In this document: positions 1-28,274 of the stretch, one piece after another
Layout of the letters: every line of letters begins with the position of its first letter
Position numbering within the stretch: position 1 is the first letter of the stretch
IMG/VR virus record: IMGVR_UViG_3300042987_002768
Location: 1 to 28,274 of that record
Length of the DNA: 28,274 nucleotides
DNA from: a virus
Direction: 5' to 3' (one strand)
Notes under the pieces: model-generated
Told to the model about the DNA's origin: nothing
Databases searched by the model: none
Seen by the model: the letters and a program-made list of their open reading frames with translations, nothing else
Made by a program: the position numbers and the translations under genes

Positions 1-107
1 TCACAACTGCTCTTTATGAAAGATTTAATAGTCGCAATCTGGGTACTTTCGCAGCCAAGATTTTGAACGGTATGAGATTTATGTTTGGTGGTCATTTAAT
101 AAGGTGA
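1..107 (+). CDS. gnd: 6-phosphogluconate dehydrogenase, C-terminal fragment (5' truncated by window)
   Basis: Only the last 34 codons are present, reading from base 3 and stopping with TGA at 105-107. The visible peptide contains ALYERFNSRN followed by AAKILNGMRFMFGGH, which matches the remembered C-terminus of the YqeC/GndA-type 6-phosphogluconate dehydrogenases (ALYERFxSR, then a LLxAMRxQFGGH pattern). The enzyme oxidatively decarboxylates 6-phosphogluconate to ribulose 5-phosphate and makes NADPH. gnd is a known cyanophage auxiliary metabolic gene. Its presence fits with the CP12 gene further along this window, since both favour the pentose phosphate pathway over carbon fixation. The catalytic core lies outside the window and cannot be assessed. 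Confidence 0.8.
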   Translation, partial: TTALYERFNSRNLGTFAAKILNGMRFMFGGHLIR

Positions 108-229
108 TTACATCAACAACACCTTATAAACTTGCTGAGATTATTCGGGATACTTGGCCTGGTCTTTACAGACCACCTAAAGTATCCTATAATAATCAAA
201 AGACTTTAAAGAATGAAAAGGTACAATGA
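104..229 (+). CDS. Small hypothetical protein overlapping the gnd stop
   Basis: A 41-codon frame begins with GTG inside the last codons of gnd and ends with TGA inside the next gene, so it would be coupled on both sides. The peptide carries the segment KLAEIIRDTWPGLYRPPKVS, which has the composition of a real small protein, and many neighbours use the same short-overlap style. There is no ATG and no convincing Shine-Dalgarno sequence. I do not recognise a family. It could be a chance open frame. Confidence 0.4.
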   Translation: MITSTTPYKLAEIIRDTWPGLYRPPKVSYNNQKTLKNEKVQ

Positions 230-527
230 AGATTATTTTTCAGTTATAAACAAAAAAACTGGTAAAAAACTTTTAGATTGTGGTGATGAACAAGATGCAC
301 TTGCAATGGTTGCTCTTGATCCAGAAAATAGAACTTATACACGCAACAAGTTTTTAATGGGACCTGTTGTAGATATTGAAATTCCAAAACAACTTCCTAC
401 CAGTGAAATTGTAATTGATTCTAAATTATATAAAGAACATCAAGAAAATTGGATGATTGAAAAAATTAATCAACTTCCTCAAATTAAATTGCCCGAAGGG
501 CAAGGAATTCCAGTTAACACTAAATAA
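213..527 (+). CDS. Conserved-looking cyanophage hypothetical protein (104 aa)
   Basis: The 104-residue soluble protein starts MKRYNEDYFSVINKKTGKKL and ends in a Pro/Gly-rich tail. The first 40 residues look like a small beta-rich unit (VINKKTGKKLLDCGDEQDAL). No catalytic motif, signal peptide or membrane segment is visible. The ATG overlaps the preceding small frame by 17 bases, and the gene sits between gnd and glutaredoxin on the same strand. I cannot assign a function. Confidence 0.75.
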   Translation: MKRYNEDYFSVINKKTGKKLLDCGDEQDALAMVALDPENRTYTRNKFLMGPVVDIEIPKQLPTSEIVIDSKLYKEHQENWMIEKINQLPQIKLPEGQGIPVNTK

Positions 528-547
528 CTTTCAGTTTTATAAGAATT

Positions 548-784
548 ATGAAGTTTACAGTTTATTCAAAAGACGGTTGCCCATATTGTACAAAAGTGCA
601 ACAAGTGTTAGAGTTGGCACAACTACAACACGTAGTGTATAAATTAAATACAGATTTCACCCGCGAAGAATTTTATGCTGAATTTGGAGAAGGTTCTACT
701 TTTCCTCAGGTAATTGTAGATGATAAACATCTTGGTGGATGTACTGATACTGTTCAATATTTAAAAGAACAAAATTTAGTTTAA
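548..784 (+). CDS. grx: Glutaredoxin
   Basis: The 78-residue protein has the full glutaredoxin pattern. A first beta strand (KFTVYSKDG) leads into the redox motif Cys11-Pro-Tyr-Cys14. The FPQVIVD segment supplies the cis-proline loop, followed by GGCTDTV, which corresponds to the glutathione-binding GGxdD loop. Length is normal for a phage glutaredoxin. The likely job is dithiol reduction of ribonucleotide reductase and other phage or host proteins, supporting dNTP synthesis, as for T4 nrdC; that role is inferred from the family. Its stop codon overlaps the next start by one base (TAATG), implying translational coupling. Confidence 0.92.
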   Translation: MKFTVYSKDGCPYCTKVQQVLELAQLQHVVYKLNTDFTREEFYAEFGEGSTFPQVIVDDKHLGGCTDTVQYLKEQNLV

Positions 785-1143
785 TGGAAAATAATTTTCA
801 CGAAGTTTATTTTGACGTAGAAAAAGCAATTGATCTTGCTTTTACTGGAAAATTTGTTTTGAGGTTTTATGATTATCTTAAAATTCGTGGAACAAAAAGA
901 GTAGAAGTTGAAGAGTTTATTGAAAGTTCTACTGCGAATGAAATCAACAATCTTGTAATGGATTTGGATGATTATCTCGAAGGTGGAGCAGATGAAATTC
1001 ACAAACAATTGCGAGAAGGTTATGGGCATATTCCAAAACCACAAGCAAGAAAAATAAGAAACTATCTTTATAGCATACTTGAAGATGCTTGGGAATATAA
1101 CCGTGAGAAACGAACAAGAAAAAGAAAAAAGAAAACTAAATAA
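784..1143 (+). CDS. Hypothetical protein with basic C-terminus (119 aa)
   Basis: The protein is 119 residues and predominantly helical, with an acidic middle (LVMDLDDYLEGGADEIHKQL) and a strongly basic tail (EKRTRKRKKKTK). The basic tail could bind nucleic acid, but that is only a composition-based suggestion. It overlaps glutaredoxin by one base at the 5' end and overlaps the next ORF in another frame at the 3' end. I recognise no family and see no signal or membrane segment. Confidence 0.75.
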   Translation: MENNFHEVYFDVEKAIDLAFTGKFVLRFYDYLKIRGTKRVEVEEFIESSTANEINNLVMDLDDYLEGGADEIHKQLREGYGHIPKPQARKIRNYLYSILEDAWEYNREKRTRKRKKKTK

Positions 1144-1309
1144 ACCAGAACCCCAAATAAACCGGGGAGTTGAATTACTACTTAGAAATAGGAGAAGAAG
1201 AGAAGAAAAACCAAAAACTTTTCAAGTGAAGTTTGGTAAAATGATTTCTCTTTTTCGTAGAGAGTTTCATTTTTTTATAGAATTTCACTTTGATGTTAGA
1301 AAAAAATAA
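1103..1309 (+). CDS. Small basic hypothetical protein (68 aa, GTG start)
   Basis: The frame can be extended upstream to an ATG at 1079. The GTG at 1103 is preferred because it gives the natural-looking N-terminus MRNEQEKEKRKLNKPEPQIN and a smaller overlap with the preceding gene. The product is very basic with a run of five arginines around residues 28-32, and ends in an aromatic-rich stretch (REFHFFIEFHFDVRKK). No known domain is seen. The overlap with the previous gene is 41 bases in a different frame. Confidence 0.6.
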   Translation: MRNEQEKEKRKLNKPEPQINRGVELLLRNRRRREEKPKTFQVKFGKMISLFRREFHFFIEFHFDVRKK

Positions 1310-1327
1310 ACTCTCTGGAGAAAACAA

Positions 1328-1555
1328 ATGGAAACAGCATACGTTATAACATTCAGTGTAATGTTTACCTTGCTCTTTTTTATGGTAGGTAGTATAATAG
1401 GTTGGTTAACTTATAGACACCTGTTGGAAAATAGACCTCCATATTTACATCCGGAGTTTTTTGATGACAACGGGCAAATAATACCAGATGAGATTGTCTC
1501 AGTAAGATTTGAAAACGATTATGACTACACAGACGAAGACGAAGACGAAGACTGA
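1328..1555 (+). CDS. Single-pass membrane protein with acidic tail (75 aa)
   Basis: An N-terminal hydrophobic segment at about residues 5-27 (VITFSVMFTLLFFMVGSIIG) is long enough to span a membrane. It is followed by a hydrophilic domain and a repetitive acidic end (DYTDEDEDED). A GGAG ribosome-binding site lies about 10 bases before the ATG. The last 35 bases also encode the start of the next protein in another frame. Function is unknown; inner-membrane location is inferred from the hydrophobic segment. Confidence 0.7.
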   Translation: METAYVITFSVMFTLLFFMVGSIIGWLTYRHLLENRPPYLHPEFFDDNGQIIPDEIVSVRFENDYDYTDEDEDED

Positions 1556-2096
1556 AGATCAAATTGATGTTCTTCCAACAAATCCTTTTATTTTTGAAAT
1601 TCTCAATTTAGTTTCAAAGCAGAGGACAAATACAAAAAAAGTTGAAGTGCTTAAAAAGTATGAAGATCCTGCTCTAAAAACTATTTTAATTTGGAATTTT
1701 GATGAAACTGTAATTTCTCTTCTACCAGAAGGGGATGTTCCATACGCAAGTACAGGAGAGCAAAATTCATTTAGTGGAACTTTAAGTTCCAAGATAGATG
1801 ATGCTGTTTCAAAAATGACAGAAATGAATTCAAATTCCCTTGGATCTATGGATCAGGGGAGATCTTCAATCCGAAAAGAATATCAAATGTTTTACAATTT
1901 TGTAAAAGGAGGAAATGATAGTCTCAGTTCCATAAGAAGAGAAACGATGTTTATTAATATTCTCCAGGGACTTCATCCACTTGAAGCAGAAATTCTTTGC
2001 TTAGTGAAGGATAAAAGGTTGCAAACTAAATATAAAATCACCAAAGAAATTGTGAGTGAAGCATATTCTGATATTCAATGGGGTGGACGTTCGTGA
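1521..2096 (+). CDS. Conserved cyanophage protein (191 aa), DUF6433-like
   Basis: The frame extends to an ATG at 1509, but the ATG at 1521 (MTTQTKTKTKTED) is chosen because it minimises overlap with the membrane protein. The body is mostly helical with a low-complexity Ser-rich middle. The C-terminal part (FINILQGLHPLEAEILCLVK and following) is a helical region ending in a basic segment. I associate this pattern with a conserved T4-like phage family of unknown function (DUF6433), from memory only. No enzyme motif is evident. It may be a small nucleic-acid-associated protein, but nothing in the sequence proves that. Confidence 0.7.
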   Translation: MTTQTKTKTKTEDQIDVLPTNPFIFEILNLVSKQRTNTKKVEVLKKYEDPALKTILIWNFDETVISLLPEGDVPYASTGEQNSFSGTLSSKIDDAVSKMTEMNSNSLGSMDQGRSSIRKEYQMFYNFVKGGNDSLSSIRRETMFINILQGLHPLEAEILCLVKDKRLQTKYKITKEIVSEAYSDIQWGGRS

Positions 2097-2122
2097 CAAC
2101 ATCGGTAAAGGAGAAAAAGAAG

Positions 2123-2431
2123 ATGGCAGAATATTCAAAAAAAGAAAAGCAAATTCTGCCGCAAGAATATGGTTGTGAGGTTTTGCTAGAAAAAACAACC
2201 TTAGATAAGGCAAAAGATACTTCTTTTCCAAATGATGCATATCTGATTTGGTATATTGAAGATGGTAAAAGGTATATGGATTTAACCAGATGCCCCAAGA
2301 TGGTTAATCTTTTTGATATGTACTATGACCAATATGGTCCGGGTGCAGTTCAAAAAATTGATTTTGGATATGGAAGAACAAGTCCCAAACTTTGGGGATA
2401 TCAAAAACCGGATAAAAAGAAAAGAAAATGA
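2123..2431 (+). CDS. Hypothetical protein (102 aa)
   Basis: The start at 2123 (MAEYSKKEKQ) is supported by an AAAGGAGAAA ribosome-binding site about 10 bases upstream; the longer in-frame start at 2078 would lie inside the preceding gene. The protein has charged ends and a central aromatic section (DAYLIWYIEDGKRYMDLTRC) and finishes in KPDKKKRK. It overlaps the next ATG by 4 bases (ATGA). No domain recognised. Confidence 0.72.
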   Translation: MAEYSKKEKQILPQEYGCEVLLEKTTLDKAKDTSFPNDAYLIWYIEDGKRYMDLTRCPKMVNLFDMYYDQYGPGAVQKIDFGYGRTSPKLWGYQKPDKKKRK

Positions 2432-2640
2432 GTGCAGGTTTTGGTGGTCAGGGAAAAGAAAATAGAGTTGGTAAAGATGCAAACATCACAATTGACTTAG
2501 ATAATATTGATGTCATCCTAAAACAATATAAAAAGATTAAAAAATATCAAAAATCTTCTTTATATGCTATCAAAACAATGGATGGTACAGAAGAGATTAT
2601 AAGTTCATTGATTAGGGAAGCGGAGGAAAATCCACTGTAA
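2428..2640 (+). CDS. Hypothetical protein (70 aa)
   Basis: The 70-residue product has a flexible Gly-rich N-terminus and then a region (ITIDLDNIDVILKQYKKIKK) that looks like a strand plus helix. The ATG overlaps the previous stop by 4 bases, and its own TAA is immediately followed by the ATG of speD with no gap. That arrangement implies one tightly coupled message. No function can be assigned. Confidence 0.7.
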   Translation: MSAGFGGQGKENRVGKDANITIDLDNIDVILKQYKKIKKYQKSSLYAIKTMDGTEEIISSLIREAEENPL

Positions 2641-2967
2641 ATGGGAAAGCATTACTTACTTAACCTGTATGGATGCTCTTTTGTTCTTTTGAACGACGAG
2701 CATTATCTTATTGACTTATTAGAAAACTCAGCAATTGCAAGTGGTGCAACTGTAATACAAACCATATCAAAGAAATTTACTCCTCAAGGAGTAACTGTGA
2801 TTTGTTTATTATCTGAAAGTCATATTAGTATTCATACATGGCCAGAGGAAGGTAAAGCAGCCGCAGATGTTTATACTTGTGGTGACTGTAATCCAAAAAT
2901 TGGATGCGATATAATCATCCAACAACTTTATGCTACTAATCATACATTAAGTTACATTGAGAGATAG
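2641..2967 (+). CDS. speD: S-adenosylmethionine decarboxylase proenzyme (SpeD/SpeH, prokaryotic class)
   Basis: The 108-residue protein carries the diagnostic SESHISIHTWPE block at residues 58-69. Ser60 is the expected self-cleavage site that becomes the pyruvoyl group, His65 the processing histidine, and Cys80 (DVYTCGD) the catalytic cysteine by analogy with the Thermotoga-type enzyme. It decarboxylates S-adenosylmethionine to supply the aminopropyl group for spermidine synthesis, and it is a known cyanophage auxiliary gene. Polyamines could help charge neutralisation of packaged DNA; that is inference. The 40 bases after the stop lead into a clear promoter, so this gene probably ends its operon. 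Confidence 0.92.
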   Translation: MGKHYLLNLYGCSFVLLNDEHYLIDLLENSAIASGATVIQTISKKFTPQGVTVICLLSESHISIHTWPEEGKAAADVYTCGDCNPKIGCDIIIQQLYATNHTLSYIER

Positions 2968-3007
2968 TGTATCAATGTGATACTAAAATGTATCTAAATA
3001 TACAAAC

Positions 3008-3037
3008 TTGACTATATAAGATGAATAGGGGTATAAT
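3008..3037 (+). promoter_or_regulatory. Sigma70-type promoter for the small-ORF/riboswitch cassette
   Basis: TTGACT at 3008-3013 and a perfect TATAAT at 3032-3037 are separated by 18 bases. The expected start point is about 3043-3045, directly at the base of the first RNA structure (CGTTC begins at 3048). The -10 box also sits between GGGG (3028-3031) and CCCC (3041-3044). It resembles the sigma70-like early promoters known in T4-like cyanophages. Confidence 0.75.
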
Positions 3038-3044
3038 AATCCCC

Positions 3045-3294
3045 TAACGTTCATCCTATGACTAAAGCACTTTTGCTTTTAGCATGGGTTCCACTTCTCT
3101 CTGTTTCAACGCCACAAGTTATTGCTACTTCAAATGTATCAGTAAGTTGTGACACGGCGATGGAACTAATGGACATCGTTAAAAACGACGATGTAGTAAT
3201 TCAAAGAGTAGAAGACCGATTGCTATTGGAACTCCGAAAGGATTTCATTAAAGTGTGCAACTGAATAGGACGCAAGTAGGACGACGCGGAACGC
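3045..3294 (+). ncRNA. Glutamine-riboswitch/Downstream-peptide-like RNA with an ORF inserted in its P2 loop
   Basis: CGTTC (3048-3052) can pair with GAACG (3289-3293) as P1, and TCCTAT (3054-3059) with ATAGGA (3265-3270) as P2. The 3' core GGACGCAAGTAGG (3268-3280) closely resembles the GGACGGAAGUAGG core I recall for glnA-type glutamine aptamers, and GGAACGC closes the element as in that class. What is unusual is that the two halves are about 210 bases apart. The whole of the following small ORF lies in the P2 loop, with its ATG beginning in the 5' P2 strand and its TGA ending one base before the 3' strand. The call rests on motif recall and hand pairing only. Confidence 0.55.
3058..3264 (+). 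CDS. Small secreted or membrane-anchored protein nested in riboswitch-like element (68 aa)
   Basis: The first ~24 residues (MTKALLLLAWVPLLSVST and following) form a short basic N-region plus hydrophobic core like a signal peptide. The mature part has two cysteines (SVSCDTAME and the terminal KVCN) that could form a disulfide, and a charged helix (IQRVEDRLLLELRKDF). No Shine-Dalgarno sequence precedes the ATG. With the predicted transcription start, the 5' leader would be only about 14 bases. The gene fills the loop between the two halves of the RNA element described for 3045-3294. Function unknown; a periplasmic or envelope role is inferred from the signal-like N-terminus. Confidence 0.65.
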   Translation: MTKALLLLAWVPLLSVSTPQVIATSNVSVSCDTAMELMDIVKNDDVVIQRVEDRLLLELRKDFIKVCN

Positions 3295-3355
3295 AATTCG
3301 TTCATTCGGTATTTGCGAATACCGAACGGAAACGCCGCCCAAAGGAACGGGAATT
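3295..3355 (+). ncRNA. Second glutamine-riboswitch/Downstream-peptide-like RNA, compact form
   Basis: P1 is formed by AATT plus CGTTC (3295-3303) with GAACG (3345-3349), a GG bulge, and AATT (3352-3355). P2 is a perfect 9-bp hairpin, TTCGGTATT (3305-3313) with AATACCGAA (3318-3326), and a TGCG loop. The conserved-looking core ACGGAAACGCCG (3326-3337) and AAAGGAACG (3341-3349) follow in the order expected for the glnA/Downstream-peptide superclass, whose members characteristically precede short ORFs. A 54-codon ORF with a good ribosome-binding site follows 26 bases later. Ligand identity is an inference from the class. Confidence 0.62.
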
Positions 3356-3381
3356 AAACATCTCATTCTGGAGGAAAGTAA

Positions 3382-3546
3382 ATGGCAAAAGTTACATATC
3401 GTGGTGTTGAATATGACACCACAGAACGTCCAAATCAGACGTTTAAGATTGAACCTCACGTGGAAATTTATCGTGGAACTATGTTTTATGTTGATGAAAA
3501 TGGAAACAAACTCCATATGGAGAAGTCCAAAGGAGGTGTGAAATGA
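3382..3546 (+). CDS. Small DUF4278-like protein (54 aa)
   Basis: The peptide starts MAKVTYRGVEYDTTERP and continues with IYRGTMFYVDENGNK, resembling the YRGxxY repeat of the cyanobacterial DUF4278 family. A GGAGG ribosome-binding site (3370-3374) lies 7 bases before the ATG, the best in this cassette. The gene is the immediate downstream ORF of the compact riboswitch-like RNA and overlaps the next small ORF by 4 bases (ATGA). Family function is unknown. Confidence 0.7.
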   Translation: MAKVTYRGVEYDTTERPNQTFKIEPHVEIYRGTMFYVDENGNKLHMEKSKGGVK

Positions 3547-3644
3547 ATACTTACTTCGTTCGTTATCTTAAGAAAAAAGCAAAGAAGGAAAAACTCCTTC
3601 ACCTTGCTCAAATTAATATGGCAAAGCAACCACAAGTTGCCTAA
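3543..3644 (+). CDS. Basic micropeptide (33 aa)
   Basis: The ATG overlaps the previous stop, and an AAAGGAGG ribosome-binding site lies 9-10 bases upstream. The predicted peptide, beginning MNTYFVRYLKKKAKKEKLL, is highly basic and probably a single amphipathic helix. It is followed after seven bases by a strong intrinsic terminator, so it is the last gene of the cassette. Such peptides are typical of cyanophage small-ORF clusters and of genes behind Downstream-peptide RNAs. Function unknown. Confidence 0.6.
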   Translation: MNTYFVRYLKKKAKKEKLLHLAQINMAKQPQVA

Positions 3645-3650
3645 TAAGTT

Positions 3651-3679
3651 AGAGAGGGACTTGATCCCTCTCTTTTTTT
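3651..3679 (+). terminator. Intrinsic terminator ending the riboswitch cassette
   Basis: A perfect 9-bp stem, AGAGAGGGA (3651-3659) with TCCCTCTCT (3665-3673), has a five-base loop and is followed by a T run to 3679. It lies just after the micropeptide stop and before the next gene. Confidence 0.9.
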
Positions 3680-3713
3680 ATGTTAGAATAATTTCGTGGG
3701 AGTTAAATGAGAA

Positions 3714-3953
3714 ATGGACAAAGAAAAACTCAAACTGATTGTGAGAAATCTTGAATCTCTTGTAGAATGTTTAAAGTCTGAAATTTATTCGGACATAGAT
3801 TCATATAAACACGAATCACAATATGAAGAAATTGCACCTTATATTGAGGATTATGATGAAGTGTTTTATGATGATGAGGATGATGTGTTTGAAACTGTAA
3901 GAGTAAATCAAAAATATAAATTAACAAATGACGATGATGGAGATGGACTGTGA
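3714..3953 (+). CDS. Acidic hypothetical protein (79 aa)
   Basis: An N-terminal helix (EKLKLIVRNLESLVECLKSE) is followed by a strongly acidic tail (YDEVFYDDEDDVFETV and DDDGDG). It could be a DNA-mimic or protein-binding peptide, but there is no direct evidence for that. The stop overlaps the GTG start of thyX by 4 bases. It is the first gene after the intrinsic terminator at 3651-3679, so it probably begins a new transcription unit. Confidence 0.65.
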   Translation: MDKEKLKLIVRNLESLVECLKSEIYSDIDSYKHESQYEEIAPYIEDYDEVFYDDEDDVFETVRVNQKYKLTNDDDGDGL

Positions 3954-4702
3954 AACCTATTAAAGCAAAAGATCTTCTGGAACTAGATAAAAATCTTGAA
4001 GTAGTAATGCTTCAGTGTTATCCACTTCCAGAGCAAGTCATTTATCAGGCAGGAAAATGCGACTATTCTGAAACTCCTATTCATAATCAACAAATTCCTA
4101 AACCCAGCGAATGTGGAGAGTGGGTTGTTGAACGTCTTTTAAGCAATGAGAAAGGACACTGGGGACCTCTAGAACACCCTTCAATTACTTTTTCTGTGTC
4201 TGGGTATGTTCATAACGTTGCAATGCAAGCAAGGACCCATAGAGTGGGTGTTAGCTTTGATGTTCAGTCACAACGATATACTGGAAAACGAGTCATTAAA
4301 GTTGCTAGTGGAGAACTAAAACCAGAAGATGTATTTTATGTTCGTCCTCCGGGGTTTTACACTAATCGTTACGGTAAAAAGTATGATTGGACAGAAGATG
4401 ATTATGCAGATGAAATAAACTGGATTATAGAAGGGTGTAAGCGTTATGCTGCAAAATATGAGAAAGGAATGTGCGAAGAACATATTCGGGATTATCTTGC
4501 TCAAGCAATTCGTCAAAACTTTGTAGTTTCTTTTAATCTTCGTTCAGTTTTACACCTTTTAGATTTGAGAGCAAAAATGGATGCTCAACTTGAAATTCAA
4601 GCACTTTGTGAGCAAATTGCACCTCAACTTGAGAAGTGGGCTCCACACGTTTGGAAGTATTATGAAGAGAAACGTCTTAGGAAAGCAAAACTTTCTCCTT
4701 AA
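3950..4702 (+). CDS. thyX: Flavin-dependent thymidylate synthase ThyX
   Basis: The 250-residue protein starts with GTG. Residues 95-110 (RTHRVGVSFDVQSQRY) form the ThyX signature in the slightly divergent form with Thr for the first Arg, Asp in place of Asn and one extra residue; Ser107 and Arg109 are in the expected places. The C-terminal block NLRSVLHLLDLRAKMDAQLE matches the second conserved ThyX region. The enzyme makes dTMP from dUMP using methylenetetrahydrofolate, FAD and NADPH, feeding phage DNA synthesis. Known family members are homotetramers. The gene follows an acidic small ORF with a 4-base overlap. Confidence 0.93.
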   Translation: MKPIKAKDLLELDKNLEVVMLQCYPLPEQVIYQAGKCDYSETPIHNQQIPKPSECGEWVVERLLSNEKGHWGPLEHPSITFSVSGYVHNVAMQARTHRVGVSFDVQSQRYTGKRVIKVASGELKPEDVFYVRPPGFYTNRYGKKYDWTEDDYADEINWIIEGCKRYAAKYEKGMCEEHIRDYLAQAIRQNFVVSFNLRSVLHLLDLRAKMDAQLEIQALCEQIAPQLEKWAPHVWKYYEEKRLRKAKLSP

Positions 4703-4708
4703 GTTTTA

Positions 4709-4716
4709 AATAAATA
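4709..4716 (+). promoter_or_regulatory. Late-promoter-like box AATAAATA
   Basis: The octamer matches the NATAAATA consensus of T4-like cyanophage late promoters and lies 26 bases before the TTG start of the FmdB-like gene. Late promoters have no -35 element, so the match rests on the box alone. Confidence 0.45.
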
Positions 4717-4742
4717 TTCTCATATAAAATGGAGGAATAAAT

Positions 4743-4991
4743 TTGGCGACGTATCCAGTAGTTAATACAAAAACTGGAGAACAAAAAGAAGTTGTTCTCA
4801 GTGTACATGAGTGGGATCAGTGGAAAAAGGACAATCCGGAATGGACAAGAGATTGGTCAGATCCATCTACTTGCCCGTCAGCTGCTGAAGTGGGTGAAGT
4901 TTATGACAAGTTAAAAAAGTCTCATCCGGGATGGAATCAAATTTTACATAAAGCTTCAGAAGTTCCAGGGTCAAAAGTAAAACCAATTTAA
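4743..4991 (+). CDS. FmdB-like small phage protein (82 aa)
   Basis: The start is TTG, preceded by GGAGGA. The N-terminal pattern (ATYPVVNTKTGEQKEVVLS) and the end (GWNQILHKASEVPGSKVKPI) recall the small T4-like phage proteins grouped with FmdB zinc ribbons, where a PTYEF-type strand opens and a DGF-x-EVL-PGS segment closes. The zinc cysteines are absent; only one Cys is seen. It sits directly upstream of phoH, a position I also associate with other T4-like cyanophages. Biochemical role unknown. Confidence 0.6.
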   Translation: MATYPVVNTKTGEQKEVVLSVHEWDQWKKDNPEWTRDWSDPSTCPSAAEVGEVYDKLKKSHPGWNQILHKASEVPGSKVKPI

Positions 4992-4997
4992 TTTTAT

Positions 4998-5750
4998 ATG
5001 GCAAGAAGAAGAAAAGACGATCAACCAATCGGTGTTGGACTTACCGCAAAACAAATGAAGCGTAAGAAACCAATCAGTTCTGAGTTAATGAGGGACATTG
5101 AACCTCTCACAGAAAATCAAAAATTACTTTATAAAGCATACGAAGCAAATCAAAATATTGTTGCTTATGGATCTTCTGGAACTGGTAAAACCTTTATTAC
5201 TCTTTACAATGCTTTAAGAGATGTTTTAGATGAAAGAACTCCATACGAAAAAATTTATATTGTAAGGTCTCTTGTTGCTACTCGTGAGATTGGATTTCTT
5301 CCGGGAGACCATGAAGATAAGTCATCACTTTACCAAATTCCATATAAGAATATGGTAAAGTATATGTTTGAGTTACCCACAGATGCTGATTTTGAGATGC
5401 TCTATGGAAATCTCAAAACTCAAGGTACAATTAGTTTTTGGAGTACTTCTTTTATTCGTGGAACTACTTTGGACAATGCTATCATTATTGTAGATGAATT
5501 TCAAAATCTTAATTTCCATGAGAGCGATTCTATTATTACAAGAGTTGGTGAAAATTCAAAAATCATGTTTTGTGGTGATGCCACTCAAAGCGATTTGATT
5601 AAAACTAATGAAAAGAACGGTATTATTGATTTTATGAAAATTCTTCGGATAATGCCTTCATTTGATATTATTGAATTTGGTATTGAAGACGTTTGTAGAA
5701 GTGGATTAGTTAAAGAATACTTAATTGCAAAAAATGAATTGGGGATGTGA
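4998..5750 (+). CDS. phoH: PhoH-family P-loop ATPase
   Basis: The 250-residue protein carries a Walker A motif GSSGTGKT (58-65), a Walker B strand ending in Asp166-Glu167 (IIIVDEFQN), and a GDATQSD sensor block near 193-199, which together are the PhoH signature. The basic N-terminus (MARRRKDDQP) is flexible. PhoH genes are near-universal in marine T4-like phages and are sometimes phosphate-regulated in hosts; their phage role is unsettled, with RNA or nucleotide metabolism suggested. No PHO box is apparent upstream. The stop overlaps the next start region (GTGATG). Confidence 0.92.
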   Translation: MARRRKDDQPIGVGLTAKQMKRKKPISSELMRDIEPLTENQKLLYKAYEANQNIVAYGSSGTGKTFITLYNALRDVLDERTPYEKIYIVRSLVATREIGFLPGDHEDKSSLYQIPYKNMVKYMFELPTDADFEMLYGNLKTQGTISFWSTSFIRGTTLDNAIIIVDEFQNLNFHESDSIITRVGENSKIMFCGDATQSDLIKTNEKNGIIDFMKILRIMPSFDIIEFGIEDVCRSGLVKEYLIAKNELGM

Positions 5751-6430
5751 TGGCATTTATTCATCATAATTTTTTAGGTGATATTGAACTAGAAAAGAAA
5801 GAAACCAATGGCATCCGCCTCTATCATCTTCCTGGTGGTCAATGGGTGCCTTCTATTACTTCTGTTACCTCCTTTTATAATCGTAAAATTTTTGCAGATT
5901 GGAGAAAAAGAGTTGGACTTGAAGAAGCAAATCGCATTACTAAAAAGGCAACAGCAAGAGGAACTGATTTTCACCAAGTCTGTCAGGATTACCTTGAAAA
6001 TAAAGAACTAAACTGGGATGATTATCAACCCCTGACAAAGTTTATGTTTTTTCACGCAAAACCATATCTTGATAAGATAAATAATATTCATGCGATTGAA
6101 AGAACTTTATATTCACAATACTTTGGACTTGCTGGTAGAGTTGATTGTATTGCGGAGTATGATGGAGAACTTGCTGTTATAGACTTTAAGACCTCAGAAA
6201 AGATTAAACCAGAAGAGTGGATTGAGAACTATTTTGTTCAAGAGATGTTTTATGGTTCGGCATATTATGAAATGACGGGGAAATCCATTAAAAAGTTAAT
6301 CACTTTAATGGTTACTCCTGGTGGTGAGGTTAAAGTGTTTGACAAAAGAAACAAGGGGGATTATATTAAATTATTAGTTCGCTATATTAAAGAATTTGTA
6401 TCTCACAATACTAGGTCAGATGGAGAATGA
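5750..6430 (+). CDS. PD-(D/E)XK exonuclease, MGME1/RecB-like
   Basis: The ATG at 5750 is chosen; a GTG one codon upstream is also possible. Counting from that GTG, Asp133 (GRVDCIAEYDG), then Asp146-x-Lys148 (VIDFKTS) form the PD-(D/E)XK catalytic core, with His76 (GTDFHQ) and Gln165 (VQEMFYGSAY) in the typical flanking positions. This is the MGME1-type single-strand DNA exonuclease family found in cyanophages. It probably processes recombination or host DNA, consistent with neighbours gp33, gp59 and gp32. The 3' end overlaps the gp33 start by 11 bases. Confidence 0.82.
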   Translation: MAFIHHNFLGDIELEKKETNGIRLYHLPGGQWVPSITSVTSFYNRKIFADWRKRVGLEEANRITKKATARGTDFHQVCQDYLENKELNWDDYQPLTKFMFFHAKPYLDKINNIHAIERTLYSQYFGLAGRVDCIAEYDGELAVIDFKTSEKIKPEEWIENYFVQEMFYGSAYYEMTGKSIKKLITLMVTPGGEVKVFDKRNKGDYIKLLVRYIKEFVSHNTRSDGE

Positions 6431-6677
6431 ATTAGAGAAAGTACTAGAAAGTAAATTTTTCTGTCCATCAAGGTTCGCGCAAGAAATTGAAAGTCTTGTA
6501 AAAGAGAATCCTGAGATGAATTATATTGATGGTATAATTCATTTCTGTGAGCAAAACAATATTGATTTGGAGTCAGTTCCAAAACTCATTTCAAAACCAC
6601 TCAAAGAAAAGATTAAATATGAGGCAACAGAACTTAACTTCTTAAAGAAGAGTTCTCGTGCAAAATTGCCTCTTTAA
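6420..6677 (+). CDS. 33: gp33, late-transcription coactivator
   Basis: The start at 6420 (MENELEKVLES) is chosen over an upstream in-frame ATG at 6396 because it shortens overlap with the nuclease. The 85-residue protein aligns by eye with T4 gp33: the segments RFAQEIESLV, MNYIDGIIHFCEQNNID and LISKPLKEKIKYEA correspond to T4 EKMVEEF, MSYLEATTAFLEENSI and FIPSGIIEKIQSEA. In T4, gp33 binds the RNA polymerase beta flap and the sliding clamp to activate late promoters. The gp33-gp59-gp32 order matches T4, supporting the call. Confidence 0.85.
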   Translation: MENELEKVLESKFFCPSRFAQEIESLVKENPEMNYIDGIIHFCEQNNIDLESVPKLISKPLKEKIKYEATELNFLKKSSRAKLPL

Positions 6678-6678
6678 T

Positions 6679-6731
6679 TCATTTTTGGTGGAAAAATTTT
6701 CCCGGTAAAAAATCCTTATATTACTTTTTTT
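6679..6731 (+). repeat. Copy A of a recurrent intergenic element
   Basis: The gap between gp33 and gp59 shares with 25401-25455 the ordered blocks TTCATTTTTGGT, a run of A, TCCCGG or TCCGG, AAAAAAT, and TATTACTTTTT. The element ends right at the downstream start codon in both places. It may be a promoter or an mRNA processing/terminator site; the sequence does not decide. Confidence 0.6.
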
Positions 6732-6733
6732 GA

Positions 6734-7330
6734 ATGATGCCGTTTGATTCATACAAAACTTATTTGTCTTTAAAGAGCCATTTTACTAAAGACAGTTATG
6801 ATTACTTCAAATATTGTGGCAAAAGTCGGGCAAGTCTTCAATCTTTCTACAAACGGAAAGATCGTATGTGGTTTGAGAAGATATCGCGCCAAAAAACAGA
6901 CCAAGAGGTTATAGATTTTTTTGTTGCTAACTTTGTGTCTTGTAATGACCCTGAGACACTATGGATCGGGGAAATGATTAAAGAAGGTGAGAGTAGATAT
7001 CAAAACTGGCAAAGAAAAATTCAATCTCTTTCTTATGTTTTTAAGGAAGAAAGTCAATCTATGTTTGAACAAAATGATTTCCAGCAAGTTTTCAATTGTT
7101 CTAAAGGACATCCACCATTGCTTAAAAAGTTTTTAAGTGGTAAGATTAGTTTGGAAACGTTGGTTATTTACGATAAAATTTTTTCATTCAGTAGAGATTT
7201 TGATAAAAAATTAAAGGATCCAGTGTGGGAAACCGTAAGTCGTAGAATTAAAAAATATTCAAATTTTCTAAATATTGATATATTTAAATTCAGAAAAATT
7301 CTAAAAGAAATTGTATTGGAGGATTCATGA
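6734..7330 (+). CDS. 59: gp59, loader of the replicative helicase
   Basis: The 198-residue, all-helical-looking protein aligns by eye with T4 gp59 along its length. Matching segments include SYDYFKYCGKSRASLQSFYK with T4 KYDVIKYNWCMRVSDAAYQK, the Trp-Ile-Gly-Glu segment with T4 WIGD, and SGKISLETLVIYDKIF with T4 SNIISFETFILLD. In T4 it loads gp41 helicase on gp32-coated forks. Adjacent ATG codons at 6734 and 6737 make the exact start uncertain by one codon. It overlaps the next gene by 4 bases. Confidence 0.85.
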   Translation: MMPFDSYKTYLSLKSHFTKDSYDYFKYCGKSRASLQSFYKRKDRMWFEKISRQKTDQEVIDFFVANFVSCNDPETLWIGEMIKEGESRYQNWQRKIQSLSYVFKEESQSMFEQNDFQQVFNCSKGHPPLLKKFLSGKISLETLVIYDKIFSFSRDFDKKLKDPVWETVSRRIKKYSNFLNIDIFKFRKILKEIVLEDS

Positions 7331-7668
7331 GCTTCTTTAGTTCAGAAGTTGTTCGTTCTGAGATGACAGAAATAGCAGAGTTGCAAGAAGAAATTTATGT
7401 AAACATCTTTAAGTTTCCTAGTATGACTAAAGAAGAAAAACTTGAACACGTTGAATTACTTGAAAGGTTGTTAGATAAGCAAAAAGTTCTCTATACAAGA
7501 ATGAGTTTATCTGATGATATAGAAGCACAAAAAATGAAAGAACGTATTGTTGAATCTGCAATGATGATGGGTATGCCACCTGGAACTGATATGACGATCA
7601 TTCTTAATAATATGACTAAAATGCTTGAGGTGATGAAGCAACAGATTGACAAAAACGATTTAGACTGA
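7327..7668 (+). CDS. DUF1825-like protein (113 aa)
   Basis: The N-terminus SFFSSEVVRSEMTEIAELQE, the central LEHVELLERLLDKQKVLYTR and the later helical region resemble DUF1825 proteins of cyanobacteria and cyanophages. It is Met-rich near the end (ESAMMMGMPPGTDM) and appears fully helical. GGAGG precedes the ATG. The location between gp59 and gp32 suggests a replication-linked role, but the family has no known activity. Confidence 0.68.
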   Translation: MSFFSSEVVRSEMTEIAELQEEIYVNIFKFPSMTKEEKLEHVELLERLLDKQKVLYTRMSLSDDIEAQKMKERIVESAMMMGMPPGTDMTIILNNMTKMLEVMKQQIDKNDLD

Positions 7669-7671
7669 TAG

Positions 7672-7721
7672 AATTGGGCTGGACGATCCCTTAAGCAAAG
7701 TCACAAAGGCCAAATCCAATT
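7672..7721 (+). promoter_or_regulatory. Possible structured leader of gp32 mRNA
   Basis: AATTGGG (7672-7678) can pair with TCCAATT (7715-7721), enclosing a 36-base loop just upstream of the gp32 ribosome-binding site (CGGAG, 7726-7730). T4 gp32 represses its own translation through a structured leader, so a comparable operator is plausible here. The pairing is short and untested. Confidence 0.3.
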
Positions 7722-7737
7722 AATACGGAGTAATCTA

Positions 7738-8682
7738 ATGTCTTTTTCAGATTTAAAAAAACAATCTAAACTTGGTTCTCTTACTGCTAAACTGGTAAAA
7801 GAAGTTGAAAAAATGAATACCACTGGCAGTAATGAAGATGATCGTCTGTGGAAACCAGAAATGGATAAAACTGGAAACGGTTTTGCAGTCATTCGTTTTC
7901 TTCCTGCACCTGAAGGAGAAGATGTTCCTTGGGCAAAGATTTATTCACACGGTTTCCAAGGTCCTGGTGGTTGGTATATTGAAAACTCTCTGACTACTCT
8001 TGGTCAGAAAGATCCTGTTTCTGAGTATAATCGTAAACTTTGGAATAGTGGTAGCGACAAAGATAAAGAAACTGTTCGCAAGCAAAAACGTAAACTGTCT
8101 TATTACAGCAACATTTACGTTGTAAAAGATCCATCAAATCCTCAAAATGAGGGTAAAGTTTTTCTCTTTAAGTATGGGAAAAAAATCTTTGATAAGATTA
8201 TGGAAGCAATGCAACCAGAGTTTGAGGATGAAACTCCTATCAATCCCTTTGACTTCTGGCAGGGTGCTAATTTCAAACTCAAAATCGTAAAGAAAGATGG
8301 GTATTGGAATTATGACAAATCTGAGTTTGGTTCGGTAGAACCTCTACTTGATGATGATGATGCTCTTGAGGCTATTTGGAAGAAAGAGCATTCACTTGCA
8401 GCAGTAACAGCACCAGATCAGTTCAAATCTTATGAAGAACTTGATCGCCGTTTGAATACTGTTCTTGGACTTGAAACTTCTCCAACACGCTCTCGTGCTG
8501 TGATGGAACAAGAAGATGAGTATGAGAGTTATGTAGATAAACCATCAATTGAAAGTAAAGTTGTAGAAGAACTTGAACAGTCTTATGCTCGTTCTAAGTC
8601 TTCTTCACTTCCAAGTATTTCTTCAGATGATGAAGATGAAGATAATACCCTTGACTACTTTCAAAAGTTAGTTGATATTTGA
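7738..8682 (+). CDS. 32: gp32, single-stranded DNA-binding protein
   Basis: The 314-residue protein aligns by eye with T4 gp32. It has a Lys-rich N-terminal cooperativity region, the core (WYIENSLTT, then YYSNIYVVKDPSNPQNEGKV against T4 [20 protein letters not shown], then KYGKKIFDKI), and an acidic C-terminal tail (SSDDEDEDNTLDYF) used in T4 to recruit partners. It coats ssDNA during replication and recombination. The zinc-binding Cys/His cluster of T4 gp32 is missing: the region after WYIEN has no cysteines, and none is seen in the whole protein. The gene has its own intrinsic terminator. Confidence 0.93.
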   Translation: MSFSDLKKQSKLGSLTAKLVKEVEKMNTTGSNEDDRLWKPEMDKTGNGFAVIRFLPAPEGEDVPWAKIYSHGFQGPGGWYIENSLTTLGQKDPVSEYNRKLWNSGSDKDKETVRKQKRKLSYYSNIYVVKDPSNPQNEGKVFLFKYGKKIFDKIMEAMQPEFEDETPINPFDFWQGANFKLKIVKKDGYWNYDKSEFGSVEPLLDDDDALEAIWKKEHSLAAVTAPDQFKSYEELDRRLNTVLGLETSPTRSRAVMEQEDEYESYVDKPSIESKVVEELEQSYARSKSSSLPSISSDDEDEDNTLDYFQKLVDI

Positions 8683-8704
8683 TTAATACTTAACTGAGTG
8701 AAAG

Positions 8705-8731
8705 GAGGGTGCTTCGGCATCCTCTTTTTTT
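8705..8731 (+). terminator. Intrinsic terminator of gp32 (UUCG loop)
   Basis: The stem GAGGGTGC (8705-8712) pairs with GCATCCTC (8717-8724), with one G-T pair, around a stable TTCG tetraloop and is followed by seven T. It ends the rightward replication operon just before the convergent gp53. Confidence 0.92.
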
Positions 8732-8736
8732 ATTGT

Positions 8737-9429
8737 TTAAGAATAAAGTCTTATATTATCTCCTCTTTTTAATGTTTCTGAAACATATTGAGTAGAACCT
8801 TTTTCATATCTCATCATATATTCCATATCATTTGAGATTACATTTAAATAAATTGCTTTAAGTAAATAAATGTTTCTCTTACTATTATTAAGATTTTCTT
8901 CATAATCATAATTGGTTATTGGTACTGAAATATTTCCCGTTTCAATTTGAGTATCTGTAAAGAAATCATAAAAACTAACACTATATTCAGAGTCAACAGT
9001 AAGACCTGCAGGAACAATTACAACACCTTGACCATTTATAACTTCTCTTGTTTCATAATGATGAACTCCGTTATAAATTCTATCATAAGTTTCTTCTTCA
9101 GTATCATTTCCCTGAGAATATTTTGATAGTAGATAATTATCAAAGGACTGTTGAGACATTGGCCATTCTGTTTGAATGTTCAAAATGTTATTTGATAACA
9201 ATACAATCCAATCTAAAGTAGGATCTCCATAAACTTCATCTGCAACATTATCTGGGCGATCATTTCCTTTGATTTGATATTTTTCAAAGAAAGTTGCATC
9301 TTGGAAAATATCTTCTCTTAGTTTTCCTTTTTTGAATAGATTTTTAACAGCAATATAATCAGAGATTTTGGCATTTGGAAATCTGCTGACATACTCAAAG
9401 TTTGGAATTTGACTGAAATAACTTGCCAT
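8737..9429 (-). CDS. 53: gp53, baseplate wedge subunit
   Basis: The 230-residue protein starts MASYFSQIPNFEYVSR and contains VADEVYGDPTLDWIVLLSNN. This pattern of a short N-terminal region followed by a DP(T/E)LDW...LLSNN block is typical of T4-like gp53, which joins wedges around the hub. The order gp48-gp53 in one leftward block supports the call. The ATG lies only 2 bases after the gp48 stop. Length is a little above T4 gp53. Confidence 0.85.
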   Translation of the reverse strand: MASYFSQIPNFEYVSRFPNAKISDYIAVKNLFKKGKLREDIFQDATFFEKYQIKGNDRPDNVADEVYGDPTLDWIVLLSNNILNIQTEWPMSQQSFDNYLLSKYSQGNDTEEETYDRIYNGVHHYETREVINGQGVVIVPAGLTVDSEYSVSFYDFFTDTQIETGNISVPITNYDYEENLNNSKRNIYLLKAIYLNVISNDMEYMMRYEKGSTQYVSETLKRGDNIRLYS

Positions 9430-9431
9430 TT

Positions 9432-10781
9432 TTAGTATCCTATCTCGGTATCTTTATCATCATAATCATCATTAAAGATTGGTTCAAGTTCTTGGAATTG
9501 AAGTTGCAATTCATATCCAGTCATTGATGGTTCATCTCCCGCATAAGTCATATAACTTCCATCTGGTGTGTAATTGACATTGCATTGAGTTAGAGCACAC
9601 TCTTTAAATTTATTTAAGTATGGATGTTGTCTATTACCTGTAGTTAAGTATTCTATACCAAAAGTATTAGGTGCTTTTAGAATTAAAATAGAGGAACTTC
9701 TTTGAACTGACATTGCTTGTTTGAAGTAGCGAATAATTTTTTTTACTATGATTGCCTCACTGCTACTTCTTGGATACATTCTAAAGGTAAAACTAAAGGT
9801 TCTTAACTGAGGACCAGAGAACAGAAGCTCTGAGTTTGGATTTTCAATACCACCATATTGACGAGAAAAAGTATTAGATCCAAGAATTTCTTGGGTTGCT
9901 TTAACTGCAACAAAAGATTCCAAAACCTTTGTATTTGCACCTATAGCATTCAGGTCTGTTTGTGCAGAATTTGCAGCTGCTTCTCCTCCACCCAGAAAAA
10001 GACTATTGAGGACATCAGCAGCACCTGATTTTAAGACACTTAAATCATCTTTTTGCCAATCAACCTGATTGGAATCTGATATTCCACCTGGAATTGGAAG
10101 TATAATTGTTCCAATTCGTTTTTTTCCAATTAATCTCCTTCTTTCTGAATTTGACGCTAGACTTAATGTTCTTGGATTATATTCTAAAATAGAAAATTTT
10201 ATACAATCTTGTTGATTTAATTGCAGATCTTCTGGGTATCTTATATCTGTTTGTTCGCCATTATATGTTGTTCTTGCAAGTCCATTTTTTCCAAACTCAG
10301 CCTTGACATCTTCATAATTTTTTTTCTGTGCAGTAGGTGTTCCTGCATCTGTTGGTGTTCCTGCATCTGGGTCGGGTGGTGGAACTAGTCCCAATCTTTG
10401 TGCTGTTACTGGAGCACCATAAGTGTTGAATTGATTTATTCTTCCACTATTTAAAATTCCTGTTGGCGATCCAACCCCAGTACCAGCTGCATAAAACGCT
10501 GTTGCTACTTTTTCTGGTGTACTATATGATGCAGATATTTGATTATTTTGATTTCTCATTTCTCCAAATACATCACCAACTGGAGTCCAACCAGTCCAAG
10601 TTCCATCTGCTTTTCTTGTTGAAGTTAGATATTTACTTCCCATAGAAGCGGAAAAAGGGCCTGTTGGTCCATAAACAGGATACCATTTACCAATTCCAGT
10701 ATTTAAATCTGTAACCAATTGACCTATAACTGGAATGCCTCCAATATATAATGTTAATTGATTTTCTTTATTATTTGCCAT
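9432..10781 (-). CDS. 48: gp48, baseplate tail-tube cap
   Basis: The ATG at 10781 is used because the upstream in-frame ATG at 10796 begins the GGGAGGTG ribosome-binding site itself. The C-terminal half (LFSGPQLRTFSFTFRMYPRS, then VKKIIRYFKQAM and LQLQFQELEPIF) is the tail-tube-like fold conserved in gp48/gp54 caps. The middle has low-complexity insertions, including a DAGTPTDAGTPT repeat near residue 145. In T4 gp48 sits on the hub and starts tube assembly with gp54. At 449 residues it is longer than the T4 protein. Confidence 0.85.
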   Translation of the reverse strand: MANNKENQLTLYIGGIPVIGQLVTDLNTGIGKWYPVYGPTGPFSASMGSKYLTSTRKADGTWTGWTPVGDVFGEMRNQNNQISASYSTPEKVATAFYAAGTGVGSPTGILNSGRINQFNTYGAPVTAQRLGLVPPPDPDAGTPTDAGTPTAQKKNYEDVKAEFGKNGLARTTYNGEQTDIRYPEDLQLNQQDCIKFSILEYNPRTLSLASNSERRRLIGKKRIGTIILPIPGGISDSNQVDWQKDDLSVLKSGAADVLNSLFLGGGEAAANSAQTDLNAIGANTKVLESFVAVKATQEILGSNTFSRQYGGIENPNSELLFSGPQLRTFSFTFRMYPRSSSEAIIVKKIIRYFKQAMSVQRSSSILILKAPNTFGIEYLTTGNRQHPYLNKFKECALTQCNVNYTPDGSYMTYAGDEPSMTGYELQLQFQELEPIFNDDYDDKDTEIGY

Positions 10782-10853
10782 CAAATCACCTCCCATTTAA
10801 GAGAGTGAATAATCTCAATTTTTTGTAGAGTATGAGACATTGATAAGGAGTTT

Positions 10854-11243
10854 TTATTTATTTAGACGGAATTTTCCATACTGCAATGCAATCAATTCAT
10901 CAAGTTCATTGTACTTAACGACGTGCAGTTTACCAATCACTTCTTCCCAAGTGTATTGTCTTCCTTGTCTCCAATGAAAATTAAGTCCTTTAAATCCCCA
11001 CTTTTCTAATTCAGTACAAGCAATCAATGGGTGTTGATCATATTCAATATTTGGTGTTTTTGGTTTGTAAATAAAGGTATAAAATTTTCCAGGTTCTGGG
11101 TATAAGACTTCTTCCTTAAAAATATCCATAATGACCATCATTATATCTTCTGGGTCATTTGTTCCCAATTCATCAACTCTTTTTTTAAGTTCTCTTGTTC
11201 TTGCAGTTCCAGTATCTACATACTTTCCAAAACCTTTTGCCAT
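10854..11243 (-). CDS. Conserved-looking protein between gp4 and gp48 (129 aa), probably virion assembly
   Basis: The 129-residue protein starts MAKGFGKYVDTGTARTRELK and has a central PGKFYTFIYKPKTPNIEYDQ segment and a C-terminal half with many aromatics (KGLNFHWRQGRQYTWEEVIG). The start overlaps the gp4 stop by one base (TAATG). I recognise it only as a protein expected at this place in cyanophages. Its position inside a block of head-completion and baseplate genes suggests a structural or assembly role, which is inference. Confidence 0.7.
   Translation of the reverse strand: MAKGFGKYVDTGTARTRELKKRVDELGTNDPEDIMMVIMDIFKEEVLYPEPGKFYTFIYKPKTPNIEYDQHPLIACTELEKWGFKGLNFHWRQGRQYTWEEVIGKLHVVKYNELDELIALQYGKFRLNK
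10855..10862 (-). promoter_or_regulatory. Late-promoter-like box AATAAATA, leftward
   Basis: Read on the minus strand, AATAAATA overlaps the end of the 129-aa gene and lies about 75 bases upstream of the gp48 start. It matches the NATAAATA cyanophage late consensus. It could give gp48-gp53 extra late expression. Confidence 0.4.
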
Positions 11244-11689
11244 TATCGTAGATTGAAAAGTTCTTCTTCTGTTATGATTTTAAATTCAATCATTCTATCT
11301 TTGCAAAATTCTTCTGCTGCTTTCCATTTTGCTTGATTGACTGCATAAGTTTTGCACTCATACAGATATGATTTAGTAACTCTTGACCTTTGTTTTGGTG
11401 GCATAGTTTGTTTCTTTGGTTTCACTTCAATAACATAAGTTTTAATTTGCCCCGATTGTTCTTTTACTTTGATTAAGTAATCGGGGAAGTATCTATGAAC
11501 TCTATTGTCGGCAGGAGACACATAAGATATACAAAATTCCTCTGATGCCCAGGATATAATACTTGGATTGTGATCGCACCAATAAGAAAATTTTCTTTCC
11601 CAACTGCTTCTACATATTATATTTTGGGGATCTCCTTTGTATTTCTCCGGATAAGATGGTTTGTATATGCTTTTAAGACTTTCTGCCAT
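11243..11689 (-). CDS. 4: gp4, head-completion protein (endonuclease-fold)
   Basis: The 148-residue protein has the T4 gp4 hallmark near the N-terminus (IYKPSYPEKYKGDPQNIICR, then SSWERKF) and matches T4 gp4 in length (~150). HRYFPDYLIKV followed by YVIEVKPKKQT supplies the Asp and Glu-x-Lys of a PD-(D/E)XK or TnsA-like fold. In T4 it completes filled heads before tail joining. It is the first gene of the leftward block, downstream of CTATAAATAC. Confidence 0.88.
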   Translation of the reverse strand: MAESLKSIYKPSYPEKYKGDPQNIICRSSWERKFSYWCDHNPSIISWASEEFCISYVSPADNRVHRYFPDYLIKVKEQSGQIKTYVIEVKPKKQTMPPKQRSRVTKSYLYECKTYAVNQAKWKAAEEFCKDRMIEFKIITEEELFNLR

Positions 11690-11718
11690 TATCCCGTCTA
11701 CATAATATATTGGTAAAA

Positions 11719-11728
11719 GTATTTATAG
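11719..11728 (-). promoter_or_regulatory. Late promoter CTATAAATAC for the leftward baseplate block
   Basis: The minus-strand sequence CTATAAATAC is an exact match to the T4-like late consensus TATAAATA and lies 30 bases upstream of the gp4 start. It sits immediately next to the start codon of the divergent rightward gene at 11729, so the two transcription units face away from each other here. Confidence 0.65.
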
Positions 11729-12559
11729 ATGCCCTCAACAAAGTCAGTATCTCAAATAAAATCAATTCTATTAAATCCAGCATTAACTTCACATTTTGAA
11801 GTTGAGATTACACTTCCCAGTAATAAAGATAGGGATTTTGGAAATTTTTTAAGTTTTTTGAGTGATAATGGTCTTGTATATGATCAAGGTAAATTAAATT
11901 TACTGTGCTCCGAAGCATCATTACCGGGTTCTTCTCTTACGACACACGAAATTACAAATGATTATCACGGCGTAACAGAAAGACACGCATATCGTAGAGT
12001 TTATGATGATCGTATTGATTTGACTTTTTATGTTGATGCTGATAATTATCTACCAATTAGATTTTTTGAGAATTGGTTAAAGTGGATTTCAAATGAAAGT
12101 ATTGCATCAAAACTTGGGGGACCAGTAGGAACAAAATATCCCCATTACTTTTATAGAATGAGATATCCAAAAGATTATAAAACTGATGGAATGAAAATTA
12201 CAAAATTTGAAAGAACAGGAACTGAAGGGGCATATAGTGGATCAAAACTAACATATGGTTTTGTTGGAGCATATCCAATTTCTATTTCTTCTATGCCAGT
12301 TTCTTATGATGCATCTTCATTATTGAAATGTACAGTATCTATGACGTATCTAAGATACTTTGTTTATCCAACAACGAAAAAAGAAGAAGAAAATAAAGAT
12401 ACTAGAGAAACACCACGAAGTACCGTAACACCAAGAACTGGAGACCCATCTGCACCAGCACCAGCACCAGCACCAGCACCAGCACCAGCAACTACACCTA
12501 CAGGACAAGGACAAGGACAAGGACCAATATCAATACAAGGTATTCCTTTTAGACCATAA
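11729..12559 (+). CDS. Baseplate tail-tube initiator-like protein (gp54 type)
   Basis: The 276-residue protein has a tail-tube-type beta fold by appearance: LNLLCSEASLPGSSL, then RIDLTFYVDADNYLPIRFFE and a late LTYGFVGAYPISISSMPVSY, comparable to T4 gp54 segments such as GCIPISVSAPELSYD. The last ~50 residues are low complexity, with (AP)n and GQGQGQG. It is divergent from gp4 and starts the rightward late baseplate block. A tube protein (gp19-type) is the alternative, but its location away from sheath and portal genes favours the initiator. No Shine-Dalgarno sequence is seen. Confidence 0.62.
   Translation: MPSTKSVSQIKSILLNPALTSHFEVEITLPSNKDRDFGNFLSFLSDNGLVYDQGKLNLLCSEASLPGSSLTTHEITNDYHGVTERHAYRRVYDDRIDLTFYVDADNYLPIRFFENWLKWISNESIASKLGGPVGTKYPHYFYRMRYPKDYKTDGMKITKFERTGTEGAYSGSKLTYGFVGAYPISISSMPVSYDASSLLKCTVSMTYLRYFVYPTTKKEEENKDTRETPRSTVTPRTGDPSAPAPAPAPAPAPATTPTGQGQGQGPISIQGIPFRP
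12452..12490 (+). repeat. GCACCA hexanucleotide tandem repeat (coding)
   Basis: About 6.5 copies of GCACCA encode an Ala-Pro linker at the end of the tube-initiator-like protein, directly followed by a shorter GGACAA repeat encoding Gly-Gln. Such arrays are prone to slippage, so linker length may vary among strains. Confidence 0.85.
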
Positions 12560-12603
12560 CGATAACACCTAAATAATCACACCTGAAGTTTTTATAGGAT
12601 ATT

Positions 12604-13323
12604 ATGCCTTTACCAAAGATTTCCACACCAATTTACGAACTTGAATTGCCTTCCAGTGGACAAGTAATTCAATACAGACCATTCTTAGTTAAAGAAGAAA
12701 AAGTATTAGTAATTGCCTTAGAAAGTGAAGATACAAAGCAAATCACAACAGCAATTAAAACAGTTATCAAAAACTGTATTCTCACCAAAAATATCAAGGT
12801 AGAAAATCTTCCAACTTTTGATATTGAATATCTCTTTTTAAACATTCGCGGAAAGTCCGTTGGTGAAGAGATAGATGTAAATGTGATATGCCCAGATGAT
12901 GAAGAGACTAATGTATTGGTTAAAATTAACTTAGATGACATTAAGGTTCAAAAAAGTGATGACCACAGCAGTCAAATTAGAGTTGATGATAATATTATGA
13001 TGGAATTAAAATATCCATCATTAGAACAATTTATTAAGACAAATTTTGATTTCAATAATAATGTTGCAATGGATCAGTCATTTGATTTGATTGCTTCTTG
13101 TATTGATAAAATTTATACTGAAGATGAAGTATGGGTTTCTGCAGACGTAACTAAAAAAGAACTGATTGATTTCTTAGAGCAGATGAACTCTTCGCAATTC
13201 AAAGAAATTGAAAAGTTTTTTGAAACGATGCCAAGACTTTCTCATAAAGTAGAAGTTACAAATCCAAAGACTGGAATAAAATCTGAAGTTACTTTAGAAG
13301 GGTTAGCAAATTTTTTCGCATAG
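12604..13323 (+). CDS. 26: gp26, baseplate hub or tail-assembly chaperone subunit
   Basis: The 239-residue protein matches the T4_baseplate family (gp26, PF12322) in layout. It opens IYELELPSSGQVIQYRPFLV, continues KEEKVLVIALESED and FDIEYLFLNIRGKSVGEEI, and ends in a helical region. T4 gp26 is needed for hub assembly with gp51 and the tape measure gp29. Its last codons contain T TTT TTC (13311-13317), from which a -1 shift would fuse it to the next ORF. A weak AGGA ribosome-binding site precedes the ATG. Confidence 0.8.
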   Translation: MPLPKISTPIYELELPSSGQVIQYRPFLVKEEKVLVIALESEDTKQITTAIKTVIKNCILTKNIKVENLPTFDIEYLFLNIRGKSVGEEIDVNVICPDDEETNVLVKINLDDIKVQKSDDHSSQIRVDDNIMMELKYPSLEQFIKTNFDFNNNVAMDQSFDLIASCIDKIYTEDEVWVSADVTKKELIDFLEQMNSSQFKEIEKFFETMPRLSHKVEVTNPKTGIKSEVTLEGLANFFA

Positions 13324-13334
13324 CACTTGTTTAT

Positions 13335-13508
13335 ATGGACCTAGAGAATTATTTTCGTTTAAATTTCGCTTTGATACAGTATCATAAATATTCTTTATGG
13401 GAGATAGAGTCATTAATACCTTGGGAAAGAGACATTTATGTAGAACTCTTAAAACAACACTTGGAAGAAGAGAGACTAAAACAGCAAAATGGCAATCAAT
13501 CCTTCTAA
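13335..13508 (+). CDS. Small gp51-position protein, possible frameshift extension of gp26 (57 aa)
   Basis: The 57-residue acidic-basic peptide reads MDLENYFRLNFALIQYHKYS, then LWEIESLIPWERDIYVELLK and a helical end. The W-x-(I/V)-E-x(2)-PW-E-R pattern is reminiscent of the small second products of tail-assembly chaperone genes. It has no Shine-Dalgarno sequence. Its frame is open upstream to the slippery heptamer at the end of gp26, so it could be made as a gp26 fusion, alone, or both. T4 gp51 is much longer, so I give no symbol. It overlaps the next ORF by 20 bases. Confidence 0.65.
   Translation: MDLENYFRLNFALIQYHKYSLWEIESLIPWERDIYVELLKQHLEEERLKQQNGNQSF
13383..13390 (+). promoter_or_regulatory. 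Late-promoter-like box CATAAATA inside the small ORF
   Basis: The NATAAATA match lies 98 bases before the start of the large tail protein at 13489. An internal late promoter would allow the large tail proteins to be made in excess over gp26. Single short motif, unproven. Confidence 0.35.
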
Positions 13509-15456
13509 ACTACTAAGACTTAAACCAATCAGGGCTACAATTACTGCGTCTAGTTTAAGAGGTTTATCTGCTCCTGTTAAACCCAAAATTACTGCATCAC
13601 AAATTTCATCTTCTTCTGTTGTAGCAAATAAGCAAGTTTTAGAAATTCAAAATTCTCTTGTAGAAATTGTTAATATCCTAAAGGCACAAAATAAGTTTTT
13701 AAAAGATACCTCCGAAAAAACAAGAAAAACTGAGGAAGCAAAAAGAAGAGCAGATGTAGAAGAAAACCTTGAAAAAAGAACAGGTGTATTATCAAAAGCT
13801 GCAGAGAAAATATTATCTCCAGTAAAATCACTGCTAGACAAAATCATTGATTTTATTCTTGCAGTTTTTATTGGAAGAGCACTTATCAAACTTATTCGGT
13901 GGTTTAGTGATCCTCAAAATAAAACTAAGATTAGAAGTCTTTTTAGATTTTTAGGAGATCATTGGCCAAAGTTACTTGCACTTTACTTGAGATTTGGAAC
14001 AGGTCTTGGTAGATTTATTGGGGGATTATCATCTTTACTGATTAGAGGTACTTTAAGAATTGCTCAAGCAGCAGCAGGATTAGCAGCAAGAGCAGGATTA
14101 AAAGGTGCTGGTAAAGTTGCTGGATTTCTTGGTGGAAGATACGGAAAAGCATTGGCAGTTGGACTAGAGGTTGGTACAACTGTTGCTGGCACAATGGCCT
14201 TATCAAAAGGTATTGAAAATTTTGCAGGTCTTAATAATATTGATACCAAGGTGCCTAAATTTGCAGGTGGAGGACTTGCAAGATTTAAGAACCTTTTTGG
14301 ATTTTTTGGTGGTGGTCCTGGGCACGTATCTGGGCAAAAAGGAGTAGATAAAATCCCAGCAATGTTAAGTGATGGTGAATTTGTGATGTCTCGTGGTGCA
14401 GTTCAAAAATATGGTGTGGGTACTTTAGAGGCAATGAATGCCGCTGGTGGTGGAACTAATAGACCAAAAATTGTTAATGGAACTGCTTATGCTGCTGGTG
14501 GTGGATTTTTATCTTTTAATCCACTTGAAAAGTTATTGAGAATTGGCAGTTCCACGCCTAGAGAGGGGGAACGATATGGACCACCAGTGCCACCATTTGA
14601 TAGTAGAGCATATACTTCAGCACTAACATCATCTGCTTCTAAACTGATGAACCAACAGTGGAGTTATGCTTCTCAGGGTGGTGATCCTAGAGTTGGTTGT
14701 GCTCCTGCAATTAATGAAGTTTATAGAAAGGCAGGATTATCAATACCTTGGAGTTCTGTTAAAAGGATAAATTATGTTCCGGATATCTATCAATCTTTAA
14801 GTAAATCATTTGTAAAAATTACTGAACCCAAAAGAAATCCTGGTGACATTGTAATATGGAAAGATAGTGGATATCCTGCTGGTAGTGGTAAAGATCCATA
14901 TGGTCATATTGGAATAGTAATGCCGGGAGGAAAAATAGCAAATAATTCATCAACAAAGGGCACATTTACAAATTTAAATACACCTAATGATGCCAGATCT
15001 TGGTGGCCTCATACAAAAGAATTGCTATATTTTAGACATCCTAAAGTTCATCAGTCTCTTATTGGAGAAAAACAGACAAAACCTGAAAAAAATCAACCTT
15101 CTTCTCAATCAAGACAATCAAGATCATCCCCATCAATACTTCAAAGATTGGCATCAGTTTTTATGCCTCCTGCTCGTGCAGATGGAGCAAGATTTAGTGG
15201 TGGACCTGCACCAAATACAACATCAAGGCCATCAACACCAATGGTAATTTCAGCATCAACCGCAAAATCAAGGAATGCATCCAAAACATCGGTGTCTCCT
15301 CCAATGAATTTTATGCCAGAAGTTGTTTATGAAGTTGAGCAACCAAGACAAAAGGTAGCAACTGGAGCATCTGGCAACCCAAGAGTTCCTTCATTTAGTG
15401 TATCATATGCAGGTGGAAATGCAGAAAAAAATGCTACTATTTACGGAATAGGATAA
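13489..15456 (+). CDS. Large tail protein with CHAP/NlpC-like cell-wall hydrolase domain (655 aa)
   Basis: Domains in order: a flexible start with INPSKLL; a coiled-coil-like region (~45-100); a hydrophobic segment at ~115-136; an Ala/Gly-rich hydrophobic region at ~160-240; a tape-measure-associated block (GVDKIPAMLSDGEFVMSRGA, 285-304); then a CHAP or NlpC/P60-type hydrolase with Cys404 (VGCAP), PGDIVIW (451-457) and His473 (GHIGIV). The tail is Ser/Pro-rich. It probably acts in the tail, as tape measure or hub, and cleaves peptidoglycan during entry. It shares its N-terminal plan with the next gene. A distinct gp29 homologue was not recognised in the window, so this pair may cover that role. 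Confidence 0.7.
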   Translation: MAINPSKLLRLKPIRATITASSLRGLSAPVKPKITASQISSSSVVANKQVLEIQNSLVEIVNILKAQNKFLKDTSEKTRKTEEAKRRADVEENLEKRTGVLSKAAEKILSPVKSLLDKIIDFILAVFIGRALIKLIRWFSDPQNKTKIRSLFRFLGDHWPKLLALYLRFGTGLGRFIGGLSSLLIRGTLRIAQAAAGLAARAGLKGAGKVAGFLGGRYGKALAVGLEVGTTVAGTMALSKGIENFAGLNNIDTKVPKFAGGGLARFKNLFGFFGGGPGHVSGQKGVDKIPAMLSDGEFVMSRGAVQKYGVGTLEAMNAAGGGTNRPKIVNGTAYAAGGGFLSFNPLEKLLRIGSSTPREGERYGPPVPPFDSRAYTSALTSSASKLMNQQWSYASQGGDPRVGCAPAINEVYRKAGLSIPWSSVKRINYVPDIYQSLSKSFVKITEPKRNPGDIVIWKDSGYPAGSGKDPYGHIGIVMPGGKIANNSSTKGTFTNLNTPNDARSWWPHTKELLYFRHPKVHQSLIGEKQTKPEKNQPSSQSRQSRSSPSILQRLASVFMPPARADGARFSGGPAPNTTSRPSTPMVISASTAKSRNASKTSVSPPMNFMPEVVYEVEQPRQKVATGASGNPRVPSFSVSYAGGNAEKNATIYGIG

Positions 15457-15457
15457 T

Positions 15458-18403
15458 ATGATTAAGATTGATCCATCCAAACTAGTCGGTAGTTCTACTT
15501 CAGTATCACCTAAAATTTCTTCTGGTGTATTAATTCCCAAGAAAAATCTTTTGGTCATCAAAAACCAAGTTATAGAAGTTAAGAATTTACTACAAACATC
15601 AACTCTATTAAAGCAAGCAGAATTAAATAATCAAAGAAAGAAACTAGAAAGAGAAAAGTTTCAAAAAAGAGAAAATCAACTAGAAGCAAAGAAAGTTCAA
15701 CCAGGAACAAAAAAAATAAGAGTTCCAGGATTACCAAAACTAGGATTTTTAGATCGCATTAAAAACTTTATCTTTACAGTTTTACTTGGAAGATTTATTG
15801 TAAAGATGCTTCCACACGCATCTAAACTTGCCAATGTTGTAAAAGGCATTACAACAGGAATTGAATTTGCAACTGATCTAACAATAGGATTGATTAATGG
15901 ATTATCAACACTTGTAGATAAAGGTTATAAAGCATATGATGCAACCAGTGGATTTCTTAAAAATATTGGTGGAGACAATACAATAAAACTCTTTGATGGA
16001 TTTACAAAAGCAATTGATGCAACAATCATTGCTGCGATTGCTCTTGCTTCAATGCCGGATCCATTTAGTAGTGGACCAGACACAGGAAAACCTGGAAAAA
16101 GTAAAAGTAAAAGGACAAAGGTAACACAAGGAAAGGGTGGACAGAAAATTAGATTTGGAGTTCCTGGGACGGGACCAAAAGTTACGGGAGGTACACCCAG
16201 ACTTCCTACCAGAGGAGCAGTTACTAAAGGAGGATTACTTGGGTTAGTAACTCTTATACCAGATATTCTTAATTCTTGGGACTTGTGGCAAAATCAAGGA
16301 AGAGGAAAGGATGCATTAAGAACATTTTTTAGTGCTGTTACTGGAGCAATTGCAGGTTTAGGTGCTGTTGCTGCAGTAGAAGCTGGCGCAGCTGCCTTAG
16401 GTGTAACTGGAGTTGGTATTCCTGCTGCTATTGCTCTTGCTGTTGCTGGATTCGCCGCTTCTTCTTTAGCGGGAACGGGAGCATATAATTTAACTGATGG
16501 AATTCTTAGAAGAATGGGATTGGTTGATAATGATCCGGAAACAGGAAAACCTTATGCATATAGAAGTGGTGGTCCAGTTACAAGAGGTGGAAGATTTGTT
16601 TCTGGTCCAATTAGAAGATCTGTTGCCAAAAAACCAAAAAGAGGAGTTGTATCAAAAGTTTCTCAACTCAAACCTGGTGTAAATGTTGGTGGAAAAAATA
16701 AAATAGAAAAGGTATTTCCAGAGCCAGATCCAAAAAGCAAAGATAAAGAAAAGCAAGTAAATCCTCTTGGATACATTCAAAGTTCTTATAAAAAAATCAC
16801 ACAGTCAAAAGCATTTGGTGGTTTAATGGCTCTTCCATTAAAGGCACTTGCTGGTCAAGCACCAACACCACTTGATTATAAAACTGCTGCACAAGGATTG
16901 AATTCTTGGATCAACTCAATGTTTGATGCTGGTATTGCAAGACAAGGATTTGCTGGAGGTGGAGATGTTAACACCACAAAATTCTTGGGTGGCGATGATA
17001 TGACTGATGTAATTGCAAAGTCACTGCAAGATAATGTATCAAATCATTTGAATAATGCTATCAATGATTTGATGAAGCAGTTGATGTTAAAAGGAATAGA
17101 AGGGCAAAAAAATCAACCAGATCAACCCGGAAATCAAATTGAAGGATTACAAGGAAATGCAAAAGAGTACTATGACTATTTAATTTCAAAGGGATTATCG
17201 CCAGATAATGCTTTGGGTTTAGTAATAAATGTTGAAAGAGAAAGTACTTATAATCCTGGAATTGTAAGTGGTGATGGTAGATTTATTGGAATATTTCAGT
17301 GGGGTGGTGATAGAGCACAAAAAATGGTTAGAACAATTCCGGATTGGAGAACTAATTGGAGAGGGCAATTAGATTATGCTTTGACTGAAGAAGGAGAACC
17401 GGGACCACAATACGTAGGAATGAAGTTTAATTCTCCACTAGATGCAGCAAACTGGTGGATGAGAGAATGGGAAAGAACTGCAGATCCTGCAAGAGATGAG
17501 ACAAGACATAGAGAAATATATGACCGATTTATATCTCAGGGAATGCGTCGTGGTCAGGGACCTCCAGGCAGAATTCCTATTGGTGCAGGTGATGGAAGAT
17601 TTATTCAAGGTAATTCTGGAAGATCTGATGGAGTTCATTTTCACATTGGCACAAATAAACCTAATGATGCTAGTCATTCAACTCCAGTTGCATTTAATGT
17701 AATTAAGCATTTTCTTGGGAAAAAATCAGTTCACATCTTAAGATCTGATGAAAGAATTCCATTAAACGCAACAGATGAACAAATAAGAGGATATATTGCA
17801 AGAGGACAAAGAGCTCATGCAACCAATGGAAGAGGACCAACTGAAATCGATATTCAAATAGGAGGATTAGATGGTAGAAAAAATAATGTTCCATTTCCTT
17901 TTGCACTTAATAATATGAATTACTCAGCAACCGATGGATATGGTGTAAGTGCAGATGTAGTTGGATTTCAAAAGGCATTCGTAGGTCACGGTAGATATAA
18001 ACCAGATGGAACTCTTGCCCTACAGCAAAGAACACTTTTATCTAGTGGTCATCCTGATTATTATTCATTCCACGGTGGTCCAACAGGTAAGGGTGGACTA
18101 ACAATGACGCACCAAGGCGAATATATCATTGATAAAGACTCCGTTGATGCATTTGGAATGGATTTCTTTGATATTATCAACCAAACTGAAAATATGTCCC
18201 AAAGAAAACAATCAGCAAAACAATTAATGGGAATACTGCAACTCTATGCAGGTTATGAAGCAGGAGGAAGAAAAAAAATTAAGGTTAAAGTTCCCGCACC
18301 ACAAGTTGTGACTGTTCCAGTACCAGTTCCTGTTGGAGGATCATCTGTTATGTCTTCAAGTTCTTCTGGTTCTAAACCACAAGACATTAATTACAGAGGT
18401 TAA
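15458..18403 (+). CDS. Large tail protein with lysozyme-like and M23-like domains (981 aa)
   Basis: It shares with the preceding protein an IDPSKL start, a coiled-coil segment, a hydrophobic segment (~100-117) and a GEYIIDKDSVDAFG block (887-900) equivalent to GEFVMSRGAVQKYG. It adds a phage tail-lysozyme-like domain (~565-695), with YDYLISKGLSPDNALGLVIN leading into candidate catalytic Glu593 and the FIGIFQW motif (609-615). A GRSDGVHFHIG segment (721-731) follows, resembling the HxH motif of M23 peptidases. Low-complexity Gly/Lys linkers separate the units, and the end carries PVPVPVGG. It likely provides the tail lysozyme activity absent from the gp5-like protein. Starts one base after the preceding stop. 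Confidence 0.72.
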   Translation: MIKIDPSKLVGSSTSVSPKISSGVLIPKKNLLVIKNQVIEVKNLLQTSTLLKQAELNNQRKKLEREKFQKRENQLEAKKVQPGTKKIRVPGLPKLGFLDRIKNFIFTVLLGRFIVKMLPHASKLANVVKGITTGIEFATDLTIGLINGLSTLVDKGYKAYDATSGFLKNIGGDNTIKLFDGFTKAIDATIIAAIALASMPDPFSSGPDTGKPGKSKSKRTKVTQGKGGQKIRFGVPGTGPKVTGGTPRLPTRGAVTKGGLLGLVTLIPDILNSWDLWQNQGRGKDALRTFFSAVTGAIAGLGAVAAVEAGAAALGVTGVGIPAAIALAVAGFAASSLAGTGAYNLTDGILRRMGLVDNDPETGKPYAYRSGGPVTRGGRFVSGPIRRSVAKKPKRGVVSKVSQLKPGVNVGGKNKIEKVFPEPDPKSKDKEKQVNPLGYIQSSYKKITQSKAFGGLMALPLKALAGQAPTPLDYKTAAQGLNSWINSMFDAGIARQGFAGGGDVNTTKFLGGDDMTDVIAKSLQDNVSNHLNNAINDLMKQLMLKGIEGQKNQPDQPGNQIEGLQGNAKEYYDYLISKGLSPDNALGLVINVERESTYNPGIVSGDGRFIGIFQWGGDRAQKMVRTIPDWRTNWRGQLDYALTEEGEPGPQYVGMKFNSPLDAANWWMREWERTADPARDETRHREIYDRFISQGMRRGQGPPGRIPIGAGDGRFIQGNSGRSDGVHFHIGTNKPNDASHSTPVAFNVIKHFLGKKSVHILRSDERIPLNATDEQIRGYIARGQRAHATNGRGPTEIDIQIGGLDGRKNNVPFPFALNNMNYSATDGYGVSADVVGFQKAFVGHGRYKPDGTLALQQRTLLSSGHPDYYSFHGGPTGKGGLTMTHQGEYIIDKDSVDAFGMDFFDIINQTENMSQRKQSAKQLMGILQLYAGYEAGGRKKIKVKVPAPQVVTVPVPVPVGGSSVMSSSSSGSKPQDINYRG

Positions 18404-18426
18404 ATATTACAGGAAGGTAAAACGAA

Positions 18427-19746
18427 ATGGTAGACATAACACAAACTAGAACAGGTGTACGTGGAATTAGTGTTGATGAGTGTTCTATTACATCAAAAGA
18501 TGGTAAAAAGGAAAAACTTAATTTCACTGATATTTACTATTATGAATCCATATTAAATGAGTCAATACGTTCAAGTATATATTGTGTGGATGCAGGTAGA
18601 TCAATAAGACCAACAAAAGAAGAAAAGGTTAATTTAAATCTAAAAGATGAAAATCAAAATAAAATAAACGTAGAATTTTATTGCAACACCATTAGTCCTT
18701 TTGGACAACAAACTACAAGATCTGTTTCAATTTTAGATTTGGCATCTAAAGAAGCACTGGTAAATTATGATGTTGTATTGAATAAAAGATTTGATGGGAA
18801 AATATCAGATCATATTATAAACATACTTAATAATTTTTTAAAGACAAATAAAAATAAAGAAATTGAACCAACAATCAATAATTATAATTTTAATGGGAAC
18901 AATCAACATCCATTCTATACATTAATTTGGTTATCTAAATTTGGAATACCAACTATACCAAATGCAAAAGGAAACTCTGCTGGATTTTTATTTTGGGAAA
19001 CCTCAAAAGGATATAAGTTTAAGTCAATTGATAATCTACTTTCGGATACAGATCTAGGAACAGCAAATAAAAAAGAAATAAGTAGATATGTGTATACGAG
19101 AACATCAGACTCAAATATACCACCAGGATTTAATGGAAAATTATTAGAGTACACTCCAATTGTTGTGTCTGGGACAAGTGAAAATAAAAGACAAATAGGT
19201 GCATATTCAACAAGAACAATCTTATTTGATCCGTTTAATTGTTATTATGAAACTGTTTATCCAAATGCAGAAGAAAGTGAGAAGCAAAATTCACTAAGAA
19301 CAGCAGGTGAGCAACTTCCTAGACAAAATAAAGAATTAGAAAATCCAAATTCAAAAAAGAGATTTTCTAGGACACAATATATGTTGATTGATCGTGGAAC
19401 ATTACCATCAGGTAATACCTCACAGCAAATTGAAAAATCAAAAGAACAAAATTTTGATCCTAAGAATATTTTAAATCAATCTGTGATGAGGTACAATCAG
19501 TTGTTTAGTACTAAAATAGAAGTTACGATTGTACCAAATTACAGTTTAAATGCCGGTGACTTAATTCATATTGAAATTGCTGGTGCTCAGGGAGACACTC
19601 TATCCGAAAAGATAGATAAAAAAATGAGCGGAAACTATTTAATAGCAGAATTATGTCATTATATTAATATAAAAGAAGGTGGATATACTAAGTTGACTTT
19701 AGTTAGAGATTCAATTGGTAAAAGACCACCAAGTATTCATTTATAA
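18427..19746 (+). CDS. Baseplate hub protein in gp27 position (439 aa)
   Basis: The 439-residue protein has an N-terminal beta region (SVDECSITSKDGKKEKLNFT), a middle with NYNFNGNNQHPFYTLIWLSK, and a C-terminal beta domain (KIEVTIVPNYSLNAGDLIHI, later GYTKLTLVRDSIGKRP) like the barrel-bearing hub proteins of contractile tails. In T4, gp27 forms the hub trimer that holds gp5, and here the gp5-type gene follows after CP12. No direct motif proves homology, so the gp27 label rests on length, fold impression and position. A GGAAGG ribosome-binding site precedes the ATG. Confidence 0.6.
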   Translation: MVDITQTRTGVRGISVDECSITSKDGKKEKLNFTDIYYYESILNESIRSSIYCVDAGRSIRPTKEEKVNLNLKDENQNKINVEFYCNTISPFGQQTTRSVSILDLASKEALVNYDVVLNKRFDGKISDHIINILNNFLKTNKNKEIEPTINNYNFNGNNQHPFYTLIWLSKFGIPTIPNAKGNSAGFLFWETSKGYKFKSIDNLLSDTDLGTANKKEISRYVYTRTSDSNIPPGFNGKLLEYTPIVVSGTSENKRQIGAYSTRTILFDPFNCYYETVYPNAEESEKQNSLRTAGEQLPRQNKELENPNSKKRFSRTQYMLIDRGTLPSGNTSQQIEKSKEQNFDPKNILNQSVMRYNQLFSTKIEVTIVPNYSLNAGDLIHIEIAGAQGDTLSEKIDKKMSGNYLIAELCHYINIKEGGYTKLTLVRDSIGKRPPSIHL

Positions 19747-19780
19747 ACTTGTTAAATAGTAATACTATATCTTTGCTAAT

Positions 19781-19993
19781 ATGGAAAGCATAGAAAAGCA
19801 TATCGAAGTTGATAAAAAAATCCTTGATGATCCTATGATCTCTGCACAGGCAAGAAGACATACACAAGAAGAACTCAAGTCCTTAGAGAAATGGGCTGAA
19901 CAATACCCAGAGGATCACCACGATCCAACTGCACTGGAACTTTATTGCAATGAAAACCCAGATGCATCTGAATGTAAAATTTATGACGACTGA
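19781..19993 (+). CDS. cp12: CP12-like regulator of the Calvin cycle (70 aa)
   Basis: The C-terminal 25 residues, TALELYCNENPDASECKIYD, are the diagnostic CP12 C-terminal loop with Cys56 and Cys65, which in host CP12 forms a disulfide and binds GAPDH. The N-terminal part lacks the first cysteine pair and has KSLEKWAEQY where host CP12 has AWDxVEEL. Host CP12 holds GAPDH and phosphoribulokinase inactive; phage CP12 is thought to shut down carbon fixation and favour the pentose phosphate pathway. It is embedded between tail genes and overlaps the gp5-like start (TGATG), so it should be expressed late with them. Confidence 0.9.
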   Translation: MESIEKHIEVDKKILDDPMISAQARRHTQEELKSLEKWAEQYPEDHHDPTALELYCNENPDASECKIYDD

Positions 19994-22161
19994 TGACTAA
20001 CGGAACTTTATATAATCCAGGATTTCTTGGTTCTAATTTTAATTGGTGGATCGGACAAATCGCTGATGATGGAACCTGGCGAGACAATATCAATCCAACA
20101 GTCTATAAAAAAAAAGATGAAATACCTGGATGGGGATACAGATATAAGGTAAGAATTATTGGATTACACGACCAAGAAGAAGAAATATTACCATCTGTTC
20201 AACTTCCTTGGGCACAGGTAATGTATCCAGTGACTGCTGGTGGTGGGCAAGGTGGAGCACTTCAGACACCAAATATTCGTCAGGGAATGTTTGTGTTTGG
20301 TTTCTTTTTAGATGAAAGCAACCGACAAGTTCCTGTAATTATGGGAGTTCTTGGAAATAATGCACAAACAGTATTGTCGCCAAACATTGGTGTTACACAA
20401 ACAAATGGAGGAACTGGTAGTTTAGCAACAAGTGGTTATGCAAATCGTGCAAGTGGTGTAGGTTCTGGTAAAGGTAAACCTGAAGTTTCTGATACACAAG
20501 TAGCAACTGAACAACCACCAACTCAACCATCAACTCAACCATCAACTCAACCATCAACTCAACCATCAACTCAACCATCAACTCAACCACCAACTTTGGA
20601 AGCTGCTGGTGGCGCTCAACCTGCAGATGCTGGATCTAAAAAGCAAGACAAAAAACTTAAAGAGGAAAAACCACTGCACGAAATCTGTGAAGAAAAACCA
20701 CGAAATATGAATGTCATTCAGAAAATTATAAAGTGGTTAAGAGATAGATATGAAGGTTTAAAGCAAGGTTTAAAAGACTTTGCAAATGGTGCTATTACTG
20801 GAATAAGTGATAAGTTACAGCAATGGAATAAAGATATTAAGTCTGCATCTGAACGCATTGCAAAGGAGATGAAAGGTCTTTTTGATAGAGTTAAAAAATA
20901 TATCCAAGATAAAATTGCACGATTTTTAAAACCTTTTGAGAATATTTCTCTTCCAACAATTAGAATTAAACTTTTTGAATTAAAGATAGAAGGGTTCAAA
21001 AAGATTTGTTGTATTTTTAATAATATTTACAAACTTCTTTCCGGATTAATTGCAGGATTACTTGCAAAACTCTTCAATAATAAATCACCACAACAAGCAG
21101 TTGATGATGAAAAAGCAGCGCAAAATGCTGCAGCAATTGCAGGAATTCCCATACCAACTCCACAAGAAACTTTTATTCCAAATCCTGCTTGTGTGACTGA
21201 GGAATTGGTTGCAAATGTTCTCGCGGAAACAATTGGAGAAATTTCTTTTGGAATTAATGAAGCAATTTTACCAATCATTACAGAAATTTCAAATTCAAAT
21301 AATGCATATGGTGGAACTCCAATCGGTGCTCTTTCTGCCCCGTCAGTAACCAAATCAATTCTTTCTCTTCCATACAATTCATTAAAAGGAGTAAGAAATT
21401 TTAACGATTTAAAAACTGCTATCGGTACTCAAGCATTTGTAAATGATTTAGCATCTGCAGCAACAATTCTTGCGGGTCCAACATTGGGTAGTGCTGTTAC
21501 TGCGGGTGCTGGTATCATAAAGGCAAATGATTTTGGTGATGTCGTAAACTCTCTTGGAACTGCTCTTGGTGTTGATCCAAAATATGTTGGTCCAGCAGCA
21601 AAGTTTTTAAGAGATGGTGATATTGTAAGTGGTCTTAATTCTCTTGCATCTATTGCTGGTGTTCCACCTGCTGCATTAAATGTAGCAAATTCTTTATTGA
21701 ATGGTGGTGATGTTGTTGCTGGATTGAGTGAGGCTGCAAAAGCACTGGGGGTAGATCCTGTTTTAGTTGGAAGACTTTCAAGTGCTCTTGCATCTATTCA
21801 ACAAGGAAATGTTGCCGCTGCTGCTTTAAGTTTGATTGGAAATGTAAATATTCCAGGGTTGAATATGGATATTGCAAGTGGACTTAAGTTCATTAGTTCA
21901 GTAATGACTATTTTTGACTGTGATCCAAAACCAAAATGCTCTGATGCTGATACTTATACTTTGGGTAAAGGTGTAGGAAAAACAGAACCTGCTTCAAAAG
22001 AAGGAAATGTTGCTGCAAATGAAGCATTTAAAAGAAATACTGAAAGTATAGAAAAACAAACAGTTGGTAGTGGAGCCACTGGTTCTGCTGCTACTGTAGA
22101 TAGATTTGCAGTTCCCAGATCAACTAATTTGGGAACAACCACTGGAATAGTTGGAGCATAA
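19993..22161 (+). CDS. 5: gp5-type baseplate hub protein, OB-fold without lysozyme (722 aa)
   Basis: Residues ~13-125 match the T4 gp5 N-terminal OB-fold: FNWWIGQIADD, YRYKVRIIGLH, LPWAQVMYPVTAGGGQGG and the FVFGFFLDESN strand. No lysozyme or beta-helix domain follows. Instead there is a Thr-Gln-Pro-Ser repeat linker (~175-200), a basic helical segment with amphipathic helices (~235-370), and an Ala/Gly-rich region (~515-630) with repeated ALGVDP-x-VG units. In T4 the gp5 trimer forms the puncturing hub. Here the lytic and spike functions appear to be in other genes. Its start overlaps CP12 by one base. Confidence 0.78.
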   Translation: MTNGTLYNPGFLGSNFNWWIGQIADDGTWRDNINPTVYKKKDEIPGWGYRYKVRIIGLHDQEEEILPSVQLPWAQVMYPVTAGGGQGGALQTPNIRQGMFVFGFFLDESNRQVPVIMGVLGNNAQTVLSPNIGVTQTNGGTGSLATSGYANRASGVGSGKGKPEVSDTQVATEQPPTQPSTQPSTQPSTQPSTQPSTQPPTLEAAGGAQPADAGSKKQDKKLKEEKPLHEICEEKPRNMNVIQKIIKWLRDRYEGLKQGLKDFANGAITGISDKLQQWNKDIKSASERIAKEMKGLFDRVKKYIQDKIARFLKPFENISLPTIRIKLFELKIEGFKKICCIFNNIYKLLSGLIAGLLAKLFNNKSPQQAVDDEKAAQNAAAIAGIPIPTPQETFIPNPACVTEELVANVLAETIGEISFGINEAILPIITEISNSNNAYGGTPIGALSAPSVTKSILSLPYNSLKGVRNFNDLKTAIGTQAFVNDLASAATILAGPTLGSAVTAGAGIIKANDFGDVVNSLGTALGVDPKYVGPAAKFLRDGDIVSGLNSLASIAGVPPAALNVANSLLNGGDVVAGLSEAAKALGVDPVLVGRLSSALASIQQGNVAAAALSLIGNVNIPGLNMDIASGLKFISSVMTIFDCDPKPKCSDADTYTLGKGVGKTEPASKEGNVAANEAFKRNTESIEKQTVGSGATGSAATVDRFAVPRSTNLGTTTGIVGA
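20521..20592 (+). repeat. Six 12-bp tandem repeats (ACTCAACCATCA), coding
   Basis: Five exact copies plus a sixth with one change encode Thr-Gln-Pro-Ser linker repeats in the gp5-type protein. The unit length keeps the frame, so copy number could vary without disrupting the gene. Confidence 0.92.
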
Positions 22162-22162
22162 T

Positions 22163-23137
22163 ATGACAGCAACATTTAACTCCCAAATATCACCAGAAAA
22201 TATTAAAGTTGCTTATATCAATCCAAAAGAAGGATTGATTGATGACGTATCTGTAGATGATGCAAATACTTATGAAAAAGCAAACCCAGATACAGTTTTT
22301 ATTTTTGTTGACGGTGATGATAGGATTAATTATCTAACAATTGATCAGGTCAATAAACTTACACCAAACAATTTAGTATCAACAAAAAGTCTTTGTGATA
22401 CTGAACCAAAACCTTGCGGACCTCCACGTATTGTTATTTTTGGTGGAGAAGGAATTGGAGCAAAAGCAAATCCAATTGTAAGTCCTGGTGGTGCAATTTT
22501 AGGAATTGATATTATAGATGGTGGTTATGGATATAAAACACCACCATTAGTCAGTGTTATAGATGATTGTAATAATGGTTCTGGTGCAGTAATTGAAACT
22601 GAAATTGATAGGGGAAGAGTTACCAATGGTATTATAAAAGATACTGGAACAGGATATAAACCATCTCAAGGTGGATCATCACAATATCCAGTTTTACTGC
22701 AACTTTGTAGAATACTTGTAGATAATCCGGGATTAAATTATAGTTGTGGTAAAGATAAGATAGAAGTTACACCAAGTAATGGAATTAAGTTAGATTATGT
22801 TTGTGATCCATTTGGAAAAATAAAGGAAGTTAAAGTTCAAAGTTGTGGAATTGGATATACCTCTATACCACAAATCACAATCAAATCTGACACTGGTATC
22901 AATGCATCATTTATTCCAGTCTTTACAACAATACGTGATCCATTAACTTTAGAAGTCCCACCAGAACAAATTGTTCAAGTCAATGATCTTGTTGGATTGA
23001 CTAAGGAAGGATATGTTGACGGTAAACCATATTATGGATTTGTATATTATGAGAATGGTGTTAAATATGCTGGACCTTATGAAACTCCAGGTCCTGTTAT
23101 CCGGGTTTATGATACCTTACAAGAAAGTATTAAATAG
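22163..23137 (+). CDS. Virion structural protein with GYGYxxPP-type beta repeats (324 aa)
   Basis: The ATG at 22163 is one base after the gp5-type stop; an in-frame TTG at 22151 is less likely. The middle shows three related units: IIDGGYGYKTPPLVSVI, then IIKDTGTGYKPS and VQSCGIGYTSIPQITI, each a glycine-turn strand repeat common in tail fibres and baseplate decorations. The C-terminus has paired aromatic strands (KPYYGFVYYENGVKYAGPYE). Eight or more cysteines are unusual for a phage tail protein. Position between hub and spike genes implies a baseplate or spike role. Confidence 0.65.
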   Translation: MTATFNSQISPENIKVAYINPKEGLIDDVSVDDANTYEKANPDTVFIFVDGDDRINYLTIDQVNKLTPNNLVSTKSLCDTEPKPCGPPRIVIFGGEGIGAKANPIVSPGGAILGIDIIDGGYGYKTPPLVSVIDDCNNGSGAVIETEIDRGRVTNGIIKDTGTGYKPSQGGSSQYPVLLQLCRILVDNPGLNYSCGKDKIEVTPSNGIKLDYVCDPFGKIKEVKVQSCGIGYTSIPQITIKSDTGINASFIPVFTTIRDPLTLEVPPEQIVQVNDLVGLTKEGYVDGKPYYGFVYYENGVKYAGPYETPGPVIRVYDTLQESIK

Positions 23138-23157
23138 TAGTGTGATTTCTAATTCTT

Positions 23158-23724
23158 ATGGCAAATATACCTGAAGGTTCTAAACTTAACTACTGGGGAT
23201 ATAAATTTGGTAACGGTGATGGACAGTTATCATTTGGTGAAATTTCTTATGACCGATCAGTAACCACTGATGTAATGCTCAAAGGTTCCAATGGATCTCA
23301 TTGGATGGAGTTTGGTAAAGATGGCACAAGAAAAGGGTGGACAACATTTTGTGCTCCTGGTGCTTTTCAAATTGAGTGTGCTGATAATTTAACAAAAGAG
23401 CAAACGGGGTTTTATTTAAACGCAAATAACGGAGATATTCGCATCAATGCTGAAAATGGAAGAATTATTCTCTCTGCAAATGATATTCAAATTATATCTA
23501 AAGGTATTGATGGAACAGAAGGAAATATTCAATTAGATGCTAATGGAGGAAATATTAAACTTAAAGGAAATAATGTTACGATTGATGGTGGTCAATCGCT
23601 GAAATTAGTTTCCACTGGATTGCTTGCACTGGAAGGAAAAACAGGAATGCAAATTCTTGCTCCCATTATTCAGGGAGTTAGTTGTGCAACAAAACAAACA
23701 CCAAATATAGGTTCTGTTAAATAG
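23158..23724 (+). CDS. Beta-helix spike protein, equivalent to the gp5 C-terminal needle (188 aa)
   Basis: The protein has an N-terminal region with NGDGQLSFGEISYDRS, then a periodic beta-rich part: DIRINAENGRIILSANDIQI, IQLDANGGNIKLKGNNVTID and LKLVSTGLLALEGKTG. The regular alternation of hydrophobic strands and Asn/Gly turns is the triple-stranded beta-helix pattern of T4 gp5 C-terminal and VgrG needles. It likely trimerises under the OB-fold hub protein as the membrane-puncturing spike. It ends 8 bases before the next ATG. Confidence 0.75.
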   Translation: MANIPEGSKLNYWGYKFGNGDGQLSFGEISYDRSVTTDVMLKGSNGSHWMEFGKDGTRKGWTTFCAPGAFQIECADNLTKEQTGFYLNANNGDIRINAENGRIILSANDIQIISKGIDGTEGNIQLDANGGNIKLKGNNVTIDGGQSLKLVSTGLLALEGKTGMQILAPIIQGVSCATKQTPNIGSVK

Positions 23725-23732
23725 GAGGAAAA

Positions 23733-24527
23733 ATGGCTTGGGCACAAGATGAAATGCACATCTATGATGGGCAACTGAATGTTTGTAAAGAAGATTTAGT
23801 TGCTCCTGCATTGGGAATTGGTGAAAAGAAAATCAAAGGTTCTGCATATGTTGAAGGACCACTTCAAATTGGTGATGCAACATCATTTCCAAATGTATGG
23901 GCAACAATGATGGTTGGTCCCGTATCGGGGAATGTAAACGAAAAACCAACAATTCCAGGAACACTTTGCACTGGAATTAATAATCCTTATTCTCTTGCAG
24001 TTGTTGGAGATGCTGCAATTTTTGATAACTTAGACACAAACGGTAACATTAACGTGGGTAAAAATTTAGTAGCACAAGGTGAAGTTTCGTCACGTTGTGG
24101 TAAACATATTCTCTCTGCTAAGAAGAACTTTGATATTCCTCATCCAACAAAAGATGGATGGAGACTGAGACATACTTGCCCCGAAGGACCATCTAATGAT
24201 GTTTATCTTCGCGGTAGAATTACAAATAGAAAAGAAATTAGACTACCTGATTATTGGGAAAAACTTGTAGACCCAACCACAATTACAGTCAACTTAACTC
24301 CAATTGGAGCACATCAAAATGTGATTGTAAAGAGAATTGGAGATAATATAATCTATCTTCAGTCTAATGGTGGAATTCCAATTGATTGTTATTATCACAT
24401 CTATGGAACAAGAGCAGATGGAGAGAGATTAATTTCAGAGTATGAAGGAGAAAGTCCTGCAGATTACCCAGGAAATAATGATGAATACTCTATTTCGGGT
24501 TATCACTATGATGTTAAAAGGAGTTGA
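23733..24527 (+). CDS. Tail fibre or adhesin protein, paralogue 1 (264 aa)
   Basis: Residues ~131-230 form a domain starting KNFDIPHPTKDGWRLRHTCP, continuing EGPSNDVYLRGRITN and LPDYWEKLVDPTTITVNLTP, and ending DCYYHIYGTRAD. The same domain occurs in the next gene. The N-terminal 130 residues contain strand-like segments (GSAYVEGPLQIGDAT and NGNINVGKNLVAQGE) typical of fibre shafts. GGAGG precedes the start. I take it as a short tail fibre or baseplate decoration; receptor and host-range roles are inference. Confidence 0.68.
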   Translation: MAWAQDEMHIYDGQLNVCKEDLVAPALGIGEKKIKGSAYVEGPLQIGDATSFPNVWATMMVGPVSGNVNEKPTIPGTLCTGINNPYSLAVVGDAAIFDNLDTNGNINVGKNLVAQGEVSSRCGKHILSAKKNFDIPHPTKDGWRLRHTCPEGPSNDVYLRGRITNRKEIRLPDYWEKLVDPTTITVNLTPIGAHQNVIVKRIGDNIIYLQSNGGIPIDCYYHIYGTRADGERLISEYEGESPADYPGNNDEYSISGYHYDVKRS

Positions 24528-24529
24528 AA

Positions 24530-25165
24530 ATGACCAGACAATTTGAAACAAGAAACGTAGGATCAGCAGATTGTGCTGATAAAGAAACAACGGGTACAAA
24601 GTCAACAAGATATGATTATGTTGTAAAATCAATCACTGGAGACACAGATTATCCAACAGATGCGTGTACTCCATTTTTACACGGAAATATGCAGGTTGAT
24701 AATATTCAAATTAATGGCAACTGTGGAAACTCGGGTGTTACTGTTTTTGCTGGAGCAAGTTGTTCACTTACAGGAACACTTTCTGCAAACACTGGTTCTT
24801 TTAGTGTAAAACCATTCAACATTCCTCATCCAACAAAACCAGGAATGAGACTTGTACACGCTTGTTTAGAGGGACCAGAAAACGGAGTTTACATTCGTGG
24901 TCGTCTTACAAATAATAACATTATAGAACTACCAGATTATTGGACTGGACTTGTTGACCAAGAAACAATCACAGTTAATCTAACTCAAATAGGTTCATCG
25001 CAAGATTTGATTGTGGATAGAATTGAATGGGGAAAAAGAATTGTAGTAAGATCTGCAAATGCATCAGCAATTGATTGTTACTATACAGTCAATGCAACTC
25101 GTAAAGATGTAGCACCACTTCCAGTAGAGATGGGACAGGATGAAAAGTGGCCCTATGACCCTTGA
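24530..25165 (+). CDS. Tail fibre or adhesin protein, paralogue 2 (211 aa)
   Basis: The ATG at 24530 is preferred over a TTG two codons earlier because AAAGGAG lies 6-7 bases upstream. The C-terminal half repeats the domain of the preceding protein: KPFNIPHPTKPGMRLVHACL, EGPENGVYIRGRLTN, LPDYWTGLVDQETITVNLTQ and DCYYTVNATRKD. The N-terminal half is unrelated and shorter, with GNMQVDNIQINGNCGNSG strand repeats. Gene duplication followed by exchange of the N-terminal attachment region is the simplest reading. Confidence 0.68.
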   Translation: MTRQFETRNVGSADCADKETTGTKSTRYDYVVKSITGDTDYPTDACTPFLHGNMQVDNIQINGNCGNSGVTVFAGASCSLTGTLSANTGSFSVKPFNIPHPTKPGMRLVHACLEGPENGVYIRGRLTNNNIIELPDYWTGLVDQETITVNLTQIGSSQDLIVDRIEWGKRIVVRSANASAIDCYYTVNATRKDVAPLPVEMGQDEKWPYDP

Positions 25166-25215
25166 CAGCAGAACTTCTCTCCAGTAGACTGACTGAGTAA
25201 CAAGCAAAATAGTCT

Positions 25216-25398
25216 ATGCAAGATGAGTATCTGTCTCGGTGTGTTGTGGATCCACTAAAGCGAACGGTTTATATCTATTCAAATGAGGGAGCAGAAAAGA
25301 AAGTATCTTGTGATACGGTAGATGAGTTTATGAATGTCTTGGACTTTATTCGTGCTACTGTGGATGAAGATACTCTCTCGTATGTAAATCCACTTTAA
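25216..25398 (+). CDS. Small hypothetical protein (60 aa)
   Basis: The 60-residue product begins MQDEYLSRCVVDPLKRTVYI and looks like two or three strands followed by a helix (VDEFMNVLDFIRATVDED). It starts a run of short ORFs between fibre genes. Cyanophage accessory proteins of this size and composition are common, but I cannot name a family. Confidence 0.6.
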   Translation: MQDEYLSRCVVDPLKRTVYIYSNEGAEKKVSCDTVDEFMNVLDFIRATVDEDTLSYVNPL

Positions 25399-25400
25399 GC

Positions 25401-25455
25401 TTCATTTTTGGTCTAAAAAAATCTCCGGCAAAAAATTGCTCCTATTACTTTTTCA
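25401..25455 (+). repeat. Copy B of the recurrent intergenic element
   Basis: It repeats the ordered blocks of 6679-6731 (TTCATTTTTGGT, A-run, TCCGG, AAAAAAT, CCTATTACTTTTT) and again ends just before a start codon. Here the end also forms the palindrome ACTTTTT-C-AAAAAGT (25447-25461). Confidence 0.6.
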
Positions 25456-25461
25456 AAAAGT

Positions 25462-25668
25462 ATGAACCCATACAAAATTAACTACAAATCTCTTAAAGAA
25501 GACCCTGTAAAAACAACACCTCAAAATGTTAAAGAAGCAAATGAAGGGTTGTTTTATTCAAAAATGAACCTTCCTGCTGCCGCAAAACATTGTGGAATGA
25601 GTATTAAAGAAATGAAATTAACCTTCTTTGAATATCTAAAGTACAATCCAGTAACCTTTTCTAAATAA
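25462..25668 (+). CDS. Small hypothetical protein with possible helix-turn-helix (68 aa)
   Basis: The peptide MNPYKINYKSLKEDPVKTTP continues into NLPAAAKHCGMSIKEMKLTF. The section AAAKHCGMSIKEMKLTFFEY has the spacing of a short helix-turn-helix, which would suit DNA binding, but the match is weak. It follows copy B of the intergenic element directly. Confidence 0.6.
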   Translation: MNPYKINYKSLKEDPVKTTPQNVKEANEGLFYSKMNLPAAAKHCGMSIKEMKLTFFEYLKYNPVTFSK

Positions 25669-25691
25669 TCAAAAGTAATAGGGTTTATCCT

Positions 25692-25961
25692 ATGAAGTAC
25701 AGAATTGATGCAAAATACGTTTGGTATAACAGAGGTTCCCAACTCGTTCTTATGTATTTTATAAATTCTGTTCCATTTACTTTTGATGATGTACCAGAAA
25801 GTTATATGTTTGATGTAGAAATCCTTGAGTTAGCAGACAACGAAAGAAGATTTGAACCAGAAGATTTGTATCAGGCATCATACTACTTAATGTTAGAAGA
25901 ATGTCATCCACTTATGTTTGACTTAGAATTAGAAAACCCAGAAATGATGCCTGCGGATTAA
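25692..25961 (+). CDS. Acidic hypothetical protein (89 aa)
   Basis: The 89-residue protein starts MKYRIDAKYVWYNRGSQLVL and becomes strongly acidic in its second half (FEPEDLYQASYYLMLEECHP, ending MMPAD). No membrane segment or catalytic motif is seen. GTTTATCCT upstream gives no clear ribosome-binding site. Function unknown. Confidence 0.6.
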   Translation: MKYRIDAKYVWYNRGSQLVLMYFINSVPFTFDDVPESYMFDVEILELADNERRFEPEDLYQASYYLMLEECHPLMFDLELENPEMMPAD

Positions 25962-25977
25962 TTGGAGTTTTATAACA

Positions 25978-26151
25978 ATGCAAATAAATTTGTGGTTCTG
26001 TAATGAAATGAGGCAATGGCGTTGGACCTTAGTTAAAACTGATAGACCTGTTCTAAGGCAAGAATCCGGTCAAAGAGAAGATTTACGTCAAGCAATGAGT
26101 GACATTGCCAATACTGTAGAATATATGATGAATTCTTCTAAAAATGAGTAA
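25978..26151 (+). CDS. Small Trp-rich hypothetical protein (57 aa)
   Basis: An ATG at 25978, 10 bases after a weak GGAG, opens a 57-codon frame reading MQINLWFCNEMRQWRWTLVK and ending SDIANTVEYMMNSSKNE. Three Trp and several Arg/Glu pairs give it a protein-like composition. It overlaps the next ATG by 8 bases. I recall similar short proteins in T4-like cyanophages but no function. Confidence 0.6.
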   Translation: MQINLWFCNEMRQWRWTLVKTDRPVLRQESGQREDLRQAMSDIANTVEYMMNSSKNE

Positions 26152-26776
26152 GGACGATAAGTATTTTATAGACAAAGTTTCCAAATCTCAAATCAAAGAC
26201 CTACTTCTCACTTATCATTATCTAAAAGATAAATCAAAAGATTTCAAATCACATTATAATTATGGTTTATTTGAAAAATCTTTTACTGATGTAATGAATA
26301 TTGGTGATTGTCTTGCTGCTTGCGTATTCACCAAGATACCTGTACCAGAACTTGCCGTTGGTGCTTTTGGATTACAAAGACACGAACAAGAAGGATTATA
26401 TGAACTTTCAAGGTTGTGTGTTCATCCAAAAATTCAAAAAGAAGAGTATAATATCACTTCTTGGTTTGTTAGTCGTTGTATAAGAAAATTTAAAAAAGAT
26501 ACTAAAGTAAGAGCAATTCTTTCTTATGCTGATAATGATCATCATCAGGGAGTTATATATCGTGCTACAAACTTTAAGTATTATGGATTGAGTGATAAGA
26601 AATCTGATTTTTGGATAAAGCAACCTGATGGTTCTTTTATTAAACACTCAAGGGGTCCAATTAAAGAATTGGAAGGAGAATGGAGAGAAAGAAGTAGAAA
26701 ACATAGATATCTTATGGTGTTTGATAAGGAACTTCAAAAAAAGTTGACTTGGAAAGAAGAAAAGTGGAGTAAGTAA
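26144..26776 (+). CDS. Mom-like GNAT-fold DNA-modification protein (210 aa)
   Basis: Residues 87-95 (ELSRLCVHP), 105-115 (TSWFVSRCIRK) and 125-148 (ILSYADNDHHQG, then YRATNFKYYG) match the pattern I know for phage Mu Mom and related acyltransferase-like proteins. Mom converts adenine to N6-(carbamoylmethyl)adenine, protecting phage DNA from restriction. A terminator follows directly. Whether this homologue modifies cyanophage DNA is unproven; another GNAT activity is the alternative. No Com-like zinc-finger translational activator is seen next to it. Confidence 0.72.
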   Translation: MSKDDKYFIDKVSKSQIKDLLLTYHYLKDKSKDFKSHYNYGLFEKSFTDVMNIGDCLAACVFTKIPVPELAVGAFGLQRHEQEGLYELSRLCVHPKIQKEEYNITSWFVSRCIRKFKKDTKVRAILSYADNDHHQGVIYRATNFKYYGLSDKKSDFWIKQPDGSFIKHSRGPIKELEGEWRERSRKHRYLMVFDKELQKKLTWKEEKWSK

Positions 26777-26801
26777 AACCCTTATTTTTGAGGGTTTTTT
26801 T
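26776..26801 (+). terminator. Intrinsic terminator after the Mom-like gene
   Basis: AAACCCT (26776-26782) pairs with AGGGTTT (26791-26797) around an eight-base loop and runs into a T tract ending at 26801. It overlaps the last base of the stop codon region. Confidence 0.8.
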
Positions 26802-26817
26802 GTGTATGTATGATGAT

Positions 26818-26825
26818 GATAAATA
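26818..26825 (+). promoter_or_regulatory. Late promoter-like box GATAAATA before the tail fibre gene
   Basis: NATAAATA match located 27 bases before the fibre ATG and 16 bases after the terminator, exactly where a new late unit would need a promoter. Confidence 0.6.
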
Positions 26826-26852
26826 ATCTAAAAGGTCTTATAGTATCAAAAG

Positions 26853-27794
26853 ATGGGTATTCAAATAGATGGAACTAATGATATAATTTCTGCAGTTGAC
26901 GGTAGTTTATCAATTTCTGGTCAATCTATTGATAATGCAAATTTGAATTTATCACAAAATTTAAATGTTTCTGGTGTTGCTACTGCTACTATACTTAATG
27001 TAGGAACTGGTGGGACAGTTATTACTACAACTTCTGGTGGTAATATTGGCATAGGAACCACAAATTCAAGTGCTCGTTTATCAGTTGACAGCAAATCTAA
27101 TAATCTTATGTTTGACTTGAATAGCACTAATACAAATGGGGGTTATATTCGTTTTAGTTCTTCTGGTGTTCCTTATGGTGATGTTGGAACCGCATATCAA
27201 TGTGTTGTTGGTGGTGGTTCGTCTGATTTTGCGATAAATGCAAGACCTTCAAATTCTTTAATTTTTGGTACAAGTAATACAGAACGGGCCCGCATCGACA
27301 GCTCCGGCAGGCTGTTAGTGGGCACGTCCAGTGCAACTGCCAACGGTGGCGTCCTTCAAGTCTCCAACGGCATCACGTTCCCCGCTACGCAATCGGCGTG
27401 CAGTGATGCCAACACGCTGGATGATTATGAAGAAGGAACCTGGACGCCAACTTTTTCGTCTGCTAGCGCAACCTTTAGTTACAGTTACCAAAGCGGAAGA
27501 TACACCAAAATTGGAAACACAGTACACCTGTACGCATACATTCAGGCAAGTGCTTCTGGCACTCTGACCAATGCTATCAGCATTTCTTCTCTGCCCTTTA
27601 CGCCAAATGCGGGTGTGACTGCTTACAACGCAATCTCTTTAGACAGCAATTCTGGCGCAAACCATATTGCTGGTTATGTGAATCCTGCTGCCTCCATAAG
27701 TATTGACTCTGCACCTGGGACTTCTGCTACGCCCAGCTTTTTGGGGATGACCAGTAGTCGATGGGTAATGCTGGGAGGCTCTTATCAGACGTAA
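26853..27794 (+). CDS. Mosaic tail fibre protein (313 aa)
   Basis: The N-terminal ~140 residues are a typical cyanophage fibre shaft, with NLNVSGVATATILNVGTGG and GNIGIGTTNSSARLSV repeats, written in AT-rich codons. At ERARIDSSGRLLVGT (144-158), a motif shared by many phage fibres, the DNA becomes GC-rich. The C-terminal part has NTLDDYEEGTWTPTF (187-201), another widespread fibre motif, followed by a beta-rich tip with YSYQSGRYTKIGNTVHLYAY. It probably binds the host surface. No clear ribosome-binding site; the late box lies upstream. Confidence 0.78.
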   Translation: MGIQIDGTNDIISAVDGSLSISGQSIDNANLNLSQNLNVSGVATATILNVGTGGTVITTTSGGNIGIGTTNSSARLSVDSKSNNLMFDLNSTNTNGGYIRFSSSGVPYGDVGTAYQCVVGGGSSDFAINARPSNSLIFGTSNTERARIDSSGRLLVGTSSATANGGVLQVSNGITFPATQSACSDANTLDDYEEGTWTPTFSSASATFSYSYQSGRYTKIGNTVHLYAYIQASASGTLTNAISISSLPFTPNAGVTAYNAISLDSNSGANHIAGYVNPAASISIDSAPGTSATPSFLGMTSSRWVMLGGSYQT

Positions 27795-27856
27795 TCAGTA
27801 GCCCGCAACGGCTCAAAACTACGCCTAAACCTGTTTAGTTCGGAGGAACTACCCTA

Positions 27857-28123
27857 ATGGCACAATTTACAGAACGCCACGAGCATCAGCTCGAAATCAT
27901 CCCGCCTTTCAGCATCATCCAGTGCCGCCGTGCGGACATCATCGAAAAGGATGGCGTTGAAGTTGGCAAGACCTACCACCGCCACGTTCGCTATCCTGGT
28001 GAAGACGTAAGCGACGACTGCGCTGAACTGCAAGCAGTGGCTGCTACACTTTGGACGCCTGAAGTGATCGATGCGTACCAAGCGCACCTGACTGAGCAAG
28101 CCGCTAACCGTCCTGGTCAGTAG
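27857..28123 (+). CDS. Fibre-associated phage protein of GC-rich origin (88 aa)
   Basis: The 88-residue product begins MAQFTERHEHQLEIIPPFSI and continues RRADIIEKDGVEVGKTYHRH, then DDCAELQAVAATLWTPEVID. I have the impression of similar small proteins following fibre genes in Synechococcus phages, but no function is known. A GGAGGA ribosome-binding site lies about 8 bases upstream. GC content by eye is well above the replication and baseplate regions, matching the fibre tip and indicating a shared, separately acquired segment. Confidence 0.68.
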   Translation: MAQFTERHEHQLEIIPPFSIIQCRRADIIEKDGVEVGKTYHRHVRYPGEDVSDDCAELQAVAATLWTPEVIDAYQAHLTEQAANRPGQ

Positions 28124-28274
28124 ACCTACTCAATGGTCAAGAGGGCTCGGTGATTACTCGCTGAGCCCCACAAGACACCTTCACTACCCACCCTCGCTAC
28201 CATCCAACCATCACCACCTTCACCTGGCGCATCAACATCTTGTCTCATCCCTTGAATTGAAGTAACTCATCAAC
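28124..28274 (+). other. Non-coding GC-rich end of window
   Basis: No convincing ORF is seen in these 151 bases. A GGGCTC/GAGCCC hairpin (28143-28148 with 28163-28168) follows the gene by about 20 bases but lacks a T tract. The rest is C-rich with several ACCA and ATCA steps and may be the leader of a following fibre gene. Confidence 0.5.

Follow-up and report, generated by a model that had tools for sequence, protein, structure and literature searches.

The locus considered here raises a simple question: are gp26 and the small open reading frame that follows it, annotated as gp51 in relatives, two genes for two proteins, or one gene for two forms of a protein? It lies in a 28,274-base viral fragment (IMG/VR record IMGVR_UViG_3300042987_002768, positions 1 to 28,274; hereafter, the window), for which a first-pass annotation had proposed a -1 frameshift joining gp26 to the small frame. 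The proposal is supported by conservation and by homology to T4 gp51, and is very probably right: with high confidence, on comparative grounds, we regard the gp26/"gp51" pair as one gene decoded two ways, into a short and a long tail assembly chaperone. The site, the frame, their conservation, the homology of the fusion to T4 gp51 and the chaperone-like fold of the N-terminal domain were all established by comparison; slippage itself, its rate and its role in assembly are what we infer.

The locus and its candidate slip site

The tail genes of the window are arranged in the T4-like order, as in marine cyanomyoviruses, with a tail-tube-family gene, gp26, the 57-codon frame and two large tail genes following each other. 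The tail-tube-family gene, in the gp54/tail tube position directly upstream (11729..12559, +), matches phrog_45 (E 4.6e-34) and PF23849 (E 5.4e-14); near its 3' end, an Ala-Pro run is encoded by a short CAGCAC repeat (12450-12495). The gp26 gene (12604..13323, +), encoding the 239-residue putative short form (TAC-N, the "G" role), matches the PF12322 T4_baseplate (gp26/gp51) family with an E value of 9.5e-75 and a score of 251.5 bits, versus a curated cut-off of 24.5, and phrog_150 with an E value of 5.7e-80. This is the one gp26-type match in the window, which, being a 28 kb fragment, leaves room for a second copy elsewhere in the genome. The large gene downstream (13489..15456, +; 655 residues) has weak matches to tail-length tape measure PHROGs (best E 7e-5), and its position suggests that it likely encodes the tape measure or a hub protein. 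No tRNA genes were found in the window, NCBIfam contains no family for gp26 or for the small frame, and a sequence search of the PDB with gp26 and T-domain profiles returned nothing meaningful.

The 3' end of gp26 reads AAT TTT TTC GCA TAG, with the slippery heptamer T TTT TTC (13311..13317, +) set in the gp26 phase as X XXY YYZ, and with the zero-frame stop TAG (13321..13323, +) one codon past it; the heptamer is thus in phase for tandem -1 slippage, as had been noticed in the first pass. The -1 frame is already open 33 nt upstream of the gp26 stop and, past the slip, would be read as CGC ATA GCA CTT GTT TAT ATG and onward until TAA at 13506-13508. The extension so encoded, the putative T domain (gp51 in cyanophage annotation), spans 63 codons and the TAA (13317..13508, +), matching phrog_634 (E 1.9e-26) and positions 231-281 of phrog_150, so that the earlier estimate of a stop-free fusion of about 301 residues holds exactly (238+63 = 301). 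The predicted junction peptide is SEVTLEGLANFFR followed by IALVYMDLENYFR, the latter beginning before the ATG of the 57-codon frame, and the short form ends in ...ANFFA. A Pfam scan of the T domain gave chance-level matches only; one member had a match to DUF6760 at E 0.11.

It is the ATG of the small frame (13335..13508, +) that invites the alternative, as public records annotate this frame as a gene of its own. The two proteins would then be separate, gp51 being translated from ATG 13335 by coupled reinitiation and the heptamer being incidental, and the ATG 12 bases past the gp26 stop in the window, found at this codon in 74 of the 80 close cyanophages as well, speaks in favor of this. However, no Shine-Dalgarno sequence is present in the 20 bases before this ATG (TTCGCATAGCACTTGTTTAT), just as the first reading had it, and further evidence against separate proteins, described below, makes this explanation improbable in our view. 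ATG 13335 is probably internal to the T domain rather than a real start, and, since the small frame does have an ATG there, low-level independent initiation may occur in the window.

Taken alone, in a single sequence, the arrangement of the heptamer is mildly unusual and not decisive: the window ORFs of at least 75 residues contain 77 in-phase XXXYYYZ heptamers, and two genes among them have a -1 reading that continues for at least 20 codons beyond the stop. The second of these, with in-phase heptamers (A AAT TTA at 772), belongs to the pair at 548-784 and 784-1143, where the continuation is probably just an ATGA-type gene overlap. What makes the gp26 site more than chance is not the single sequence but its conservation among relatives.

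Conservation of the probable frameshift signal

To collect relatives, IMG/VR was scanned with five gp26 queries (from the window, HTVC008M, phiN3, ValKK3, and LPCS28), isolate records were added, and 189 loci with a traceable gp26 3' end, Ackermannviridae excluded, were retained, down to about 30% identity; these form 39 groups at 70% identity and 16 groups at 40%. An in-phase T TTT TTC/T, lying within the overlap of the two frames, is kept in every group at both levels (39/39 and 16/16), as T TTT TTC in 31 of the 39 and as T TTT TTT in the other 8, while the control, other Phe-Phe pairs in the same genes, shows T TTT TTY in 3 of 38. Given the amino acids and the codon usage, and taking the groups as independent, such codon choice would arise by chance in every one of the 39 with a probability of about 10^-18. 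Among the 80 close cyanophage sequences, synonymous sites within the heptamer do not vary at all (TTT in 80/80, TTC in 80/80), while Phe codons are mixed elsewhere, and the synonymous-conservation profile, in five-codon windows, has its maximum on the heptamer. Such constraint is not expected of an incidental heptamer followed by a separate gene. The zero-frame stop may follow TTC at once or come one or several codons further on, and the heptamer and the -1 frame are joined in all relatives despite the varying distance of the stop.

Also with respect to separate proteins, no ATG occurs among the 14 opening codons of the -1 frame in 90 of the 189 relatives, and 60 lack any of ATG, GTG or TTG there; in these 60, therefore, the T domain could hardly be made except by frameshifting. 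The record of ACG-2014b (L229, 1911-2092) has a T domain with no ATG start that is entirely unannotated. The first-pass annotation had named a broken heptamer, or a stop separating the frames, as the observation that would speak against a frameshift, and none was found in the 189 loci outside Ackermannviridae. One locus marked as an exception by the automatic pass (L093) was rejected as such, as it has the same site base for base.

The frame-joining site is also present in the isolates S-SM2, P-SSM2, HTVC008M, phiN3, Cronobacter phage LPCS28, vB_VmeM-32, and ValKK3, and it is intact in the further isolates PX29, ACG-2014b, S-SZBM1, SynMITS9220M01, and jumbo vibrio phage 2.275. Two Pootjesviridae sites read T TTT TTG (RHph_I34) and T TTT TTC (OLIVR5). 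Thus, with the isolates examined later, all frame-joining sites are intact except in Ackermannviridae-like records, and the sequence sign of frameshifting is conserved in all but one family of relatives.

Two other explanations are addressed by the same data. One is that an indel in the T run, introduced by sequencing or assembly, split a single in-frame gene, homopolymer runs being prone to such errors. This is refuted, to the degree that we attach almost no probability to it, by the recurrence of this frame relation across 189 independent contigs and numerous finished isolate genomes produced in different laboratories. The other is that RNA polymerase, and not the ribosome, slips, adding or dropping a U in the T run, so that the long form would be translated from an edited mRNA. 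Transcriptional slippage occurs on T or A runs, and the site consists of six to eight consecutive T, with TTTTTTTT in the Pelagibacter phages. However, the commonest form is six T and a C (the C being invariant across the cyanophage set, 80/80, and present in 31/39 clusters), which is short for efficient slippage of this kind, tandem tRNA slippage requires the register that is seen (a T from the codon before, followed by TTT TTC), and in most relatives the stop lies within about one codon of the slip site. We thus consider an origin in transcription quite unlikely, and ribosomal -1 frameshifting remains the preferred reading.

T4 gp26 and gp51 as paralogues

T4-like phages had been cited in the first-pass annotation as having separate gp26 and gp51. 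As to the number of genes in T4, this stands: in T4 and RB51, gp26 (208 residues) and gp51 (249-250 residues) are encoded on opposite strands, and therefore no frameshift can join them. What does not stand is the notion of two unlike proteins, gp51 being a gp26 paralogue with an extension. Both proteins match PF12322 over its length (in RB51, E 1.9e-63 for gp26 and 3.5e-54 for gp51), while the C-terminal extension is found in gp51 alone, the T-domain profile matching T4-type gp51 with E values of 3e-8 to 3e-12 and matching no gp26. The fusions predicted for the frameshift loci align end to end with T4-type gp51, unbroken through the junction. The -1 product corresponds by homology to the C-terminal portion of T4 gp51, a continuous protein that comprises both parts. 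The residues encoded from the slip site up to the ATG are conserved too and have their homologues in T4 gp51, which speaks against two separate proteins.

By sequence comparison, then, T4 gp51 is a gp26-like domain plus the domain called "gp51" in cyanophages, and thus T4 uses two genes where the other relatives examined use one. In a tree of the common domain, T4-type gp26 and gp51 fall together on one branch (97/94). This is consistent with a single duplication in the T4 branch; long branches underlie some of the joins (RB16 and Aeromonas gp26), making the order of the paralogues in the tree uncertain. In RB16 (L219, 2501-3794), the gp51 and gp26 paralogues stand in tandem on one strand, directly after gp54, possibly an intermediate step from a frameshift locus to genes on opposite strands as in T4.

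Fold and proposed mechanism

A chaperone role is also suggested by the predicted fold. The AlphaFold2 model of gp26 is a confident one (pLDDT 84.6), and VIA-align of residues 1-96 against the PDB gives 3fgx (Z 8.1), 2ob9 (7.9), 3klu (7.3), and 5ir0 (5.2), the next match falling to 2.7. Of these, 2ob9 is the HK97 tail assembly chaperone and 3klu is YqbN; 3fgx and 3klu are members of the XkdN-like chaperone family. Foldseek alone gave no significant match against the PDB, the best tail assembly chaperone (HK97) being at E 0.84. As modeled, the N-terminal domain of gp26 has the tail assembly chaperone fold, recognized by structural alignment and not by Foldseek alone. For T4, both gp26 and gp51 are counted among the hub assembly chaperones; of the two, gp51 is needed for assembly yet absent from the virion (PMC3004832).

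The mechanism most likely to generate and employ the two forms is, by analogy, of the lambda gpG/gpGT type. The majority of ribosomes would terminate at TAG 13321, producing the 239-residue short chaperone. A minority would move one base backward at T TTT TTC, with both Phe tRNAs re-pairing on TTT TTT, and resume reading in the -1 frame, producing a long form of 301 residues that is extended by a helical T domain. If the analogy with gpG and gpGT extends to assembly, the short form, in many copies, would coat the tape measure protein, a few long forms would recruit tail-tube or baseplate-hub subunits, and both would depart afterwards. T4 and its close relatives obtain these two forms from duplicated genes, gp26 providing the short one and gp51 the long one.

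A candidate stimulator in cyanophages

One additional element may assist the slip in a single lineage. A hairpin that showed up in single folds, and for which pairs were then counted and synonymous codons shuffled under constraint, is positioned 10 nt past the heptamer (13328..13341, +), and in close relatives it has 5 bp and a four-base loop, as in GGUCC AUAU GGACC. Pair counting over 29 sequences finds 88% of cells paired and 16 of them double-changed; the covariation score exceeds that of each of 500 shuffles and falls sharply when the hairpin is slid by one column. Of 75 distinct sequences, 40 have all five pairs, versus 26.5 +/- 2.3 after reshuffling of synonymous codons (0/2000 as high), a result that is suggestive but not proof, because the shuffle keeps the amino acids and not the relatedness. 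In the window, the hairpin is degenerate, with four of the five pairs (G-C, U-A, and two G-U), unstable, and with a fold z-score of 0.05; RNAalifold predicted no consensus pair on the whole junction alignment, and the hairpin is not seen in single folds of the more distant relatives, outside the cyanophage clade. It is thus a candidate stimulator of the cyanophage lineage, outside the core signal. In cyanophages (L001-L090), the annotated gp51 ATG sits in the loop and the 3' arm of the hairpin, which may perhaps explain why an ATG is so common there.

The Ackermannviridae site

Phages resembling Ackermannviridae (loci L088 at 3727-3744, L182-L199, L224, L225, and L228) also have the T domain in the -1 frame behind a PF12322 gene, and the open stretch of the -1 frame ahead of the stop can be as short as 9 nt. 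All 19 of 19 Kuttervirus-like loci, and KN2-1 as well, have GAR ATT TTC AT(T/C) TAA at the site, and Kuja and K474 have CTT TTT; none of these sites contains a canonical XXXYYYZ heptamer, and therefore a single-tRNA slip on T TTY, or some other mechanism, has to be assumed. In the Kuttervirus-like loci the T domain also has no start codon. A non-canonical slip is implied by these sequences.

A scheme for the whole family can be outlined, tentatively and with more doubt than conviction, in which the long form of PF12322 proteins was ancestrally made by frameshifting, which was lost once through the duplication in the T4 branch, while cyanophages gained the hairpin and the site moved in Ackermannviridae (ATT TTC, CTT TTT).

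Comparison with known systems

For annotation, the consequence is that "baseplate hub assembly catalyst gp51" should be corrected to the C-terminal portion of the second gp26 form, not a stand-alone protein, in cyanophages and in the examined T4-like phages infecting Vibrio, Rhizobium and Pelagibacter. The conserved slip site may also serve as a ready natural reporter of frameshifting in cyanobacteria. For the losses of start codons, the hairpin and the Ackermannviridae site, we found no description in the open literature, most subscription papers being outside the scope of the search.

Lambda gpG/gpGT, whose slip site is G GGA AAG, is the classical model from which the present system differs in its slip site (T TTT TTC) and in having a contractile tail with a T4-like baseplate. 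T4 gp26 and gp51 resemble the present system in being homologous to it, as a short and a long version of one chaperone, and differ in being encoded by two opposite-strand genes with no frameshift. This also offers a simple explanation for a 2016 review (PMC5009743) that exempts T4 from the G-T frameshifting otherwise conserved among long-tailed phages: T4 uses two genes, a point that can be checked by sequence.

The nearest precedents are the T4-like chaperones themselves. According to PMC12846349, poly-T slip signals in T4-like chaperone genes were described by Vladimirov, Gautam, and Davidson (2022, Virology 566:9-15), and, according to PMC10885494, the same study has other T4-like phages carrying one short and one long gene. 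As far as these two accounts of it go, the core result, that T4-like phages have frameshift chaperones, is already published and the phage of the window is a further member: the protein families (gp26/gp51) and the short/long architecture are the same, and only the phage is new here. Another close parallel is the chaperone locus of Vandenendeviridae and Andersonviridae (PMC12846349), which has a conserved -1 shift at a poly-T site and, as here, a downstream frame mis-annotated as a separate gene; it lies ahead of the tape measure gene, of which the large downstream gene of the window is a likely counterpart. It differs in its GTTTTT motif and belongs to another phage lineage.

Follow-up and report, generated by a model that had tools for sequence, protein, structure and literature searches.

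The tips of T4-type tail fibres (genes 37 and 38) are exchanged through short conserved coding blocks. Exchange of tail-fibre modules is also an event type that is already known (PMC10579305). For instance, the available part of that report describes a fibre gene and the next small gene as common to the Alteromonas phages A5, V22 and P24, which have different tail types. There the second gene encodes a chaperone of 176-239 aa, with DUF4376 in two of three phages, and protein similarity is about 35-60% (PMC10579305, same part).

A small gene also lies beside the fibre gene in cyanophage Pam3 (gp24/gp25) and in phage Mu (Tfa), and the small proteins have their strands first and their helices last, according to the extract of PMC9608196 that was available. 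Receptor-binding heads are known from the Dettilon tailspike gp208 and from lactococcal and Listeria phages (6f7k, 4ios, 6r5w). Hairpins near phage gene starts can act in translational control, as at the T4 gene 43 operator, and RegB alone cuts GGAG when the GGA is unpaired, with the fourth G constrained (both from part of PMC3014915). Cyanophage RNA motifs include manA, wcaG and PhotoRC-II; the accessible portion of that paper makes no mention of 'tail' (PMC2864571).

The locus described here, like the Alteromonas module, has a fibre gene and a following small gene in otherwise unrelated genomes. It differs from that module in that the two copies are 95% identical as DNA, the second gene encodes 88 aa without a Pfam match, and the edge lies in a defined motif. 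Compared with T4 genes 37/38, the motif is a different one, a structured leader lies at the exchange edge, and the spread is across tail types. The small gene resembles Pam3 gp25 and Mu Tfa in its position and its order of strands and helices, but it has no sequence match and no clear fold match to them, and it does not follow the tip. The predicted fold of the head is like that of the Dettilon, lactococcal and Listeria heads. Unlike these, the head here comes after a short, conserved motif of the fibre and is swapped as one piece. The leader hairpin is near a gene start, as in the T4 operator, and it carries GGAG, as the RegB sites do; unlike that operator and those sites, the leader also occurs in T7-like phages. 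A search of the open-access PMC literature found no description of the cassette or the leader and no paper with DDYEEGT. The new parts are the cassette edges, the leader, and the link between a T4-like and a siphovirus-type phage at 95% DNA identity.

The window analysed here spans an entire virus record (28,274 bases). Its proteins match the T4-type baseplate hub and lysozyme, tail tube, tail tube cap and baseplate wedge families, as well as a single-strand DNA-binding family, and the nearest phage relatives of the baseplate hub are Synechococcus myoviruses. On these matches, the backbone is that of an AT-rich T4-like cyanophage-type genome. The features of its right end are collected in Table 1.

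Table 1. Features at the right end of the window, with the evidence for each.
Feature	Position	Strand	Evidence
Tail fibre gene (313 aa), a mosaic: shaft AT-rich, tip GC-richer	26853..27794	+	ORF; tail-fibre PHROG matches
AT-rich shaft, GC3 0.113	26853..27278	+	Composition; searches of viral contigs and phage records
Composition change point, best 27284 (3-unit support)	27261..27291	+	Maximum-likelihood change point
Shared motif ERARIDSSGRLLVGTSSA, left edge of module	27282..27335	+	L082 identity 83% in 27281-27340 vs about 96% rightward
Module shared with L082, 95.3% identical over 907 bp	27286..28192	+	DNA comparison
Anchor DDYEEGTW, left edge of relatives' head swaps	27420..27443	+	Nearly invariant in 60 aligned fibres
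Receptor-binding head domain, predicted fold like Dettilon tailspike gp208 C-terminal domain	27423..27791	+	Model, VIA-align, profile
Conserved structured leader, fibre to small gene	27800..27859	+	Alignment, covariation, covariance model
Hairpin 1, AGCC-CGCAAC-GGCT; ATAAATA stretch instead in T4-like subset	27800..27813	+	Alignment, folding
Hairpin 2, TAGTTC-GGAG-GAACTA; Shine-Dalgarno at apex, stem strongly covarying	27836..27851	+	Covariation, folding
phrog_6228 gene, 88 aa; three long strands and two helices	27857..28123	+	PHROG match, model
Strong trailing hairpin, terminator-like, without T run	28143..28168	+	Folding

Near the end of the record, composition changes inside a single gene. 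A sequence-only reading of the window had placed a switch from AT-rich to GC-rich DNA near 27280, within the codons of a motif common to many fibres. The best single change point in the whole window does fall inside that motif, ERARIDSSGR, with a log-likelihood ratio of 64, and homology to an outside phage begins two bases further on. GC is about 0.33 upstream of the junction and 0.52 downstream. GC at third codon positions (GC3), on which the protein places little constraint, rises four- to five-fold, from the shaft value to 0.503 in the tip (27282-27794). The next gene had also been called GC-rich, and its GC3 is 0.573. Six other measured genes of the window lie between 0.119 and 0.199. When the fibre and the next gene are taken alone, the likelihood ratio is 21.1, against a maximum of 13.3 in 518 other 1422-bp stretches from positions 1-27280. 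The fibre ORF stays in frame across the junction. The record ends 990 nt past the switch with no return to AT-rich sequence, and a single backbone edge is visible.

The DNA on the right of the junction is shared with the contig IMGVR_UViG_3300047550_000610, called L082 here (L187 and L193 are the same contig). Identity is 96% in 27341-27500, 98% in both 27501-27794 and 27795-27856, 93% in the small gene and 97% in 28124-28192. Beyond 28192 it is about 30%, and left of about 27275 the two records have no similarity. Searched separately, the two halves of the fibre gene belong to different lineages, as had been expected: the tip and the next gene match L082 at 95%, and the shaft does not. The 142-aa shaft has no match among 50,697 phage records, and four weak relatives in viral contigs (31-49%). 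The small gene lies within the shared stretch, in agreement with the claim that the downstream gene had moved with the tip.

L082 has 58% GC and encodes a central tail fibre J protein (phrog_31, E 4e-180), and is therefore regarded as a siphovirus-type phage. The two carriers differ in backbone, one having a T4-type baseplate and tail tube and the other a central tail fibre J. Within L082, GC3 is 0.48 in the tip, 0.69 in protein J and 0.72 in the shaft. Because of this difference from the rest of the genome, the tip looks imported there too. With the head alone as query, one relative was found in viral_contigs, L082 itself at 97%; the matches of the tip in named phages (22 records) are all below 60% identity.

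A GC-richer Synechococcus had been proposed as host of the donor phage or prophage; this was not supported, since the near-identical copy is in a siphovirus-type contig where the tip is atypical as well. A bacterial genome or prophage was likewise rejected as donor. Two scans of bacterial and archaeal genome_contigs, one with the small gene and one with a remote member of its family, detect close relatives only; they gave 88 and 100 stretches that match the pattern, and none of them encodes a relative.

The trailing hairpin is common to the window and L082, and the sequences are unrelated past 28192. No clear gene lies 3' of the small gene in 28124-28274. As judged from these DNA comparisons, the module of about 0.9 kb, comprising head, leader, 88-aa gene and trailing hairpin, has a separate history. 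The hairpin itself was not supported as a general right edge: the energy is below -12 in 45 of 70 folded loci, and no shared sequence was seen.

The motif at the left edge is indeed widespread. Pieces that cover it match 12 phage records, including S-CBP2, S-CBP3, S-CBP4, S-RIP1 and S-H1, at 86-94%, and its DNA is present in 27 viral-contig stretches. The 60-base block 27281-27340 differs from L082 at 10 positions, where 2.5 would be expected from the rest (P 3e-4), and the motif of the window is closer to other fibres (S-CBP4, S-RIP1 and L129; 92-95%) than to L082. The sequences suggest that the motif block had a separate history and was not formed by one blunt join. They also suggest that exchange at the motif happened more than once.

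The tip of the fibre was compared with known structures through a model of the fibre end (mean pLDDT 72, which is moderate). The best described match is 6f7k_A, the C-terminal domain of the Dettilon tailspike gp208 (VIA-align Z 13.9, rmsd 2.4, 121 aligned). This match begins at model residue 48, which is the anchor, and the anchor therefore marks the start of the head domain. LDDYEEGT is almost invariant across the aligned fibre ends. Other structural matches include the receptor-binding heads of reovirus and of phages PSA, TP901-1 and p2, and adenovirus fibre heads. A sequence profile search also gives the Dettilon tailspike (E 3e-6). The tip is thus predicted from its fold to be a phage receptor-binding head, and would itself bind a receptor.

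The 88-aa protein matches phrog_6228 with E 3e-26. This family matches 49 phage records, among them phages of Synechococcus, Prochlorococcus, Pelagibacter, Roseobacter and Methylophilales. In the regions viewed, the gene follows a fibre-annotated or hypothetical gene; in the window it follows a fibre gene. The model of the small protein is confident (pLDDT 95.6). No Pfam family exceeds the cut-off, no PDB sequence matches, and the fold search gave no convincing match (the top PDB Foldseek result has E 0.11, the top VIA-align result Z 4.1), although the lack of a listed fold says little. Weak matches to levivirus coat proteins occur (2qux, Z 2.6; 1qbe, E 0.81). For this gene, Pfam and PDB gave no sequence match to a known chaperone family (Tfa, DUF4376 or Pam3 gp25).

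Head exchange can also be seen among relatives of this locus. Of the fibre and small-gene loci, 137 have a usable fibre, and 110 of these carry the anchor. A search for other phages with one shaft and different tips had been proposed, and an all-against-all DNA comparison gave 20 locus pairs with similar flanks (at least 85%) and different tips. The left break is at the anchor in 13 of the 20, and in 15 the right break falls in the 5' part of the leader, 45-85 nt 5' of the small gene start. The clearest pair is L130/L129, with 94% identity over 2019 bp on the left, 95% over 705 bp on the right, and unrelated tips. Similar cases are L026/L058 (92% and 92%) and L151/L146, which are two fibre genes inside S-SRM01. 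In L114/L115 the right flank is identical and the tips are partly related. The 20 pairs are non-independent, and strong evidence of exchange comes only from flanks above about 92%. Many ends of similarity at the anchor could reflect fast divergence of the tip instead of recombination. With this qualification, the comparisons indicate that in related aquatic phages heads swap between the DDYEEGTW anchor and the leader, and that phrog_6228 often stays.

The small gene had been described as the partner of the tip. In the window, the tip and the small gene do have a common history. This is no general rule: in relatives the small gene is usually retained while the tip changes. Among 100 non-redundant loci there are 40 pairs with small proteins at least 90% identical; their tips are below 50% identity in 36 pairs, at 50-80% in 1, and at 80% or more in 3. 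A tip-specific, or cognate, partner was rejected on these comparisons.

Some genomes hold more than one copy of these elements. S-SRM01 (L151, L146) contains two sets of fibre, leader and small gene with different tips. Second copies of the leader are found in L136 (6714-6753) and L135 (4454-4489). The extra copy in L136 precedes a 9-codon remnant, and together they look like the footprint of a past exchange.

In the leader, a conserved GCCTAAACCTGT is followed by a hairpin whose apex carries GGAG and, after that, by CCTAATG. Its structure was assessed in 43 aligned rows, drawn from 58 leaders with the core sequence among 137 distinct upstreams; 12 leaders without the apex Shine-Dalgarno, one shifted row and two diverged rows were left out. 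In the stem of hairpin 2, 93% of cells are paired and all 5 pairs have both-sided changes. Hairpin 1 is 75% paired, the main exceptions being 13 rows that are mostly T4-like, and in 9 of the 43 leaders it is replaced by ATAAATA. Hairpin 1 is not a clean mark of non-T4 phages, however: a hairpin is also present at this place in P-TIM68 and Sf-CH5, whose genomes are of T4 size. For the whole structure, 85% pairing is found versus 62% when shuffled, and sliding the partners by one to three columns lowers it to 50% or less. The leader of the window itself folds into both hairpins.

In more distant members of the family another hairpin has the same feature, and both-sided changes occur in 7 of 7 pairs in an alignment of 31 rows chosen by eye for a visible hairpin. 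In an unselected test, the stem score is at least 5 in 94 of 132 leaders, against 36.9 (sd 3.1) when shuffled.

A covariance model of the leader core matches in 19 of 23 records searched whole; the element is absent from S-T4, Roseobacter CRP-804, Pelagibacter HTVC309P and Kolga in this search. In 82 loci the model gives 49 matches at E 1.3e-10 or better, though many of these rows were used to build it, and all but one L136 copy stop at the start codon of the small gene. The leader was not identified as a known Rfam family. Rfam 15 gives 0 matches at gathering score in the window, and the best match at a lax threshold (E 0.32) is outside the leader.

The Shine-Dalgarno at the hairpin apex lies 10 nt 5' of the start codon, and the simplest reading is therefore that the leader acts in translating the small protein. 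The leader probably controls this translation. Since the hairpin is present without a Shine-Dalgarno in 12 of the 58 leaders, a purely ribosomal role is disfavoured. A more far-reaching proposal is that the leader is an unrecognised RNA element with two jobs, serving as the operator for self-tuned translation of the small protein and as the landing pad for head swaps. This is quite unlikely. If it were true, the small protein, which in outline is like an RNA-phage coat, would match its own translation to fibre output, the conserved DNA would be a fixed right-hand swap site across all three tail types, and the cassette would carry both its own control and its own exchange site.

The observations on the window are probably explained by a real exchange, in which a T4-like AT-rich genome acquired the host-recognition module of about 0.9 kb by recombination. 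An artificial join is a less likely origin but has some weight: the end of an AT-rich phage contig could have been joined during assembly to a co-occurring L082-like phage through the motif, whose DNA is common to many phages. The junction is close to the contig end and the right part never regains the backbone. The junction is also found in no independent contig: an exact 30-base pattern spanning it had 0 matches in viral_contigs, a search from which near-identical records may be omitted. Moreover, the window is the extreme of the 137 loci, its small gene having the GC3 most discordant with its surroundings (z 4.0). A de Bruijn join, on the other hand, requires an exact k-mer in both genomes. 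A GC-rich motif after an AT-rich flank is seen in none of 25 other motif-DNA stretches with a full 500-nt left flank, the lowest GC there being 0.42; since no other left flank is equally AT-rich, the arrangement of the window is unique in this set. The drop in identity inside the motif is not expected from one join, the fibre join is in frame, and fibre, leader and small gene together are normal in T4-like cyanophages. The motif was also tried as a hot spot of assembly breaks, but its enrichment at contig ends is not clear: in 2 of 13 whole-contig loci it is no more than 150 nt from an end, where 0.56 would be expected.

It is very improbable that no exchange took place and that the GC-rich fibre end is native to the phage lineage and is kept GC-rich by constraints on the protein or the RNA. 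Many phages do conserve the motif, the anchor and the leader, and the small gene is GC-richer in two T4-size cyanophages too: its GC3 is 0.52 in Sf-CH5 (locus GC 0.42) and 0.44 in S-T4 (locus GC 0.41). In the five other T4-like phages S-SRM01, S-CAM4, S-B05, SynMITS9220M01 and P-TIM68, however, the small gene has GC3 of 0.14-0.32, and neither the jump in GC3 nor the 95% identity to a siphovirus-type phage of 58% GC fits a native end. There is equally little reason to believe that the swaps are driven by a diversity-generating retroelement, or by other dedicated machinery of tip variation, that recognises the hairpin. Retroelement targets do have a hairpin just 3' of a variable receptor-binding end, as is the case here. 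The hairpin is at a fixed distance from the start of the next gene, though, and the tips differ over about 100 residues, not at scattered adenines. No reverse transcriptase (PF00078) was found in 8 of 8 records, several of which, including the window, are fragments; the control search was positive in 3 of 14 genomes.

In the preferred explanation, a real exchange, the left crossover would lie within the fibre motif ERARIDSSGRLLVGT, and because of this position the reading frame and the shaft would be retained. The right end of the module would be at or beyond 28192. The cargo would comprise the receptor-binding head, the structured leader, phrog_6228 and the trailing hairpin. The cassette appears to travel, given its 95% identical copy in a phage whose tail is of the lambda type; in that genome it looks foreign as well. 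Relatives would swap the piece from anchor to leader, and the window would have taken a longer piece. The new head probably changes the surface receptor that the phage binds. The boundaries, the shared stretch, the relatives' similar flanks with different tips and the covariation are observed directly; that recombination was the cause, that the head binds a receptor and that the leader acts in translation is what we infer from them.

Fibre heads largely set the host range of phages that infect abundant aquatic bacteria. A cassette with defined edges, 95% identical in a T4-like genome of 34% GC and a siphovirus-type genome of 58% GC, offers a concrete route by which receptor specificity may pass from one phage to an unrelated one. 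Its DNA edges, which are the motif, the anchor and the leader, can be searched for, and swap rates can therefore be measured. The leader is also a conserved structured element, absent from Rfam 15, beside a widespread gene family.

Several other features were observed in the window. Directly 5' of the fibre gene, at 26144-26776, this T4-like phage encodes a Mom-like DNA modification protein (Pfam PF25680, E 9e-22; PHROG 1384, E 2e-29). The adjoining genes 23733-24527 and 24524-25165 belong to the related PHROGs 17490 and 28536; each gene matches the two families, and they are probably, from their sequences, a tandem duplication among structural genes. The baseplate hub ORF (19993-22161) contains a short QPST repeat tract at about 20500-20600. 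About 30 bases 5' of the fibre start, at 26818-26825, is GATAAATA, which is taken here to resemble the T4-type late promoter motif. Further copies of ATAAATA are found at 4709, 6076 and 13383.
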